Positions 1 through 64,000 of a stretch of 64,000 bases of DNA are shown here, piece after piece. The stretch spans positions 62,001 to 126,000 of the forward strand of contig JAFEFF010000202.1 in assembly GCA_018240745.1 (NCBI GenBank). Reading direction: 5' to 3'. Position 1 is the first letter of the stretch; every line of letters starts with the position of its first letter. Origin of the DNA: Pseudomonadota bacterium. GTDB taxonomy: Bacteria; Pseudomonadota; Alphaproteobacteria; Reyranellales; Reyranellaceae. The notes below the pieces were generated by a model, which saw nothing but the letters and a program-made list of their open reading frames with translations, was not told the origin of the DNA and made no database searches. A program made the translations under genes and the position numbers.

Positions 1-498
1 CCGAGCCAGCATCTGGCCCATGTTGTAGGCGTCGGCGCAGCCGAACCCGGCCATGTCCGACTCGTTGGGATTCCAGATGGTCGACGGCGTGTAGCTCGGG
101 CAGTTCCTCTCGCCGATGCGATACTCGGAGCGCACCACGACGATCTGGTCGGGACCACGGGTCATCGACGGCTCGACCGAAGCCGTCACCCAGCGTGCGC
201 CGGCCTGCGACAGCCGGCTTGCGACATGCGCGGCCCGGCGCTGCTGCATCGCGCCGCCGAAGCCGTCGGTCACGACCACGAACTCGTCGCGCTGGCCGTG
301 CCGGTCGGCAACCAGGGCCCGCACCTGGCCTTCCTGCGACGGATCGAGCTGCACGCTGCCGGGCGCAAAGTCGAATGCCATCAGCGAATCGGCGCGCTCG
401 GGCGTATAGCGCGCCTCTCCGACGGCCTGCTGAGCGACCGGATCGGCACAACCCGCCAGGGCCAGAGCGGCAAGCGCCAAGAGGAGGATCGATTTCAT
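1..498 (-). CDS. cpaD: Tad pilus assembly lipoprotein CpaD (3' end outside window)
   Basis: This is the N-terminal 166 codons of a CpaD-type lipoprotein; the C-terminus runs off the left edge. The protein begins with a lipoprotein signal whose lipobox is LALAGC (Cys near residue 17), so it should be anchored to the outer membrane. A later stretch with RNCPSYTP, WNPNESDMAGFGCADAYN and the two conserved cysteines matches the CpaD C-terminal region, in which a Cys-containing NFGC-like motif is typical. In the family CpaD works with the CpaC secretin in Tad (Flp) pilus export. It is the last visible gene of the flp-cpaA-cpaB-cpaC-cpaD order, 12 bp after cpaC. GGAG precedes the ATG. Confidence 0.85.
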   Translation of the reverse strand, partial: MKSILLLALAALALAGCADPVAQQAVGEARYTPERADSLMAFDFAPGSVQLDPSQEGQVRALVADRHGQRDEFVVVTDGFGGAMQQRRAAHVASRLSQAGARWVTASVEPSMTRGPDQIVVVRSEYRIGERNCPSYTPSTIWNPNESDMAGFGCADAYNMGQMLAR

Positions 499-510
499 CG
501 TTGTTGTCTC

Positions 511-2436
511 CTACTCCAGCGTGAAGCCGGCGGCGGGTCCGGCAAACTGCTCACGGCCCACCGTCAGCCGCTGCGGCGGCGTCGGATGGTTGAAGCGCTG
601 CATCACGATGCGGTCGACATCGGTCGGCGGAACGCGCCGGTCGAGCGGCGTCCGCAGCTTGCCGCTGGTCGGCTCGACGAAGTACGGCGTGACGATGATC
701 ACCAGCTCGGTCTCGGTGCGCTGGTAGGCGTCCGACTTGAAGAGCGTGCCGAGCACCGGGACGTCGCCCAGCCAGGGCATCTTCTTGATGTCCTGCTCCG
801 ACGTGCGCTGCAGCAGGCCGGCGATGGCGAAGCTCTGGCCGCTGCCGAGCTCGATGGTTGTCTGGGCGCGCCGCGTCTGCGTGCCCGGGATCGTCACCGT
901 CGAGGTCGGCGTCAGCGGCACCTGGATCGAGTTGGCGGTGGAGACCTGGCTGACCTCGGGCGCGACCTTGAGGTTGATGCGGTCGCCGACGATGGTCGGC
1001 GTGAAGGCCAGGCTGATCCCCACCTGCTTGTAGGTGACGGTGATCGTATTGCTCACCGAGCCGCCCTGCGGCGTGATCACCGGGATCTCGCCGCCCGCCA
1101 GGAAGCTCGCGGTTTCGCCCGACATGGCAACCAGATTGGGCTCGGCCAGGATGGTGGCCTGGTTCTGCGTCGCCAGGAAATCGATCAGGGCGTCGAAGTT
1201 GCCGGCGGTAACGCGCGCCACGGCGGACGGCAGGCCGCCGACCGACTGGGAGGTGGCGATGCCGAAGCCGCTGCTCACCGCGCCGAACAAGGGCGCCACG
1301 CCGACGGTGCCGTTGGCGATGTTCTGCCAGTTGACGCCGATGCGCTTCAGCGCCTCGCGATGGACCTCGGCGATCTTGACCTTCAGCTGCACCTGATTGG
1401 GTGCCTCGACGAGGATGTTGTTGATGACCTTGGTGGCGGCGCCGCCGACATGCTGCAGCGCCATCCGGCGGGCATCGTCGGCGGCCACGGCGGACCGCGC
1501 GACGCCGCTCAGCACGATCGATTCGCCCTGGTTGTCGATCTGTATGGCGTTGCCGGGATGCAGCGCATCGAGCTGCGCCTTCATGCGGCTGATCGGCGAG
1601 GTCACGCTCACGATCGTGTTCAGCAGGACCCGGTCCTGGTCGTCGACGGCGTAGAGCACCGTCTCGCCGGGCTTCTTGGCGAAGACGTAGATCATGGTCG
1701 GCGACTTCACCTGCACATCGGCGATGTCGGGCGAGGCGACGAACACGGTGGTGGCCGCGCGCGGCAGCTTGACCGCCGTGCCCTTCTGCACCTCGAGCTT
1801 GAGCGTCGGCTGCTGCGGCGGCACGATCTCGCTCTGGCCGAACGGCCGGCCGGGTGCGCCGCTGGTCACGGCCGGCGGGGCCGGCGGGTTGCCTGCCGGT
1901 GGCTGGATCGGCGTCGGAGTCGGCGGGCGGGCCTGCGCCTGGCGCGGCTGCGGCGCCGGGGCTGCGAAATCGGGCGTGGCGGTCGGGCTCGGCGAGGGAG
2001 GCGCGGGCGTCGGCGAGACAGTCGCCGGACTGTCCACCGCGGGCGTCAGCGACGCTTGCACGAACGGCGCCCCCTTGGCAGGCAATGCCGCCGAAGACGT
2101 CGCCGCGGCCGCAGGCGCCACCGCGGCGGCAGGTTGCGGTGTCCCTGGCTGGGCCGCCTCCTGCACCGCCCTGGCCACGCGTTCGGCTTCGCGGCGATTG
2201 AGCTCGTCGGCGACGTTGTCGGACGGCATCACCTTGTGCGTCGCCTTCTTGACGACCTTGTGCGCCGGCTTGGACTTGGCCGGCGCCGCCGGGGGCGGAG
2301 CGTCGGCTTCGACGGTGGCCTGCGCCATCACGAGAGTCGGCTGGAACGCAAAACCGACCGACGCCGCCAGTGCCAGCGCAGTGCCGAAGCGGCGCCAGGC
2401 CGGCGGGCGGAAGACTTCGAGGGGGAGCGATTTCAT
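511..2436 (-). CDS. cpaC: Tad pilus outer-membrane secretin CpaC (RcpA)
   Basis: 641-residue type II/III secretion-type secretin that forms the outer-membrane channel of the Tad/Flp pilus. Seen: a signal peptide of about 40 residues ending in MAQA; a long Pro/Ala-rich stretch at roughly 45-200; the N-terminal pilus/BON-like domain starting at LKLEVQKGTAVKLP with VFVASPDIADVQV; a central region with NQVQLKVKIAEVHR; and a C-terminal secretin core with LAEPNLVAMSGETASFLAGG, GISLAFTPTI and the closing ELVIIVTPYFVEP. The Pro-rich insertion makes it longer than many CpaC proteins (about 500-550 residues). It overlaps the end of cpaB by 4 bp (ATGA), implying translational coupling. Family assignment is firm. 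Confidence 0.95.
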   Translation of the reverse strand: MKSLPLEVFRPPAWRRFGTALALAASVGFAFQPTLVMAQATVEADAPPPAAPAKSKPAHKVVKKATHKVMPSDNVADELNRREAERVARAVQEAAQPGTPQPAAAVAPAAAATSSAALPAKGAPFVQASLTPAVDSPATVSPTPAPPSPSPTATPDFAAPAPQPRQAQARPPTPTPIQPPAGNPPAPPAVTSGAPGRPFGQSEIVPPQQPTLKLEVQKGTAVKLPRAATTVFVASPDIADVQVKSPTMIYVFAKKPGETVLYAVDDQDRVLLNTIVSVTSPISRMKAQLDALHPGNAIQIDNQGESIVLSGVARSAVAADDARRMALQHVGGAATKVINNILVEAPNQVQLKVKIAEVHREALKRIGVNWQNIANGTVGVAPLFGAVSSGFGIATSQSVGGLPSAVARVTAGNFDALIDFLATQNQATILAEPNLVAMSGETASFLAGGEIPVITPQGGSVSNTITVTYKQVGISLAFTPTIVGDRINLKVAPEVSQVSTANSIQVPLTPTSTVTIPGTQTRRAQTTIELGSGQSFAIAGLLQRTSEQDIKKMPWLGDVPVLGTLFKSDAYQRTETELVIIVTPYFVEPTSGKLRTPLDRRVPPTDVDRIVMQRFNHPTPPQRLTVGREQFAGPAAGFTLE

Positions 2437-3413
2437 TTTTGTGGCTCGCTGGAGATCGTGCGGGTGAAGGGGGTGGCGTTGATCTGCTTCTCTTCTTTCT
2501 GGCCCGGTTCGGTGATCGTCGAACCGTCGAGATCCTGCTTGGTACGCGTGCTGCCGCGCAGAACGAAAATCTGCGCCCTGACCTGATCCTGCGCCGGCGC
2601 GTTGCCCGCCATCGGCCGGATCAGGCGGCTCACCTGGGCGTCCTCGGTGAAGCTGTCGCCGGGCTCGGCCGCGGCATTCTCGGACCCCTCGTCGGACTTC
2701 TCGTCGGGATCCTGCAGGCTGCGCAACGCCAGCGACAGGTCGCCCATCTTCACGGCAAGGGTGACGATCTCGCTCTGCTTGGGTGTGAGCTCGAGCGTCG
2801 CCGTCTTGCCCACTTCAGGCTTGTCGCCCGGCGAGAAGTCGAGGCGCTGGTCCATCGCGATCGCGCGCGCGTTGCGCAGGATCGTCTCGGTCGCGGTGTG
2901 CTGCCCGCTCTTGTCGCCGCTCAGCACGTGGGTCAGCAGCACATCGACCCGATCGCCGGCGTAGATGAAGCCGGACACCGCCGTGGTCGCGCTGATCGGC
3001 ACGCTGACGGCGCGCATGCCGGGCTGCAGCACCGCCGCCATGAAGCCGCGGGTGCCGGCCAGCACCAGCTTGCCGTCGGTGATCGGCTCGCCGGCGGCGA
3101 TCGTCCCGCGCGCCACCGCGCCGACGAAGTCGGACATGGGCCGCTTGCCTTCGACGATGTAGGTCGGCGGCAGGCTGCCCTCGGGCCACGACTGCCAGCG
3201 CAGGTCGTCGGGCTTTACGATGTGGCCGGTACGGATGGCGTTGCGGGCCACGAGCACCTGAAAGGTCGGCGCCACCACCGGCGCCTCCTTGGGGACGCCG
3301 ACCTGGGCGATCAGCGCCGCACGCTCGCTCTGCAGCCAGGCCCGCGCCATGAATGCGGTGGCGCCCGCCACGATGACGGCGAGCAGCAGGAAAACCATGC
3401 GCTTGCTGGTCAT
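2433..3413 (-). CDS. cpaB: Tad pilus assembly protein CpaB (RcpC)
   Basis: 326 residues with one N-terminal membrane segment (about residues 6-26), followed by a SAF domain and the RcpC/CpaB domain. Typical family stretches are visible: RTGHIVKPDDLRWQSWP, GTIAAGEPITDGKLV and MRAVSVPISATTAVSGF followed by AGDRVDVLLTH. CpaB proteins are periplasmic/inner-membrane parts of the Tad machine thought to stabilise the secretin. The acidic C-terminal third (DPDEKSDEGSENAAAEPGD) is low in complexity. The gene lies 12 bp downstream of cpaA and overlaps cpaC by 4 bp, in the normal Tad order. Confidence 0.93.
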   Translation of the reverse strand: MTSKRMVFLLLAVIVAGATAFMARAWLQSERAALIAQVGVPKEAPVVAPTFQVLVARNAIRTGHIVKPDDLRWQSWPEGSLPPTYIVEGKRPMSDFVGAVARGTIAAGEPITDGKLVLAGTRGFMAAVLQPGMRAVSVPISATTAVSGFIYAGDRVDVLLTHVLSGDKSGQHTATETILRNARAIAMDQRLDFSPGDKPEVGKTATLELTPKQSEIVTLAVKMGDLSLALRSLQDPDEKSDEGSENAAAEPGDSFTEDAQVSRLIRPMAGNAPAQDQVRAQIFVLRGSTRTKQDLDGSTITEPGQKEEKQINATPFTRTISSEPQK

Positions 3414-3425
3414 CAGGCCCTCTCC

Positions 3426-3932
3426 TCAACCCAGTCCGAGCGATGCCGCGAGCCACAGGCCGCCGACGGCAATTGCCGGGCCGTACGGCAGGCCGCCACG
3501 CAGCCGCGCCCTGAGGGGCCCGGCGCCGGCCATCGCCGGGCGGCCGATCGGCGCCCCGGCGAGGATGGCGAGTCCCAGCAGGCCACCGGCGACCGCTGTG
3601 ACGATCAGGAAGTCCGGGAGTCGCTCGGGGCCGGCGAACAGGCTGACCGCCGCCAGCAGTTTGACGTCGCCCCCACCCAGGGCACCGATCGCGAAGGCCG
3701 CCGCCCCCACGCCGAAAACGGCCACACCGCAGCCGAGCGACAGGGCGAGGTCCCCGAGCGACATCTGGCCACCGGCAAGACCAGTCGCAGCCCACACGAT
3801 GAACAGTCCGGCGATCGCCAGCGAGAAGCCGTTGGCAATTTGCATGCTGCGCAGGTCCTGTGCGCCCGCCCCGACCAGCAGGGCAGCCACCGACGCAAGG
3901 CAGGCAATATGAAGAAGCGCAAGCAGCGGCAT
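3426..3932 (-). CDS. cpaA: Prepilin peptidase CpaA/TadV (A24 family)
   Basis: 168-residue polytopic membrane aspartic protease that cleaves the Flp prepilin. The two family aspartates are present: Asp26 in AQDLRSMQIANG and Asp89 in the GGGDVKLLA motif (GxGD). Hydrophobic segments cover nearly the whole length and there is no N-methyltransferase domain, as expected for TadV/CpaA rather than PilD. It is the first gene of the cpaABCD run. The start follows a roughly 300-bp AT-rich intergenic stretch that holds the probable promoter. Confidence 0.9.
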   Translation of the reverse strand: MPLLALLHIACLASVAALLVGAGAQDLRSMQIANGFSLAIAGLFIVWAATGLAGGQMSLGDLALSLGCGVAVFGVGAAAFAIGALGGGDVKLLAAVSLFAGPERLPDFLIVTAVAGGLLGLAILAGAPIGRPAMAGAGPLRARLRGGLPYGPAIAVGGLWLAASLGLG

Positions 3933-4096
3933 CCGAACCTACCCGACTCGCGCCGCCCGACGGGCGACGCCACCAAGACTCTCCGATGCGCCAGATTGCA
4001 GTTGTTCAGGAAAGCTGAACGATTTTCCCAAGAAGCGGGCTTAACGAATGAACGAACTAGCAATAAGGCTTATGACAACGGATATGAACGTTACGG

Positions 4097-4125
4097 ACCT
4101 TATCTCTGATACAACATCAAATCAA
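4097..4125 (-). promoter_or_regulatory. Candidate sigma-70 promoter for the cpaABCD operon
   Basis: On the minus strand TTGATT and TAAGGT are separated by exactly 17 bp, about 165 bp upstream of the cpaA start, in the most AT-rich part of the window. The gene-free stretch 3933-4240 holds this candidate and the flp terminator; I see nothing else in it. Prediction from motif match only. Confidence 0.35.
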
Positions 4126-4189
4126 GGCTCTAATTCATTCATTTTAAAGGTTAATTTTGCGCTGATACACTTCTAATAGCGCCCAAAAG

Positions 4190-4215
4190 CAAAGAGCGGC
4201 CCATTTCTGGGCCGC
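4190..4215 (-). terminator. Intrinsic terminator after flp
   Basis: A perfect 8-bp stem, GCGGCCCA / TGGGCCGC, with a 4-nt loop lies 26 bp past the flp stop codon. On the minus strand it is followed by TCTTTGCTTTT. It should separate flp transcription from the downstream cpaABCD operon. Confidence 0.75.
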
Positions 4216-4240
4216 CTCGCCTTTCCTCTCGAATCTGTCC

Positions 4241-4405
4241 TCAGGTCAGCGAGTTGCCCACGTTGCCCAGGATGTTGCTGACCTTGCCGCCAACGCTGCG
4301 CATCGAGGCGATCGCGGCGACCGCGATCAGAGACACGATCAGCGTGTACTCGACCGCCGAGGTGCCACGAACATCGCGCGCCAGCCGGCGAAAAAGCGAA
4401 AGCAT
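4241..4405 (-). CDS. flp: Flp-family type IVb pilin
   Basis: 54-residue prepilin. The start used is the ATG at 4405, which has GGAG 8 bp upstream; an open frame continues further upstream but has no pilin-like sequence there. The prepilin cleavage site is visible as RG|TSAVEY: cutting after Gly14 gives a mature protein with Glu at +5 and Tyr at +6, the Flp signature. A single hydrophobic segment (TLIVSLIAVAAIASM) follows. It is the structural subunit of the Tad pilus and the substrate of CpaA. It has its own promoter and terminator, so it can be expressed at higher levels than the assembly genes. Confidence 0.92.
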   Translation of the reverse strand: MLSLFRRLARDVRGTSAVEYTLIVSLIAVAAIASMRSVGGKVSNILGNVGNSLT

Positions 4406-4448
4406 GAGGGGTGCTCCACCAAGTTCGTTTATTTTCTTATGGTTAAGG

Positions 4449-4477
4449 AGCGTACTTAATGTCGAATCGGCGGTCAA
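4449..4477 (-). promoter_or_regulatory. Candidate promoter for flp
   Basis: On the minus strand TTGACC and TACGCT are separated by 17 bp, about 45 bp before the flp start codon. The -35 match is good and the -10 match is moderate. Confidence 0.4.
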
Positions 4478-4499
4478 TAACCACCGCACAAAGGGTGCG

Positions 4500-5318
4500 T
4501 TACCGCGCTCCGTCGCCCGGCACCGACCTCAAAGCCACTACACTCTGCTCCTGCCGGTCGCGGGCTGCCTGACGACGCCAAGCCAGCCAGCTGAACGGGA
4601 TCAGCGCGAGGTAGATCAGGCCCAGAAGTGACAGGCCGATCCACGGGGAACTGGCGATGACGCCCATGGTCAGGGCAGCGATCAACAGGGCCGGCAGCAC
4701 CCACTGCCGGGGAATTCGCCCCTTCTTGAAGGAGAAAGTCGGCAAGCGGCTCACCATCAGCCCGCCGACCAGCACCAGCACCACGCCGACCACGATCGGG
4801 TGGCGCGGCCACGCGGCCTCGGCCTCGAAGCTCACCACCAATGGGATCAGGGCCAGCAGCGCCCCGGCGGGCGCCGGCACGCCCGTGAAGTACTGCCCGG
4901 TCCAGGCGGGAGGCGGAACGTCGGACAGCAGGGCGGTATTGAACCGCGCGAGCCGCAGCGCCGAGCAGATCGGAAACATCAGCGTGACGACCCAGCCCAG
5001 CGCCCCTGCGCCCTCGAGCGCGGCGAGATAGAGCACCAGCGCCGGCGCCACGCCAAAGCACAGGAAGTCCGACAGCGAATCGAGCTCGGCCCCGAACCGG
5101 CTGGTGACCCCGAGGCGCCGCGCGACACGGCCATCGAGCGCGTCGAAGATCGCCGCGACGATAATCGCCATCACCGCCGGCCGGAACTCGCCCTGCAGGC
5201 CGAAGCGGATCGCTGTCAGGCCCGAGCACAGCGCGGCCAACGTCAGCACGTTGGGGATCAGCCGGTTGATCGAGAAGCCGCGCAGTCCGCGGCGCCTGCG
5301 ATAATCTTCGTTGTCCAT
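4500..5318 (-). CDS. pssA: CDP-diacylglycerol-serine O-phosphatidyltransferase
   Basis: 272-residue integral membrane enzyme that makes phosphatidylserine from CDP-diacylglycerol and serine, the first committed step to phosphatidylethanolamine. The CDP-alcohol phosphotransferase signature DGx2ARx8Gx3Dx3D is exact: Asp62-Gly63, Ala66-Arg67, Gly76, Asp80 and Asp84. Several hydrophobic segments follow. It lies 9 bp downstream of psd on the same strand, so substrate and product enzymes are co-transcribed. Start ATG at 5318 (MDNEDYRRRR). Confidence 0.95.
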   Translation of the reverse strand: MDNEDYRRRRGLRGFSINRLIPNVLTLAALCSGLTAIRFGLQGEFRPAVMAIIVAAIFDALDGRVARRLGVTSRFGAELDSLSDFLCFGVAPALVLYLAALEGAGALGWVVTLMFPICSALRLARFNTALLSDVPPPAWTGQYFTGVPAPAGALLALIPLVVSFEAEAAWPRHPIVVGVVLVLVGGLMVSRLPTFSFKKGRIPRQWVLPALLIAALTMGVIASSPWIGLSLLGLIYLALIPFSWLAWRRQAARDRQEQSVVALRSVPGDGAR

Positions 5319-5327
5319 GGCCTTGTC

Positions 5328-6020
5328 CTAGAACTCGATCGCGGCGCGCGGAGTTGCGTCCGCCGCAGCGAGCTCGGCGATCACCGTCTCGCCGCCGATC
5401 ATGCGCTGTCCCGGCGCCACCAGAAGCCGCGCGCCGACGGGAAGATAAAGGTCGGTGCGGCTGCCGAAGCGGATATGGCCGAACCGCTCGCCCACCGCCA
5501 GGACCTGGCCCGGCTTGACGTAGCAGACGATTCGCCGCGCCACCCAGCCGGCGATCTGCACGAATCCCACCGTGACGCCGTCGTTGCGCTTGAGCGCGAT
5601 CGCCATGCGCTCGTTGTCCTCGCTCGCCTTGTCGGCGGCCGCGTTGACGAACTTGCCAGGCCGGTAGGCGACGACATCGACCGTGCCGGCGCAGGGCGAG
5701 CGGTTGATGTGCACGTCGAACACGCTGAGGAAGATCGACACGCGGGTCAGCCGACGGTCGCCCATGCCGAGCTCGGCCGGCGGCACCGCATCGACCACCA
5801 TCTGCACCAGCCCGTCGGCCGGCGCGACGAGCAGCCCGTCCTCCTGCGGCACGCCGCGCGGCGGATCGCGGAAGAAGTAGATGGACCACAGGGTCAGCAC
5901 GAACAGCGGCCAGAACAGCCAGGCGAAGCCGGTCAGCGCCGCGAGGAACGTCACCCCGGCGAAGATCGCGATGAAGCGCCAGCCATCCTGCAGGATGGGC
6001 ACGAAGAAGTTGGCCAGCAT
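5328..6020 (-). CDS. psd: Phosphatidylserine decarboxylase proenzyme
   Basis: 230 residues, the short alphaproteobacterial (PSD-A) form. It decarboxylates phosphatidylserine to phosphatidylethanolamine using a pyruvoyl group made by self-cleavage. The expected cleavage site is Gly186-Ser187 within RFGSRTDLYLP. PADG (Asp69) and DVHINRSP (His104) supply the other residues of the self-processing Asp-His-Ser set known for the family. Two N-terminal hydrophobic segments (about 15-50) should hold it at the inner membrane. Upstream partner of pssA; it follows the LysM gene by 4 bp. Confidence 0.95.
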   Translation of the reverse strand: MLANFFVPILQDGWRFIAIFAGVTFLAALTGFAWLFWPLFVLTLWSIYFFRDPPRGVPQEDGLLVAPADGLVQMVVDAVPPAELGMGDRRLTRVSIFLSVFDVHINRSPCAGTVDVVAYRPGKFVNAAADKASEDNERMAIALKRNDGVTVGFVQIAGWVARRIVCYVKPGQVLAVGERFGHIRFGSRTDLYLPVGARLLVAPGQRMIGGETVIAELAAADATPRAAIEF

Positions 6021-6024
6021 CGGT

Positions 6025-7086
6025 TCAGTTGACCTTGGGTAGGCTGAAGACCTGGCCGGGATAGATCAGGTTCGGATCGCGAATCTGGCCTTTGTTGGCA
6101 TCGAAGATCATGGTGTAGCGCCAGCCCTCGCCATAGTGAGCGCGGGCGATATTCCAGAGATTGTCGCCGCGCACAACATGCAGGCGGCGATTGTCGCCCG
6201 GCTCGGTCTTCTGGCGCTCGAACTTCAGTTCCAGCCGCGCGCTCGGCTTGCCGTCCGGCGCCAGGCGATCGACACGCAGGCGGTGCTCGCCCTGGTCGAT
6301 CGGCTCCGCCGGCGCCAGCCGCCAGTGGCCGTCGGGACCGGCCTTGCCCTCGGCAACCGGCTTGTCGTCGAGATAGGCGCGCACGGTGGCTCCAGGCGCG
6401 GCCTGGCCGGTGATGGTCGTCTGGCCGCGCTCGTCGTAGTCCATGGTAGAGACCTGCAGATCGCCCGATTTCGGCACGCCGCCCGCGGTCGGCGGCTGCA
6501 GCAAGGTCGCCGCGCCACTGGGCGGCGAGATCATCACCAGCGTGTCTTCCTTCTTGGACGCGTTGTCGGCCGGCGTCGGCACGATCGCGACCACGACCTG
6601 CTCGGACGTCACCGGCGCATGACCCTCGACATGCTGCACCACCCGGATCTCGTGCGGCCCGGGCGCGAGCGGCGGATCCTGGGCCAGGATCACCCATTCG
6701 CCGCGGTCGTCGGCTTGGCCGCGCGCGATCTCCTTGCCACCGTCAAGCAGCACGATCTTGGCGCCCGGGGTGGCGCGGCCGGCGATGACGGCTCGCCCGT
6801 CGGCACCGATGCGCGCCACGTCGAAGCTCGGCGCCATCACCGTGTCGGTCGGCGCGGGCTTGCTCTCGGCCGCGGCGGACGGGGGCGCGGCAGGCTTCGC
6901 TTCAGCCGGCTTTGCCGGGGCGGGCGCAGGCGGCGCCGGCGCGGGAGCCGGCGGAGGCGCAGACGCGGCCGGCGAGGCGGCGGCAAGAGCGGCCCGGTCG
7001 GACATCTTCACGCGCCAGGCAATTCCCACCGCTGCGGCGATCACCACCGCACCGACTGCCATCAGCAGTATTACCGTACGTGACAT
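6025..7086 (-). CDS. LysM-domain protein with Ig-like repeats
   Basis: 353 residues. The ATG at 7086 is preferred over one 27 bp upstream because GGGAG sits 4 bp before it. Layout: N-terminal membrane anchor (VILLMAVGAVVIAAAVGIAW), a Pro/Ala-rich linker to about residue 80, two or more Ig-like/carboxypeptidase-regulatory-like modules (VIAGRATPGAKIVLLDGGKE; TTITGQAAPGATVRAYLDD), and a C-terminal LysM module beginning RRLHVVRGDNLWNIARAHYG. LysM binds N-acetylglucosamine polymers, so it is probably a peptidoglycan-associated envelope protein. It sits first in a tight run with psd and pssA; a functional link to lipid synthesis is not shown. Confidence 0.8.
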   Translation of the reverse strand: MSRTVILLMAVGAVVIAAAVGIAWRVKMSDRAALAAASPAASAPPPAPAPAPPAPAPAKPAEAKPAAPPSAAAESKPAPTDTVMAPSFDVARIGADGRAVIAGRATPGAKIVLLDGGKEIARGQADDRGEWVILAQDPPLAPGPHEIRVVQHVEGHAPVTSEQVVVAIVPTPADNASKKEDTLVMISPPSGAATLLQPPTAGGVPKSGDLQVSTMDYDERGQTTITGQAAPGATVRAYLDDKPVAEGKAGPDGHWRLAPAEPIDQGEHRLRVDRLAPDGKPSARLELKFERQKTEPGDNRRLHVVRGDNLWNIARAHYGEGWRYTMIFDANKGQIRDPNLIYPGQVFSLPKVN

Positions 7087-7152
7087 GAGTCTCCCAATGG
7101 TGCGACGACCCACCGCGATTGGCGTCGCCCCGTCCGCCGCCGAAATGATACC

Positions 7153-7815
7153 ATGACGCTCCGGTCCGGAAAGGCGTCGGAACCCCTAAACCAGAAAAGT
7201 GCGCGTCCCGTGCCTGAAGCCGTGTCCGTCTCCCTGCCCTCCTCGGTCTGCGTCTTCTGCGGTTCCCGCTTCGGGACCGATCCGGCCATGCGAGAAATGG
7301 CTGGCAAATTGGGTGAATTGTTGGCGCGGGAGAAGATGACGCTGGTCTATGGCGGCGGCGGCGTCGGCCTGATGGGCGTGATGGCCAATGCCGCCCTGGC
7401 CGCCGGGGGCCGGGTGGTGGGCATCATCCCGCGCTTCCTGCTGAAGCGCGAGGCGGGTCATCCGGCGCTCACCCAGACCGTGGTGGTCGACAACATGCAC
7501 CAGCGCAAGCTCGAGATGTTCGAGCGGTCGGGGGCGATCGTCGTGCTGCCGGGCGGCATCGGCACCCTGGAGGAGTTCTTCGAGGTCCTGTCGTGGCGCA
7601 CGCTCGGCCTGCACAGCAAGCCGATCGTGATCCTCGACCAGGGCGGCTACTGGCAGCCCCTCGCCGATCTGCTGCGCTCCTGCGTGGAGGGCGGCTTCGC
7701 CGCCGCTGCCCACCTCGATCACGTTGCCTTCATCGACGACCTCGGCCAGCTCCTGCCGACGCTCCGCACCATGCCGCGCGGCGAGACGGCGGAAAAAGAG
7801 CTGGACCGGCTCTGA
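7153..7815 (+). CDS. LOG-family nucleotide 5'-monophosphate phosphoribohydrolase (TIGR00730)
   Basis: 220-residue Rossmann-like protein of the LOG family. Some members release adenine-type bases from nucleoside monophosphates, or cytokinin from its ribotide. The diagnostic PGGxGTxxE motif is present (residues 133-141, PGGIGTLEE), together with MHQRK (115-119) and the N-terminal VCVFCGSRFG that opens the fold. The ATG at 7153 has no clear ribosome-binding site; a GTG at 7210 (residue 20) is a possible alternative, because the family core starts near residue 31. It is divergent from the LysM gene across only 66 bp. Substrate not predictable. Confidence 0.85.
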   Translation: MTLRSGKASEPLNQKSARPVPEAVSVSLPSSVCVFCGSRFGTDPAMREMAGKLGELLAREKMTLVYGGGGVGLMGVMANAALAAGGRVVGIIPRFLLKREAGHPALTQTVVVDNMHQRKLEMFERSGAIVVLPGGIGTLEEFFEVLSWRTLGLHSKPIVILDQGGYWQPLADLLRSCVEGGFAAAAHLDHVAFIDDLGQLLPTLRTMPRGETAEKELDRL

Positions 7816-10140
<2,325 letters not shown>

Positions 10141-10153
10141 CGCGGCACCAATG

Positions 10154-10182
10154 GAGCCGCCCAGGGCCAACCGGGGCGGCTC
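10154..10182 (+). terminator. GC-rich stem-loop between the two icd genes
   Basis: A perfect 9-bp stem, GAGCCGCCC / GGGCGGCTC, with an 11-nt loop begins 13 bp after the stop of the monomeric icd. No T-run follows, so it may stabilise the 3' end or cause pausing or partial termination rather than act as a strong intrinsic terminator. Confidence 0.4.
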
Positions 10183-10226
10183 GCTAAGACGCCGCGCGCG
10201 TTGAATGGGGCTCGACAGGAAGCAAG

Positions 10227-11444
10227 ATGCCGAAGATCAAGGTGAAGAACCCGGTCGTCGAGATGGACGGCGACGAGATGACCCGCATCATCTGGAAGTT
10301 CATCAAGGACAAGCTGATCCTTCCCTATCTCGACATCGACCTGAAGTACTACGACCTGGGCATCGAATATCGTGACAGGACCAACGACCAGGTGACCGTC
10401 GATTCGGCCGAGGCGACCAGGAAGTACGGCGTCGCCGTCAAGTGCGCCACCATCACGCCCGACGAGGCGCGCGTGAAGGAGTTCAATCTCAAGGAGATGT
10501 GGCGCTCGCCCAACGGCACCATCCGCAACATCATCGGCGGCACCATCTTCCGCGAGCCGATCGTCTGCAAGAACGTGCCGCGGCTGGTGCCGGGCTGGAC
10601 GCATCCGATCGTGATCGGCCGTCACGCCTACGGCGACCAGTACCGGGCAACCGACTTCGTCGTGCCGGGCAAGGGCAAGCTGACCGTGAGGTTCGAGGGC
10701 GCCGACGGCAAGGTGATCGAGCACACCGTGTTCGACTACCCGGGCGGCGGCGTGGCGATGGTGATGTACAATCTCGACGATTCGATCGTCGGCTTCGCGC
10801 GCAGTTCGTTCAACTACGGCCTGATGCGCGGCTGGCCGGTCTATCTGTCGACCAAGAACACCATCCTCAAGCGCTATGACGGCCGCTTCATGGACCTGTT
10901 CCAGAAGGTGTTCGACGAGGAGTTCAAGGACAAGTTCAAGGCCAAGGGCATCACCTACGAGCACCGCCTGATCGACGACATGGTCGCCTCGGCGCTGAAG
11001 TGGCACGGCGAGTTCGTGTGGGCCTGCAAGAACTACGATGGCGACGTGCAGTCCGACACGGTCGCGCAGGGTTTCGGCTCGCTCGGCCTGATGACCTCGG
11101 TGTTGATGACGCCGGACGGCAAGACGATCGAGGCGGAGGCCGCGCACGGCACGGTGACCCGCCACTACCGCGAGCACCAGAAGGGCCGCCCGACCTCGAC
11201 CAACCCGATCGCCTCGATCTTCGCCTGGACCCAGGGCCTCAAGTATCGCGGCACGTTCGACGGCACGCCCGACGTGGTGAAGTTCGCCGACACGCTCGAG
11301 AAGGTCTGCATCGAGACCGTCGAGAGCGGCAAGATGACCAAGGACCTGGCGATCCTGATCGACGCCAAGCATCCGTTCTTCAATACCCAGGACTTCCTCG
11401 AGGTCCTCGACACCAACCTCAAGGCCAAGATGGCCAAGTGGTAG
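10227..11444 (+). CDS. icd: Dimeric NADP-dependent isocitrate dehydrogenase (eukaryote-like type)
   Basis: 405 residues, the homodimeric type II form shared by alphaproteobacteria and mitochondria. Start [20 protein letters not shown]; the isocitrate-binding SPNGTIRN motif is at 94-101; later [14 protein letters not shown] and [20 protein letters not shown] (NADP-binding region) are typical. Same reaction as the upstream 740-residue enzyme but a different subfamily and quaternary structure. Alphaproteobacteria usually carry this form alone, so the tandem pair is notable. Confidence 0.96.
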
Positions 11445-11451
11445 GACTCGC

Positions 11452-12126
11452 GTGATGGTTGGCGGCGCCGACGGCTGTCGCACCGGCTGGGTGGTCTGCC
11501 GGCGCGCCGCCGACGGCAGTCTCGACATAGGAGTCGTGAAGACCCTCGCGGAAGCCTGCGAGGGTCTTTCCATTCTGGCCGTCGACATGCCGATCGGCTT
11601 CGTCGACGTGCCTCGCCCGCCCCGCGCCTGCGAGGTCGAGGCACGGCGGCATCTCCCCGGCAAGGCGAGCTCGGTGTTCCCGACGCCCTGCCGGCCCGTG
11701 CTGGACTGCACGACGCATGCCGAGGCCAACGCGCTCAGCAAGTCGCTGGGCGTCGGCATCAACCAGCAGACCTTCCACCTGTTCCCGAAGATGAACGAGG
11801 TCGATCGGCTCCTACGGAGCACGCCCGAGCTGCAACGCGTCGTCTTCGAGGCCCATCCCGAGCTCGCTTTCGCCCGCATGAACGGCGGCAAGCCGGTGCT
11901 GAGCAAGAAGCGCCAACCCGAGGGCTACGCCGAGCGCCGGAGGCTGCTCGCCAGGCACGGCTTCAGGACGAAGGTCGACCGCCTCTCAGGCGCGGCGCGC
12001 GACGACATCCTCGACGCCATTGCGGTTTGCCGCACGGCGACGCTGATCGCCGACGGCACTGCGACCTGCCTCGGCCCCCTCGACCAGCGGGATCGGCACG
12101 GATTGCCGATGAACATCTGGTTCTGA
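11452..12126 (+). CDS. DUF429 family protein (predicted RNase H-like fold)
   Basis: 224 residues. The start is GTG at 11452 or the adjacent ATG at 11455, 7-10 bp after the icd stop, so it may be co-transcribed. Family features: GADGCRTGWVVCRR near the N-terminus (conserved acidic/Gly strand), AVDMPIGF, and FEAHPELAFARMNGG. DUF429 proteins are predicted nuclease-like proteins of unknown role. Its last 140 bp overlap, on the opposite strand, the possible small gene at 11986-12270. Confidence 0.75.
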   Translation: MMVGGADGCRTGWVVCRRAADGSLDIGVVKTLAEACEGLSILAVDMPIGFVDVPRPPRACEVEARRHLPGKASSVFPTPCRPVLDCTTHAEANALSKSLGVGINQQTFHLFPKMNEVDRLLRSTPELQRVVFEAHPELAFARMNGGKPVLSKKRQPEGYAERRRLLARHGFRTKVDRLSGAARDDILDAIAVCRTATLIADGTATCLGPLDQRDRHGLPMNIWF

Positions 12127-12270
12127 GAGCGCGGAGACGGCCGACCGCAGGGACCGCACCAGAGCGACGAGCCCGTCGCGCAGGACCTGGCCCCGCATGC
12201 GGCGCGCCTTCGTCAGCATTTCCTGTGTCGGCCAATCGAGTGTCGAGTATCGACGGTGCTGGTGTTCCAT
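11986..12270 (-). CDS. Possible small helical protein, convergent with the DUF429 gene
   Basis: Starting at the ATG at 12270 there is a strong site, GGAGGGCCTC, and a 94-codon frame. Residues about 12-48 (LDWPTQEMLTKARRMRGQVL and the stretch that follows) form an amphipathic, Arg-rich helix. That recalls the many short helical proteins with an 'ARRxR' core in alphaproteobacteria. The rest of the frame runs antisense to the DUF429 gene and may be shorter in reality. I do not recognise a named family. It is kept because ribosome site, start and helix agree and the stretch otherwise has no gene. Confidence 0.4.
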   Translation of the reverse strand: MEHQHRRYSTLDWPTQEMLTKARRMRGQVLRDGLVALVRSLRSAVSALSEPDVHRQSVPIPLVEGAEAGRSAVGDQRRRAANRNGVEDVVARRA

Positions 12271-12373
12271 GAGGCCCTCCACGCTGCGCGATACGATGAC
12301 GTCAGCATCCGTGATTCGCGGCGCCGCCTCTGTGTCGAAACGCACAAAGCCGATGCGACGGCCGGCCAAGGCC

Positions 12374-12403
12374 CATATGGTTCCGACACATATGGCTCCG
12401 ACA
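12374..12403. repeat. Tandem 15-bp repeat, possible operator
   Basis: Two adjacent 15-bp copies of CATATGGYTCCGACA (12374-12388 and 12389-12403) differ at one base (T/C). The CATATG core is palindromic. They lie 18 bp before the hydrolase start and about 100 bp before the divergent small gene, a position suited to a regulator serving both. Confidence 0.5.
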
Positions 12404-12420
12404 GGGACGCCAGGAGTGCC

Positions 12421-13206
12421 ATGAGCGGAACGATCGAAGCGGGAGACGGCGAACATACGGCCGACATCAACGGGACCAGGCTCACCGTGTTCACCTATCG
12501 CCCGTCGGGCCCGTTGCGGCTCATGCTGGCGGTGTTCCATGGCATGCATCGCGATGCCGGCCCCTATCGCGATCGTGCCCGGCCGCTCGCCGACAAGATC
12601 GGCGCGATCGTGGTGTCGCCCGAATTCGATGCCGAGCGGTTTTCGATCGACCTCTATCAACGCGGCGGCGTCGTACAGCATGGCAAGTTCGTCCCGCCGG
12701 GCCACCGCACGATCGACCTGGTCGCCCCGCTGATGGCGTGGTCCCGCGCCGCCTCCGGCAAGAACGATCTCCCGGCGGCGCTGATCGGCCATTCCGCGGG
12801 CGGACAGTTCCTGAGCCGAGTCGCTGCTTTCGCCCCGACGGGCGCGACGCGGCTGGTGATCGCCAATCCGTCAACCTGGGTGCTGCCCAGCGTGGCGGAG
12901 GCAGTGCCCTACGGGTTCGGTGGCACGCCCGATGCCGAGGCTGCGCTGCGCGCCTATCTCGCGCTGCCGATCACCGCGCTGCTGGGCGCGGAGGACACCG
13001 GCACGGAGAACCTCTCGTCAGAACCCGAGGCCGTCGCCCAGGGCCCCACGCGCCTGCAACGTGGTCGCAACGCCTTCGCCAAGGCGAAGGCCGCCGCCCA
13101 GGCGCTCGGCTGCCCCTTCGGCTGGAAGCTCGCGGAAGTACCCGGCGTCGGTCACGACTCCGCAGGCATGTTCGCGTCGGACCAGGCCTGCGAGGCGTTG
13201 CGCTGA
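12421..13206 (+). CDS. Alpha/beta hydrolase
   Basis: 261 residues from the ATG at 12421 (AGGAG 5 bp upstream); an upstream in-frame extension to 12256 has no hydrolase-like sequence. The nucleophile elbow GHSAGG has Ser125. The HG-type oxyanion stretch is AVFHGMHRD (about 37-45), and a C-terminal VPGVGHDS supplies the likely catalytic His. There is no signal peptide in this version. It resembles poly(3-hydroxyalkanoate) depolymerase/esterase-type hydrolases in general layout, but the substrate cannot be given. Confidence 0.8.
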   Translation: MSGTIEAGDGEHTADINGTRLTVFTYRPSGPLRLMLAVFHGMHRDAGPYRDRARPLADKIGAIVVSPEFDAERFSIDLYQRGGVVQHGKFVPPGHRTIDLVAPLMAWSRAASGKNDLPAALIGHSAGGQFLSRVAAFAPTGATRLVIANPSTWVLPSVAEAVPYGFGGTPDAEAALRAYLALPITALLGAEDTGTENLSSEPEAVAQGPTRLQRGRNAFAKAKAAAQALGCPFGWKLAEVPGVGHDSAGMFASDQACEALR

Positions 13207-13254
13207 CTACTCCAGCTTCGCACGGCCCGACGCCGGGAACCGGTAGCGCCCTGT

Positions 13255-13527
13255 TCAGACCATTCCCAGCGCGTGCTTGTAGGTGTCGAGCAGCGCGTCC
13301 TGCTCGTCGCGATCGGCGGCGTCCATCTTCCGCAGGGAGATGATCTTGCGCATGGTCTTGACGTCGTAGCCGACGCCCTTGGCCTCGCTGTAGACGTCCT
13401 TGATGTCGCTGCCGATGGCGCCGCGCTCTTCCTCCAGCTTCTCGATGCGCTCGACGAAGCTCTTCAGGCGCTCGGCCGAGATCGGCCCTGCCTTCGTCTT
13501 CTTGCTGATCGCGCTCCCGTCCGGCAT
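13255..13527 (-). CDS. gapR: GapR-type nucleoid-associated protein (DUF2312)
   Basis: 90 residues, matching the size of Caulobacter GapR (about 89). The start at 13527 is set by GGAG 8 bp upstream and by MPDGSAISKK; an open frame extends further but runs into the adjacent repeat. The core FVERIEKLEEERGAIGSDIK, VYSEAKGVGYDVKTMRKI and MDAADRDEQDALLDTYK is the DUF2312 signature. GapR binds overtwisted AT-rich DNA ahead of replication forks and RNA polymerase and stimulates topoisomerases. It is essential or important in several alphaproteobacteria, and its presence supports that assignment. Confidence 0.92.
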   Translation of the reverse strand: MPDGSAISKKTKAGPISAERLKSFVERIEKLEEERGAIGSDIKDVYSEAKGVGYDVKTMRKIISLRKMDAADRDEQDALLDTYKHALGMV

Positions 13528-13624
13528 GTCCGCTACTCCATGATCCTGCTGGCGGGACCATAAGAGCGGCGACCTCATCGGCGAAAGGGTGACGATGCGA
13601 TGAATGATGGGGATAACGGGCATA

Positions 13625-13715
13625 CCGTCGTCCCGACCGGAGCGCAGCGGAGTGGAGGGACCTTTTTGTATCGACAACTACAAAAGAGGTCCCTCGGCTT
13701 CGCTCGGGACGACGG
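13625..13715. repeat. Family A inverted repeat, copy 1
   Basis: A 91-bp imperfect palindrome that starts CCGTCGTCCCGACCGGAGCG and ends GGCTTCGCTCGGGACGACGG, with inner arms GGAGGGACCT / AGGTCCCTC around a short AT-rich loop. It fills the gap between the DUF1244 and gapR genes (both minus strand). Related copies are at 18716, 49965 and 52136. Confidence 0.85.
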
Positions 13716-13717
13716 AG

Positions 13718-14014
13718 CTAGTGCTTGTGCCCGGCCTTGTCGAAGGCCTTCTGCTGATCGGGCGAGGCTTCCTTCTGGTACTTCGCCTTCCACTGGTCGT
13801 ACGGCATGCCGTAGACGATCTCGCGCGCCTGTGGATCGGGCACCTCGATGCCCTTCTTGCCCGCCTCCTCGCGGTACCAGCGCGACAGGCAGTTGCGGCA
13901 GAAGCCGGCGAGATTCATCAGGTCGATGTTCTGCACGTCCGTGCGCGCCTGCAGGTGCTCGACCAGGCGGCGGAAGGCGGCGGCTTCCAGTTCGGTCTTG
14001 GTCTTGTCGTCCAT
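13718..14014 (-). CDS. DUF1244 family protein
   Basis: 98 residues from the ATG at 14014 (AAGGAG 7 bp upstream). The DUF1244 signature is clear: VQNIDLMNLAGFCRNCLSRW then AREIVYGMPYDQWKAKYQ. This is a short cytosolic alpha/gammaproteobacterial family of unknown function; the CxxC pair in GFCRNC could bind metal. The gene ends 3 bp before family A repeat copy 1. Confidence 0.9.
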   Translation of the reverse strand: MDDKTKTELEAAAFRRLVEHLQARTDVQNIDLMNLAGFCRNCLSRWYREEAGKKGIEVPDPQAREIVYGMPYDQWKAKYQKEASPDQQKAFDKAGHKH

Positions 14015-14045
14015 GCGATTTCTCCTTCGGCCGAAAAATATGGGC

Positions 14046-14825
14046 TCAGCGCAGGGCCGCTGCAACGGCGGCCCCGATCGGCCCGGCGAGCCTGCGGCCC
14101 CATTTGCGGGCGTCACTCGCCGTGCCCATGAGGTCCTGGCGCACTTCCAGGGAGCAATGCGGCAAGGCCCGTGGCCTGGCGTGCGCGGTCAATGTGTATT
14201 CGTACGAGGCGCGCGCCGAGTAAGGCTCGTTGTCGCCCACCACCAGCGAGGCGTCCTTGCGCAGCTCGGCGAGCAGTGGACCGGGCAGGCGCGGATCGTC
14301 GTTCCACAGCACGCCGACATGCCATGGCCGCCTGAAGCCGTTCATCTCGGGCGTGAAGCTGTGCATCACCAGCATGCAGATCCTGCGGCCATTCGCGGTC
14401 ATGCGGTCGAGCTGACGATCGATTTCCTGGTGGTACGGCCAAAAGCAGCCGGCCGCACGCGCGTCGATCTGCTCCCTGGTCAGCCCCTTGTTGGCCGGAA
14501 TCGGAACCTTGTCGCTCACTTCGGGAATCGAGCCCTCGCCGCCCGGCCAGCGATTGCAGTCGATCACCAGCCGCGAGTAGCCGGAGGCCACCAGCGGCGC
14601 GTCGAGGGTCTTCGCCAGCTCGAGCGCCGCATCGAGCCCGCCGATGTCCCAGCCGATATGACGCGACAGCTCCTCGCCCGTGATGCCGAGATCGCCCAGC
14701 GCCTTCGGCACGGCCTTGCTCGCATGGTCGCACAGCAGCAGCAGCGGCGCCTTGCCGCGCTCGTTGACCACAAGGAAGGGCGGCGGGTCGCCCTCCTGGA
14801 GCAAGGGAGTGCCAAGCAGTTGCAT
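14046..14825 (-). CDS. N-formylglutamate amidohydrolase family protein
   Basis: 259 residues. Family motifs: LLLLCDHASKAVP (about 28-40), HIGWDIGG, SRLVIDCNRWPGG, MHSFTPEMNG and HVGVLWNDDPRL. Members such as HutG remove formate from N-formylglutamate at the end of one histidine pathway. No hut genes are nearby, so this is the stand-alone paralogue often seen in alphaproteobacteria and its true substrate is open. The ATG at 14825 is only 20 bp from the divergent glycerate kinase start. Confidence 0.85.
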   Translation of the reverse strand: MQLLGTPLLQEGDPPPFLVVNERGKAPLLLLCDHASKAVPKALGDLGITGEELSRHIGWDIGGLDAALELAKTLDAPLVASGYSRLVIDCNRWPGGEGSIPEVSDKVPIPANKGLTREQIDARAAGCFWPYHQEIDRQLDRMTANGRRICMLVMHSFTPEMNGFRRPWHVGVLWNDDPRLPGPLLAELRKDASLVVGDNEPYSARASYEYTLTAHARPRALPHCSLEVRQDLMGTASDARKWGRRLAGPIGAAVAAALR

Positions 14826-14833
14826 CGCGCCCC

Positions 14834-14839
14834 TATAGT
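14834..14839 (+). promoter_or_regulatory. Candidate -10 element inside a 20-bp divergent gap
   Basis: TATAGT sits 6 bp before the ATG at 14846, which would place transcription start at or next to the start codon (leaderless). The 20 bp between divergent ATGs holds no room for a normal leader. No convincing -35 element was found. Confidence 0.3.
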
Positions 14840-14845
14840 GGGAAG

Positions 14846-16132
14846 ATGCCGCAAATGAAAGATGCCGACGCCCGCGCGCTGTTGCGCGAATTGTTCGACG
14901 CCGCCCTCGGCGCCGCCCGTCCCGCCACCTGTCTCGCGCCGTATATCGACAAGCTGCAGCCACCCAGGGGGCGCACCGTGGTGATCGGTGCCGGCAAGGC
15001 GAGCGCGGCGATGGCGCATGCGGTCGAGGATCGCTGGCATCATCCACTCTCAGGCCTTGTCGTCACGCGCTACGGCTATGGCGAGCCGTGCAAACGCATC
15101 GAGATCGTCGAGGCGGCGCATCCGGTGCCCGACGAGAAGGGTCGCGCCGCCGCCGGCCGCATCCTCGACAGGGTGAAAGGCCTCACGCCCGACGATCTCG
15201 TGCTGTGCCTGATCTCGGGCGGCGCGTCGGCGCTGCTCGCCCTTCCCGCCCCCGGCCTGACGCTGGCCGACAAGCAGGAGGTCAACCGCGCGCTGCTGAA
15301 GTCCGGCGCCAACATCGTCGAGATGAACACGGTGCGAAAGCATCTCTCGGCGATCAAGGGCGGCCGGCTCGCGATTGCCGCGCAACCGGCGCGCGTCCTG
15401 TCGTGGCTGGTCTCCGACGTGCCCAACGACGATCCTGGTGTGATCGGCTCAGGCCCGACGGTCGCCGATGCCACCACTTTCGCCGACGCGCTCGGCGTGC
15501 TCGCCAAATACATGATCGATCCGCCCGTCGCGGTGCGTGCCCATCTCGAGGCAGGCGCAGCCGGCAAGGTCGAGGAGACTCCCAAGCCGGGCGATCCCAG
15601 GCTGGCGCGAGTCGAGACGGTCATGGTCGCCACGCCCAAACGCTCGCTCGAAGCCGCCGCGGCGGTGGCCCGCAACAAGGGCATCGAGGTGGTGATGCTG
15701 GGCGACAATCTCGAGGGTGAAGCGCGCCTGCTGGGGGCCGAGCACGCGACCCAGGCGATCGCGCTGGCGAAACGCAGCAATCGTCCCATGGTGATGCTTT
15801 CGGGCGGCGAGACGACGGTGACCGTGCGGGGCAAGGGCCGCGGCGGCCGCAACGTCGAATATCTGCTGGCGGAGGCGATCGCCGCCAACGGCAAGCCGGG
15901 CATCTGGGGGCTGGCCGCCGATACCGACGGCGTCGACGGCGCCGAGGACATTGCCGGTGCGATCTTCACCCCGGACACCCTGGCGCGCGCCCGCGACGTC
16001 GGCCACGACCCGCAAGCGATGCTCGACGACAACGACGGCCACGGCTTCTTCGAGCGGCTGGGCGACAGCCTGATCACCGGCCCGACGCGAACCAACGTCA
16101 ACGACTTCAGGGCTACGCTGATCGCTCCCTGA
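14846..16132 (+). CDS. Glycerate 2-kinase (MOFRL/DUF4147 family; also annotated hydroxypyruvate reductase TtuD)
   Basis: 428 residues of the type II glycerate kinase family, which phosphorylates D-glycerate to 2-phosphoglycerate. Seen: VVIGAGKASAAMAHAVED (45-62 region), LCLISGGASALLALP, MNTVRKHLSAIKGGRLA, WLVSDVPNDDPGVIGSGPT, and the C-terminal MOFRL domain with MLSGGETTVTVRGKGRGGRN and LAADTDGVDGAED. Some relatives are named TtuD hydroxypyruvate reductase from early work, but kinase activity is the established function for most. The glycolate oxidase and otn pathway genes in the same window make a C2/C3 acid role plausible. A second ATG 9 bp downstream is possible. Confidence 0.9.
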   Translation: MPQMKDADARALLRELFDAALGAARPATCLAPYIDKLQPPRGRTVVIGAGKASAAMAHAVEDRWHHPLSGLVVTRYGYGEPCKRIEIVEAAHPVPDEKGRAAAGRILDRVKGLTPDDLVLCLISGGASALLALPAPGLTLADKQEVNRALLKSGANIVEMNTVRKHLSAIKGGRLAIAAQPARVLSWLVSDVPNDDPGVIGSGPTVADATTFADALGVLAKYMIDPPVAVRAHLEAGAAGKVEETPKPGDPRLARVETVMVATPKRSLEAAAAVARNKGIEVVMLGDNLEGEARLLGAEHATQAIALAKRSNRPMVMLSGGETTVTVRGKGRGGRNVEYLLAEAIAANGKPGIWGLAADTDGVDGAEDIAGAIFTPDTLARARDVGHDPQAMLDDNDGHGFFERLGDSLITGPTRTNVNDFRATLIAP

Positions 16133-16285
16133 GACCCTGTGGATAGCACTCGATTCGCCGGCGCATGATGGTCAATGGCCTGCCTTTCGGACCGCAGTTT
16201 CGGGCCGTATGCGCAACGTCCATTGCCCATATTAGGAGTCGCGGCGCGATCCGTGCTTAGGTAGGGCTGCGTGTCCCGAGGGACG

Positions 16286-16373
16286 CCGTTTTCTGGATTC
16301 TGGAAATAAACGGCGAAAACGGACGAAAACGGTCGGAAACGGACCGTTTACGACCGAATACGCCGGTAAACGG
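16286..16373. promoter_or_regulatory. Array of AAACGG boxes with about 10-bp spacing
   Basis: AAACGG occurs at 16308, 16317, 16327, 16337 and 16368, and its complement CCGTTT at 16286 and 16344. The four central copies are spaced 9, 10 and 10 bp, so they face one side of the helix. The array ends 8 bp before the GFA start codon. This explains most of the 248-bp gap 16133-16380; the rest shows a small GTCCC-GA-GGGAC hairpin only. Confidence 0.5.
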
Positions 16374-16380
16374 TGAGCAC

Positions 16381-16803
16381 ATGACGACCTATCCCGGCTC
16401 CTGCCATTGCGGCGCGATCCAGGTTCGATTCGAGTCCGCGAAGAAGCCCGAGGAGATGCGGCCCGGCCGGTGCTCCTGCACCTTCTGCCGTCGTCACGGC
16501 GCGCGAACGATGGGCGACGGCCCGACATCGTCGGTCGAGTTCCGCGCCACGCCCGGCGCGATCTCGCGCTATCGCTTCGGACTCGGCATCACCGACTATC
16601 TCGTGTGCCGCACCTGCGGCGCCTATGTCGGCGCGGTCATGGAGGACGAGGGCCGGACGATCGCCACGCTCAACGTCAACGCGCTGGAGATCCGCGATTC
16701 GTTCGATCCGGCACCGCCGCTGCACGTCTATGACGGCGAGGACGAGCAGCGTCGCCGCAGCCGGCGGCGAAAGTTCTGGATGCCCGCGACCGTGATCGCC
16801 TAG
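16381..16803 (+). CDS. GFA-family (glutathione-dependent formaldehyde-activating-like) zinc protein
   Basis: 140 residues. Zinc-binding cysteines are arranged as in the GFA/CENP-V family: CHC at 8-10, C31-S-C33-TF-C36, and C76-RT-C79G. Some GFA proteins were reported to speed S-hydroxymethylglutathione formation; for most the role is unknown. The C-terminus is Arg-rich (QRRRSRRRKFW). It begins immediately after the AAACGG array and ends 8 bp before otnK, so it might be the first gene of that operon. Confidence 0.85.
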   Translation: MTTYPGSCHCGAIQVRFESAKKPEEMRPGRCSCTFCRRHGARTMGDGPTSSVEFRATPGAISRYRFGLGITDYLVCRTCGAYVGAVMEDEGRTIATLNVNALEIRDSFDPAPPLHVYDGEDEQRRRSRRRKFWMPATVIA

Positions 16804-16811
16804 GGTCGACC

Positions 16812-18068
16812 ATGGCCATCCTGGGAATCATCGCCGACGACTTCACCGGCGCCACCGACATCGCCGGCATGCTGGTCAAGAACGGCATGCGCACGATCCA
16901 GACCATCGGCATTCCGGACCAGGGCACGATCCCCGATGACATCGACGCCGTCGTGGTTGCGCTCAAGACGCGCTCGATCGCCGCCAGCGATGCGATCGCG
17001 CAGTCGCTCGATGCGTTGAAGGCCTTGCAAGCCGCGGGCTGCGTGCGCTTCTTCTTCAAGTACTGCTCGACATTCGACTCGACGGACCTGGGCAATATCG
17101 GCCCGGTCGGCGATGCGCTGCTCGATGCGCTGGGCGGCCAGCAGGCGATCTACTGCCCGGCCTTCCCCGAGAACGCGCGCACGATCTTCTTCGGCCATCT
17201 GTTCGTCGGCGACCTGCTGCTCTCCGATACGCACATGCGCCATCATCCGCTCAACCCGATGACGGATTCGAGCCTGGTGCGCGTGCTGGCGCGGCAGACC
17301 AAGCACAAGGTCGGGCTCGTGCCGCTGAAGCAGGTGCAGGCCGGATCCGCGACCTTGCGCGCCGCGCTCGACAGGCTCGCGGGCGACGGCGTGCGCCATG
17401 TCATCGTCGATGCCGTCGCGGACACCGATCTCGGCATCATCGGCGAGGCGGTCGGCGACGACGTGCTGGTGACCGGCGGCTCGGGCGTGGCGCTCGGCCT
17501 GCCCGCCGCCTATCGCCGCCGCGGCCTGCTGGCGCACAAGTCGGGCGCCGATGCGCTGCCGAAGATCGACGGCTCGGCAGCGGTGCTGGCAGGCTCCTGC
17601 TCCGCCGCGACGCTCGGCCAGATCGCCAACTTCAAGGGCGCGCATCTCGCCCTCGACACCGATGCCATCTGCCGCGGCGAACCGGTCGGCGACAAGGCGC
17701 TCGCCTGGGCCAGGAGCAAGCTCGGCAACGGCCCGATCCTGCTCTCGGCCAGCGACAAGCCCGAGGCGGTGAAGGCGCTGCAGCAGAAGTACGGCGTCGA
17801 GAAATCGAGCCGCGCTATCGAGAATACCATGGCCCAACTCGCCAAAGGCCTCGTCACGGCTGGCGTCGGGCGTCTGGTCGTCGCAGGCGGCGAGACCTCC
17901 GGCGCGGTGGTCGGCGCGCTCGATGTGACCGCGCTGCGCATCGGGCCGGAAATCGATCCCGGCGTGCCATGGACCGCGTCGGTCGGCAGCACGCCGCTCC
18001 TGCTCGCGCTGAAATCCGGAAATTTCGGTGCACCCGATTTCTTCACCAAGGCGTTTGCAAAGCTATGA
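16812..18068 (+). CDS. otnK: 3-oxo-tetronate kinase (four-carbon acid sugar kinase, DUF1537)
   Basis: 418 residues. Two-domain DUF1537 kinase that phosphorylates 3-oxo-tetronate (from L-threonate or D-erythronate) at C4. The N-terminal motif IIADDFTGATDIAGML (6-21), the substrate-pocket stretch FFKYCSTFDSTDLGNIG and the C-terminal nucleotide-binding VVAGGETSGAVVGAL are as in OtnK. It is followed, with an ATGA overlap, by a class II aldolase, then an isomerase and a dehydrogenase, which together define the otn/ltn pathway. Confidence 0.92.
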   Translation: MAILGIIADDFTGATDIAGMLVKNGMRTIQTIGIPDQGTIPDDIDAVVVALKTRSIAASDAIAQSLDALKALQAAGCVRFFFKYCSTFDSTDLGNIGPVGDALLDALGGQQAIYCPAFPENARTIFFGHLFVGDLLLSDTHMRHHPLNPMTDSSLVRVLARQTKHKVGLVPLKQVQAGSATLRAALDRLAGDGVRHVIVDAVADTDLGIIGEAVGDDVLVTGGSGVALGLPAAYRRRGLLAHKSGADALPKIDGSAAVLAGSCSAATLGQIANFKGAHLALDTDAICRGEPVGDKALAWARSKLGNGPILLSASDKPEAVKALQQKYGVEKSSRAIENTMAQLAKGLVTAGVGRLVVAGGETSGAVVGALDVTALRIGPEIDPGVPWTASVGSTPLLLALKSGNFGAPDFFTKAFAKL

Positions 18069-18709
18069 GCCGCGAAGCCAAATCCCGCGAAGACGTCTGC
18101 ACGCTCGGCCGCAAGCTTGCAGCGCGCGGGCTCTGCCCCGGCACCTCCGGCAATATCTCGGTGCGCATCGCCGACGGCTGGCTGATGACGCCGACGAACT
18201 CGTCCCTGGGCGAGCTCGATCCGGCTCAGCTCTCCAGGCTCGACACGAACGGCAAGCATGTCGGCGGCGATCCGCCGACCAAGGAAGCGCTGCTGCACCG
18301 CTCGGTCTACGACGTGCGGCCCAGGGATGGCGCGATCGTGCATCTGCACTGCACCCATGCGGTGGCGATCTCCTGCCTCGACCCGTCGTGCCACCACAAC
18401 AAGGAAACGACTCTGGCGCCGATCACACCGTACTTCGTGATGCGCGTCGGAAAGCTGCCGCTGGTGCCCTACTTCAAGCCGGGCGATCCCAGGCTCGCCG
18501 ACGCCATCCGCGACTACGCCAAGGGCCATCGCGCCGTGCTGCTGGCCAATCACGGCCCGGTCGTCGCCGGCACGTCCCTCTCGGCCGCCTCGGCTTCCAT
18601 CGAGGAGCTCGAGGAGACCGCCAAGCTCCATCTGCTGCTGCAGGGCTTCAAGGTGCGCCTGCTCAGTGACGCGCAGGTGCGCGAGGTCGAGGAAGCGTTC
18701 CCGTCATGA
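18065..18709 (+). CDS. otnC: 3-oxo-tetronate 4-phosphate decarboxylase (class II aldolase family)
   Basis: 214 residues from the ATG at 18065, which overlaps the otnK stop (ATGA). Class II aldolase/fuculose-phosphate family: GTSGNISVRI near the N-terminus, TKEALLHRS (Glu74), zinc ligands in VHLHCTHAVA (His93, His95) and LLANHGPVVAG for the third His. OtnC splits 3-oxo-tetronate 4-phosphate to dihydroxyacetone phosphate and CO2. The gene order with otnK is the usual one. Confidence 0.9.
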   Translation: MSREAKSREDVCTLGRKLAARGLCPGTSGNISVRIADGWLMTPTNSSLGELDPAQLSRLDTNGKHVGGDPPTKEALLHRSVYDVRPRDGAIVHLHCTHAVAISCLDPSCHHNKETTLAPITPYFVMRVGKLPLVPYFKPGDPRLADAIRDYAKGHRAVLLANHGPVVAGTSLSAASASIEELEETAKLHLLLQGFKVRLLSDAQVREVEEAFPS

Positions 18710-18715
18710 GCAATC

Positions 18716-18837
18716 CCGTCGTCCCGACCGGCGCCGAGCGCAGCGAGGCGAAGTGGAGGGACCTTCTCTCCGCGATCAGCCGCCTTGTCGCTGACAGAAG
18801 GTCCCTCCGCTCCGCTTCGCTCCGGTCGGGACGACGG
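18716..18837. repeat. Family A inverted repeat, copy 2
   Basis: 122 bp, the longest copy. It starts CCGTCGTCCCGACCGG and ends CCGGTCGGGACGACGG, with inner arms GGAGGGACCTTCT / AGAAGGTCCCTCC around a 20-30-nt loop. It is inserted inside the otn operon, between otnC (ending at 18709) and otnI (starting at 18859). Confidence 0.85.
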
Positions 18838-18858
18838 TCAATTGAACGGAACCGATAG

Positions 18859-19644
18859 ATGCCCAAGCTCGCCGCCAATCTCTCCTGGATCTACCAGGAG
18901 GTGCCCTTCCTGCAGCGCTTCGGCGCCGCCGCGTCACACGGCTTCAAGGCCGTCGAGATCCTGTTCCCTTACGAGGCCCCGGCGAAGGACATCGCAGCCG
19001 AACTCAAGAAGCACAGGCTCACGCAGGCGCTGTTCAACCTGCCGGCGGGCGACGCGAGCAAGGGCGAGCGCGGCTTTGCCGCCCTGCCCGGCCGGGAGAC
19101 GGACTTCGCCGCCGCGCTCGACAAGGCGCTGGAGTACGCCAAGCTGCTGGAGTGCAGGACGCTGCACGTGATGTCCGGCATGATCGCGCCTGGCGCCGAC
19201 ACCAGGGCGATGGACAGGACGTTCGTGTCGAATCTCAAGAAGGCGTGCGACCGCACCGCCAACAGCGGGCTCACGCTGGTGATGGAGCCGATCAACCATC
19301 GCGACATTCCCGGCTACTTCACCAATACCACCGCGCAGGTCGAGGCGATCATCGAGGAAGTCGGTGCGCCGCATCTCAAGCTGCAGCTCGATCTCTACCA
19401 CCTGCAGGTTACCGAGGGCGACTTGCAGAAGCGCACCGAGCGGCTGTTCCCGCTGACCGCGCACGTGCAGATCGCCGGCAACCCGGACCGCAACGAGCCG
19501 GATATCGGCGAGGCCAACCACATGTATCTGCTCGATGTGCTCGATCGCCTCGGCTACGACGGTTATGTCGGCCTCGAGTACAAGCCCAAGACGACGACTG
19601 CCGCGGGTCTGGGCTGGGCACGCAAGTATGGAATAGTGGCATGA
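18859..19644 (+). CDS. otnI: 2-oxo-tetronate isomerase / hydroxypyruvate isomerase family (TIM barrel)
   Basis: 261 residues of the Hyi/OtnI family. Typical stretches: LAANLSWIYQEVPFLQRF at the N-terminus, FKAVEILFPYE, LVMEPINHRDIPGYF, LQLDLYHLQVTEGD, VQIAGNPDRNEPDIGE and a closing GLEYKPKTTT. The conserved Glu and His of these stretches bind the metal in relatives. OtnI interconverts 2-oxo- and 3-oxo-tetronate; hydroxypyruvate isomerase is the older name. Operon position between otnC and the dehydrogenase favours OtnI. Confidence 0.88.
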   Translation: MPKLAANLSWIYQEVPFLQRFGAAASHGFKAVEILFPYEAPAKDIAAELKKHRLTQALFNLPAGDASKGERGFAALPGRETDFAAALDKALEYAKLLECRTLHVMSGMIAPGADTRAMDRTFVSNLKKACDRTANSGLTLVMEPINHRDIPGYFTNTTAQVEAIIEEVGAPHLKLQLDLYHLQVTEGDLQKRTERLFPLTAHVQIAGNPDRNEPDIGEANHMYLLDVLDRLGYDGYVGLEYKPKTTTAAGLGWARKYGIVA

Positions 19645-20555
19645 CCGATCGGAACACACCCATCGTCGCCTTCATCGGGCTGGGCTCGATGGGTCTCGGT
19701 ATGGCCAAGAACCTGCTGAAGGCCGGCCATACGGTGATCGGCGTCGATCCTTCGATGTCCGCGAAATCGGCCTTTGCTGCAGCCGGCGGAGCGGTCGCTT
19801 CCTCGCCGGACCTTGCTGCGGCCGAGGCTGACGCCGTGGTCGTAGCCGTGGTCAACGCAGCGCAGGTCGAGACCGTGCTGTTCGGCGAGCGTGGCGCGGC
19901 AAGCAAGCTCCGCAAGGGTGGCCTCGTAATGCAGTGCGCTACCGTGCCACCGGCCTTCGCCAGGTCGCTCGGAGAACGGCTGGCGAAGAGCGGCCACGTG
20001 TTGCTCGACGCGCCGATGTCGGGCGGCCGGGTACGCGCCGAATCCGGCGAGTTGACGTTCATGGCCTCGGGAAATGCCAAGGCGTTCGCCGCGGCCGAGA
20101 GCATCCTGTCGGCCACTTCGGCCAAGGTGTTCCGCTTGGGCGAAGCGCCGGGCATCGGCTCGCTGGTGAAGACGGTGAACCAGCTCCTCGCCGGGGTGCA
20201 TATCGCCGCCGCCGCGGAAGCCGTCGCGCTCGCCGCCAAGGCCGGCGCCGACACGCGCGTGGTCTACGAGGTGATCTCGGCGAGCGCCGGCAATTCGTGG
20301 ATGTTCGGCAATCGCGTGCCGCACATGCTCAACGACGACTACTCGCCGCTCTCGGCGGTCGAGATCTTCGTCAAGGATCTCGGGCTGGTGCTGAACACCG
20401 GGCACGAGCTTCGGTTGCCGCTGCCTCTTGCCGCAGCCGCGCACCAACTGTTCCTCGCGGCCGCCGGCGCGGGCTGGGGCAACCTCGATGACGCCGCCGT
20501 CGTGAAAGTCTACGAGCAGGCCGGCGGCTTCAAAGTGTCATCGCCAAAGCGTTAG
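19641..20555 (+). CDS. ltnD: L-threonate dehydrogenase-like NAD-dependent beta-hydroxyacid dehydrogenase
   Basis: 304 residues from the ATG at 19641 that overlaps the otnI stop. 3-hydroxyisobutyrate dehydrogenase superfamily: the Rossmann motif FIGLGSMGLGMAKNL (GxGxxG at 13-18), the substrate loop LDAPMSGGRVRAESG and the catalytic Lys177 in GSLVKTVNQLLAG. In otn clusters this enzyme is LtnD, oxidising L-threonate to 2-oxo-tetronate; D-erythronate is an alternative. It completes the route threonate to dihydroxyacetone phosphate. Confidence 0.88.
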   Translation: MTDRNTPIVAFIGLGSMGLGMAKNLLKAGHTVIGVDPSMSAKSAFAAAGGAVASSPDLAAAEADAVVVAVVNAAQVETVLFGERGAASKLRKGGLVMQCATVPPAFARSLGERLAKSGHVLLDAPMSGGRVRAESGELTFMASGNAKAFAAAESILSATSAKVFRLGEAPGIGSLVKTVNQLLAGVHIAAAAEAVALAAKAGADTRVVYEVISASAGNSWMFGNRVPHMLNDDYSPLSAVEIFVKDLGLVLNTGHELRLPLPLAAAAHQLFLAAAGAGWGNLDDAAVVKVYEQAGGFKVSSPKR

Positions 20556-20564
20556 ATACGAGAG

Positions 20565-21977
20565 ATGTACCGCCAGCGATTCACCAAGATCGTGGCCACG
20601 CTTGGCCCTGCGACCTCGACTCCGGAGCGGCTGAGAGCGCTGTTCGAGGCGGGCGCCGACGTCTTTCGCCTCAACTTCAGCCACGGCACGCCGGAGGATC
20701 ACAAGCAGCGCGTCGACCTGCTGCGCGCGCTCGAGAAGCAGTACAAGCATCCGATCGCCATCCTGATGGATCTGCAAGGCCCCAAGCTCAGGCTCGGCAA
20801 GCTCGCCGGCGGCCCGATGGAGCTGAAGAAGGGCCAGAAGCTGCGCTTCGACAGGGACGCCGAGCCGGGCGACGCCAAGCGCGTGCCGCTGCCGCATCCG
20901 GAGATCTTCAAGGCGGCCCGGCCGGACGGCATCCTGCTGATCGACGACGGCAAGGTGCGGCTGCGCATCACCGCACACAGCGAGGAGACGATCGACACGG
21001 TGGTCGAGGTCGCAGGCACCATCAGCGACCGCAAGGGCGTAAATCTTCCCAACCTGATCGTGCCGCTGTCGCCGATGACCGCCAAGGACCGCAAGGATCT
21101 CGACTATGGGCTGTCGCTCGGCGTCGACTGGGTGGCGCTGTCGTTCGTCCAGCACGCGCACGACATCGCCGAGCTCAAGAAGCTGGTCGCCGGCCGCGCC
21201 GCGGTGATGGCCAAGCTCGAGAAGCCGGCGGCGATCGAGCATCTCGACGAGATCATCGAGCAGAGCGACGGCATCATGGTCGCGCGAGGCGATTTGGGCG
21301 TGGAGATGCCGCCCGAGGCGGTGCCGCCCTTGCAGAAGCGCATCCTCGCCTCCTGCCGCGTGCTCGGCCGGCCGGCGATCGTCGCCACGCAGATGCTGGA
21401 ATCGATGGTGCATTCGCCGACGCCGACGCGCGCCGAGGCCTCGGACGTGGCGACCGCGGTCTATGACGGTACGGACGCGGTGATGCTGTCGGCCGAGTCG
21501 GCGTCGGGCGACTATCCGATCGAGGCGGTCACCATCATGGACCGCATCCTGAAGAGCGTGGAGGCCGACCCGCTTTACCGGCGCCTGATGGATGCCAGCC
21601 GCCGCGCGCCCGAGGCGACCACCGCGGATGCGATCAGCGCCGCCGCGCGCCAGTGCGCGCACACGCTCTCGGCGGCGGCGATCGTCACCTACACCAACAC
21701 CGGCTCCACCACGCTGCGCGCCGCGCGAGAGCGGCCGGACGTGCGCATCCTGTGCCTGACGCCCAATCTCGACACCGCGCGGCGCATGACGCTCGCTTGG
21801 GGCGTCCATCCGGTACGCACCGAGGACGCGCACAGTTTTGGCGATATGGTGGCACGCGCCACACGGATCGCCCGGCAGGAGAAGATCGCCAGGCAAGGCG
21901 AACGGCTGGTTATTACGGCCGGTGTGCCTTTTGGCACACCCGGGGCGACCAATATTCTTAGAATTGCCTACGTCTGA
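20565..21977 (+). CDS. pyk: Pyruvate kinase
   Basis: 470 residues, standard length. Seen: KIVATLGPATSTPERLRALF at the N-terminus, FRLNFSHG, ILMDLQGPKLRLGKL, the catalytic-site stretch AVMAKLEKPAAIEHLDEII, MVARGDLGVEMP, TQMLESMVHSPTPTRAEASD and, in the C-domain, TNTGSTTLRAARERP. It converts phosphoenolpyruvate to pyruvate with ATP synthesis. It lies only 9 bp downstream of ltnD, so it may be expressed with the tetronate operon, whose product dihydroxyacetone phosphate it helps to drain. Confidence 0.96.
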   Translation: MYRQRFTKIVATLGPATSTPERLRALFEAGADVFRLNFSHGTPEDHKQRVDLLRALEKQYKHPIAILMDLQGPKLRLGKLAGGPMELKKGQKLRFDRDAEPGDAKRVPLPHPEIFKAARPDGILLIDDGKVRLRITAHSEETIDTVVEVAGTISDRKGVNLPNLIVPLSPMTAKDRKDLDYGLSLGVDWVALSFVQHAHDIAELKKLVAGRAAVMAKLEKPAAIEHLDEIIEQSDGIMVARGDLGVEMPPEAVPPLQKRILASCRVLGRPAIVATQMLESMVHSPTPTRAEASDVATAVYDGTDAVMLSAESASGDYPIEAVTIMDRILKSVEADPLYRRLMDASRRAPEATTADAISAAARQCAHTLSAAAIVTYTNTGSTTLRAARERPDVRILCLTPNLDTARRMTLAWGVHPVRTEDAHSFGDMVARATRIARQEKIARQGERLVITAGVPFGTPGATNILRIAYV

Positions 21978-22047
21978 TCTGAAAAAGTCGGGGGATGGTC
22001 CGGAAGGTTCCCCCGTAAGAAATTTCAGAAGCAGTTGTGAGGCGACC

Positions 22048-22308
22048 ATGAACAGCCCCGACACCAAGGCGAAAGCCGTCCCCTACCGCCCCCGGCGGGC
22101 CGCCCTGAACTGGGTCGACTACCTGGTGATTGCCGCCACCGTGCTCACCTTCGTCGCCGTCGTCGCCGCCAACAACCCGCACGTCGCCCGGGCCCAGACC
22201 CGCGCCACGATCATCCCCGCGGCCGAGCTGCCGACCCAGGTCGCCCAGGGGATGGACCAGCCGGGCCTGATCAAGGCGAAAATCGGGCTGGCGCTGGCCG
22301 GCCGCTAG
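22048..22308 (+). CDS. Small single-pass membrane protein, unknown function
   Basis: 86 residues from the ATG at 22048 (GAGG 5 bp upstream). A basic N-terminus (YRPRRAALNW) precedes one hydrophobic segment (VDYLVIAATVLTFVAVVAA), which suggests N-in topology with a roughly 45-residue periplasmic tail. I recognise no family. The 70 bp before it hold a GGGGGA/TCCCCC stem without a T-run. It sits between pyk and glcF on the same strand. Confidence 0.6.
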   Translation: MNSPDTKAKAVPYRPRRAALNWVDYLVIAATVLTFVAVVAANNPHVARAQTRATIIPAAELPTQVAQGMDQPGLIKAKIGLALAGR

Positions 22309-22330
22309 TCTCTCCGTCTAAAAGGCGGGG

Positions 22331-23638
22331 GTGCAGACCAACTTCACCCTCGCTCAGCTTGCCGATCGGCCGACCGCCCGGTCGGAGCAGATCCTTCGCA
22401 AGTGCGTCCATTGCGGCTTCTGCACAGCCACCTGCCCGACCTTCGTCCTGCTGGGCGACGAGCGGGACAGCCCTCGCGGCCGCATCTATCTGATCAAGGC
22501 AATGCTCGAGGGCGGCCGCGCGCCGACAGCACCCGAGGTGCGCCATGTCGACCGCTGCCTGTCGTGCCTTTCGTGCATGACCACCTGCCCGTCGGGCGTG
22601 AACTACATGCACCTGGTCGACCACGGCCGGCACCATATCGAGCAGACCTACAGGCGCGCCCTGCCCGACCGGCTGATGCGCCGCCTGCTCGGCCTGCTGA
22701 TGCCCCGGCCGCGCCTGTTCCGATGGGCGTTGGTGCTCGGCTGGCTGGCCAAACCGCTGGCCGCCGCCCTTCCCCGGGCGAGCGCAGATCCCGGCGGGGC
22801 CACGTTCCTGCGCCGCCTCAAGGCGATGATCGAGGCGATCCCGCTCGTCGTCCCGGGCCCGTCATCCGTCGACCGCCCCCAGACGTTTGCCGCCGAAGGG
22901 CGGCGCGTGAAGCGCGTCGCGCTGATGCCGGGCTGCGGCCAGCAGGTGCTGGCGCCCGAGGTCAACGAGGCGACGGTGCGTTTGCTGACACGCCACGGCG
23001 TCGAGGTCGTGAACGTCGCGGGCTCGGGCTGCTGCGGCTCGTCGGTCCAGCACATCGGCGATACCGGACAGGCGCTCGAGCTCGCCAAACGCAACATCGA
23101 CGCCTGGCTCGGAGCGAACGTCGACGCGGTCGTGATCAACGCCTCGGGCTGCGGCACGACCGTGAAGGACTACGGCCACATGTTCGCCGACGATCCGCAA
23201 TGGAGGGACAAGGCCGAGCGCGTGGCGAAGCTCGCCCGGGACGTGAGCGAGCTGATGGTCGAGGTCGGTCTCGCGAACGTGACTCCGCGCAAGCTGACCG
23301 TCGCCTATCATGCCGCTTGTTCCCTGCAGCACGGCCAGAAGGTGATCGAGCAACCGAGGAAGCTGCTGCGCGACGCAGGCTTTGTCGTGAAGGACGTGCC
23401 CGAGGGCCATCTGTGCTGCGGCTGGGCCGGCACGTACCAGGTGCTGCAGCCCGAGCTGTCGCGCCGCCTGCGCGACCGCAAGGTGGCCAACATCGAGAGC
23501 ACGAAGCCCGACGTGATCGCCTCGGGCAACTTCGGCTGCGTCGCCAACATCGCCGCCGGCACCGACATTCCCATCGTGCACACCGTCGAATTGCTCGACT
23601 GGTCGACCGGTGGACCGAAGCCGCGAGCGCTGCCGTGA
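22331..23638 (+). CDS. glcF: Glycolate oxidase iron-sulfur subunit GlcF
   Basis: 435 residues with a GTG start. Two ferredoxin-type clusters: C25VHCGFCTATC35P and C76LSCLSCMTTC86P. These are followed by two CCG-type domains (SGCCGSSVQHIGD; VPEGHLCCGWAGTYQ) as in GlcF and LldE-like heterodisulfide reductase relatives. GlcF passes electrons from the flavin subunits GlcD/GlcE, which oxidise glycolate to glyoxylate at the inner membrane. Unusually it is not beside glcDE, which are 6.6 kb away on the other strand. Confidence 0.92.
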   Translation: MQTNFTLAQLADRPTARSEQILRKCVHCGFCTATCPTFVLLGDERDSPRGRIYLIKAMLEGGRAPTAPEVRHVDRCLSCLSCMTTCPSGVNYMHLVDHGRHHIEQTYRRALPDRLMRRLLGLLMPRPRLFRWALVLGWLAKPLAAALPRASADPGGATFLRRLKAMIEAIPLVVPGPSSVDRPQTFAAEGRRVKRVALMPGCGQQVLAPEVNEATVRLLTRHGVEVVNVAGSGCCGSSVQHIGDTGQALELAKRNIDAWLGANVDAVVINASGCGTTVKDYGHMFADDPQWRDKAERVAKLARDVSELMVEVGLANVTPRKLTVAYHAACSLQHGQKVIEQPRKLLRDAGFVVKDVPEGHLCCGWAGTYQVLQPELSRRLRDRKVANIESTKPDVIASGNFGCVANIAAGTDIPIVHTVELLDWSTGGPKPRALP

Positions 23639-24219
23639 CATTCGGTCGGGCTTGCGTGCTGGCGGCCGCCGGGTTGATGCTGGCCGCGACCGCCGGGAGC
23701 CAGACCGTGCTCGACACGCTGTTCGACAAGCTCAGGACCGCCACCGATCCTTCCGCCGTTCAGGCGCTCGAACAGGGCATCTGGGAGCAGTGGACGATGG
23801 TGTCCGATCCGGCGCAGCGCCGGCTCATGATGCGCGGCATCGCCGAGATGCAGCAGCAGGAGCTGCAGAGCGCGCTTGCCACCTTCACGAAGCTGATCGA
23901 CACAGCGCCCGAGCTGTCCGAGGCCTGGAACAAGCGCGCAACGGTCTACTGGCTTCTCGGCAACTTTCCCGCCTCGATCAACGACATCTGCGAGACGGTG
24001 AAGCGCGAGCCGCGCCACTTCGGCGCCTACTCCGGTCTCGGCATGATCCGCGCGCAAATGGGCGAGCATGCCCGCGCCGCTGCGGCGTTCGAACTGGCGA
24101 AGAAATGGAATCCGCACATCGTGGGAATCGATGCCGAGATCGAGCGTCAGAAGGCGGAGGCCGGCGGTCAGGTCTCCGATGACCCGCTGGGTTGCGGACA
24201 GCGCACCGCAGGACGATAG
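23635..24219 (+). CDS. Exported tetratricopeptide-repeat protein
   Basis: 194 residues. The start is a GTG at 23635 that overlaps the glcF stop (GTGA), so the two are translationally coupled. A signal peptide (ACVLAAAGLMLAATAGS) is followed by at least three helix-turn-helix TPR units: ELQSALATFTKLIDTAPELS, AWNKRATVYWLLGNFPASIN and HFGAYSGLGMIRAQMGEHAR. It should act in the periplasm as a protein-binding scaffold; its partner is unknown. The coupling to glcF is common in related genomes as far as I recall, but I cannot verify this. Confidence 0.75.
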   Translation: MTFGRACVLAAAGLMLAATAGSQTVLDTLFDKLRTATDPSAVQALEQGIWEQWTMVSDPAQRRLMMRGIAEMQQQELQSALATFTKLIDTAPELSEAWNKRATVYWLLGNFPASINDICETVKREPRHFGAYSGLGMIRAQMGEHARAAAAFELAKKWNPHIVGIDAEIERQKAEAGGQVSDDPLGCGQRTAGR

Positions 24220-24249
24220 TGCCGCCCGTCAATTGGAGGTCTCTGTTTC

Positions 24250-25497
24250 ATGGCAACGTTGTATGTCGGCGGCCGTCTGTTCGACGGCGAGAAGGTGCTG
24301 GACGGGCATGCGGTCCTCGAGGAAGGCGGCAAGGTCAGGAAGGTGGCGCCTGCCGGTGAGTTCGCGGGCTTTGCGGGCGACAAGGTCGATACCGCGGGCG
24401 GCACGCTGATCCCGGGAATCATCGACTGCCATGTCCATTCGCTCTCGGGCGCCGAAGGCAATCCCGGCGCCGCGCAGGATCGCCTGAGCCCGGCCCAGCT
24501 CGCGGTGCGCGGCATGGAATTCATGCGCGCCACGCTCGAAGGTGGCGTCACCGCGGTGCGCGACTGCGGCGGCAAGGACTACATCGAGTTCGCGATCCGC
24601 GACGCCTACAACCAGGGCCGCTTCCTCGGACCGACCATGCGCTGCGCCGGCCGCATGATCTGCATGACCGGCGGCCACGGCAACCGCACCGGCCGCATCG
24701 CCGACGGCGAGGACGAGGTCGTGAAGGCCGTCCGTGAGCAGATCCATGCCGGATCGGACCTGATCAAGATCATGGCGACCGGCGGCGTTATGACCCCGGG
24801 CGTGAACCCCGAGGATGCGCACTACTCCGCCGAGGAGATGAAGGCCGGCATCACCGAGGCGCACCGCTTCCACAAGTGCTGCGCCAGCCACGCCCAGGGC
24901 GCGCTCGGCATCCTGAACGCCGTCCGCGGCGGCATCGATTCGATCGAGCACGGCATCTTCATGACCGACGAATGCGTGCAGGAGATGAAGGAGCGCGGCG
25001 TGTGGCTTGTGCCGACGCTGGCCGCCGTGAAGAACATCCTCAAGGGCTACGATGACGGCGACCGCTCGATCCCCGACTACGTGATCGAGAAGGCGCGCCG
25101 CGTGTTCGACCGCCACATCGCCTCGATCAAGATGTACTACAAGGCCGGCGGCAAGATCGCGATGGGCACCGACGCCGGCACCCCGCACAACCGTCACGGC
25201 GAGAATGCCAAGGAGCTCGAGTTCATGTGCGAGATCGGTATTTCGGCGCGCGACTCGCTGTTCTTCGCGACCGCCAGTGCCGCCGACCTGATGCGTATCA
25301 GTGAGGGCCGCATCAAGGACGGCAACTCGGCCGACTTCGTGCTGTGCGAGGGCGATCCGCTGGCCGACATCAAGCGCGCCGCACGCAAGGAGAACCATCG
25401 TCTCGTCGTGAAGCGCGGCCAGGTCGCCAAGGACCGCCGCGCCGACTTCGCCCAAATGACGCAACAAGGGGCCGCCCAACGGGTCGCGGCGGAGTAG
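24250..25497 (+). CDS. Amidohydrolase family protein (imidazolonepropionase/prolidase-like)
   Basis: 415 residues, preceded by TTGGAGGT. Metal-dependent amidohydrolase with the HxH motif in GIIDCHVHSLSG (about 60), DLIKIMATGGVMTPG (the Lys here is carbamylated in relatives), SHAQGALGILNAVRGG, IEHGIFMTDECV and the catalytic Asp in MGTDAGTPHNRHGEN. The closest annotated groups are imidazolonepropionase-like and Xaa-Pro dipeptidase-like amidohydrolases that act on cyclic amides or dipeptides. The substrate is not predictable. No signal peptide, so cytosolic. Confidence 0.85.
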   Translation: MATLYVGGRLFDGEKVLDGHAVLEEGGKVRKVAPAGEFAGFAGDKVDTAGGTLIPGIIDCHVHSLSGAEGNPGAAQDRLSPAQLAVRGMEFMRATLEGGVTAVRDCGGKDYIEFAIRDAYNQGRFLGPTMRCAGRMICMTGGHGNRTGRIADGEDEVVKAVREQIHAGSDLIKIMATGGVMTPGVNPEDAHYSAEEMKAGITEAHRFHKCCASHAQGALGILNAVRGGIDSIEHGIFMTDECVQEMKERGVWLVPTLAAVKNILKGYDDGDRSIPDYVIEKARRVFDRHIASIKMYYKAGGKIAMGTDAGTPHNRHGENAKELEFMCEIGISARDSLFFATASAADLMRISEGRIKDGNSADFVLCEGDPLADIKRAARKENHRLVVKRGQVAKDRRADFAQMTQQGAAQRVAAE

Positions 25498-25527
25498 CGG
25501 CGGAGAGACACCGCAGCGGGGGCAGCG

Positions 25528-28095
25528 GTGGACGACGGCGGCCTGGTCCTCCTCGGCATATTCGCGATCGCCTGGGCGATCGGGACGCCGATCGCCGCCC
25601 TCGTTGCTCTCGTCCGAACCTCGGGCCTTCGCGAGCAGAATGCCCGGCTGGCGCTGGAGGTCACCAACCTCCGCCGCCAGGTCGAACTGGCCGCGGCCGC
25701 GGCACCCACGGCAACACCCGCTTCCGAGGCTGCGCCGGCGCCCGAGCCCGAAGCAAGGCCCACTCCGGCTCCCGCCGAAGACCTGCCGCCGCCATTCGAA
25801 CCGGCGGTGCCGCCACCGCCGGTTCCCGAATTCCAGCTCGCCGATACCGTCGTCCCGGCCGTTCTGCCGTCGCCGGGTCTCGAGCAACGGCTCGGAGCGC
25901 GCATTTTCGTCTGGCTGGGCGCCGTCACGCTCGCGCTCGCGGCAGTATTCCTGGTGCGCTACTCGATCGACGAAGGCTACCTGTCGCCCGAAGTGCGGGT
26001 GATCCTTGCCGCGCTGTTCGGCTTCCTCTTGATCGGCGGCGCCGAAGCGGTGAAGTCGCGCGACGACCGCGTGGCGCAGGCAATGGCCGCGGCCGGCGTC
26101 GCCGCGCTCTATGGCGCGCTGTTCGCGGCGGTCGCGCTCTACGGCATGGTTTCCAAGACCATGGCCGGCGTTTCCGCGGGTGCGCTGACGGCGTTCGCCA
26201 TCGGCCTGTCGCTGCGCCACGGCCCATTCGTCGCCGGCCTCGCCTTCATCGGCGGCTTCGCCAGCCCGGCGATCATCGGCGCCGAGACCCCCAACACACC
26301 GGTGCTGTTCGGATACCTGTTCGCGATCGCCGCCGGCACGATGGCGGTCATCCGCCATCGCGGCTGGTGGATGATGGGCTGGGGCGTACTGGCCGGCAGC
26401 GCGGCCTGGACCGTCGCCTGGATGTTCGCCGACGTAGGCGGCCTGCCGTGGGTTGCGCTCTTTCTGGTCGGCGTGGCTGGCCTCTTCGTGTGGACGACCT
26501 GGCGGCGGCTCGGCGAAAGCGACAACCCGCCAATCGATGTCGTCGTCCCGGTGTGGGCCGCACTCGCCTCGACCGGCGTCCTGCTGGCCGCGCTGATCCT
26601 GCTCGACGAGGGCCGGCAGACGGCCGGCTGGGTGGCGCTGGGCGCCCACGGCATCGGCCTCTACGCGCTCGGCCGCTGGACGCCGCGCTTCCAGTACGTC
26701 GCTGCGCTGGCGCCGGTGCTGTCCCTGGTGACGCTGGGGCTGTGGCGGTTCGACGCGCTGCGCGACGGGCTGGGGCCGCTGACCGTGTCCTTCGGCACGC
26801 TCTACGCCGCGGGCGCCTTCGCGCTGATGTGGAACGCGGCGCGGCCCGGCTTCTGGGCCGCGCTGTCGGTGGCGGCGGCGTTCACGCACTTCCTGTTCTG
26901 CTGGTGGGCGCTGCGTTTCGTCGCCCAAGACACGCCATGGGGCCTGATCAGTATCGGTCTCGCCGTCCCGTTCCTGGTCGGCGCCGAGCGGCTGGCGCAC
27001 TGGCGCGAGCGCATGACCGGCGCCACCGAGGCGTTGGGCTTCCTCGCCGCCGGTGTGTCTTTCTTCATCGCCGCCGCCATCCCGCTCGAGCTCAGCCGCG
27101 AATGGATCACGGTCGCCTATGCGATCGAGCTCGCCGCTGTCGCCTGGATCGCCGACCGTCTGGGCCTGGTCGCCATGCGCCAGCTCTGCTGGCCATTGCT
27201 CGTCGTGGTGCTGGTGCGCTTCGTGCTCAATCCCGAGGTGCTGCACTACACGCGGATCTTCTGGGCCTATGCCGTCTCGATCGTCGCCCTCGCCGCCGCG
27301 ACCCGCTTCATCGCCGACGACCGCCTGCGCCGCGCCGTCCAGGCCGGCGCCACGCTGCTGCTCTTCGTGCTGCTGACTCTCGAGGTCCGCATCCTGTTCG
27401 GACCCGACGACATCGAGGCGCGCAAAGCAGCGTTCTTCGAGCGCTCGCTCTATGTGGCAGTGTGGGGCGCGTTCGCCGTGGCTGCGCTCTGGATCGCCCG
27501 GCTGCGCCACGATCCGGTGGCGCTGTGGGCGTGGCGGCTGAGCGGCGGGCTGGCCGTCGTGACGGTCCTGGCTGTGCAGGTGCTGGCCGCCAATCCGATC
27601 GTCGGGTCGGCCGATGTGGGCGCCCTGCCGATCGCCAACGGCCTGCTGCTGGCCTACGCGCTGCCGGCGGCCATCGCCTTTGCTGCCCGACAATGGACCG
27701 ACATCGAGCGCAGCCCTTTCGTGAACCCGCTCGCCGAGGCCACGGCCGCGATCCTGGTGTTCGTCTGGATCTCGCTCGAGGTCCGGCACGTCTTCGATCC
27801 GGCGTTCGAACGCAGCGGGCTGGCTGCCGAAGGGCTCGAACTCTACGCCTATTCGATCGCGTGGCTGCTGTTCGGCGTGGCGCTGCTGGCGCTCGGCTTC
27901 TGGCGCGACGTCACGGCGCTGCGCCACGCCGGCATGGTCCTGGTCTGCCTCGTGGTGGCGAAAGTGTTCCTGATCGACATGGCGGGGCTCGAGGGCCTGC
28001 TGCGCGTGTTCTCCTTCCTGGGCCTCGGTGCGGCTTTGCTCGGACTGGGCTATGCCTATCGGCGCTACGGATTGGAGCCCAGGACGCAGGAGTAG
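25528..28095 (+). CDS. DUF2339 family large membrane protein
   Basis: 855 residues with a GTG start. An N-terminal membrane segment is followed by a short coiled coil (LREQNARLALEVTNLRRQVE, about 30-50) and a Pro/Glu-rich linker to about residue 110. From there on nearly the whole protein is consecutive hydrophobic helices (20 or more), as in DUF2339. Typical stretches: RIFVWLGAVTLALAAVFLVR, FVAGLAFIGGFASPAIIGAE and VFLIDMAGLEGLLRVFSFLG near the end. Function unknown; envelope or transport roles have been suggested only by topology. Confidence 0.85.
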   Translation: MDDGGLVLLGIFAIAWAIGTPIAALVALVRTSGLREQNARLALEVTNLRRQVELAAAAAPTATPASEAAPAPEPEARPTPAPAEDLPPPFEPAVPPPPVPEFQLADTVVPAVLPSPGLEQRLGARIFVWLGAVTLALAAVFLVRYSIDEGYLSPEVRVILAALFGFLLIGGAEAVKSRDDRVAQAMAAAGVAALYGALFAAVALYGMVSKTMAGVSAGALTAFAIGLSLRHGPFVAGLAFIGGFASPAIIGAETPNTPVLFGYLFAIAAGTMAVIRHRGWWMMGWGVLAGSAAWTVAWMFADVGGLPWVALFLVGVAGLFVWTTWRRLGESDNPPIDVVVPVWAALASTGVLLAALILLDEGRQTAGWVALGAHGIGLYALGRWTPRFQYVAALAPVLSLVTLGLWRFDALRDGLGPLTVSFGTLYAAGAFALMWNAARPGFWAALSVAAAFTHFLFCWWALRFVAQDTPWGLISIGLAVPFLVGAERLAHWRERMTGATEALGFLAAGVSFFIAAAIPLELSREWITVAYAIELAAVAWIADRLGLVAMRQLCWPLLVVVLVRFVLNPEVLHYTRIFWAYAVSIVALAAATRFIADDRLRRAVQAGATLLLFVLLTLEVRILFGPDDIEARKAAFFERSLYVAVWGAFAVAALWIARLRHDPVALWAWRLSGGLAVVTVLAVQVLAANPIVGSADVGALPIANGLLLAYALPAAIAFAARQWTDIERSPFVNPLAEATAAILVFVWISLEVRHVFDPAFERSGLAAEGLELYAYSIAWLLFGVALLALGFWRDVTALRHAGMVLVCLVVAKVFLIDMAGLEGLLRVFSFLGLGAALLGLGYAYRRYGLEPRTQE

Positions 28096-28218
28096 TTCGC
28101 GATGTTTCGCGAGGTCCAGCCGGGCCTGGAACGGCGCCCGGCTGGACCGCGGCATGCGGTCGTGCCTACAGTCCTCCACAACAGGACGGCTTCACGCTGC
28201 CCATCCGGGAGGAAGGCC

Positions 28219-29751
28219 ATGCCGACACTGCGCATGCTTGCGTTTGCACTTGCGCTGGCAGCGGCCGCCACCTCCGTTGCAGACAGCCCGGCGACGGCGC
28301 AGAAGCGCGGAGGTACCCTCACGGTAGGAATGGAGCTCGACGTCCCGGGCTTCGACCCGCTGAAGGTCGGCGTGTTCGATACGGCGGCCCTCATTGGGGC
28401 AAATCTGATCTTCGACACACTCACCACCCTCGACGATGGCGGCAAGGCGCAGCCGAAGCTCGCCCTCTCATGGTCGCACTCGGGGGACTACAAGACCTGG
28501 ACCTTCAACCTCAGGCCGGGGGTGAAGTTCCAGGATGGAACGCCCTACAACGCCCAGGCCGTGGCGTGGAACTATGCGCGTCAGAAGGATCCGAACAATC
28601 ATTGCCGGTGCGCCTTCTTCGTCGCCGGCATCGACAGTGTGGAGGCGAAGGACGATCTGACGGTCGTGTTCCATCTGCACGATCCCTCGGTGAACGTGCC
28701 GGCGTTGCTGGCGTCGCCGAGCGCCAACAACGTCGTGCAGTCTCCGTCCGCCATTGCGGCCCGGGGCGACGACTACAACCGCAACCCGGTCGGCACCGGG
28801 CCTTACGTCATCAAGTCGTGGGCGGCGGGCGACCGGATGGTGCTGGAGCGCAATCCCGACTACTGGAACAAGGGTCATCCCTACCTCGACCGTATCGTCC
28901 TGCGGCCGCTGCCCGATTCGGAGACGCGCTTCGCCAGCCTGCTGTCGGGTGAGACCGACGTGGTCTATGCCGATGAATACGAGGCTCAGAGCATCGCCCG
29001 GGCGCGCAAGAACCCGACGTTGGCCGTGCACAGCTATGTCGGCACCGGCGCCTCGGTTGCCGCCTTCAATACCGAGGTCGCGCCATTCGACGATATCCGC
29101 GTCCGCCAAGCGCTGGTGATGGCGATCGACCGCCAGAAGATGTCGCAGGCGCTGACCGACGGGCTTGCCCGGCCGGCGACCAACCCCTACGGCGACGGTT
29201 CGTGGGTCAAGTGCAAGGACGACGGTGCGCTGCCCACCGACCCGGTGAAGGCGCGGGCGCTGATCAAGGAATACGGCAAGCCGGTCGAGTTCAGGATGCT
29301 GTTTACCGCGACACCGCGCGGCCGCGCGGCCGGCCAGGTGCTGCAGCAATTCTGGAAGGAAGTCGGCGCGAAGATGGAAATCGAGCAGGTCGACCAGGCG
29401 ACGATCGTGCCCCGTGCCTTCAAGCGCGAGTTCCAGGTGACGCCATGGCGGATCATAGACCTCGCCGATCCCGGGCCGCTGATGTACGCCTTTTTCCACA
29501 CCGGCAGCCCGGTGGCGCTGTCCAACTACTCCGATCCCGAGCTCGACAAGCTTCTGGAGCACTCGCGCGACACTCCCGACGAGGCCGGGCGAATTGCCGA
29601 TCTCTGCGCCGTCAGCCGTCTGGTGAACAGGCAGGCGATCTGGTTCTGGTTCTTTCAGAACACCTACTACGCCATCGCCAAGGCCAAGGTCAGAGGCATT
29701 CCCAAGCTCTACAGCGGCGTCATCAACGTCGCCGACGCCTGGCTGGAATAG
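28219..29751 (+). CDS. ABC transporter substrate-binding protein, peptide/nickel (SBP_bac_5) family
   Basis: 510 residues from the ATG at 28219 (GGGAGGAAGGCC upstream). A signal peptide ends near SPATAQ. The family opening KRGGTLTVGMELDVPGFDPL is clear, then LALSWSHSGDYKTWTFNLRP, GVKFQDGTPYNAQAV, GTGPYVIKSWAAGDRMVLER, NPDYWNKGHPYLDRI and the closing repeated hydrophobic lobes. It binds a small peptide or similar ligand in the periplasm. No permease or ATPase genes are adjacent, so it must serve a transporter encoded elsewhere. Confidence 0.88.
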   Translation: MPTLRMLAFALALAAAATSVADSPATAQKRGGTLTVGMELDVPGFDPLKVGVFDTAALIGANLIFDTLTTLDDGGKAQPKLALSWSHSGDYKTWTFNLRPGVKFQDGTPYNAQAVAWNYARQKDPNNHCRCAFFVAGIDSVEAKDDLTVVFHLHDPSVNVPALLASPSANNVVQSPSAIAARGDDYNRNPVGTGPYVIKSWAAGDRMVLERNPDYWNKGHPYLDRIVLRPLPDSETRFASLLSGETDVVYADEYEAQSIARARKNPTLAVHSYVGTGASVAAFNTEVAPFDDIRVRQALVMAIDRQKMSQALTDGLARPATNPYGDGSWVKCKDDGALPTDPVKARALIKEYGKPVEFRMLFTATPRGRAAGQVLQQFWKEVGAKMEIEQVDQATIVPRAFKREFQVTPWRIIDLADPGPLMYAFFHTGSPVALSNYSDPELDKLLEHSRDTPDEAGRIADLCAVSRLVNRQAIWFWFFQNTYYAIAKAKVRGIPKLYSGVINVADAWLE

Positions 29752-29852
29752 CCGATGCCCGGGCCGGCGGAGTAAGGACCAACGCCGCTTCCCGGCGTGC
29801 CGAATTTCGTCGTGCTGTCGCCGAGTTGGGTACGGCCTGTCCGGGTTCACAC

Positions 29853-29897
29853 TGTCATTGCGCACCTGGTGAAGTGCGCGCTGACACGGCAATGACA
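29853..29897. promoter_or_regulatory. Inverted repeat with Pho-box-like half-sites upstream of the PsiF gene
   Basis: TGTCATTGC (29853-29861) and GCAATGACA (29889-29897) are perfect inverted arms, with an inner CGCAC/GTGCG pair. Read on the minus strand, TGTCAT and TGTCAG lie 11 bp apart, the spacing of PhoB half-sites. The plus strand adds one CTGTCAT. It ends 58 bp before the psiF-like start codon. The rest of the 204-bp gap 29752-29955 shows nothing else I can support. Confidence 0.4.
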
Positions 29898-29955
29898 CAC
29901 CTCGGCGGGACCTCTTCTGCAACTCTGGAGCGGGTCGAACCTCAGAGGACCGAAC

Positions 29956-30234
29956 ATGAAGACGATGTCCCTTGCTGTGCTCTGCGTCGCGCTGGCCGGC
30001 GCGGCATTTGCCCAAACGAGCACCCCGTCCTCGCCTCCCGACATCAAGCCTTCGTGCAAGGCGCAGGCTTCCGACAAGAAGCTCGCCGGCGCCGCCCTCA
30101 CCAGCTTCATGAAGAAGTGCGAAACCGACGCCCAGAAGGCTTGCGACGCTCAGGCAACCGACAAGAAGCTGAGCGGTGCCGCGAAGACCAGCTTCACCAA
30201 GAAGTGCGTGACCGACAGCGTCGGCAGCGGCTAG
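29956..30234 (+). CDS. PsiF-repeat protein, secreted
   Basis: 92 residues: signal peptide (MKTMSLAVLCVALAGAAFAQ) and two tandem PsiF repeats. The first is CKAQASDKKLAGAALTSFMK and the second CDAQATDKKLSGAAKTSFTK, each closed by a KC pair. PsiF is known in Escherichia coli as a phosphate-starvation-inducible periplasmic protein of unknown biochemical role. Here a PhoB-like motif lies upstream. The stop codon overlaps by 4 bp the end of the convergent glcE gene. Confidence 0.85.
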   Translation: MKTMSLAVLCVALAGAAFAQTSTPSSPPDIKPSCKAQASDKKLAGAALTSFMKKCETDAQKACDAQATDKKLSGAAKTSFTKKCVTDSVGSG

Positions 30235-31391
30235 ACGCCCGCCATCCGCCCGGGATTGAACAGCCCCTTCGGGTCGAAGCTGTCCTTTACGCGTGCGGAG
30301 AGGGCGGCAAGCGCCGGCGGCAACGGCTGGAAGACGGGCACGGCGGCGCGGACCTTTTCCGGGGCACGGATCAGGGTCGCGTGGCCGAGCAGGCCGGCAC
30401 GAACCACCTGATGATCGGCATCGTCACGCGCCGGCAACGCCAGCCAGATGAGGCCGCCCGACCAGTCGTAGAACGCCTTGGCGAACGGCTGCGCCGCCTT
30501 GATGCGGGCGACGACGGCCGCGCCGTCGCTCGGCGCGCTGGAGATGCGCCAGACGGCGTCGTCGGCATCGGCGCCGAGAGGGACCGCGTCGCGCACTTCG
30601 CGCCAGAAGGCACGGGATTCGAGCGTGCCGAGTTCCTCCATCTTCGCGTCCGGGAAGAGATCGCGCAGGCCCTTCACGCGTGCCTCGACCGATGGTGCGA
30701 AGCCTTCGACGCGCAGCGCCGTCCGATCACCGACATGGGCGGCACCCGAGACTTCGTACGGGCTGCCCATGGCGGCGCACATCGCCTTCACCGCCACCGC
30801 GTCGTCGACGCCGAGGAGCAGCAGAGTGCGGGTCTGGTCGGGCGCGGGCAGCACCTTGACCGAGACCTCGTCGAGCACGGCGAGCGTGCCCCACGAACCC
30901 GCCAGCAGCTTGGAGAGATCGTAGCCGGTGACGTTCTTCATCACCCGGCCGCCCGACTTGAACGCTTCACCGCGGCCATTGACGCCGCTGAAGCCCAGCA
31001 GGTGATCGCGCGCGGCGCCGGCCGACAGGCGCCGCGGGCCGGCGAAGTTGCCCATGATCGTGCCGACCAGCGTTCCCTCGCCCGGCGCGCGGCCGAGCAA
31101 CGGGCCGAGATCGGGCGGCTCGAAGGCCAGCATCTGTTTGCGCTGGGCGAGCAGCGCCTCGACCTCGCGCAGCGGCGTGCCGGCGCGCAGGGTCACCACC
31201 AGCTCCTCCGGCGCATAGTCGACGATGCCGCTCACGCCCGACAGATCGAGGACCTGGTCACAGCGCATGGGCTTGCCGATATCGAGCTTGCTGCCGCTGC
31301 CGCGCACGTCGAGCGTGACGCCCTCGTTGAGCGCCCATTCCACCGCCTGCCGCAGCTCCCTGGCATCGCGCGGCTTGATCGTGCCCGCCAT
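30231..31391 (-). CDS. glcE: Glycolate oxidase FAD-binding subunit GlcE
   Basis: 386 residues of the FAD-linked oxidase family lacking the full catalytic half of GlcD. N-terminal GVTLDVRGSGSKLDIG and VVTLRAGTPLREVEALLAQ, then AGAARDHLLGFSGVNGRGE, FKSGGRVMKNVTGYDLSKLL, and the C-terminal KDSFDPKGLFNPGRM typical of these flavoproteins. It partners GlcD and GlcF in glycolate oxidation at the inner membrane. It starts 4 bp after the glcD stop. Confidence 0.92.
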   Translation of the reverse strand: MAGTIKPRDARELRQAVEWALNEGVTLDVRGSGSKLDIGKPMRCDQVLDLSGVSGIVDYAPEELVVTLRAGTPLREVEALLAQRKQMLAFEPPDLGPLLGRAPGEGTLVGTIMGNFAGPRRLSAGAARDHLLGFSGVNGRGEAFKSGGRVMKNVTGYDLSKLLAGSWGTLAVLDEVSVKVLPAPDQTRTLLLLGVDDAVAVKAMCAAMGSPYEVSGAAHVGDRTALRVEGFAPSVEARVKGLRDLFPDAKMEELGTLESRAFWREVRDAVPLGADADDAVWRISSAPSDGAAVVARIKAAQPFAKAFYDWSGGLIWLALPARDDADHQVVRAGLLGHATLIRAPEKVRAAVPVFQPLPPALAALSARVKDSFDPKGLFNPGRMAGV

Positions 31392-31395
31392 CGTT

Positions 31396-32883
31396 TCAGA
31401 ACCGCGGGATGTCGGGGAACGGGATCTTGTTGTGATGCACGACGACGCGACCGAGCTCGGCGCAACGCCGAAGCTGGGGGAACACCTTGCCGGGATTGAG
31501 CAGGTGGTCGGGGTCGAACGCGCACTTCACGCGCATCTGCTGGTCGAGGTCTGTGTCGGTGAACTGCACATTCATGAGGTCGCGCTTCTCGATGCCGACG
31601 CCATGCTCGCCGGTCAGCACGCCGCCGACCCGCACGCAGAGCCTGAGGATGTCGGCGCCGAACTGCTCGGCGCGGTGCAGCTCGTCGGGATCGTTGGCGT
31701 CGAACAGGATCAGCGGATGGAGATTGCCGTCGCCGGCATGAAACACGTTCACCACGCGCAGGCCGTGCTTCCTGCTCATCCGGCGAATCTCACCCAGCAC
31801 CTCGACCAGCCGGCCGCGCGGCACCGAGCCGTCGAGACACATGTAGTCGGGCGTGATCTGGCCGACCGCGGGGAACGCCGCCTTGCGGCCGGCCCAGAAC
31901 AGCACCCGCTCCTGCTCGTCTCGGCTGACGCGGCAGGTCGTGGCGCCGCGGCCCTTGGCGATCTCCTCGACCCGCGCCACGAGATAGTCGACCTCGACCG
32001 CCGGGCCATCGAGCTCGACGATCAGCAGGCCCTCGGCATCGAGCGGATAGCCTGCGCCGACGAAGTTCTCGGCGCACTGGATGGCGTCCTTGTCCATCAT
32101 CTCCATGCCGCCCGGGATGATGCCCGAGGCGATGACGGCAGCGACGCAGTCGGCAGCACCGGCTTCGGTCGGGAACCCCAGCAGCACCGCGCGTGCCGTC
32201 GAGGGCTTGCGCAGCAGGCGCACGGTGACCTCGGTGACGACGCCGAGCAGGCCTTCGGAGCCGGTCATCAGGCCGAGCAGGTCGTAGCCGCCCGAATCGA
32301 GATGCCTGCCGCCGAGCCGCACCACCTCGCCGTTCATCAGCACCAATTCGAGACCGAGCAGATTGTTGGTGGTCAGGCCGTACTTCAGGCAGTGCACGCC
32401 GCCGGAATTCTCCGCGACATTGCCGCCGATCGAGCAGGCGATCTGCGAGCTGGGATCGGGCGCGTAGTAGAAGCCCTCCGATTCGACCGCGTTGGTGACG
32501 CCGAGATTGGTGACGCCCGGCTGCACGCGGGCGCAGCGGTTGGCATAGTCGACCTCGAGGATGCGGTTGAACTTCGCCATGCCGAGCAGGATCGCGTCGC
32601 CCACAGGCATCGAGCCGCCCGACAGCGACGTGCCGGCGCCGCGCGGCACGACCTTGACCTTGTGGTCCTGGCAGTAGCGCAGAATGGCCGACACTTGATC
32701 GACCGTCTCGGGCAGCACCACGACGAGCGGCAACTGGCGGTAAGCCGACAGCGCGTCGCACTCGAAAGGCCGCATGCTGTCGATGTCGTCGATCACGCCC
32801 TCGCCCGGCACGATGGCCTTGAGCGCGGCCACGATCTCGCCGCGGCGGGCGAGAATGTCCGGATCGAGCGGCGGCATCTGCAT
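31396..32883 (-). CDS. glcD: Glycolate oxidase catalytic FAD subunit GlcD
   Basis: 495 residues of the FAD-binding oxidoreductase/transferase family (GlcD). Seen: KVVPRGAGTSLSGGSMPV (the PP-loop), ACSIGGNVAENSGGVHCLKY, DLLGLMTGSEGLLGVVTEVT, VVNVFHAGDGNLHPLILFD, GGVLTGEHGVGIEKRD (catalytic region) and the closing FDPDHLLNPGKVFP. It oxidises glycolate (or D-lactate-type hydroxyacids) and passes electrons through GlcE and GlcF. First gene of the glcDE pair; it follows the rpmJ terminator. Confidence 0.94.
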   Translation of the reverse strand: MQMPPLDPDILARRGEIVAALKAIVPGEGVIDDIDSMRPFECDALSAYRQLPLVVVLPETVDQVSAILRYCQDHKVKVVPRGAGTSLSGGSMPVGDAILLGMAKFNRILEVDYANRCARVQPGVTNLGVTNAVESEGFYYAPDPSSQIACSIGGNVAENSGGVHCLKYGLTTNNLLGLELVLMNGEVVRLGGRHLDSGGYDLLGLMTGSEGLLGVVTEVTVRLLRKPSTARAVLLGFPTEAGAADCVAAVIASGIIPGGMEMMDKDAIQCAENFVGAGYPLDAEGLLIVELDGPAVEVDYLVARVEEIAKGRGATTCRVSRDEQERVLFWAGRKAAFPAVGQITPDYMCLDGSVPRGRLVEVLGEIRRMSRKHGLRVVNVFHAGDGNLHPLILFDANDPDELHRAEQFGADILRLCVRVGGVLTGEHGVGIEKRDLMNVQFTDTDLDQQMRVKCAFDPDHLLNPGKVFPQLRRCAELGRVVVHHNKIPFPDIPRF

Positions 32884-32902
32884 GGAGGATGCTTACGCCA
32901 AA

Positions 32903-32936
32903 TGAAAAAGCGGCGAAAGCCGGAGGCTTCGCCGCT
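32903..32936 (-). terminator. Intrinsic terminator after rpmJ
   Basis: On the minus strand AGCGGCGAAGCC-TCC-GGCTTTCGCCGCT forms a 12-bp stem with one bulge and a tight loop, followed at once by TTTTTC. It ends rpmJ transcription 25 bp after the stop codon and insulates glcD. Confidence 0.85.
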
Positions 32937-32960
32937 CCTGTCCGCCCTCGGGCGAGCGCG

Positions 32961-33086
32961 TTAGCCCTGACGCGCCTTGAAGCGCGGGTTGGTCTTGTTG
33001 ATGACGTAGACGCGGCCCTTGCGGCGCACGATACGGCTGTCCTTGTGACGCAGCTTCACGGACTTCAGCGAATGACGGATCTTCAT
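32961..33086 (-). CDS. rpmJ: 50S ribosomal protein L36, cysteine-free (type B)
   Basis: 41 residues. The sequence begins [20 protein letters not shown] and continues with [21 protein letters not shown], the invariant L36 C-terminus. It lacks the CCHC zinc ribbon of the 37-38-residue form, so it is the zinc-independent (C-minus) type, which is the usual form in alphaproteobacteria. The gene is too short to show up in length-filtered scans. It has its own sigma-70-like promoter, a terminator-like hairpin in the leader and a strong terminator after the stop, so it is a stand-alone transcription unit between glcD and the divergent VOC gene. Confidence 0.95.
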
Positions 33087-33100
33087 GGTCCTGGCTCAAC

Positions 33101-33123
33101 AAAAAGCCCCGGCCGAGCCGGGG
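33101..33123 (-). promoter_or_regulatory. Terminator-like hairpin in the rpmJ leader (possible attenuator)
   Basis: On the minus strand CCCCGGC-TCG-GCCGGGG is a perfect 7-bp stem with a 3-nt loop, followed by CTTTTTG. It lies between the predicted rpmJ promoter (33144-33172) and the rpmJ ATG (33086). No other minus-strand gene precedes it, so it can only act on rpmJ transcription. Confidence 0.6.
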
Positions 33124-33143
33124 TGAATTCCAAAGGCGCGCGG

Positions 33144-33172
33144 AAAATAGTTAGGGATCACGCAGCCGTCAA
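33144..33172 (-). promoter_or_regulatory. Sigma-70-type promoter for rpmJ
   Basis: On the minus strand TTGACG and TATTTT are separated by 17 bp, a near-consensus pair, about 57 bp before the rpmJ start codon. Expected transcription start is near 33137. Confidence 0.7.
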
Positions 33173-33303
33173 CCCCGAAACCGCGACGAATTCGCCAATG
33201 ATTTCAAACGGTTTCGGGCAGGAATATACAACCCTCCGACCAACTGTGGCTATGATGACCAAGCGCTTACCGGCTTTCCGGCCGGTCATCCTGGAGATCA
33301 GCC

Positions 33304-33693
33304 ATGGCGAAATTTGCCCACGACCATGTCCACCTGCGCAGCCCGGACCCCGAGGCGACCGCGCAATACTACGAGCGGATGTTCGGCGCCGAAGTGTTAC
33401 GCTCCGTGCAGCAAGGCAAACCGCGCGTTGATCTGAACCTGTGTGGCCTGAAGGTCTTCATCGCCCGGGTGATGCCGGACGGCAAGACCGCCGCGGCGCC
33501 GACCTCGCCCTATCTCGGTCTCGACCATATCGGCCTGACGGTCAGCGGTATCGACGCCGCGGTGGCGGAACTGAAGGCCAAGGGCGCGGAATTCACCATG
33601 GAGCCGACCACGATCCGCCCCGGCACGCGCATCGCCTTCCTGCGGGGACCGCAAAACGTGTCCATCGAACTGGTCGACCGCAACGCGGCCTGA
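33304..33693 (+). CDS. VOC/glyoxalase-family protein
   Basis: 129 residues, one vicinal-oxygen-chelate module pair. FAHDHVHLRSPDPEATAQYY supplies the first metal His, LGLDHIGLTVSGIDAAVAEL the second half with its His, and PQNVSIELVDR the C-terminal Glu. The fold binds a divalent metal; members include glyoxalase, dioxygenases and resistance proteins, so the reaction is open. It is 28 bp upstream of a carboxymuconolactone decarboxylase-like gene, probably in one operon. Confidence 0.82.
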   Translation: MAKFAHDHVHLRSPDPEATAQYYERMFGAEVLRSVQQGKPRVDLNLCGLKVFIARVMPDGKTAAAPTSPYLGLDHIGLTVSGIDAAVAELKAKGAEFTMEPTTIRPGTRIAFLRGPQNVSIELVDRNAA

Positions 33694-33721
33694 TCCCACC
33701 ACAACGACCGGAGTGAACGCC

Positions 33722-34276
33722 ATGCCACGGTACGAGACCCTGACGCGCGAGCAAATGACGCCCGAGCAGCGGCAGGTGGTCGACAATGTCACCGCCGGCC
33801 CGCGGGGGTCCGCCAACCGAGGGCCCTTCATGGCTTGGCTGCCGTCCCCGAAGTTCGCCGATCTGGCGCAGGCGCTGGGCGCGCACACCCGGTTCGGCTC
33901 CAGCCTGCCGGCGAAGCACTACGAGATCGCCATCCTGATGGTGGCACAGCACTGGCGCGCGCAGTTCGAATGGTACGCCCATGCGCAGCTGGCGCGGAAG
34001 GCGGGCATCAGCCAGGGCGTCATCGATGCGATCCATCGCGGCGAGAAGCCGACGTCGATGGATGCGCAGGAGGCGGCGATCTGGCAGTTCGCGAAGGAGC
34101 TGCTGCAGACCCAAAGAGTGTCGGAGCCGACCTTCGCCAAGGCGAAGGAATTGTTCGGCCAGAACGGCGTCGTCGATCTGGTCGGCGTGATGGGCTACTA
34201 CGGTTTGGTGTCCATGACGCTCAATACCTTCCAGGTACCGCTGCCCGAGGGCGAGCCGTTGCCGTTCAAGGAGTAA
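33722..34276 (+). CDS. Carboxymuconolactone decarboxylase (CMD/AhpD-like) family protein
   Basis: 184 residues from the ATG at 33722 (GGAG 8 bp upstream; an in-frame GTG at 33713 is less likely). The CMD core is seen as KHYEIAILMVAQHWRAQFEW, AHAQLARKAGISQGVIDAI and LFGQNGVVDLVGVMGYYGLV. The CxxC redox pair of AhpD is absent, which favours a decarboxylase-like or unknown role over peroxide reduction. Operon partner of the VOC gene. Confidence 0.85.
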   Translation: MPRYETLTREQMTPEQRQVVDNVTAGPRGSANRGPFMAWLPSPKFADLAQALGAHTRFGSSLPAKHYEIAILMVAQHWRAQFEWYAHAQLARKAGISQGVIDAIHRGEKPTSMDAQEAAIWQFAKELLQTQRVSEPTFAKAKELFGQNGVVDLVGVMGYYGLVSMTLNTFQVPLPEGEPLPFKE

Positions 34277-34293
34277 GTGGAGACTGCGCTCGC

Positions 34294-34926
34294 TCAGGCG
34301 GCCGTCGGCAGCTTTGCGCACGCTTTCACGGCGAGCTTGAGGTCCTTGACCAAACCGGCATAGGCAGCGTGGCGGCCGGCCTCGTCCGGCGCCCGCAGGA
34401 TCGAGGACGGGTGAATGGTCACCATGCCCTGCTGGTTGCCGGCATTCGCGAACGCGATGACCTGACCGCGCAGCCGGGAAAGCGTCACGGTCTTGCCCGC
34501 CAGGGCCGAGGCCGCCGTCACGCCCATGGCGACCACGAGCTGCGGCCGGACGATTGCCAGCTCCTGGTCGAACCAGATCTTGCAGACCTCGACCTCGTAG
34601 CGGTTGGGCTTCTTGTGCAGCCGGCGCTTGCCGCGCGGCTCGTTCTTGAAGTGCTTCACGATGTTGGTGACGTAGACCTGGGTGCGATCGACGCCGGCCT
34701 CGACCAGGGCGCGGTCGAGCATCTTGCCGGCGGGCCCCACGAAGGGCCGACCCTGCAGATCCTCCTGGTCGCCCGGCTGCTCGCCGATCAGCAGGAGCGG
34801 CGCGCCGATCGGTCCCTCGCCGAACACGGTCTGCGTGGCGTTCTTGTAGAGCGGGCAGCGGGTACAGCCCTTCGCCTCCCGGGCGACCTTGGCGAACTTT
34901 GCAGCGGACGGTTTGGCGCTCGGCAT
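34294..34926 (-). CDS. UdgX-type uracil-DNA glycosylase
   Basis: 210 residues of the family 4-related uracil-DNA glycosylase group. The N-terminal iron-sulfur CTRC (21-24) is followed by LLIGEQPGDQEDLQGRPFVG, VYVTNIVKHFKNEPRGKRRL-H and C-terminal TIHPSSILRAPDE. The R-loop KRRLH (His104) with GEQPGDQED is the mark of UdgX, which in mycobacteria forms a covalent bond with the abasic site through that His. The product should therefore trap uracil lesions rather than release free uracil. It starts 1 bp after the DUF72 stop, so the two are co-translated. Confidence 0.88.
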   Translation of the reverse strand: MPSAKPSAAKFAKVAREAKGCTRCPLYKNATQTVFGEGPIGAPLLLIGEQPGDQEDLQGRPFVGPAGKMLDRALVEAGVDRTQVYVTNIVKHFKNEPRGKRRLHKKPNRYEVEVCKIWFDQELAIVRPQLVVAMGVTAASALAGKTVTLSRLRGQVIAFANAGNQQGMVTIHPSSILRAPDEAGRHAAYAGLVKDLKLAVKACAKLPTAA

Positions 34927-34927
34927 G

Positions 34928-35794
34928 TCAGGCCTGTCCCAGCTGCTTCATCAGCGCCAGGGCATCCTTGGGCGCCTGCAGCTTGTCGGTGTTGTCGAAG
35001 TACACGAACACGTCGCGAGGCCGCAAGCGCGGCTGCTTGGCGTGGATGAAATGGCCGTCGGTCATGGGCGTGCCGTCGCGCCACGCCTTCACGCGGGCAG
35101 CCCATCGCCTGATCGCCGGCCGGCTGTAGGCGCTCTTGTAGAGTTCGGTCGAGCCGTGCAGGCGCACGTAGAGGAAGTCGGAGGTTATATCCATCAGCAG
35201 CGGCCAGTCGACGGTGTCGGCGCAGACCAGCGCGACGTCGTGCTTGCGCAGCAGCTCGATGAAGGCCGGATCGCGGAAGCTTTCGTGCCGGATCTCCATC
35301 GCGTGACGGATTTTCCGCCGGCGGTCACTCTTCAACCATGCCCTGCCCTTCAGGCGATGATCGTGCCGCCGGCCGCAGGCCGCCGCCTGCTCGGTGTCGC
35401 GCGGCAGGAGCTCGAAGAAGGTTTCGAGCTTCTCCGGGTTGAAGCGGAAGTTGGGCGGGAACTGCCAGAGGATCGGCCCGAGCTTGGGCCCGAGCCGCAA
35501 AGGCCCCGAGGCGAAGAAGTTGCCGAGCGGCGCCTCGGCATCGCGGAGCTTCAGCATATGGGTGAGGTAGCGCGGTCCCTTGACCGCGAAGACGAAATCG
35601 GCGGGCGTCGCGTCGGCCCATTGCGCGAAGCTCTGGCAGCGCTGCATGCAATAGAACGTGCCGTTGATCTCGATGCTGCGGAAGATCGACGCTGCGTGGG
35701 AAAGCTCCTTCTTCTGCGGAAGCCCCTCGGGATAGAACGCGCCGCGCCATGGCTTGTAGGTCCAGCCCGAGATGCCAATCCGGACATCCGCCAT
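34928..35794 (-). CDS. DUF72 family protein (TIM-barrel, YecE-like)
   Basis: 288 residues. DUF72 features: VRIGISGWTYKPWRGAFYPE at the start, FRSIEINGTFYCMQRCQSF, FVFAVKGPRYLTHMLKL, LWQFPPNFRFNPEKLETFFE, MEIRHESFRDPAFIELLRKH, YVRLHGSTELYKSAY and DVFVYFDNTD near the C-terminus. The function of the family is unknown. Genes for DUF72 proteins often lie beside DNA repair genes, and here the UdgX-type glycosylase follows 1 bp later. Divergent from the HbpS gene. Confidence 0.85.
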   Translation of the reverse strand: MADVRIGISGWTYKPWRGAFYPEGLPQKKELSHAASIFRSIEINGTFYCMQRCQSFAQWADATPADFVFAVKGPRYLTHMLKLRDAEAPLGNFFASGPLRLGPKLGPILWQFPPNFRFNPEKLETFFELLPRDTEQAAACGRRHDHRLKGRAWLKSDRRRKIRHAMEIRHESFRDPAFIELLRKHDVALVCADTVDWPLLMDITSDFLYVRLHGSTELYKSAYSRPAIRRWAARVKAWRDGTPMTDGHFIHAKQPRLRPRDVFVYFDNTDKLQAPKDALALMKQLGQA

Positions 35795-35844
35795 GGACGG
35801 GCAACGACCACGCTTTATTGTTTGTTCCTTTCAAGGGGGACCCG

Positions 35845-36261
35845 ATGTCCAGACTGACGCTTCAGCAGGCCAATACCATCGTCGCAGTGGCACTCAAGAA
35901 GGCGCGCGAGATGAAGGTGAAGCCGCTCGCCGTCGCCGTGATCGACGAGGCGGGCCACGTGAAGAGCCTTCAGCGCGAGGACGAGGCCAGCATGCTGCGC
36001 AACGACGTGGCGCTCGGCAAGGCGCTGGCCGCAGTCGGCATGGGCGTGGCCAGCCGCACGCTGCTGGACCGCGCCAAGGGCAACCCGCAGTTCTTCGGCG
36101 CGCTGTCCTCGATCCGCTTCATTCCACAGACCGGAGCGGTGGTGATCAGGGATCAGGACGGCACCGTGATCGGCGCGGCCGGCGCCTCGGGCGGCACCGG
36201 CGACGAGGACGAAGCGGTCTGCATCGCCGGCATCGAAGCGGCCGGCCTGAGCTGGGGCTGA
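35845..36261 (+). CDS. GlcG/HbpS-family heme-binding-like protein
   Basis: 138 residues from the ATG at 35845 (GGGGGA 4 bp upstream); an upstream in-frame extension lacks family sequence. The HbpS/GlcG domain is visible: LTLQQANTIVAVALKKAREM, PLAVAVIDEAGHVKSLQRED, DVALGKALAAVGMGVASRTL and VIGAAGASGGTGDEDE. GlcG is named for its place in glycolate operons; here it lies 3 kb from glcD. Relatives bind heme or cobalamin; the actual ligand is not shown. Confidence 0.82.
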   Translation: MSRLTLQQANTIVAVALKKAREMKVKPLAVAVIDEAGHVKSLQREDEASMLRNDVALGKALAAVGMGVASRTLLDRAKGNPQFFGALSSIRFIPQTGAVVIRDQDGTVIGAAGASGGTGDEDEAVCIAGIEAAGLSWG

Positions 36262-36262
36262 G

Positions 36263-36826
36263 CTACGCCGCCTTGCGCTGCCGGTGGCGGCCCTCCCGCA
36301 CCTCCTCGACGACCTTTCGCACGAAGGCGTCGAGATCGTCCGGCGATCGGCTGGTGATGATGCCCTTGTCGACCACCACCTCCTTGTCGACCCATTTGCC
36401 GCCGGCATTCTCGACGTCCTTGCGGATCGACTTGTAGGACGTGAGGGTGAGGCCGCGCACCGCGCCGGCCTGCACCAGCAGCCACGGCGCATGGCAGATC
36501 GCAGCGACTGGCTTGCCTGAATCGAGGAAGGCCTTCACGACCCTCATCGCGTCGTGGTTGATGCGCAGGATATCGGGATTGATCTGGCCGCCCGGCAGCA
36601 CCAGCGCGTGATAGTCGTCAGGCTTTGCGTCGGCGATCCTGAGATCCGACGACACGGCCTCGCCCCAGTCTACCTTGTTCCAGCCGCGGATCGGCTTGCC
36701 CTCGGGCGAGGCGACGTCGACCTTCGCACCGGCCCTGCGCAGCTCGTCGCGCGGCACCGTGAGCTCGAGCTGCTCGAAGCCGTTGGTCGCGAGGATCAGG
36801 ATACGGGCGTCATTGATGTCGGTCAT
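36263..36826 (-). CDS. DJ-1/PfpI family protein
   Basis: 187 residues from the ATG at 36826 (GGAG upstream). The start ILILATNGFEQLELTVP holds the conserved Glu18; the nucleophile elbow is AAICHAPWLL with Cys111-His112, the active site of PfpI-like protease/glyoxalase III members. GGQINPDILR and LTLTSYKSIRKDVENAGG complete the family pattern. A cytosolic stress protein or deglycase/chaperone-like role is likely. Divergent from the frameshifted oxidoreductase; its stop is 1 bp from the HbpS stop. Confidence 0.88.
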   Translation of the reverse strand: MTDINDARILILATNGFEQLELTVPRDELRRAGAKVDVASPEGKPIRGWNKVDWGEAVSSDLRIADAKPDDYHALVLPGGQINPDILRINHDAMRVVKAFLDSGKPVAAICHAPWLLVQAGAVRGLTLTSYKSIRKDVENAGGKWVDKEVVVDKGIITSRSPDDLDAFVRKVVEEVREGRHRQRKAA

Positions 36827-36910
36827 GGGGGCTCCGAGGTTGTCGGTGTCTCCTGCGAACGCTTGGAACTGGCGCGCTGTTGCGGTCGTTCTCGAACCGA
36901 GGAGACCGTC

Positions 36911-37905
36911 ATGCAGATCCGCAAAGGCACCATTGGCTACATGCTCGCGCACGAGCAGTTCCCCGTGCAGGAGTTGCGCGAGATCGGCACCTCCGCCGCA
37001 CGGTGCGGTTTCGGACTGCTCGCCACCAGCGACCACTTCCAGCCGTGGCAGGCGAACGAGGGGCATTCGGGCGAAGCCTGGGTGACGCTGGCTGCGCTGG
37101 GCGAGCGCGCGCCCAGGGCGTGGATGGGCACGACGGTCACTTGCCCGACGCTCCGCTATCATCGGGCGATCGTGGCCGAGGCTTTCGCGTCGCTCGCCCT
37201 GCTCAATCCCGGCCGCATCTTCCTCGGTGTCGGGTCGGGCGAGGCACTCAACGAGGAGGCAGCGACCGGCGAATGGCCGGCCTGGAGCGAACGCTGGAAT
37301 CGCTTGATCGAGGCGCTCACTCTCATCCGCGCACTGTGGAGCGGCCGCGACGTCGACCACGAGGGCAGATTCTATGCGGTGAAGGGCAAGCTCTACGACG
37401 TGCCGCCGCAGCCGATCCCGATCCTCACGGCGGCGAACGGACCGAAGGCGATGAAGCTCGCCGCGCAGCACGGCGACGGGCTGATCACCGATCCGGAAAC
37501 CTGGCAGCAGTACAAGGGCGACTGGGAGGCGAGTGCGCGCGCGGCCGGCAAGAACCCCAAGGACATGCCGGTCCTGGTCGAGCAGTTCGTCGCGGTCGGC
37601 AACAACGACGTCGCCGAGCAGGCGGCCGAGCTCTGGCGCTTCGTCCCCAAGGCCTTCAAGGGCTATCACGCCATCCGCGATCCGCCGAGATCCAGCGACG
37701 GGCCGAAGCCGAGGTGCCGATCGACAACGTCCTGAGCCGTTGGCCGGTCGGCAATGACGCCAAGCGGCACATCGAGGCGATCGAGAAGCTGTTCGCGAGC
37801 GGCGCCACGATCGTGAACATCCACGCCGCCCAGAACGACCAGAAAGCGGCCATCGAGTTCTACGGGTCGAAAGTCCTTCCCCATTTCCAGCGGGCTGCGG
37901 CCTAG
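36911..37905 (+). pseudogene. F420-dependent (LLM class) oxidoreductase, broken by a 1-base deletion
   Basis: The first 258 codons encode a luciferase-like protein of the TIGR03557/F420-type group: KGTIGYMLAHEQFPVQELRE, FGLLATSDHFQPWQ, MGTTVTCPTLRYHRAIVAEA and FLGVGSGEALNEEA. After the codons for AIRDP at about 37684 the family sequence continues in another frame (AEIQRRAEAEVPIDNVLSRW; GATIVNIHAAQNDQKAAIEF; YGSKVLPHF). GATCCGCCGAG where the family expects GATCCG-GCC-GAG points to one missing G. With it restored the protein would be 331 residues, a normal length. Either a real recent lesion or a sequencing error. Start at 36911 after GAGGAGACCGTC. Confidence 0.8.
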
Positions 37906-37965
37906 GTAGCGGTTGCCCCCGGAAGGCCGGCGTCCTAATGCTCGCTGGCCATTCCGGAAGGTCAA

Positions 37966-39168
37966 ATGTTCGAGCCCGCTGAGCGTCTGAAGAACGTCAA
38001 GGTTTCCGCCTCCGCCGCCATGACCCGCAAGGTGCGCGAACTGCGCGCCCAAGGCGTCAAGATCGTAGGCCTTTCGTCGGGCGAGCCCGATTTCAAGTCG
38101 CCGCTGAACGCCATCGAGGCCGCCAACAAGGCCGCGCTGGCCGGCGAGACCAAGTATCCGCCGCAGGACGGCATCGTGCCGCTCAAGAAGGCGGTGCAGA
38201 AGAAGTTCAAGCGCGACAACGGGCTCGACTATGCGCTCGACGAGATCATGGTCTCCAACGGCAGCAAGCAGATCATGTTCAACGCCACCATGGCGAGCGT
38301 GAACCCCGGCGACGAGGTGGTCATCCCCGCCCCCGGCTGGATCAGCTACGCCGACCAGGTGAAGCTGTGCGGCGGCGTGCCGGTCTCCGTGTCGTGCCCG
38401 GAGAACAACCATTTCCGTCTGCGCGCCGCCGACCTCGACGCAGCGATCACCGACAAGACCAAGTGGGTGGTGCTGAACTTCCCCAACAACCCGACCGGCG
38501 CGGTCTGCACGCGCGAGGAGATGAAGGAACTCGCCGAGGTGCTGCTGAAGCACCCGAGGGTGCTGGTGATGTCGGACGAGATCTACGAGCACCTCGTCTA
38601 TGACGGCGTGAAGGCGCACTCCATCGCCGAGGTCGAGCCCAGGCTCAAGGACCGCACGCTCACCGTGAACGGCGCGTCGAAGGCCTATGCCATGACCGGC
38701 TGGCGGGTCGGTTACGCCGGCGGACCCAGGCAGATGATCCAGGCGATGACGAACATGCAGGGCCAAGCGACCGCCGGCGTGTCGACCATCGGCCAGGCCG
38801 CGGTGACGGCCGCGCTCGAGGGTCCGCAGGATCTGATCGAAAGCCATCGCGCCGACTACCAGAACCGCCGCAATCTCGTGGTCGGTTGGCTGCGCGAGGC
38901 CAAGGGCATCACCTGCCACAAGCCGGAGGGCGCGTTCTACGTGTTCCCCAACATCGCCGGCTGCATCGGCAAGACCACGCCCAAGGGCAAGAAGCTCGAG
39001 ACCGACACCGACTTCGTGACCGCGCTGCTCGAGGAGCGCCACGTCGCGACGGTGCAAGGCACGGCCTACGGCATGAGCCCTTACTTCCGCATCTCCTATG
39101 CAACCGACCTCGAGAGCCTCCGCGAGGGCTGCAAGCGCATCCAGGAGTTTTGCGCCGACCTGCGGTAG
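37966..39168 (+). CDS. Class I aminotransferase, aspartate aminotransferase-like
   Basis: 400 residues, pyridoxal-phosphate fold type I (AAT subgroup Ib). The PLP lysine is Lys239 in TVNGASKAYAMTGWRVGYAG. Also seen: GLSSGEPDFKSPLNAIEAAN, TKYPPQDGIVPLKKAV, VVLNFPNNPTGAVCTREEMK, VMSDEIYEHLVYDGVK and the C-terminal FRISYATDLESLREGCKRI. It likely moves amino groups between aspartate and 2-oxoglutarate, and may also accept prephenate or aromatic acids. The 60 bp before it hold nothing clear. Its stop codon abuts that of the convergent clpS. Confidence 0.9.
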   Translation: MFEPAERLKNVKVSASAAMTRKVRELRAQGVKIVGLSSGEPDFKSPLNAIEAANKAALAGETKYPPQDGIVPLKKAVQKKFKRDNGLDYALDEIMVSNGSKQIMFNATMASVNPGDEVVIPAPGWISYADQVKLCGGVPVSVSCPENNHFRLRAADLDAAITDKTKWVVLNFPNNPTGAVCTREEMKELAEVLLKHPRVLVMSDEIYEHLVYDGVKAHSIAEVEPRLKDRTLTVNGASKAYAMTGWRVGYAGGPRQMIQAMTNMQGQATAGVSTIGQAAVTAALEGPQDLIESHRADYQNRRNLVVGWLREAKGITCHKPEGAFYVFPNIAGCIGKTTPKGKKLETDTDFVTALLEERHVATVQGTAYGMSPYFRISYATDLESLREGCKRIQEFCADLR

Positions 39169-39480
39169 CTACTCCTCCGGTTCGGTCGAGAACGACAGCG
39201 GATAGCCCTTCTGGCGGCCCATGTCCGTGCCCTGCGTCGCCTTGCTCTCGGCGACGTCGCGCGTATAGGTCGCCACGACACAGACGCCCTGTTGGTGGGC
39301 GGTCATCATGATGCGATAGGCCTGGTCCTCGTTGGTGCGGAACACCGCCTTCAGGACCTGGACCACGAACTCGCGGGGCGTGTAGTCGTCGTTCAGCAGC
39401 ACGACTTTGTACAGCCGCGGCTGCTCGGTCTTGGGCTTGAGGATCGTCTCCGGTTTCAGGACGTCGATGTCGTCACTCAT
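39169..39480 (-). CDS. clpS: ATP-dependent Clp protease adapter ClpS
   Basis: 103 residues from the ATG at 39480 (GGAG upstream). The ClpS core YKVVLLNDDYTPREFVVQVL, then MMTAHQQGVCVVATYTRDVA, carries the hydrophobic pocket that binds N-end-rule substrates and hands them to ClpA. The disordered N-terminus (DDIDVLKPETILKPKTEQPR) is normal. clpA is not in the window. Convergent with the aminotransferase gene. Confidence 0.95.
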   Translation of the reverse strand: MSDDIDVLKPETILKPKTEQPRLYKVVLLNDDYTPREFVVQVLKAVFRTNEDQAYRIMMTAHQQGVCVVATYTRDVAESKATQGTDMGRQKGYPLSFSTEPEE

Positions 39481-39541
39481 CGGCCGCTCCGTTGCGGATG
39501 CACGCCAAATCCTAGCCAGATCGCCAGGTCGACGGTAGGGG

Positions 39542-40327
39542 TCAACTCTCCCGGTCGAAGGCACTTTCGTGCCAGCGCCGCAGACAGAGGTGCGAGAGCA
39601 GGCTGAGCGCCAGGAACAGCAGGATGCCGGAGGCCGAGATCAGCAGCAGCGCCGCGAACATGCGCGGGATCCGGAGCTGATACCCCGATTCCAGGATGCG
39701 ATAGGCCAGCCCCGAGGACGTGCCGCCGGTCCCGGCGACGAACTCCGCCACCACCGCGCCGATCAGCGACAGGCCACCCGAGATGCGCAGGCCCGCGAGG
39801 AAGTAGGGCATCGCCGCCGGCAGCTTGAGGTGCAGCAGGGTCTGCCACCAACGGGCCCGGTAAAGGCGGAACAAATCGACCAGATTGTGGTCGGCCGAGT
39901 TCAATCCGACCGTCGTGTTCGACAGAATCGGGAAGAAGGCGACGATCCAGGCGCAGATCAGCAGCGACAGCTTCACGCCGTTGACCCAGATGATGATCAG
40001 CGGCGCGATCGCCACGATCGGCGTCACCTGCAGGATCACCGCATAGGGGAAGAACGACCGCTCGATCCATTTCGAGCTGGCGAACAGAACGGCCAGGAAC
40101 ACGCCGAGCACCACCGCCACGGTAAGTGCGGCCAGCGAGATGCTCATGGTGATCCACCACGAGTCCATCAGCGTCGACCAATCGGTGACCAGGGTCTCCA
40201 GAATCAGGATGGGGCCAGGCACGAGGTACGGCGGGATGTTCAGGACCCGCACCATGCCTTCCCAGAGGCCGAGCACGAGCAGGCCGAGCACGAGCGGCGC
40301 GATGTAGCGGGACAACCGGTCAGCCAT
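39542..40327 (-). CDS. ABC transporter permease (NitT/TauT-type)
   Basis: 261 residues, six or so hydrophobic segments. The BPD_transp_1 region has EAA-like sequence in LFRLYRARWWQTLLHLKLPA and AMPYFLAGLRISGGLSLIGA. N-terminal RYIAPLVLGLLVLGLWEGMV is followed by YLVPGPILILETLV, a common opening of this permease group. It starts at 40327 and overlaps the ATPase gene by 8 bp. It forms an importer with the ATPase and the NMT1-type binding protein. Confidence 0.9.
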   Translation of the reverse strand: MADRLSRYIAPLVLGLLVLGLWEGMVRVLNIPPYLVPGPILILETLVTDWSTLMDSWWITMSISLAALTVAVVLGVFLAVLFASSKWIERSFFPYAVILQVTPIVAIAPLIIIWVNGVKLSLLICAWIVAFFPILSNTTVGLNSADHNLVDLFRLYRARWWQTLLHLKLPAAMPYFLAGLRISGGLSLIGAVVAEFVAGTGGTSSGLAYRILESGYQLRIPRMFAALLLISASGILLFLALSLLSHLCLRRWHESAFDRES

Positions 40328-41066
40328 TGGCCATCGCCTTCTCCAGCGCCGCCGAGGCGCGTCGGCAATACTCGTTGTTCTGGGCCGAGGTCCGATACTC
40401 CGGTGCGCGAGGGTACGGCGCTTCCAGCATGATCTCCTCGATGAACCGGCCCGGCCGCGCCGCCATGACGGCAATGCGTTGCGACAGGAACGCGCTCTCG
40501 AACACCGAATGCGTGACGAATATCACGGTGAAGCCTTCGCGCTGCCACAGTTCGAGGAGGTCGTTGTTGAGCTTGAAGCGGGTGATCTCGTCGAGCGCGG
40601 CGAACGGCTCGTCCATCAGCAGCACCCTGGGCCGGGTCACCAGCGCCCGCGCGATCGACACGCGCATCTTCATGCCGCCCGACAGCTCGCGCGGATAGGA
40701 TTTCTCGAAGCCCGCCAATCCGACCCGCGCCAGCGCCGCCGCGGCGCGGTCGCGACGCTCGTCGCCGTGCACACCGGCAAGCCGCAGCGGCAGCATGACG
40801 TTCGATAGAGCCGTCGCCCACGGCATCAGCGTCGGTTCCTGGAACACGAAGGACAGCGACGGATGGCCTCGCCAGGTGATCGCGCCGGCGCTGGGTTCGG
40901 TCAGGCCGGCGATCAGGCGGAGCAAGGTGCTCTTGCCGCAGCCCGAAGGTCCGAGCAGGGACAGGAACTGGTGCTCGAACACGTCGAGCGACACGTCGTT
41001 CAACGCCACCGTGCCGTTGGCGAAGCGCTTGGCGATATTGCGGCAGGTGACGATCGACCCGGCCAC
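40320..41066 (-). CDS. ABC transporter ATP-binding protein (NitT/TauT-type)
   Basis: 248 residues. Walker A GPSGCGKST (39-47), Q-loop FVFQEPTLMPW, signature ELSGGMKMRVSIARAL and Walker B VLLMDEPFAALDEITR, followed by the switch His in VIFVTHSVFESAFLS. This is the subfamily that drives nitrate, sulfonate, cyanate or hydroxymethylpyrimidine uptake. Its start abuts the end of the binding-protein gene. Confidence 0.93.
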   Translation of the reverse strand: MAGSIVTCRNIAKRFANGTVALNDVSLDVFEHQFLSLLGPSGCGKSTLLRLIAGLTEPSAGAITWRGHPSLSFVFQEPTLMPWATALSNVMLPLRLAGVHGDERRDRAAAALARVGLAGFEKSYPRELSGGMKMRVSIARALVTRPRVLLMDEPFAALDEITRFKLNNDLLELWQREGFTVIFVTHSVFESAFLSQRIAVMAARPGRFIEEIMLEAPYPRAPEYRTSAQNNEYCRRASAALEKAMANG

Positions 41067-42068
41067 CTAGATCATCGCAACTTTCTTGTTCACGAACTCG
41101 GTCGTCATGAGCCTGGCGACGTCCCAGCCGCCCGGCAGCGCGCCGCAATCGACGATGTCCTTGTAGAAGCCGGTCCACCGCTGCACGTTGAGCGCGCCGA
41201 TGCCGAGCGTCTGCGCATCGCCGCCGCCGACAATGCCAGCCTCGCGCATGACCTTGATCGCGTAGGCGATCTTGTCGTCGGTCATGTCGGGATTGGCGCT
41301 CTTGATCAACGCATTGGCCGGCGCCGGATCGCCGGTGAGATAGCTCTTCCAGCCCTTGGCCGAGGCGTCGATGAAGCGCTGCACCACGTCCTTGCGCTCC
41401 GCCGCCGTCTTGGGCAGGCAGACCAGTATGTCCGAATAATTGACGAAGCCGTTGTCGGCCAGCAAATGGATGACCGGATCGACGCCGGCCTTCCGGATGG
41501 CGTAGGGCTCGCTGGTGATGAAGGCCTGCATGCTGATGTTCTTGTCGGCCAGGAACGGTGCGAAGTTGAAGGTGTAGGGCCGGATCTGGTCGTCGCTGTA
41601 GCCGTACTTGGCCTTGAGCCACAGCCAAAACGAGGTGCGCCCGGCCGCGCCGATCAGGATCGGCTTGCCCTTGAGCGCCGCCAGCGTGTCGTTGCCGACG
41701 CCCGGATGGGACAGGAGCGCGCGCAGGTCCTTCTGGAACACCGCGGCGATCGCCAGCGCCGGGACGTTGTCGCGGGCGAAGTTGAAGGTTCGGAACGCGT
41801 CGGTCTCGACCACGTCGGCGCGGCCGGCCAGCAGCATCGCATTGACGTCGAGCTGCGGCCCGCCCTGCCTCACCTCGACGTCGAGCCCGGCCTCCTTGTA
41901 GAGGCCGGTCGCCAGCGCCTGGTAGAAGCCGCCATGCTCGGCCTGGGCGCGCCAGTTGGTCTGGTAGCTGAATTTGTCGAGGTTCTGGGCGCGCGCCGGG
42001 CGCAGGCCCCAAATCGGCGCGGCGGCCAAGCCGCCCAGGATCGAGCGTCGTGATGGGCGATGAGACAT
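41067..42068 (-). CDS. ABC transporter substrate-binding protein, NMT1/THI5-like
   Basis: 333 residues. The N-terminus RRSILGGLAAAPIWGLRPAR-A looks like a Tat or long Sec signal. The mature protein has the NMT1 fold: FSYQTNWRAQAEHGGFYQAL, GLYKEAGLDVEVRQGGPQLD, LLAGRADVVETDAFRTFNFA and later FITSEPYAIRKAGVDPVIHL. The family binds pyrimidine thiamine precursors, alkanesulfonates, aromatic acids and others. It follows, by 5 bp, an HpaB-type monooxygenase gene, so the ligand may be that enzyme's substrate. Confidence 0.88.
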   Translation of the reverse strand: MSHRPSRRSILGGLAAAPIWGLRPARAQNLDKFSYQTNWRAQAEHGGFYQALATGLYKEAGLDVEVRQGGPQLDVNAMLLAGRADVVETDAFRTFNFARDNVPALAIAAVFQKDLRALLSHPGVGNDTLAALKGKPILIGAAGRTSFWLWLKAKYGYSDDQIRPYTFNFAPFLADKNISMQAFITSEPYAIRKAGVDPVIHLLADNGFVNYSDILVCLPKTAAERKDVVQRFIDASAKGWKSYLTGDPAPANALIKSANPDMTDDKIAYAIKVMREAGIVGGGDAQTLGIGALNVQRWTGFYKDIVDCGALPGGWDVARLMTTEFVNKKVAMI

Positions 42069-42073
42069 GGCTG

Positions 42074-43513
42074 CTAGTAGGGCTCCTTGAGGAATCGGTC
42101 AACCAACCGATCCGCACGGCTGCGGTCGGTAAAGAAGAGATGCCGCGCCATGTTGCGGGCCGATGACGCGAGGTAGAAACGCTCGTACTGCTCGTTGCGG
42201 CTGGCGAGCGCGCTGCCGGCGAAATCCCAGGCCAGCCGGAAGATACGGACGCGGTCCTCTGCCGGCATGCCCTTGGCACCCGGCAGATAGCGGTCGATCA
42301 GCCCGCGCAGATCCTTGTCGGCCATCTGCGCCGCGGTCGGCGTGGCGAACAGATTATGCGAGCCGATCAGGCGCAGGATCTCGTTCACCCGCGGGAACCA
42401 GATCGGCAGGATGCCGCGCAGCACATGCATCGGGCCGGGCGCGCAGGTCCACATCCCGCTCGGCCACTCCCTCGCCTCGGCCTCTCCGGCAATCACCGCC
42501 GAGCGGGCGAGTTCGGCGTAGCTCCAGATCTCGCCGACCAGGCGATTGGTCTCCGGATCGACGGCGTTGATCGCTGCCTGCATCCGCAAGGCCACGCCCC
42601 AGGCGAAGTCGAGCTTCACCGAAGCACGGATCATGGTCTGCTGCTGGATGTTCGGCGGCCAGCTCGTGTTCATCACCGAGTTGTAGGACTTGAGGTTGCA
42701 GTCGATGAACAGCCGGTCACGCGGCACCTCGACGTCGTCGAAGATCACGAAGGCGTCCTGCTCGTCGAACCGGCTCGACAGCGGATGGTCGAAGCGGTTG
42801 CCGCCGCTCGACACGCTGTCGCGGCACAGGAACTTGAGGCCCGGCGTGTCCATCGGGATGCAGAAGGAGAGCGCATAGGCGTCGGCGCCCTGCGGCAGCG
42901 GCGCCGCGGGATAGACCGCTATCTCGTCCGCAAAAGGGGCCAAGGTCGCCAGCACGCGGGCACCGCGCACCACGATGCCATGCTCGGTCTCGCCGACCTT
43001 GCGCAGGGCATGTTCGTTGCCGGCAACCGGCGCGTCGCCGGTCGCCTTGTCGACGGTCGGCTGCACGATGGTGTGGGTCAGCGAGATGTCGTTGCGACGC
43101 AGGAACTTCTGGTAGGCAACCAGCCGCTCGGCGCCCGCCTCGTTGCCGTGCGCGCCCCATTCGTCCGGCCGCCCGGCAAAGCCCGCGTAGGTGACGTTCA
43201 TGTAGTCGGGCGTGCGGCCCATCAGGCCGACCGAGTATTCGGCCACCGTACGCAGCGCCCTGCCCCGCTTCGCCAGGTCCTCGCGCGATTTCGGGATCAT
43301 GTGGCTGACCGCGATCGGTTCGCCGGTCTCGGGATCGGGCATCAGGCACGTCGCCTTTTCGACGTGCTGCAGGTCGAAGATCTCGGCCAGCGCATGGGCG
43401 GCACCGCACAGCTTGGGATGGCTGACGACGTCGCTCACGCGCTCGCCGTCGACCCATACCGCCCGCGGCTTGCGCAGGCCGTTCAAGAACTGCTCACCCG
43501 TTCGCGCCGGCAT
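42074..43513 (-). CDS. HpaB/PvcC-type flavin-dependent monooxygenase (4-hydroxyphenylacetate 3-hydroxylase family)
   Basis: 479 residues from the ATG at 43513, right after GAGGAGGGACGG. Family features: GEQFLNGLRKPRAVWVDGER, RALRTVAEYSVGLMGRTPDY-MNV, GRPDEWGAHGNEAGAERLVA, RNDISLTHTIVQPTVDKA, VVRGARVLATLAPFADEIAV, RFDEQDAFVIFDDVEVPRDR and a C-terminal LIGSHNLFATPT. These FADH2-using enzymes hydroxylate phenolic rings; relatives include 4-hydroxyphenylacetate 3-hydroxylase, PvcC and chlorophenol hydroxylases. No flavin reductase (HpaC) is adjacent. The neighbours (GST, ABC importer) point to uptake and breakdown of an aromatic or halogenated compound. Confidence 0.87.
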   Translation of the reverse strand: MPARTGEQFLNGLRKPRAVWVDGERVSDVVSHPKLCGAAHALAEIFDLQHVEKATCLMPDPETGEPIAVSHMIPKSREDLAKRGRALRTVAEYSVGLMGRTPDYMNVTYAGFAGRPDEWGAHGNEAGAERLVAYQKFLRRNDISLTHTIVQPTVDKATGDAPVAGNEHALRKVGETEHGIVVRGARVLATLAPFADEIAVYPAAPLPQGADAYALSFCIPMDTPGLKFLCRDSVSSGGNRFDHPLSSRFDEQDAFVIFDDVEVPRDRLFIDCNLKSYNSVMNTSWPPNIQQQTMIRASVKLDFAWGVALRMQAAINAVDPETNRLVGEIWSYAELARSAVIAGEAEAREWPSGMWTCAPGPMHVLRGILPIWFPRVNEILRLIGSHNLFATPTAAQMADKDLRGLIDRYLPGAKGMPAEDRVRIFRLAWDFAGSALASRNEQYERFYLASSARNMARHLFFTDRSRADRLVDRFLKEPY

Positions 43514-43523
43514 CCGTCCCTCC

Positions 43524-44120
43524 TCAGCCGACCGGCACCGTCTCGGCGAGCGGCGGCAGCTTCGCGACCTTCTCGTACCAGGCCTCGAGCTTGGGATGAC
43601 CCGGCCGCCACGGCTCGTTGGCATAGCGGAAGTCGAGATAGCCCAGCGCGCAGCCGATGGTGATCTCGCCGATCGTGTCGAGATTGCCGAGCGAGTCCGC
43701 CTGCTTCTCGAACTCGTCGAGCGCGCGGGCGACCTTGCCCTGCTGCAAGGCGATGTAGCTCTTGCGGCCCTCGTCCTGCGGCAGGCCGAGCTCGCGGCGG
43801 CGCGGCTGGGTGGCGTCGAGGATGCCGTCGGCCAGCGCCTCCTGGGTCAGCGCCTTCCAGCGGGCAGGTCCCGCCGGCGGGAACAGCTTGGGCGCCGAGC
43901 CGACGCTGTCGAGATACTCGCAGATCACCGGGCTGTCGAAGATGCAGGTCCCGTCATCCAGGATGAGGGTCGGCACCTTGGAGAGCGCGTTGTACTTCAG
44001 CAGAGCGGGATCGGTCGTGCCGATCTTCAGCCGCTCGATCTGGTCGTTCAAGCCGCGCTTGACGGCGCAGGCCGTGACCTTGCGCACGTAGGGGCTGGCG
44101 GGTGAAAAGGCGAGCTTCAT
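43524..44120 (-). CDS. Glutathione S-transferase family protein
   Basis: 198 residues from the ATG at 44120 (GGAGG upstream). Thioredoxin-like N-domain: MKLAFSPASPYVRKVTACAV with the active-site Ser in SPYVRK, and KVPTLILDDGTCIFDSPVIC-EYLD with the cis-Pro. The helical C-domain holds GEITIGCALGYLDFRY. Cytosolic; conjugates or isomerises glutathione-linked electrophiles. First gene of the GST-monooxygenase-ABC operon, so it may act on reactive or dehalogenated products of the monooxygenase. Confidence 0.9.
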   Translation of the reverse strand: MKLAFSPASPYVRKVTACAVKRGLNDQIERLKIGTTDPALLKYNALSKVPTLILDDGTCIFDSPVICEYLDSVGSAPKLFPPAGPARWKALTQEALADGILDATQPRRRELGLPQDEGRKSYIALQQGKVARALDEFEKQADSLGNLDTIGEITIGCALGYLDFRYANEPWRPGHPKLEAWYEKVAKLPPLAETVPVG

Positions 44121-44160
44121 CGGGATTTCCTCCAATCCTGTTCAAAGGCGTAGCGCACTG

Positions 44161-44278
44161 GCGCCAATTGCGCCAATTCCTCCTGGGCGCCCTCCCGAGT
44201 CCACGAGAGTCCACTCGGGTGTGGACCGGTTGGATGCCGATGGCATCGGCATTTTGGGTCCAGAGTCCACGAATCCAC
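44161..44278. promoter_or_regulatory. Repeat-rich regulatory region before the GST-monooxygenase operon
   Basis: Tandem 9-bp GCGCCAATT repeats (44161-44178), GAGTCCAC at 44197, 44207 and 44263 plus the variant GAATCCAC at 44271, an inverted GTGGACC at 44221, and a 9-1-9 palindrome ATGCCGATGGCATCGGCAT (44234-44252). All lie within 160 bp upstream of the GST start. Spacings of 10 bp (first pair) and 8 bp (last pair) suggest bound proteins on one face. Confidence 0.5.
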
Positions 44279-44293
44279 CGCCCCGCCCCCTCG

Positions 44294-44341
44294 AAAAAAA
44301 CACCTCATCGAACCGCGCCACTGGCGTGGCGCGGTCCGATG
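44294..44341 (-). terminator. Probable terminator of the tctCBA operon
   Basis: On the minus strand a 16-bp stem with one mismatch (core ACCGCGCCAC / GTGGCGCGGT, loop GCCA) is followed by AGGTG and seven T. It lies about 165 bp after the tctA stop. The region 44342-44503 holds a lone DnaA-like box and small GCCCAT/ATGGGC palindrome but no gene. Confidence 0.55.
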
Positions 44342-44503
44342 AACGTGGTCATGCGCTCACGCTGACACTCTGCCTCATCGAGCGCCGAACGCCCATTATG
44401 GGCATTGGCTTCGACGATTCGCGGGCGAACTCATGCGAATCGGCCGGGCCATTGACCAAGACGCGCCTGCGAAAGAGGCGTTATCCACAGGCTTTCGGGC
44501 CGA

Positions 44504-46009
44504 TCAGGCCGGGCGCACCGGCCGTCGCCAGACCCCGATCAGGCGCAGCAGCGGCGGCACGACCAGCAGGGCGAAGCCCATCGCCACCAGGGTCGTGACC
44601 AGCGCATTGCCGAAGAAGATGCCGAGCGAGCCCTGGGACATCAGCATCGACTGCCGGAAGGCATCCTCCGCCTTGTCGCCGATCACGATCGCCAGCACCA
44701 GCGGGGCGAGCGGGTAGTCGAGCTTCTTGAACAGGTAGCCCAGCACGCCGAAGCCCATCATCAGCACGACGTCGAGGTAGGAGTTCGACACCGAGTAGGC
44801 GCCGACCACGCAGACGATGAAGATCAGCGGCGCGATGATGAAGAACGGCAGGCGCATCAGAGCGGCGAAGATCGGCACCGTCAGCAGCACCAGGATGACG
44901 GCGACGATGTTGCCGAGATACATCGACGCGATCAGGCCCCAGACGAAGTCGGGCTGCTCGGTGAACAGCGCCGGGCCCGGATTGAGGCCCCAGATCATGA
45001 GCCCGCCCATCATGACCGCGGCGGTCGCGGAGCCGGGGATGCCGAGCGAGAGCATGGGGAGCAGCGCGCTGGTGCCGGCGGCGTGGTCGGCCGTCTCGGG
45101 CGCCACGATCCCCTCCGGCTCGCCGGTGCCGAACTTGTCCCGGCGCCGCGAGACGCGCTTGGCGATGCCGTAGCTCATGAACGAGGCTGCGGTCGGGCCG
45201 CCCGGCGTGATGCCCATCCAGCAACCGATCGCGGCGCTGCGCAGCAGCACCCAGCCGTGGCGCGGCAGGCCGACGATGGTGCGGAACACCTCGCCCCAGT
45301 CGATCCGCGAGGACACCGCCCGGGCGTGCATCTCCTCCTCGACCGCGATCAGGAGCTCGCCGATCCCGAACAGGCCCATGACCGCGACCACGAAGTTCAC
45401 GCCCTTGACCAGCTCGTCGATGCCCATGGTGAGGCGGACCTGGCCCGAGACCGTGTCCATGCCGATGGCGGCGATGGCGAAGCCGATGGTGAGCGAGACC
45501 ACGGTCTTCATGGGTGGCGAGCCGCCGACACCGATGAAGCTCGAGAAGGCGAGGAAATAGACCGCGAAATACTCGGCCGGGCCGAATTCCAGCGCGACAC
45601 CGGCGATCCATGAGGCGAGGCAGGTGATCAGCACCACGCCGACCATCGCCCCGAACGCGGCCGAGCCGAAGGCGGTCGCCAGCGCCTGGGTTGCCCGGCC
45701 GGAGCGCGCCATCGGATAGCCGTCGAAGGTCGTCGCGACCGAAGAGGGTTCGCCCGGGATGTTGAACAGGATCGAGGTCACCGAGCCGCCGAACAGCGCG
45801 CCCCAGTAGATGCTCGACAGCAGGATGATCGCCGAGACCGGCTGCATGCCGAAGGTGATCGGCAGCAGGAGCGACACGCCGTTCGGCGCGCCGAGGCCCG
45901 GCAGCACGCCGACCAGGATGCCGAGCAGCACGCCGCCGATCATCAAGGCGATGTGCGGCACCGAGATCGCGATCGAGAAGCCGTGCATCAGGAGGTCGAA
46001 ATTCTGCAT
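44504..46009 (-). CDS. tctA: Tripartite tricarboxylate transporter large permease (TctA family)
   Basis: 501 residues with about 11-12 hydrophobic segments. TctA signatures: LVGVLPGLGAPNGVSLLLPI, SSIYWGALFGGSVTSILFNI-PGEPSS, TFDGYPMARSGRATQALATA, SMYLGNIVAVILVLLT and GIPGSATAAVMMGGLMIWGL. It is the main channel subunit for uptake of tricarboxylates or similar organic acids driven by ion gradients. Follows tctB by 4 bp. The start is ATG at 46009; an upstream in-frame extension lies in tctB. Confidence 0.93.
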   Translation of the reverse strand: MQNFDLLMHGFSIAISVPHIALMIGGVLLGILVGVLPGLGAPNGVSLLLPITFGMQPVSAIILLSSIYWGALFGGSVTSILFNIPGEPSSVATTFDGYPMARSGRATQALATAFGSAAFGAMVGVVLITCLASWIAGVALEFGPAEYFAVYFLAFSSFIGVGGSPPMKTVVSLTIGFAIAAIGMDTVSGQVRLTMGIDELVKGVNFVVAVMGLFGIGELLIAVEEEMHARAVSSRIDWGEVFRTIVGLPRHGWVLLRSAAIGCWMGITPGGPTAASFMSYGIAKRVSRRRDKFGTGEPEGIVAPETADHAAGTSALLPMLSLGIPGSATAAVMMGGLMIWGLNPGPALFTEQPDFVWGLIASMYLGNIVAVILVLLTVPIFAALMRLPFFIIAPLIFIVCVVGAYSVSNSYLDVVLMMGFGVLGYLFKKLDYPLAPLVLAIVIGDKAEDAFRQSMLMSQGSLGIFFGNALVTTLVAMGFALLVVPPLLRLIGVWRRPVRPA

Positions 46010-46013
46010 CGGC

Positions 46014-46481
46014 TCAGCGCTCCAGCCAGGCGCCGAGCAGGCCATGCGGCAACGCCACCTGGAAGCTCCATTCGAACACGAGATAGAGGCCGACCGAGAC
46101 CACCACGGCAACGAGGACCGAGCGCAGCAGCGACATGCCGTTCTGCAGCCGCAAGGTGGCGAGCAGATAGAGCCCCGAGGTGACGTACATGCCGAGCAGC
46201 GGTATCAGCGCGACATAGACCACCGCCGGCAGGAACAGCGCCACCGTGCGCCTGAACTCGACGGCGGTGACCACGATCTCGCGCCCGCGCAGCCAGCCAC
46301 GCGCCAGGTTGTACAGGCTGCCGGCAACCACGATCAGGCCGGTCATGAAGGGAAAGGTCCCGGACTCGACACCGGCTGACGACCAGCCGATGCCGTTGTC
46401 GAGGCTCTGCACGAGGATCGCGATCCCGAACGCCCCGGTGATCGCGGCCGTCAGCGCTTCGAGCGCACGTCGTGAGAACAT
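46014..46481 (-). CDS. tctB: Tripartite tricarboxylate transporter small permease (TctB family)
   Basis: 155 residues, four predicted membrane segments in the usual TctB layout: ALEALTAAITGAFGIAILVQ, FPFMTGLIVVAGSLYNLARG, VALFLPAVVYVALIPLLGMY and VLVAVVVSVGLYLVFEWSFQ. It stabilises the TctA channel. Between tctC and tctA with 4-bp gaps on each side, all one operon. Confidence 0.9.
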   Translation of the reverse strand: MFSRRALEALTAAITGAFGIAILVQSLDNGIGWSSAGVESGTFPFMTGLIVVAGSLYNLARGWLRGREIVVTAVEFRRTVALFLPAVVYVALIPLLGMYVTSGLYLLATLRLQNGMSLLRSVLVAVVVSVGLYLVFEWSFQVALPHGLLGAWLER

Positions 46482-46485
46482 CAGC

Positions 46486-47472
46486 CTACTTGACCAGCCA
46501 GCCCTGCTCCTCGGCGACCTTGTGCACCCGCTCCATGTCCTGGGTCATGTAGTCGGTGAACGCCGCGCCGGTCAGGAACACCTGGGTCTGCGAGCTCTTC
46601 TCGACGTAGTCCTTCCACTCCGGCGTCGCCTGCACCTTCTTCATCAGGTCGACGTAGAACGCGGTCTGCTCGGGCGTGACCTTGAGCGGCAGCCACACGG
46701 TGCGCGGCTGCTGGAACAGCGGAATGTTCAGCCCGGCCTCGACGCAGGTCGGGATGTCGCTCCATCCCTCGGTCGCCGTGATTTTCGGCCCGGCCGCCAG
46801 GCGTTTGGTGTTGAACACGCAGAGCGGCCGCTGCGTGCCGCCCTTCCACTGGCCGATGCTCTCGCTCGGATTGTTGACGTGGCTGTCGACATGGCCGCCG
46901 GCGAGCTGGACCGCCGCCTCGGCGCCGCTCTTGAAGGGCACGTAGATCATCTTGATGCCCGCGGTCTTTTCGATCATGCGGGTCAGCAGTTCGTCGGTGT
47001 CCTTGGACTGCGCACCGCCCATCTTGCCTGCGCCGTTCCTGGCCTTCATCGCCTCGATATAGGCCTTCACGTCCTTCGGCCCGTCCTGCTTCACCCACAG
47101 CAGGAACTCGTCCTGCACCATGGCAGCGATCGGCGTGAAGTCGCTCTGCTTGAAGGCCACCTTCGACACCATCGGCTGCTGCCAGGTGTTCGAGGTGCCG
47201 AACACCAGGTGGTATGGATCGCCCGCCATGCCCTTCTCGTAGGTATAGCCTTCGGCGCCGCTGCCGCCGCCCTTGTTGACCACCACGATCGCCTGGTCGA
47301 GCAGCTTGTTCTTGACGATCGCCGCCTGGACCGCGCGCGCGAAGTTGTCGGTGCCGCCGCCCGGCCCCGCCGTGGCGACGAACTCGATCGCTTTGGTCGG
47401 CTGCCAGGCGAAGGCGGGCGCGGCCAGCGTGGTGGCGGCGATCAGCGCGGCGGCGAATTTCAGGGTACGCAA
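46486..47472 (-). CDS. tctC: TTT transporter extracytoplasmic receptor (TctC/Bug family)
   Basis: 328 residues. The start is a TTG at 47472 with GGAGGAG 7 bp upstream; no ATG fits the signal peptide. Signal peptide LKFAAALIAATTLAAPAFA, then the Bug fold: AIEFVATAGPGGGTDNFARA, VVVNKGGGSGAEGYTYEKGM, IAAMVQDEFLLWVKQDGPKD, MIYVPFKSGAEAAVQLAGGH and a C-terminal LKVTPEQTAFYVDLMKKVQA. It captures an organic acid in the periplasm for TctAB. First gene of the operon. Confidence 0.92.
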   Translation of the reverse strand: MRTLKFAAALIAATTLAAPAFAWQPTKAIEFVATAGPGGGTDNFARAVQAAIVKNKLLDQAIVVVNKGGGSGAEGYTYEKGMAGDPYHLVFGTSNTWQQPMVSKVAFKQSDFTPIAAMVQDEFLLWVKQDGPKDVKAYIEAMKARNGAGKMGGAQSKDTDELLTRMIEKTAGIKMIYVPFKSGAEAAVQLAGGHVDSHVNNPSESIGQWKGGTQRPLCVFNTKRLAAGPKITATEGWSDIPTCVEAGLNIPLFQQPRTVWLPLKVTPEQTAFYVDLMKKVQATPEWKDYVEKSSQTQVFLTGAAFTDYMTQDMERVHKVAEEQGWLVK

Positions 47473-47584
47473 GACTGGGCTCCTCCGGGTGGGTCTTCTG
47501 ATTAGCGGCCGGAGTGTGCCTCGCAGCGCGTTGATAGGCCAGCAATACACTATGCTCGCGCCATGAAGCAGCAGGAGGCTTTGG

Positions 47585-47980
47585 ATGACCGACCGACACA
47601 TCGAAGGTATGAAGCAGCAACAGGCGGAACTGCACCACGTCTCCGAGCATCTCGCCAACGAGCGCACGATCCTCGCCTGGGTGCGCACCGCCATCGCGGT
47701 CATGACGCTGGGCATCGCCATCAATCGCTTCAGCCTGTTCCTGGTCGAATTCGCACGCATGGTGCCCGGCAGCAGGGTCGCGAACGTCCATGCCGAAGAG
47801 GCCGGCATAGGACTGGTGATCGTCGGCGTGCTCGTGATGCTGGGCGGCATCTGGCACTACCTCGACGTCGCCCGCGCGATCGACGAGGGCACCTACCGCT
47901 CCTCCCGCCTGCGTATCGTCATGCCGGCGATGGTCGTCGTCCTGCTGGGCGGCACGACCTTGGTGTGGCTGCTGCGGTGA
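47585..47980 (+). CDS. DUF202 (YidH-like) small membrane protein
   Basis: 131 residues after AGGAGGCTTTGG. The DUF202 opening HLANERTILAWVRTAIAVMT-LGIAI is diagnostic. Three hydrophobic segments: the first within that stretch, the second GIGLVIVGVLVMLGGIWHYL, and the third IVMPAMVVVLLGGTTLVWLL. Inner membrane, function unknown. Divergent from tctC with a 112-bp gap. Confidence 0.85.
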   Translation: MTDRHIEGMKQQQAELHHVSEHLANERTILAWVRTAIAVMTLGIAINRFSLFLVEFARMVPGSRVANVHAEEAGIGLVIVGVLVMLGGIWHYLDVARAIDEGTYRSSRLRIVMPAMVVVLLGGTTLVWLLR

Positions 47981-48043
47981 GGCGTCGATCGGCCACTTTT
48001 TTGCCCGCTTTTCGGTGCGCAATGGCAGAATGGAAAGGAGCCG

Positions 48044-48316
48044 ATGTCGATGTCCGACCTTGATGTCACCTCCGACCTTCAGCAACGCCTTGCCCGGATC
48101 GAGACGAGCCTCATCCATCTCCGCCTCGGCAAGACACCGCCCCGGCCCGTCGACCTGATGGCCTGGCGGCTCGATACCAGTATTCCGCATCCCACCGAGC
48201 CTTACGCCGGCTGGCGCAAGGAATCGATTCTGCGCTGCCTGCGCGAGGACTGGCACGGCATGACCGAGGCGATCCGCAACTGGGGCGTACGGCTCGAGGA
48301 GCGCTTCAGTCGCTAG
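48044..48316 (+). CDS. Hypothetical protein, 90 residues
   Basis: 90 residues starting after AAAGGAGCCG. The sequence is Arg/Trp-rich in the second half (WRLDTSIPHPTEPYAGWRKE; CLREDWHGMTEAIRNWGVRL) with a helical N-terminus (LQQRLARIETSLIHLRLGK). No membrane segment or signal. I recognise no family. Its last 11 bp overlap the end of the convergent hyuB gene. Confidence 0.55.
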   Translation: MSMSDLDVTSDLQQRLARIETSLIHLRLGKTPPRPVDLMAWRLDTSIPHPTEPYAGWRKESILRCLREDWHGMTEAIRNWGVRLEERFSR

Positions 48317-49934
48317 CCGCGTACGGCGTTCGATCCGTTACATAGCCCGCCGCCAGGTCGGCTTGGAGCGCCGCGGCCAGCCGCTGCCGCGGATCGCCGT
48401 GGCCGCCGCCGCCCGGCGTGCCGAGCGAGACGGTGTCGCCCTTCTGCAGCACGTACTGCTTCTTGGGATCGGTCTTCGCGCCGTTGATGCGCAGCTCGCC
48501 CGGTGCGCCGGCCCTGCCGCCCTCGATGCCGAAGGCCGGGAAGATCGTACGCTCGGCGAGGAACGACACCGCGATCGGCGATTCGCTGCGGCTCTCGATC
48601 AGGATCTCCTGCCCCAGCCCGCCGCGATGGCGGCCGGCGCCGCCCGAGTCGGGCCGCAGCTTCTTGTGATGGAAGCGCAGCGGCGCGATGTGCTCGCTGA
48701 TCTCGATCGAGGTCGAGGAGACGTTGGATGGCCAGGACAGGCAGGTGACGCCGTCGCGTTGCGTGTTGCCGCCCATGCCGCCATTGTAGAAGAACATGTT
48801 GGCGTAGGGACGACCGTTGCGAACGCCGGACTGGTTCATGCCCCACATCGGGCTGCCGCACGCCGCCATCACGCGCTCCGGCACGATCTGGCCGAGGCAG
48901 CCGAACACCAGCATCGGCACGTAGTGGCCAATCAGCATGCGCGAGCCGCCGGGCGCCGGGAACACCGGGTTGACGATGCAGCCGGGCGGCGCCTTGAGCT
49001 GCAAGGGCCGCCAGGCGCCCTCGTTGTTCGGCAGGTTGGGGCTGGTGCAGACCTTCACCCCGTACATCGCCATCGCGTAGGTGTAGCAGAGCGCGCAGTT
49101 GATCGCGCGGTCGACCTGGGCGTCGGTGCCGGCGAAATCCATCACGATCTCGTCGCCCTTGACGGTAAGCTCGAGCTTCATGGTGATCGGCGTCTCCATG
49201 ATGCCGTCGGTCTTGAGCTCGCTGCGATAGGCGCCGTCGGGCAGCTCGCGGATCGCCGCGCGCATCGCCGCCTCGCAGCGGCCCTGGATCTCGCGCGCGA
49301 GATCGGTGATGTCGTCGAGCCCGTAATTGTCCATCAGGACCCGCAGCCGGTCTTCCATGACGTCGAGCGCGACGATCTGGGCGTAGAGGTCGCCCATCGT
49401 CTGGTCGGGGGTGCGCACGTTCTTGCGGATGATGGCGACCAGCGTCTCGTCGGTCCGGCCCGCGGCGATGAACTTCATCGGCGGGATCTGCAGCCCCTCC
49501 TCGAACACCTCGCGCGGCTCGGGGCTCCTGATCTTGCCGCCTATGTCGGGCGCATGGGCCGTCGTTGCGCTGAAAGCGATCAGCCTGCCGTCCCTGAAGA
49601 TCGGCTTGGCCAGCGTGATGTCGGGCAGATGGCCGGTGCCGAGCCAGATGTCGTTGGTGATCAGCACGTCGCCCGGCTCGAGCCTGTCGGGCGGAAAGAA
49701 GCGCAGGAAGTGCTTCACCGTCTCGGGCAGGGTGCCGATGAAGCTCGGGATGCTCTCCGACGCCTGCACCAGCGACTGGCCGTCCTGGTCGGTGATCACG
49801 CAGGAGAAGTCGTAGCTCTCGCGCACCAGGGTCGAGAAGCTGGTGCGCACCATCGCCACCGCCGCCTCGTCGACGGCCGAGATCAACCGCCGCCACAGGA
49901 GCTCGAGCTCGATCGGATCGAAGGTTCGGGTCAT
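48306..49934 (-). CDS. hyuB: Hydantoinase B / oxoprolinase-like subunit
   Basis: 542 residues from the ATG at 49934 (GGGAG upstream); an upstream in-frame extension is repeat sequence. HyuB family: FDPIELELLWRRLISAVDEA, VRTSFSTLVRESYDFSCVIT, FPPDRLEPGDVLITNDIWLG-TGH, GDEIVMDFAGTDAQVDRAIN, GGMGGNTQRDGVTCLSWPSN and LGTPGGGGHGDP at the C-terminus. With HyuA it forms an ATP-dependent enzyme that opens N-methylhydantoins, 5-oxoproline or similar rings; acetone carboxylase subunits are distant relatives. A family A repeat lies between it and hyuA. Confidence 0.92.
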   Translation of the reverse strand: MTRTFDPIELELLWRRLISAVDEAAVAMVRTSFSTLVRESYDFSCVITDQDGQSLVQASESIPSFIGTLPETVKHFLRFFPPDRLEPGDVLITNDIWLGTGHLPDITLAKPIFRDGRLIAFSATTAHAPDIGGKIRSPEPREVFEEGLQIPPMKFIAAGRTDETLVAIIRKNVRTPDQTMGDLYAQIVALDVMEDRLRVLMDNYGLDDITDLAREIQGRCEAAMRAAIRELPDGAYRSELKTDGIMETPITMKLELTVKGDEIVMDFAGTDAQVDRAINCALCYTYAMAMYGVKVCTSPNLPNNEGAWRPLQLKAPPGCIVNPVFPAPGGSRMLIGHYVPMLVFGCLGQIVPERVMAACGSPMWGMNQSGVRNGRPYANMFFYNGGMGGNTQRDGVTCLSWPSNVSSTSIEISEHIAPLRFHHKKLRPDSGGAGRHRGGLGQEILIESRSESPIAVSFLAERTIFPAFGIEGGRAGAPGELRINGAKTDPKKQYVLQKGDTVSLGTPGGGGHGDPRQRLAAALQADLAAGYVTDRTPYAASD

Positions 49935-49964
49935 TGGGTCAGGCTCCCTCTCGTGAAGACCATA

Positions 49965-50039
49965 GATCCCTCGCTTCGCTCGGGATGACACCGAGTGTTG
50001 GTTGAGGAAATTGTGTCATCCCGAGCGAAGCGAGGGATC
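49965..50039. repeat. Family A-like inverted repeat, copy 3
   Basis: A perfect 26-bp inverted repeat: 49965-49990 (starts GATCCCTCGCTTCGCTCGGG) and 50014-50039 (ends GAGCGAAGCGAGGGATC), with a 23-nt loop. It differs from copies 1, 2 and 4 in ending with GGGATGACA rather than GGGACGACGG, so it is a subfamily. It sits between hyuA and hyuB. Confidence 0.85.
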
Positions 50040-50066
50040 CAGAAGGGAACGAGCGCGGCGCCTGCG

Positions 50067-52235
50067 TCATTGGTTCGCCTCCGCCAGGATGGAGCCGTCG
50101 GCCAGCAGGCGTGCCGTCGCACCCGGCCCGACGATGAAGGTGCTTTCGTCTTCCTCGAACACCGCCGGTCCGTCGATCTTCACGCCGGGCTGCAGGGCAT
50201 AGCGGTCCCAGACCCTGGTCTGCACCGTCTTGTTCTGGTCGGGAAAGAACACCGGTCGCATACCCTTCTCCGCGTCGGCCGAGGCATGGCGCGGCAATTC
50301 CAGCTTGCCGCCGGTGCCCGGCATCGGCGCCGTCACCGAGAGCCTGAGCGCCACGAACTGGATGCTGGCGCCGGGCGGCGTGCGGGCGAACAGCGCCTTG
50401 TAAGCCTTCTCGAACTCCACCCGGATGCCGGCTTCGCCGAGCGGTGACGGCATCGCCACGGTGATCTCGCTGCCCTGGCCGATATAGCGCATGTCGGCAA
50501 GGCGCCTGATCGTGCGCGCCTCGACGTCGGCGCCGGTCAGGCGCAGCACGTCGAGCGATTCCTTTTCGAGTGCGGCGAAGATGCGCTCGGCTTCCTGCAT
50601 GTCGGCGCCGGACAGCGCCGCGGTGAAGCTGGCGACACGATCGACGCGCGCCGGCGCCATCAGCATGCCGATGGTGCTGCCCGCCCCCGCGCCCGGAGGA
50701 CACACCACACGCTTCACCCCGAGCTTGCGGGCGACATGCCACGCATGCACAGGCCCGGCCCCGCCGGTTGCCAGCAGAGCGTACTCCGAGGGGACGCGGC
50801 CGCGCTCGGCGATCGCCACGCGGGCGGCGCCGGCCATGTTCTCGTTGACCACGTCGTGGACGCCGAAAGCGGCACGCGACGGTTCGACCTCGAGATCGGC
50901 GGCCAGTGTGCCGAGCGCCTCGGCGGTCGCCGCGCGGTCGATCTTCATCGCGCCGCCGAGGAAGAAGTCGGCGTTGAGGTAGCCCAGGGCCAGATCGGCG
51001 TCGGTGACGGTGGCGTTCGTCCCGCCGCGGCCGTAGCAGGCCGGGCCCGGTTGTGCGCCGCTGCTCTCCGGACCGACATTGAGCGTACCGAGATCGCTCC
51101 TGTGCGCGATCGAGCCGCCGCCGGCGCCGATCTCGATCAACTCGACGGTGGCGATCTGCATCGGCAGGCCCGAGCCGCGCAGGAAGCGCTTCTCGCGCGC
51201 CGCCTCGAAGCCGTAGGCGACCAGCGGCTCGCCGTCGTCGACCAGCGCAAGCTTGGCGGTCGTGCCGCCCATGTCGAAGGCGAGCACACGCTCCAGCCTG
51301 GCGTTGCGGCCGAACCAGGCGCCCGCCAGTGCGCCCGCCGCCGGGCCGCTTTCGAGCAACTGCACCGGCACGCGCTTGGCTTCGCTGACATGGGTCAGGC
51401 CGCCGTTCGACAGCATCAGGAACAGCCCGCCGGGAATGCCCTCGGCGCGCAGCGCCTGCTCCAGGCGCTCGAGATAGACCTCGGCGAGCGGCCGGATGTA
51501 GGCATTGGCCACCGTCGTCGAGGCGCGCAAGTACTCGCGGATCTCCGGCGCCACGTCGGACGACAGCGAGATCGACAGGTTCTGGTAGCGCTCGGCGATC
51601 GCCGCGCCGATCGCCTGCTCGTGCGCCGGGTTGGCGTAGGCGTGCAGGAAGCAGATGGCGAGGCTCTCGACGCCCTGCTCGACCAGCTCGGCCACCTCGC
51701 GCAGCGCCGCGTCGACATCGATCGGCTTCTCCACCGACCCGTCGGCGGCCAGCCGCTCGACCGCCTCGCGCCGCCACGGGCGCGGCACCAGCGGCTTGGG
51801 CATCTCGATGAACAGGTCGTAGAGCTCGTACTTGCGCTCGCGGCCGATCTCCAGCACGTCGCGAAAACCCGCCGTGGTCAGCAGCCCGGTCCTGGCGCCC
51901 TTGCGTTCGATCAGCGCGTTGGTGAACAGCGTCGTGGCGTGCACCACACGGCCGACCTGCTCGGGCTTCGCGCCCGCCTTGGCGAGCACGCGGCGCGTGC
52001 CTTCGATGGCGCCACGCGCCGGATCGTCGGGTGTGGTGCTCTCCTTCCAGATGACGGCACGACCGTCGCGCGGATCGTGGATGACGAGGTCGGTGAAGGT
52101 GCCCCCGATATCGATGCCGAGGGACAGCGGTGTCCCCGTCGTCCCGAGCGAAGCCGAGGGACCTGTTTTCGCTGACGTCAAAAGAGGTCCCTCCACTCCG
52201 CGCTTCGCGCTCCGGTCGGGACGACGGAGCGTCAT
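50067..52235 (-). CDS. hyuA: Hydantoinase A / oxoprolinase-like ATPase subunit
   Basis: Up to 722 residues. The ASKHA-type ATP-binding motif LGIDIGGTFTDLVIHD (about 39-54), TLFTNALIERKGARTGLLTT, LLSNGGLTHVSEAKRVPVQL-LESGPAAG, VLAFDMGGTTAKLALVDDGE and GPACYGRGGTNATVTDADLA identify HyuA. It supplies ATP hydrolysis for ring opening with HyuB. The start is uncertain: the ATG at 52235 overlaps the preceding Bug receptor stop (ATGA), but then the first 34 residues are encoded by a family A repeat. A TTG inside the repeat (codon 19) has GGAGG 8 bp upstream. Normal HyuA proteins begin near residue 36 here. Confidence 0.88.
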   Translation of the reverse strand: MTLRRPDRSAKRGVEGPLLTSAKTGPSASLGTTGTPLSLGIDIGGTFTDLVIHDPRDGRAVIWKESTTPDDPARGAIEGTRRVLAKAGAKPEQVGRVVHATTLFTNALIERKGARTGLLTTAGFRDVLEIGRERKYELYDLFIEMPKPLVPRPWRREAVERLAADGSVEKPIDVDAALREVAELVEQGVESLAICFLHAYANPAHEQAIGAAIAERYQNLSISLSSDVAPEIREYLRASTTVANAYIRPLAEVYLERLEQALRAEGIPGGLFLMLSNGGLTHVSEAKRVPVQLLESGPAAGALAGAWFGRNARLERVLAFDMGGTTAKLALVDDGEPLVAYGFEAAREKRFLRGSGLPMQIATVELIEIGAGGGSIAHRSDLGTLNVGPESSGAQPGPACYGRGGTNATVTDADLALGYLNADFFLGGAMKIDRAATAEALGTLAADLEVEPSRAAFGVHDVVNENMAGAARVAIAERGRVPSEYALLATGGAGPVHAWHVARKLGVKRVVCPPGAGAGSTIGMLMAPARVDRVASFTAALSGADMQEAERIFAALEKESLDVLRLTGADVEARTIRRLADMRYIGQGSEITVAMPSPLGEAGIRVEFEKAYKALFARTPPGASIQFVALRLSVTAPMPGTGGKLELPRHASADAEKGMRPVFFPDQNKTVQTRVWDRYALQPGVKIDGPAVFEEDESTFIVGPGATARLLADGSILAEANQ
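52136..52227. repeat. Family A inverted repeat, copy 4, inside the 5' end of hyuA
   Basis: 92 bp starting CCGTCGTCCCGAGCGAAGCC and ending CTCCGGTCGGGACGACGG, with inner arms GAGGGACCT / AGGTCCCTC. It stays open in the hyuA frame from the ATG at 52235, giving residues about 4-34 a repeat-derived, Arg/Ser/Gly-rich sequence. Confidence 0.85.
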
Positions 52236-53200
52236 TGCGCCCGGATATTGCCGGCTTTCACCACCTTCGCCCAGCGCTCGCGATCCTTCTGGATGTACGC
52301 TGCGAAAGCGGCCGGTCCCTGGCCCAGCGCCTCGAGCCCCTGCTTGTCCAGCGTCTCCTTGTTCGACGGATCGGCGATCGCCTCGAGGAACAGTTTGGCG
52401 ATCGCTTCCTTTACGTCGGCGGGCAGCGCCGCCGGCCCGACCAGGCCGAACCAGTTGTCGATGTTGAGCGACGGAATGTCCCTGGTGAGCAGCGGCAGCT
52501 CGGGCGCCAGGGGCGACGGCTTGTTCGCCGCCAGCGCCAGCACGCGCACCTTGCCGCCGCGCGCCATGCTGATCAGCTCGGAGATGTTGCCGAAGAACAT
52601 ATCGACGTTGCCCGCCGCCACATCGGCGATCGCCGGCGCGCCGCCGCGGTAGGGCACATGGATCAGCTTCAGGCCGCCCGATTCCGCGGCCAGGAATTCC
52701 GCCGCGAGCTGGTTGGTCGATCCCAGGCCGGTCGAGGCATAGGAGACCTTGCCCGGGTTGGCCCTGGCGTAGGCGACGAACTCGGGGATCGTCTTGAACG
52801 GCGCATCCATGCGCACGATCAGCGCCATCGGCACGCCGACCAGGTTGGCGACGGGCACCAGCTCCTTGTCGATGTCGAGCGGGATGTTCGAGCCGGGCAC
52901 GACCGGCCCGACCGAGAGCTGGCCCATGATGCCGATGCCGACCGTGTAGCCGTCGGCCGGCGCCTGCGCGACACCCTTCAGCGCAATGAAGCCGCCCGCC
53001 CCGGTCTTGTTATCCACCACGACGGTGAGACCGTGCTTCTTCGACAGCGTTTCGGCAGCGATGCGCGCCGCGATGTCGGCCGTGCCGCCCGGCGCGTAGC
53101 CGACCAGGATCTTGATCGGCTGCTTCGGTTCCCAGTCCGCACGCGCCGTTCGCGTGGCGGCAAGGATGATCGGTGCGGCAAGCAGACTTCGACGGCGCAT
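52232..53200 (-). CDS. Bug-family extracytoplasmic receptor (TTT type) coupled to hyuAB
   Basis: 322 residues from the ATG at 53200. Twin-arginine-like or Sec signal MRRRSLLAAPIILAATRTAR-A, then the Bug fold: PIKILVGYAPGGTADIAARI, TVVVDNKTGAGGFIALKGVA, VGVPMALIVRMDAPFKTIPE, YASTGLGSTNQLAAEFLAAE and LIHVPYRGGAPAIADVAAGN. It has no TctA/TctB neighbours; instead its stop overlaps the hyuA ATG. It probably captures the ligand degraded by HyuAB and hands it to a TctAB pair elsewhere. Divergent from the acyl-CoA synthetase. Confidence 0.9.
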   Translation of the reverse strand: MRRRSLLAAPIILAATRTARADWEPKQPIKILVGYAPGGTADIAARIAAETLSKKHGLTVVVDNKTGAGGFIALKGVAQAPADGYTVGIGIMGQLSVGPVVPGSNIPLDIDKELVPVANLVGVPMALIVRMDAPFKTIPEFVAYARANPGKVSYASTGLGSTNQLAAEFLAAESGGLKLIHVPYRGGAPAIADVAAGNVDMFFGNISELISMARGGKVRVLALAANKPSPLAPELPLLTRDIPSLNIDNWFGLVGPAALPADVKEAIAKLFLEAIADPSNKETLDKQGLEALGQGPAAFAAYIQKDRERWAKVVKAGNIRAQ

Positions 53201-53280
53201 TTTTGGATTCCCCAGTGCAACGCCAGCGTCGAGCAAGCACCGTGCCCGGTCAACCGACTTTGGGTTAGTCTCGCCACGCC

Positions 53281-54882
53281 ATGTCGTTCTCCATGCCTGC
53301 TCCCGACGTCTGGACCCTGCTCGCGAACCTCGCGGAGGAAACACCGGAGGCGCCCGCGCTCCTGCACGGCGAAAGGACGATCTCCTTCGCGGAATTGCAT
53401 GAGCAATCGCTGCGGGTGGCGCAGGGGCTTGCGGATCTCGGCGTCGGGCCAGGCGATCGCGTGGCGCTGTGGCTGCCCAACGTGCCGGCCTACCTGTTCC
53501 TCTATTTCGCCTGCACGCGGCTCGGCGCCATCGCCGTGGCGGTCAACACGCGCTTCCGGGCGGTCGAGGTCGCCGACATCGTCGAGCGCTCGGGCGCCAC
53601 GGTGCTGGCCTGCGCGCCCGGCTTCCGGCGCATCGACTTCCTGTCGATCCTGGCCGATGTCGATCCGCATGCGCTCGACAAGCTTGCCGCGATCGTCATT
53701 GTCGGCGAGGAGCCCGCCACGCCGCCGGCAACGATCGAGCGGCTCCGCCGGGTGCCGTTCTCGCGCATGCTGTCGCGGCCACGGCTCGGTGTCGGTCACG
53801 CCGCGCCCAATGCGCCGTGCAATATCTTCACCACGTCGGGCACGACCAGCGCCCCGAAGTTCGTGCTGCACCGCCAGGGCGCGATCGCTCGCCACGCGCA
53901 AGAGGTGGCGCGCACCTTCGGCTTCGACGCACTCGAAACGCTGGCATTGTCCATCCTGCCGCTGTGCGGCGTGTTCGGCTTCAACCAGACCATGACCACG
54001 CTCGCCGCCGGCAAGCCTTGCGTGCTGGTCGAATCGTACGAGATCGAGGAGATCGCCCGGCTGATCGCACGGCACCGGCCGAGCACCCTGCTCGGCAGCG
54101 ACGACATGATCGCCCGCCTGCTCGAGCTGGTGCCAGGCGAGAAGCCGTTCCCGTCGGTGAAATGGATGGGCTATGCCGGCTTCAACGCCGCGCTGGAGAA
54201 CATCGCCGAAGTCGCCGAGACACGCGGCCTGATCCTGCGCGGACCCTACGGCATGAGCGAGGTGCAGGCGCTGTACGCCATCCAGCCGATCGACGCGCCG
54301 GTGGCGCAACGCAAGAAAGGCGGCGGCGTGGTGACCTCGCCGTTCGCCCATGTCCGCGTGCGCGATCCGGAAACCGGCGAGCTGCTGGGCGTCGGCCAGC
54401 CCGGCGCGCTGGAATGCGCCGGGCCGTCGCTGATGGTCGGCTACTGGGGCAACGACAAGGCGACCGCCGAGGCGCTCACCCCGGACGGCTACGTCCGCAC
54501 CGGCGATCTCGGCCAGCTCGAGGCCGACGGCAGCTTCACGTTCCTCAGCCGCATGGGCGACGTGCTGCGGCTGTCGGGCTTCCTGGTCAACCCGCTGGAG
54601 ATCGAGACGCACATCCAGAAGCTGTCGGCGATCGAAGGCTGCCAGACCATCGCCGTGCCGCGCCCCGAAGGCGTGCGCGCCGTCTCCTTCGTGATGCTGA
54701 AGCCCGGCGCGGCGCTCGACGAAGGCGAGGTGATCGCCCACTGCAGGCGCGGGCTCGCCAACTACAAGGTACCGGTGCGCGTGTTCGCGATCGACGAGTT
54801 CCCGAAGACCCCCTCGCCCAACGGCTTCAAGATCCAGCGCAACAAGCTGCGCGAGATGGCCGAGGCCCGTCTGTCATCTTAG
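53281..54882 (+). CDS. AMP-dependent acyl-CoA synthetase/ligase
   Basis: 533 residues, ANL superfamily. Adenylate-binding motif IFTTSGTTSAPKFVLHRQGA; then GPYGMSEVQALYAIQP (A5), DGYVRTGDLGQLEADGSF (A7), SFTFLSRMGDVLRLSGFLVN-PLEIE (A8) and the catalytic Lys region FPKTPSPNGFKIQRNKLREM (A10). It activates a carboxylic acid as AMP ester and forms the CoA thioester; chain type unknown. Family B repeat copy 1 follows 11 bp after the stop. Confidence 0.92.
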   Translation: MSFSMPAPDVWTLLANLAEETPEAPALLHGERTISFAELHEQSLRVAQGLADLGVGPGDRVALWLPNVPAYLFLYFACTRLGAIAVAVNTRFRAVEVADIVERSGATVLACAPGFRRIDFLSILADVDPHALDKLAAIVIVGEEPATPPATIERLRRVPFSRMLSRPRLGVGHAAPNAPCNIFTTSGTTSAPKFVLHRQGAIARHAQEVARTFGFDALETLALSILPLCGVFGFNQTMTTLAAGKPCVLVESYEIEEIARLIARHRPSTLLGSDDMIARLLELVPGEKPFPSVKWMGYAGFNAALENIAEVAETRGLILRGPYGMSEVQALYAIQPIDAPVAQRKKGGGVVTSPFAHVRVRDPETGELLGVGQPGALECAGPSLMVGYWGNDKATAEALTPDGYVRTGDLGQLEADGSFTFLSRMGDVLRLSGFLVNPLEIETHIQKLSAIEGCQTIAVPRPEGVRAVSFVMLKPGAALDEGEVIAHCRRGLANYKVPVRVFAIDEFPKTPSPNGFKIQRNKLREMAEARLSS

Positions 54883-54893
54883 CGCTTAACTGT

Positions 54894-55070
54894 CCTCTCC
54901 GCCGCGCAGCGGGGGAGAGGAAGGGACCCGTTGCGCAGCAACGGGGAGGTGAGGTGGTCGCGCAACAGAAGCGGCGTGCGTTTGGGTGCGCAGCCTTGAC
55001 CCACCTCACCCTCCCATCGCCTGCGCGATGGGCCCCTCCCTCTCCCCCCGCGAAGACGCGGGCGGAGAGG
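54894..55070. repeat. Family B structured repeat, copy 1 (177 bp)
   Basis: Outer arms CCTCTCCGCC / GGCGGAGAGG, next arms GGTGAGGTGG / CCACCTCACC, and two self-complementary loops CCGTTGCGCAGCAACGG and CCCATCGCCTGCGCGATGGG. It would fold into a branched cruciform or RNA. It accounts for nearly all of the 54883-55091 gap. Copies 2 and 3 at 56708 and 59533 are the same length. Confidence 0.9.
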
Positions 55071-55091
55071 TGCCCTTACACGATCGCGTGT

Positions 55092-56633
55092 CTAGATGCG
55101 GCCGGAGAAGAACAGCGCCACCGCAAAGAAGCCGATCGGAACCAGCAGGGCGACCCAGCGGAACGCCATGGCCGTTTCCAGGGTCGCGTGCGAGGGATTG
55201 GACGGATCGTAGTGCACGCTCACCGTCGCGCCTGCCGGATAACGCTGCACGGTCTGCTCGGCGAGATCGCGGGCGCCCGCGACCTCGGGGCCGAAGGCCA
55301 CGCGCGAGCCATGATAGCTGCGCTCGCCGACATGGTAGCTGTACTCGACCAGGGGCGACCATACCGTCGTCGTCTGGCTGCCGCCGGTCTGCGTGAGCGT
55401 GCGCCGGGACTCGGCCCGGCTCGACAGCACCGTGCCCGGCGCGGTCGGCCAGCGCGACGCTGCCCTTGTCTCGGCAAGGTTGGAAATCACCGAAACCGAG
55501 GCGACGAGCCCGCAGGCCACGAAGAACAGGAAGGCGTGGACGACCGCACCCGGCGGGAAGTGCGGCTGCAGCCAGGCGATGACATCGCCCGCCCGGGTGA
55601 AGCCGAACACAACCACCAGGCCCACCAGCATCAAACCACCGGCAATGGCGTACATCACCCCGGGACTCGCCGGCGGATCGCGCTCGAGCACCGCCTCGTC
55701 CGGCTTGGCGGGGTTGTAGAAGACCGGCCCGGTGCGGCCGATCTGGTAGCGCTCGAGGGCGGCCTCGACCTCGGGACTGTCGGGCTTGATCTCGCCAATG
55801 CTGATGCGCTTGCCGCGATGCTCCACGCCGCCGACGGTGTAGATGTAGGTGATGTCGGGAACGTTGCCGACCGACGGCGCTCCGCCGCTCAGCTTGGTGT
55901 CCACCTTGCGCGTCCTGCAGCCGATGATCCTGCCCGGCGCCGATGGCCATCGGCTGGCCCGCCGCACCTCGCTCATCCTGTAGACGATCATGCCGGCGAT
56001 GGAGGCCGGGATCATCATGGCGAACACCGCCATGAAGAGCCATCCCGGCAAGACGGCCACCCCGATCCAGAAGGCGGCGATCGCGGCCACCAGGAAGCCC
56101 GAGCCGGCCGGCAGAGGGATCGCGCCGGCGCGGCGGCCGTGGCGCCAGGCGATCACGAGCAGGCCGATTGCCAACAGACCCGCCACCGGCGCACCGTAGG
56201 TGAGCGCGGCCCGCACCCTGGTGGTTGTGCCATTGTCCTCGGGGTAGGCCCGGCTGGGCACGCGGACATCGAGCCTGGTCTCGCCCGCGGAGTCGTATGC
56301 CCTGGCAACGATGTCGCCCAGGTCGCGCGCCGCCGCGACGGCTCTTGCGCGAGTGGGTGCGGAGACCTCGATCTGGCTTCGGCGCGAGCTGTTGCGATCG
56401 AACGAATAGGACGCGTTCACGTCATCGGGCACCGTCAACGACGCCAGGGCGCGCTCCAGACGAGGACGGTCCGCGCTGTCCTGGATCCAGAGACCGATCG
56501 TCAATCCGTAGGATGTCGCGAACTGGTCGGCGATCAGCTCCCGTCCCAGGAACAGCCCGAGCGCAGCCAACCCCAGCACGACGGCGAGCATGCAGCGCCG
56601 CACCAGCCTCGAATAGTGCTCGCGTTTCTCCAT
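55092..56633 (-). CDS. DUF3592 membrane protein with two DUF3592 modules
   Basis: 513 residues from the ATG at 56633 (weak ribosome site; an ATG at 56678 is also possible). It has about six hydrophobic segments and two soluble DUF3592 modules in tandem: the first around ASRWPSAPGRIIGCRTRKVD with YTVGGVEHRGKRISIGE and VFYNPAKPDEAVLERDP; the second around ASRWPTAPGTVLSSRAESRR with YHVGERSYHGSRVAFG and VHYDPSNPSHATLE. The duplication is seen directly. Family function unknown. Flanked on both sides by family B repeats. Confidence 0.85.
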   Translation of the reverse strand: MEKREHYSRLVRRCMLAVVLGLAALGLFLGRELIADQFATSYGLTIGLWIQDSADRPRLERALASLTVPDDVNASYSFDRNSSRRSQIEVSAPTRARAVAAARDLGDIVARAYDSAGETRLDVRVPSRAYPEDNGTTTRVRAALTYGAPVAGLLAIGLLVIAWRHGRRAGAIPLPAGSGFLVAAIAAFWIGVAVLPGWLFMAVFAMMIPASIAGMIVYRMSEVRRASRWPSAPGRIIGCRTRKVDTKLSGGAPSVGNVPDITYIYTVGGVEHRGKRISIGEIKPDSPEVEAALERYQIGRTGPVFYNPAKPDEAVLERDPPASPGVMYAIAGGLMLVGLVVVFGFTRAGDVIAWLQPHFPPGAVVHAFLFFVACGLVASVSVISNLAETRAASRWPTAPGTVLSSRAESRRTLTQTGGSQTTTVWSPLVEYSYHVGERSYHGSRVAFGPEVAGARDLAEQTVQRYPAGATVSVHYDPSNPSHATLETAMAFRWVALLVPIGFFAVALFFSGRI

Positions 56634-56707
56634 GGCGCGCAAAGGGTGCGCCGCCGCTTCGCGACCCGCAAGCCTCAACCGACGCGTGTCCGGGCCCGCT
56701 CAGAAGT

Positions 56708-56884
56708 CCTCTCCGCCGCATAAGCGGGGGAGAGGAAGGGACCCGTTGCGCAGCAATGGGGAGGTGAGGTGGTCGCGGAACAGAGGTGGTGTGTGTTGGA
56801 CGGAGAGGTATGACCCACCTCACCCTCCCATCGCTTGCGCGATGGGCCCCTCCCTCTCCCCCCGCGAAGACGCGGGCGGAGAGG
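56708..56884. repeat. Family B structured repeat, copy 2 (177 bp)
   Basis: Same length and arms as copy 1, with small base changes (for example the self-complementary loop reads CCGTTGCGCAGCAATGG). It fills the gap 56634-56915 between the DUF3592 and MetE-like genes, both on the minus strand. Confidence 0.9.
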
Positions 56885-56915
56885 TGTGCCGCGCCAACCG
56901 GCTCCGCCACTATCG

Positions 56916-58121
56916 CTACAGCTGCTTGCTGGCGATCGCGGCGCCCTGGGCCAGGGTTTCGAGCTTGGCCCAGGCGATGTCGCGGTGGACGCGGCCGCCC
57001 AAACCGCAGTCGCTCGAGGCGATCACGCGTTCCTTGCCGACCAGCCTGGCGAAGCGGCCGATGCGTTCGGCGACCAGCTCGGGGTGCTCGACCACGTTGG
57101 TGGCGTGGCTGACGACGCCCGGCAGGATCAGCTTGTCGTCGGGGAGTCTGGTGCCCTGCCAGATCGACCATTCGTGCTCGTGGCGGACGTTGCCCGCCTC
57201 GAAGGAATAGGCGCCGGCGTCGATCCTGAGCATCAGGCCGACGATCTCCTTCATCGGGATGTCGGTCATGTGCGGCCCGTGCCAGCTCCCCCAGCAGAGA
57301 TGGAAGCGGATGCGGTCCTGCGGCAGGCCCTTCAGTGCCTGGTTCAACGCCTCGATCTTGGGCTCGGTGAACTTGCGGTACTCCTCGAAGGTCGGCTCGG
57401 GGTTGATCTGGTCGAAGTTCTCGGCGATCGCCGGGTCGTCGATCTGCAACACCAGGCCGGCATCGACGATCGCCTTGTATTCCTCGCGCATGGCATCGGC
57501 ACAGGCGAACACGAACTCGTCGTCGCTCTTGTAGTAGCGATTGCCGACGCGCGCGCAACTCGCCGGGCCGATCGAGGTCATGAAGCCCTCGGCGACGCCG
57601 TTGGCCTTCAGCGCCGCCTTGAAGTTGGCGATGTCGGCGGCGATCGCGGCATGGCCGGTGTAACGCACCGGCTCGACGGCGAACGGCCAGGTGTTCAGCC
57701 GTGGCCCGGTCGTGATGCCCGACTCGGGATCGGAATACGCCACCTTGAAGCGGGCGCGATCGCGGCGGTCAGCGAAGGTCGAGAGCACGGTGTTGCCGGG
57801 CGACGAGCGATGCACCGGCAGTGTATCGCGATCGATGTCCTCGATCCTGAGACCGCCCAGCCGGGTGAAGGAGTAGCTCCACCAGGCGCGGTAGTTCACC
57901 TTCGAGCCCATCGACTTGCCGTACTCGCCGTCGCCCGGGACGGCGATGCCGGCGGCGACCTGGCGGCGCACGACGTCGTTCACCGACTGGGCGAGCTTCT
58001 GCTGGAACCGGGCCTCGTCGATCTTGCCGAGCTCACGCTGGTGGTTGGCCTCGATCAGATCGTCCGGCCGCGGCAGGCTGCCGGCATGGCTGGTCAGGAT
58101 GGCGTCGGTGCTGCGTTGCAT
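56916..58121 (-). CDS. MetE C-terminal-like (cobalamin-independent methionine synthase family) protein
   Basis: 401 residues from the ATG at 58121, about half the length of MetE (about 755), lacking the N-terminal half. TIM-barrel family stretches: TSHAGSLPRPDDLIEANHQR, VPGDGEYGKSMGSKVNYRAW, LVLQIDDPAIAENFDQINPE; zinc-ligand-like RFHLCWGSWHGPHMTD and VIASSDCGLGGRVHRDIAWA (Cys) with AYSFEAGNVRHEHE. Such short proteins may transfer methyl groups from unknown donors or demethylate small molecules. Ends 31 bp before repeat copy 2 (downstream side); the crotonase gene starts upstream on the same strand, 13 bp away. Confidence 0.87.
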   Translation of the reverse strand: MQRSTDAILTSHAGSLPRPDDLIEANHQRELGKIDEARFQQKLAQSVNDVVRRQVAAGIAVPGDGEYGKSMGSKVNYRAWWSYSFTRLGGLRIEDIDRDTLPVHRSSPGNTVLSTFADRRDRARFKVAYSDPESGITTGPRLNTWPFAVEPVRYTGHAAIAADIANFKAALKANGVAEGFMTSIGPASCARVGNRYYKSDDEFVFACADAMREEYKAIVDAGLVLQIDDPAIAENFDQINPEPTFEEYRKFTEPKIEALNQALKGLPQDRIRFHLCWGSWHGPHMTDIPMKEIVGLMLRIDAGAYSFEAGNVRHEHEWSIWQGTRLPDDKLILPGVVSHATNVVEHPELVAERIGRFARLVGKERVIASSDCGLGGRVHRDIAWAKLETLAQGAAIASKQL

Positions 58122-58134
58122 GGTCGGCGCCCCC

Positions 58135-58917
58135 TCAGCGACCTTTGAACGGTGCGGCCTTGCGCTTCTCGGCGAACGCGCGCGCGGCCTCGTTGAAGTC
58201 CTCGGAGAGATAAAGCTTCTCCGGCGCACCCATGAACATCACCTCGCGGCTGAGACGATCCATGTAGTAGCGCCGCATGCGCACGGTCGAGCGCACGCTG
58301 AGCGGCGGATTCTTCAGCACCTCGTCGGCCAGCCCGCGCGCGACCGCGAGATACTCGCCCTTCGGGGCCACGCGGTTGATCAGGTTGGCCCTGAACGCCT
58401 CCTCGGCGGTGAAGAAGCGGCCGGTCAGCGCCGCCTCCATCGTGAACGCGCCGCCGCCGCGGTAGTGCATCAGCGCCCAGTATTTGCCGGCGCCCAGGCC
58501 GCGCGAGGTCTCGGTGATCTGGAAGCGCGTGCCCTCCTCGGCGACGATCAGGTCACACTCCAGCACGATGCCGACCGACAGGCCGAGCACGTAGCCGTGC
58601 GCCGCCGCGATCACCGGCTTCCAGTTCACGGCCTTGGTCAGGAGGTCGGACGAGTGCGTGCCGCGCCCCTGCGGCCCGCCGAGCTTGAGGAACTCCTCGC
58701 GGCTGCGCAGCTGGCGCTGCTGCACGTCGGCGCCGCTCGAGAAGGCGCGGCCGGTGCCGCACAGGATGGCGATGTGCGCCGTCTCGTCGGTGTCGAAGCG
58801 ATGCAGCGCATCGCCCAGCGCGCCGACCAGCTCGTCGCTGAAGGCATTCAGTTTCTCGGGGCGGTTCAGGGTGAGTGTCACCACCGCGCCGTCCTGCTCA
58901 TAGTTCACGAGCGCCAT
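58135..58917 (-). CDS. Enoyl-CoA hydratase/isomerase family protein (crotonase)
   Basis: 260 residues from the ATG at 58917 (GGAGGAAACG). Crotonase fold: VVTLTLNRPEKLNAFSDELV, ILCGTGRAFSSGADVQQRQL, KPVIAAAHGYVLGLSVGIVL and FTMEAALTGRFFTAEEAFRA-NLIN. The Glu164-equivalent of hydratase is kept (FQITETSRGLG), but the position of Glu144 (GGGCE in the rat enzyme) reads GLSVG, so ordinary hydration is doubtful and an isomerase, hydrolase or decarboxylase-like role is possible. Co-directional with the MetE-like gene. Confidence 0.87.
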   Translation of the reverse strand: MALVNYEQDGAVVTLTLNRPEKLNAFSDELVGALGDALHRFDTDETAHIAILCGTGRAFSSGADVQQRQLRSREEFLKLGGPQGRGTHSSDLLTKAVNWKPVIAAAHGYVLGLSVGIVLECDLIVAEEGTRFQITETSRGLGAGKYWALMHYRGGGAFTMEAALTGRFFTAEEAFRANLINRVAPKGEYLAVARGLADEVLKNPPLSVRSTVRMRRYYMDRLSREVMFMGAPEKLYLSEDFNEAARAFAEKRKAAPFKGR

Positions 58918-58969
58918 CGTTTCCTCCGTTTCGTTGTGCCAGACTAGCCGACGGGATCGGGAGGAAACC

Positions 58970-59077
58970 ATGGGCATGATCGCAAAAGCGACAGCCGCGT
59001 TTGTGCTGCTGCAGCGCTTCACCGGCGAGCGGTTCGAGGTGTTCGGCGAGCTTCTCAGCGCCAGAGTGCAGAAGTGA
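58970..59077 (+). CDS. Possible 35-residue small protein before ridA
   Basis: The ATG at 58970 has a strong site (GGGAGGAAACC) and opens a 35-codon frame: MGMIAKATAAFVLLQRFTGE then RFEVFGELLSARVQK. It ends 14 bp before the RidA start, whose ribosome site lies over its stop, so coupling is possible. No family recognised; a short leader peptide or a real small helical protein are both possible. Confidence 0.4.
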   Translation: MGMIAKATAAFVLLQRFTGERFEVFGELLSARVQK

Positions 59078-59091
59078 AGGAGAAGGACGAG

Positions 59092-59478
59092 ATGGCGAAG
59101 CGCAAGAGCATCAACTGGCCGGGTTTCAAGCACGAGAACCCGATCCCCAACGCCAGCCGCATCGGCAACATCCTGATGTCGAGCATCATCAGCGGCCGCG
59201 ATCCCGACACCAAGACCATGCCACCCGACGCCGAGGCCCAGGTCGCCAACATCTTCAGGCAGATCCGGCTGTGCGTCGAAGCGGCGGGCGGCACGGTCGA
59301 CGACATCGTCAAGATCAATTTCTGGGTCAAGGATCCGGCGATCGGCCGCAAGATGCTGAACGGCCCGTGGACGGAGATGTTCCCCGACGCCGAGTCGCGG
59401 CCGGCGCGTCACACCCTGGCGCTCGGCGCCAACAACCCCAACCACGTCACCTGCGATTTCATGGCGGTGATCGGGTAG
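59092..59478 (+). CDS. RidA/YjgF family protein
   Basis: 128 residues from the ATG at 59092. RidA family: SINWPGFKHENPIPNASRIG, GNILMSSIISGRDPD, RLCVEAAGGTVDDIVKINFW and FPDAESRPARHTLALGANNP. Family members hydrolyse reactive imines or have lost that activity; the catalytic Arg of RidA (typically in the RxxPAR motif) seems present as SRPARHTLA. Cytosolic. Divergent from the crotonase gene. Confidence 0.87.
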   Translation: MAKRKSINWPGFKHENPIPNASRIGNILMSSIISGRDPDTKTMPPDAEAQVANIFRQIRLCVEAAGGTVDDIVKINFWVKDPAIGRKMLNGPWTEMFPDAESRPARHTLALGANNPNHVTCDFMAVIG

Positions 59479-59532
59479 CTGGCCGGGACGGCGCCACGGA
59501 GTGGCGCGGCCCCGGCGTATCGCCTCGGATGT

Positions 59533-59709
59533 CCTCTCCGCCGCGCGAGCGGGGGAGAGGAAGGGACCCGTTGCGCAGCAACGGGGAGGTGAGGTGGTCG
59601 CGCAACAGAGATGGTGTGCGTTGGACGGAGAGGTATGACCCACCTCACCCTCCCATCGCATGCGCGATGGGACCCTCCCTCTCCCCCCGCGAAGACGCGG
59701 GCGGAGAGG
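59533..59709. repeat. Family B structured repeat, copy 3 (177 bp)
   Basis: Same length, arms and internal loops as copies 1 and 2. It fills most of the gap 59479-59758 between ridA and the C13 peptidase gene, which converge on it. Confidence 0.9.
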
Positions 59710-59758
59710 TGTGCGGACCAAAACGCGGAAAGCCGATTTTCCGCAATTCGGCTGATCG

Positions 59759-60520
59759 CTACCGCCCCGGCAGCTTCAGGTTCGCGACCGCCGCGCCGAC
59801 GAAGAGCTGCGGATGCGATGCCCTTCTGACACCCAGCCGCTGCTCGAGGGTCTGCACGCATGAGCGCGTCGCCTCGGCGAGTTCGCGCCAGGTCGAGGCG
59901 CCGTCGAGCTGCTGCAGGAAGCACTGGTCGTAGTAGGTGTAGTCGTTGTCGGCGCCGCAGCCGAAGCTCGCGCGGTCGGCTGCCGCGGCAGCGATGATGA
60001 TGCGGTTGGGCCGGCGGGCGTGTGGCGTGATGAACGTGCCGCTGTGGCAGGCCGACACGACCAGGACCGTCGGCCGATCGCCGCAACCCTGGCTCAACGC
60101 CTCGTCGAGCGTCGCAGGCGAAAGCATCTGACGGGCCGGGCGCAAGAGGAAGCCGCTCTGATCGCCATGGCTGGTCATGTAGACGAAGCAGGCTTCGCCG
60201 CCGCCCGCGCGCAGGCCGCTCTCGATGTTGCGCGCGGTCGAAAGCTGGCCGCGGCCCGGCGATGCCGAATAGACGGTGATGGCCCGCACGCCCATCGCGG
60301 CGGTGCGTTCGCGCAGGGCGTCGACGCCGTTGTCGAAGGCCGGGCTGCTGTTGTCGCCGGCAACCAGCACGACGCGCCAGCGATTGGCCGGAACACTCAG
60401 GGCAGGCGCTTTGGCGACGACGTTCGCGGGTGGCTGCGGTTCGTCCGAGTTGGTACAGCCGGCGAGGAACCCGGCAACGAGGGCGAGGAGAACGAGGCGG
60501 GCGAGCCGATGGGCGAACAC
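59759..60520 (-). CDS. C13 (legumain-like) peptidase, lipoprotein
   Basis: 253 residues if the GTG at 60520 is the start, which is 10 bp after the TetR stop and precedes the hydrophobic signal LARLVLLALVAGFLAGC with lipobox Cys. The peptidase C13 fold is shown by WRVVLVAGDNSSPAFDNGVD, the catalytic His in CFVYMTSHGDQSGF, and the catalytic Cys in VLVVSACHSGTFI. In eukaryotes the family includes legumain and GPI8; bacterial members are of unknown role. It would be a cell-envelope cysteine protease. Confidence 0.82.
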   Translation of the reverse strand: MFAHRLARLVLLALVAGFLAGCTNSDEPQPPANVVAKAPALSVPANRWRVVLVAGDNSSPAFDNGVDALRERTAAMGVRAITVYSASPGRGQLSTARNIESGLRAGGGEACFVYMTSHGDQSGFLLRPARQMLSPATLDEALSQGCGDRPTVLVVSACHSGTFITPHARRPNRIIIAAAAADRASFGCGADNDYTYYDQCFLQQLDGASTWRELAEATRSCVQTLEQRLGVRRASHPQLFVGAAVANLKLPGR

Positions 60521-60530
60521 CGGGGGTCGC

Positions 60531-61178
60531 TTACGCCTTCGCCCCGACGGCGCGCAAGGCCGTCTCCGCATAGAGCCGCGCCATCTGCTCCTCGCTGAGC
60601 CGGCCGCCCGGCGCGTACCACATCGAGACGTGCGTCCACTGATCGAGCAGCGCCATGGCCAGCGCCTTGAGGTCGCGCTTGCCGTCGATCTGCGGCGGAT
60701 CGAACACGCCCTTCTCCACCCCCTCGCTCAGGATGCCGACGACGATCTCGCGGATGGCGCGGCGGCTGCGGCGAATGTCGCCGATCCGGTCGGCGTCGAG
60801 CCACGAGATCTCGCGATTGGCGACCAGCGCTTCGACGCGCAGCCGGCAATGACGCACGACGTAGGCCCGCACGAACGCCGCCAGCCTGGCGCGCGGGTCA
60901 TTGCCCGCCCCTGCCACCGCCTGCTGGCAGACCCGCTCCAGCTCGGCCTGCGTCGAGGCGATGATGTCGTGCAGGAGCTCGTCCTTGGACTTGAAGTGGT
61001 TGTAGAGGGCACCCTGGGTCAGGCCGCAGGCCTTCATGATGTCGCGCACCGTCACGACCGGATAGCCGCGCTCGGCGAACTGGGCGAAGGCTGCGGCGCG
61101 GATGGCCTCGACCGGCGGACGGCCGTCGCGCTCGACGGGTGGTGCCGACTCGACGACGGCAATCTTGCGCTTGCTCAT
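60531..61178 (-). CDS. TetR/AcrR family transcriptional regulator
   Basis: 215 residues from the ATG at 61178, which overlaps the stop of the phosphotransferase-like gene (ATGA). The N-terminal HTH is typical: AAAFAQFAERGYPVVTVRDI-MKACGLTQGALYNHFKSKDE. The C-terminal ligand domain contains DQWTHVSMWYAPGG. In the same operon as its upstream neighbour, so it probably controls that operon; a TGAAC-N4-GTTCA site lies upstream (62266-62279). Confidence 0.9.
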   Translation of the reverse strand: MSKRKIAVVESAPPVERDGRPPVEAIRAAAFAQFAERGYPVVTVRDIMKACGLTQGALYNHFKSKDELLHDIIASTQAELERVCQQAVAGAGNDPRARLAAFVRAYVVRHCRLRVEALVANREISWLDADRIGDIRRSRRAIREIVVGILSEGVEKGVFDPPQIDGKRDLKALAMALLDQWTHVSMWYAPGGRLSEEQMARLYAETALRAVGAKA

Positions 61179-62221
61179 CGCGCCGCTCCCGCCAGGCGAT
61201 CGACCAGTTGCCAGGCGAGCTCGGCGGCCGGCCGCACCAGCTTGCCCGATTCCGCCGCGCGGAGATTGGAGGCCGTGCCGTCGAGCGAGCGGGCATAGAC
61301 GCCCTGGCGGATGCAGGAGACGCGGAAGAGGTTGTAAGCCATGTAGAATTCCCAGAGCGCCGGCGCAGGCACGGCGCGTTTCGACAGGTTGCAATAGTAG
61401 CGCACCATCTCCTGCTCGGTCGGCAGGCCTAGGCCGCCAAGATCGTGGCCCAGCAGACCGCCCCAGTCCTTGGGCGTGCGCCACAGCATGCAGAGATAGG
61501 ACAGCTCGGCCAGGGGATCGCCCAAGGTCGAGATCTCCCAGTCGATCACCCCCAGCACCCGCGGCTCGCTCGCATGGTAGACCATGTTGTCGAGCCGGTA
61601 GTCGCCGTGGACCAGCACCGTCTCGTCGTTCTGCGGCAGGTGCGCCGGCAGCCAGTCGAGCAGCCTGTCCATCGCCTCGATTTTTTCGGTCTCCGACGCC
61701 TTGTACTGCTTGCCCCAGCGGGAGATCTGGCGGGCCACGTAGCTGCCCGGCCGGCCGAAGTCGGCGAGGCCGAGCGCGGCGTAGTCGACCCGGTGCAGGC
61801 GGGCCAGTACGTCGAACTTCGCCCGGTAGATCGCCAGCCGGCCCTCCTTCGGCACCTCGGGCAGCAGCGGGTCCCACAGCACGCGGCCGTCGCAATATTC
61901 CATGATGTAGAAGGCCGTGCCGACCACGCTGTCGTCCTCGCACAGCGCATAGGCCCTGGGCGTCGGGACGTCGGTCTTGTTCAATGCAGAAATCACGCGG
62001 AATTCGCGGTCCACCGCATGAGCCGACGGCAGCAGCTTGCCGGGCGGCTTGCGGCGCAGCACGTAGCGCCGGCCCGCGCCGTCGGTCAGGCGGTAGGTGG
62101 GGTTGGACTGGCCGCCCTTGAACTGCTCGACCGTGACCGGCGCGGTGAAGCCCACGACATGGTCGGCCATGAACCGGGCAAGCTTCTCCTCGTCGAAGCG
62201 GTGCTTCTCCTGCACCGGCAT
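61175..62221 (-). CDS. Phosphotransferase family protein (APH/ACAD10-like)
   Basis: 348 residues from the ATG at 62221. Aminoglycoside-phosphotransferase/choline-kinase fold: VEQFKGGQSNPTYRLTDGAG, YVLRRKPPGKLLPSAHAVDR, catalytic loop VLVHGDYRLDNMVYH and metal Asp in VIDWEISTLGDPLAELSYL. The closest annotated relatives are the ACAD10/11-type kinases tied to acyl-CoA or 4-hydroxy acid breakdown, not antibiotic resistance. Operon with a TetR regulator and a C13 peptidase. Confidence 0.87.
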   Translation of the reverse strand: MPVQEKHRFDEEKLARFMADHVVGFTAPVTVEQFKGGQSNPTYRLTDGAGRRYVLRRKPPGKLLPSAHAVDREFRVISALNKTDVPTPRAYALCEDDSVVGTAFYIMEYCDGRVLWDPLLPEVPKEGRLAIYRAKFDVLARLHRVDYAALGLADFGRPGSYVARQISRWGKQYKASETEKIEAMDRLLDWLPAHLPQNDETVLVHGDYRLDNMVYHASEPRVLGVIDWEISTLGDPLAELSYLCMLWRTPKDWGGLLGHDLGGLGLPTEQEMVRYYCNLSKRAVPAPALWEFYMAYNLFRVSCIRQGVYARSLDGTASNLRAAESGKLVRPAAELAWQLVDRLAGAAR

Positions 62222-62265
62222 CGTGCCGACATAATTCGCGCCGCGTCTCGCCACTGGACCCCACC

Positions 62266-62279
62266 TGAACGACTGTTCA
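62266..62279. promoter_or_regulatory. Candidate TetR operator
   Basis: TGAAC-GACT-GTTCA, a perfect 5-4-5 inverted repeat, lies 45 bp upstream of the phosphotransferase-like gene that is co-transcribed with the TetR gene. Size and symmetry suit a TetR dimer and autoregulation. Confidence 0.5.
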
Positions 62280-62570
62280 CTTTGCCGCGAGTGTGCTTGA
62301 GGCCTCGGCCTGTCGCAACTGCCCGGGATTTTTCCGCTTGGTCTGTGCAGGGGCCGGCGGTCGCGCAGCCTGTGCATGCCCCATCCCGGAAAGCCGGTAT
62401 CGGAATCGTTCGCGCTCTGCCTGTGCACCATCGCGGTCCGCATCCTGATGCGGCAATCAAGTTGGGGCTTGGGCGGACTGGCTGATCGTGTTTATCTGGA
62501 CGTAGGGTTGGCCTGCTGGTTTGGGCCCAAAATCTACCGATAACGTGTCTGTGTATGGGGGAGGCATCGT
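62280..62570. other. Intergenic region between the divergent phosphotransferase and tctB genes
   Basis: About 290 bp without a supported gene. A short GGCCCAAA-type stretch and GGGGGAGGC ribosome site before the TTG of tctB are the only features; no convincing promoter or RNA seen. Confidence 0.5.
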
Positions 62571-63023
62571 TTGAACCGATTCCTGAGTAAGGACTTCTTG
62601 TCCGGCCTGCTGTTCATCGGCTTTGGACTGGCGGCGCTCTACTTCGGCCGCCACCTGGCGATGGGCACAGCGGTCCGCATGGGACCCGGCTTCGTGCCGC
62701 ACATGCTGGCCTTCATCATGATCGGCCTCGGGCTGATCATTTCCATCGTCGCAGTGGTCACGAACAACGGCGAAATGGCCGAAGTGCCGAAGTGGAAGCC
62801 GATCACCCTGGTGACGATCGGCATCTTCGTGTTCGCAGCGCTGTTCGAGCGGACGGGCATGTTCCCCGCCCTCGTGGCGCTGATCCTGATCGCCTCGGCC
62901 GGTGGCGAGGAATTCAAGCTGACGGAAGTCCTGGGCAACATCGTGGTGCTGACGATCCTGTGCATCCTGGTTTTCAAGATCGGACTGAGCATGAACATCT
63001 CGATCATCAACGGAGTGTGGTGA
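62571..63023 (+). CDS. tctB: Tripartite tricarboxylate transporter TctB family protein (second system)
   Basis: 150 residues with a TTG start preceded by GGGGGAGGCATCG. Four hydrophobic segments in TctB layout: LSGLLFIGFGLAALYFGRHL, GPGFVPHMLAFIMIGLGLII, PITLVTIGIFVFAALFERTG and VLGNIVVLTILCILVFKIGL. It is only distantly like the tctB at 46014. It is followed 1 bp later by a tctA that the window cuts. No receptor gene lies upstream, so the Bug protein must be elsewhere or downstream. Confidence 0.88.
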   Translation: MNRFLSKDFLSGLLFIGFGLAALYFGRHLAMGTAVRMGPGFVPHMLAFIMIGLGLIISIVAVVTNNGEMAEVPKWKPITLVTIGIFVFAALFERTGMFPALVALILIASAGGEEFKLTEVLGNIVVLTILCILVFKIGLSMNISIINGVW

Positions 63024-63024
63024 G

Positions 63025-64000
63025 ATGGATCTGCTCAGCAATCTCGGACTCGGCCTGTCGGTTGCGTTCAGCTTCCAGAATCTGCTCTACGCATTCTTCG
63101 GCTGCATGGTCGGCACGCTGATTGGCGTGCTGCCCGGCATCGGGCCCGTGGCGACCATCGCCATGCTGCTGCCGATCACCTTCCATCTGCCGCCGACGGC
63201 CGCGCTGATCATGCTCGCCGGCATCTACTACGGCGCCGCCTATGGCGGTTCGACGACGTCGATCCTGGTCAACCTGCCCGGCGAGTCCTCGTCGGTCGTG
63301 ACCTGCCTCGACGGCTACCAGATGGCGCGCAACGGCCGCGCCGGCGCGGCGCTGTCGATCTCCGCGCTCGGCTCGTTCTTCGCCGGCACGGTCGGCACGG
63401 TCATCATCGTGATCTTCGCCGAGCCGCTGACGCAGATGGCGCAGAAGTTCGGTCCCGCCGACTACTGCTCGCTGATGGCCCTGGGCCTGGTCGCCGCCGT
63501 CGTTCTGGCCAGCGGCTCGGTGCTCAAGGCGATCGCCATGGTGTTCTTCGGCCTGCTGTTCGGCCTGGTCGGAACCGACGTGAACACCGGCGCGCAGCGC
63601 TTCACCTTCGACATTCCGGAACTGTCGGACGGCATCGACTTCGCCCCCGTGGCGATGGGCCTGTTCGGCATTGCCGAGATCGTCGCCAACCTCGAGCGAC
63701 AAGTCGCGCGCTCGGGCGCGATCAAGGTGTCGTCGCTCTGGCCGACCCGCGAGGAGACGAGACGCGCCTGGCCCGCGGTGCTGCGCGGCACCGCGATCGG
63801 CGCGATCCTCGGTGTGCTGCCGGGCGGCGGACCGACGCTCGGCGCCTTCTCGGCCTATACGCTCGAGAAGAAGATCTCCCGCACGCCTCATATATTCGGG
63901 AAGGGTGCCGTCGAGGGTGTCGCCGCCCCCGAATCGGCCAACAACGCGGCATCGCAGACCTCGTTCATCCCGATGCTCACGCTCGGCATTCCGTCCAACG
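63025..64000 (+). CDS. tctA: Tripartite tricarboxylate transporter TctA family protein, 3' end outside window
   Basis: 325 codons are visible. TctA signatures: GTLIGVLPGIGPVATIAMLL, LAGIYYGAAYGGSTTSILVN-LPGESSS, CLDGYQMARNGRAGAALSIS, LGSFFAGTVGTVIIVIFAEP, GILGVLPGGGPTLGAFSAYT-like AILGVLPGGGP and EGVAAPESANNAASQTSFIP-MLTLGIP. Different subfamily from the tctA at 44504 (GYQMARNGRA versus GYPMARSGRA). The start is the ATG at 63025, after the tctB stop. Confidence 0.9.
   Translation, partial: MDLLSNLGLGLSVAFSFQNLLYAFFGCMVGTLIGVLPGIGPVATIAMLLPITFHLPPTAALIMLAGIYYGAAYGGSTTSILVNLPGESSSVVTCLDGYQMARNGRAGAALSISALGSFFAGTVGTVIIVIFAEPLTQMAQKFGPADYCSLMALGLVAAVVLASGSVLKAIAMVFFGLLFGLVGTDVNTGAQRFTFDIPELSDGIDFAPVAMGLFGIAEIVANLERQVARSGAIKVSSLWPTREETRRAWPAVLRGTAIGAILGVLPGGGPTLGAFSAYTLEKKISRTPHIFGKGAVEGVAAPESANNAASQTSFIPMLTLGIPSN

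Follow-up and report, generated by a model that had tools for sequence, protein, structure and literature searches.

MITE-like 177-bp repeats of a Reyranella-like genome as probable gene-less derivatives of a hairpin-ended element carrying a DUF559 nuclease gene

The three 177-bp repeats found in the window (the whole 64,000-nucleotide stretch of DNA that was analysed, from a Reyranella-like genome available as a 225-contig draft) are best read as MITE-like, non-autonomous derivatives of a hairpin-ended element which carries one DUF559 nuclease gene, with the DUF559 protein as their putative mobiliser. We give this reading a probability of about 0.75. The origin of the repeats from a DUF559-carrying element is highly probable, and the chance that DUF559 is itself the mobilising enzyme is put just short of even. 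A non-autonomous mobile element was the first possibility listed in the initial annotation of this DNA, and it is well supported by the copy number, the presence or absence of the repeat at orthologous sites, the terminal inverted hairpins, a DUF559-carrying parent and a series of nested deletions.

The positions of the three copies and of their parts are presented in Table 1. As first described, all three are exactly 177 bp long and intergenic, and they share the same orientation; the neighbouring genes code for an AMP-binding synthetase, a DUF3592 protein, a MetE-like protein (Meth_synt_2), RidA (Ribonuc_L-PSP) and a peptidase C13. BLAST identity to copy 1 is within 89–91% (89% for copy 2 and 91% for copy 3). 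The outer arms, second arms and internal hairpins were recovered as annotated, with the outer hairpins located exactly at both ends. Each end of the element is made of an outer hairpin (CCTCTCC..GGAGAGG), an inner hairpin and an arm (GGTGAGGTGG/CCACCTCACC); the two ends are inverted with respect to each other, and the centre is variable. The identical length holds for the window copies but not beyond them, other full copies measuring 169–181 bp in the same genome and 156–200 bp in relatives. Between RidA and copy 3, at positions 59491–59507, the window also contains a hairpin (GCGCCACTCCGTGGCGC) whose type is found in relatives on either side of some Y1_Tnp (RAYT-like) genes.

Table 1. Coordinates of the repeat copies and their parts within the window.
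Feature	Position	Strand	Context or support
Copy 1, 177-bp MITE-like element	54894..55070	+	between acyl-CoA synthetase (+) and DUF3592 gene (-)
Copy 1, left outer hairpin CCTCTCCGCC..GGGGGAGAGG	54894..54920	+	covariation, hairpin-pattern match
Copy 1, left inner hairpin CCCGTTGC..GCAACGGG	54927..54945	+	helix 2, compensatory changes
Copy 1, left arm GGTGAGGTGG	54948..54957	+	
Copy 1, right arm CCACCTCACC	55001..55010	+	
Copy 1, right inner hairpin CCCATCGC..GCGATGGG	55013..55032	+	helix 4, compensatory changes
Copy 1, right outer hairpin	55039..55070	+	covariation, hairpin-pattern match
Copy 2 of the element	56708..56884	+	between DUF3592 gene (-) and MetE-like gene (-)
Copy 2, outer hairpins	56708-56735 and 56853-56884		
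Copy 3 of the element	59533..59709	+	between RidA (+) and peptidase C13 (-)
Copy 3, outer hairpins	59533-59560 and 59678-59709		

The pairing within the repeat was evaluated on an alignment of 53 copies, using a model of four hairpins plus the arm, according to which 96.6% of the cells are paired. This model contains 82 cells with a double change, against 23.5 in shuffled alignments (0 of 500 shuffles reaching the observed value) and at most 4 in slid versions of the model, while a long-stem model, which pairs the two halves of the repeat with each other, has 2 such cells on the same alignment, equal to the shuffle mean; the shuffle control is inflated by the kinship of the copies, which leaves the contrast between the pairing models standing. 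Covariation thus supports four local hairpins and no element-spanning stem. The latter was rejected despite the folding energy, by which RNAalifold favours a structure of mixed type that includes a long outer stem and single-sequence folding also favours parts of this stem. The covariation check proposed with the initial annotation is therefore positive for the local hairpins only, and the copies do not look selected for the multi-branched fold of the whole repeat which had been suggested. The example then given of a difference that keeps pairing, TCGCCTGCGCGA versus TCGCATGCGCGA, is not evidence of pairing, since the differing base lies in the loop; true compensatory changes are found only in the wider set of copies.

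A search of the whole genome with the repeat, also proposed initially, returned many copies, far above chance. There are 48 BLAST matches at E ≤ 1e-3 and at least 20 copies of the repeat, and the exact hairpin pattern has 35 matches, compared to 0 for a reversed-pattern control. Several copies lie at contig ends of the draft, so the true copy number is probably higher than counted. Among the 61 genomes searched, 26 matched the repeat, the majority of them from the same genus, and the exact hairpin pattern was found in Reyranella, Enhydrobacter and other alphaproteobacterial records. Two short matches were obtained from Azospirillum plasmids, and none in a search of phages. The outcome that the initial annotation had set against its own reading, namely three copies only, with random changes in the arms and no pairing support, was looked for and is not what was observed. 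At one locus (L037:975-1408), an insert with AGGGCTATCGCAT ends interrupts a copy of the repeat; a similar insert is present in L308, and together they look like a separate mobile family.

Complete elements of 480–490 bp are found in two relatives, G028 (L157) and G034 (L158), where a DUF559 gene lies between inverted copies of the 73-nt right half of the repeat (positions ~105–177). The G028 element is 489 bp long with the gene at 76–417, and the TGA stop of this gene directly abuts the right arm CCACCTCACC. The right halves of the window copies are identical to the G028 ends at 64–66 of 75 letters, with a local score of 50–54 against a shuffled maximum of 18.5–21. Copies from a third relative, G005, are homologous to the G028 element from its left tip to position 278, 233, 230, 212, 122, 92, 89 or 74, and every one of them retains the right outer hairpin; the series extends from elements with half the gene down to ~170 bp and represents nested internal deletions. 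The window copies correspond to the ends only. A full DUF559 element with window-type ends was not found in the draft genome to which the window belongs. Its four DUF559 genes are all bracketed, by other hairpin types which score at null level against the window repeat, and they were rejected as its partner because their ends do not match.

The presence or absence of the repeat was compared between species, not strains, over flanks that are ~80–95% identical, so that an insertion point is not placeable to the base; the orthologous spacers are too diverged to give empty sites at base level. With this resolution, the comparison of empty sites called for earlier did yield orthologous sites without the repeat: it is absent from the acs-metE and ridA-C13 sites of the relatives examined, all three window copies being lineage-specific. 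The acs-metE spacer measures ~93 bp in G023; in the window it contains two copies of the repeat and the DUF3592 gene. In many relatives the synthetase is followed immediately by metE, where the window has copies 1 and 2 with this gene (54894-56884), and the DUF3592 gene may have arrived together with the repeats. Many species have a short ybaB-recR spacer, and in G015 this spacer is filled; a further site is occupied in sister species by a DUF559 element, by unrelated palindromes or by neither of these. In the filled spacer of G015 (L151:1449-1869), the DUF559 element is only a few bases from the apparent start codon of recR and may thereby affect the expression of a repair gene. The site of the G020 DUF559 element is occupied in L308 (G077:C375:3700-5300, 96% flank identity) by an element with a different open stretch beside the hairpin, which is not DUF559.

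A scan for target-site duplications, another of the checks proposed at the outset, found none enriched apart from CATG, a palindromic sequence at the tip of ten DUF559 elements; among the many offsets tried, 3 bp gave a weak signal (6 observed, 1.4 expected). There is thus no cut-and-paste signature. This result, together with the Vsr-like nuclease fold of DUF559 and its homologue 3HRL, would also suit a form of hairpin homing, in which DUF559 would cleave at a site where a solo hairpin is already present, repair of the break would copy the gene-bearing element into it, and gene-less copies would form by collapse or deletion. At the site of the full G028 element, G034 has a decayed version and another insertion, and G024 and G026 have a single outer hairpin, which speaks for homing. 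However, the solo hairpin could equally be a collapsed remnant, and other orthologous sites, such as the short ybaB-recR spacers, are without any hairpin. We consider homing unlikely.

The association of DUF559 with hairpin ends is not restricted to the elements described above. Inverted hairpin repeats bracket 63 of the 72 DUF559 loci from this genome and its relatives, compared to 2 of 281 control genes, which are called genes in other loci (Fisher p ~4e-57). A locus was counted as bracketed when the inverted repeats lying on its two sides, at up to 300 bp, scored above a threshold of 15, the 99th percentile of 1000 random placements; nine of the DUF559 loci are not above it. Over the whole phylum, 18 of 28 DUF559 loci exceed the threshold, and in several families DUF559 is the gene that recurs inside such brackets. 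The type of end is correlated with the distance between DUF559 proteins (Mantel r -0.58, 0 of 2000 permutations), as is expected of units travelling together. Judging from dN/dS values of 0.04–0.09 in five of six pairs (the sixth is saturated at silent sites), the DUF559 genes look to be under purifying selection. The domain (PF04480) is Vsr-like with a PD-(D/E)XK fold and matches a solved endonuclease-like protein, 3HRL.

In the mechanism that we propose, the DUF559 protein would recognise the terminal hairpins of the element that encodes it, in extruded or single-stranded form, and would nick or cut at their tips. It would move or copy this element, gene-less copies that share its ends could be acted upon in trans, and insertion would be completed by host repair. 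Alternatively, a DDE or other transposase could move elements with these ends, DUF559 being a passenger selected for another job. The lack of a matching DUF559 element in the draft genome would agree with this, as would the link of a DUF559 protein to mismatch-type repair, the Caulobacter protein VsrA having been interpreted as a mismatch-repair-type endonuclease (PMC12907096). Against a transposase with DUF559 as passenger stand the lack of a detectable target-site duplication, the recurrence of DUF559 inside such brackets in several families and the joint divergence of ends and protein, and we regard it as improbable. VsrA and 3HRL are members of the protein family to which the product of the full element belongs, but they are described as a repair enzyme or an endonuclease-like protein. 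Of 14 open-access papers that mention DUF559, none presents it in its title or start of abstract as a component of mobile DNA.

REP families and RAYT genes are a known pairing of hairpin and enzyme (PMC3733652), and the repeats could accordingly be of REP/REPIN type and moved by a RAYT (HUH tyrosine transposase), with DUF559 genes as merely one kind of cargo. The window element and its full form resemble REPtrons and TIRtrons in their short inverted hairpin pairs between genes, their many copies, the one small nuclease gene that such hairpins enclose and the excess of gene-less copies, and the only Y1_Tnp gene of the genome, L350 (G000:C138:19910-20137), is indeed bracketed by inverted TCTTCCGGACCGCGGGCCTCCAGGCCCGCTCATG hairpins. 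However, the Y1_Tnp loci of these species, which are often bracketed, carry another hairpin family (e.g. GGACCGCGGGCCTCCAGGCCCGCTCATG), and the window repeat is present at none of 20 such loci, the best score of 19 being at null level. By contrast, the DUF559 loci of G028 and G034 do carry it, and the type of end tracks the DUF559 protein. RAYT was rejected as partner of the window repeat, and a RAYT-driven origin is very improbable; two hairpin/enzyme pairings seem to coexist. The window element also differs from REP/REPIN systems in that the bracketed gene codes for a Vsr-like nuclease and not an HUH tyrosine transposase, and in that each of its ends consists of two hairpins and an arm and has no GTAG tag, none being seen at the hairpin foot in the composition of the flanks. 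Least probable is a structured RNA or bidirectional transcription boundary kept for host regulation, as also suggested initially: the hairpins are strong with compensatory changes and two of the three window copies lie between convergent genes, but no Rfam family matches in the window, the gene contexts (25 tandem, 19 convergent, 7 divergent) are close to background, and the copies are lineage-specific, the same sites in sister species carrying unrelated palindromes or nothing. A preference for convergent genes was not clear against the background from the same loci, which relies on a crude gene caller; the hairpins may nevertheless influence transcripts incidentally.

Considered as non-autonomous derivatives of a DUF559 element, the repeats share with MITEs their many copies, terminal inverted repeats and absence of coding capacity, their presence or absence at orthologous sites between species, and their origin from a coding element with matching ends through loss of its interior, which leaves mainly the terminal inverted repeats (the G028 and G034 parents and the G005 series). 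They differ from the MITEs of classical insertion sequences in having no target-site duplication, a parent gene which is not a DDE transposase, and ends that are local hairpins. Another comparison is with the CGTC-tagged REPs, which have stems of 8–9 bp, short loops and CCA tails, and whose alphaproteobacterial families were left without a transposase in a survey of tagged REPs (PMC3733652). Both are alphaproteobacterial palindromes, and several copies of the repeat begin with CGT-CCTCTCC, a likeness by description only; the window element, with 177 bp and four hairpins, differs from these REPs as they are described. The link to DUF559 points to a candidate type of enzyme for these transposase-less REPs, within the limits of that likeness.

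Since the repeats break draft assemblies and the content of a site differs between sister species, they shape both gene spacing and assembly quality. The present results suggest that a widespread protein family, DUF559, serves hairpin-ended mobile DNA. A broader and more tentative proposal, which we hold at somewhat less than even, is that DUF559 proteins mobilise widespread minimal hairpin-ended elements in several families of the phylum, as a Vsr-like PD-(D/E)XK counterpart of the RAYT/REP system, and that many alphaproteobacterial palindromic repeats are their gene-less offspring. If DUF559 does move such elements, a domain of unknown function would acquire a transposition-type role. Through this link, a class of palindromic repeats gains a candidate parent, and a domain present in many bacteria a testable role.
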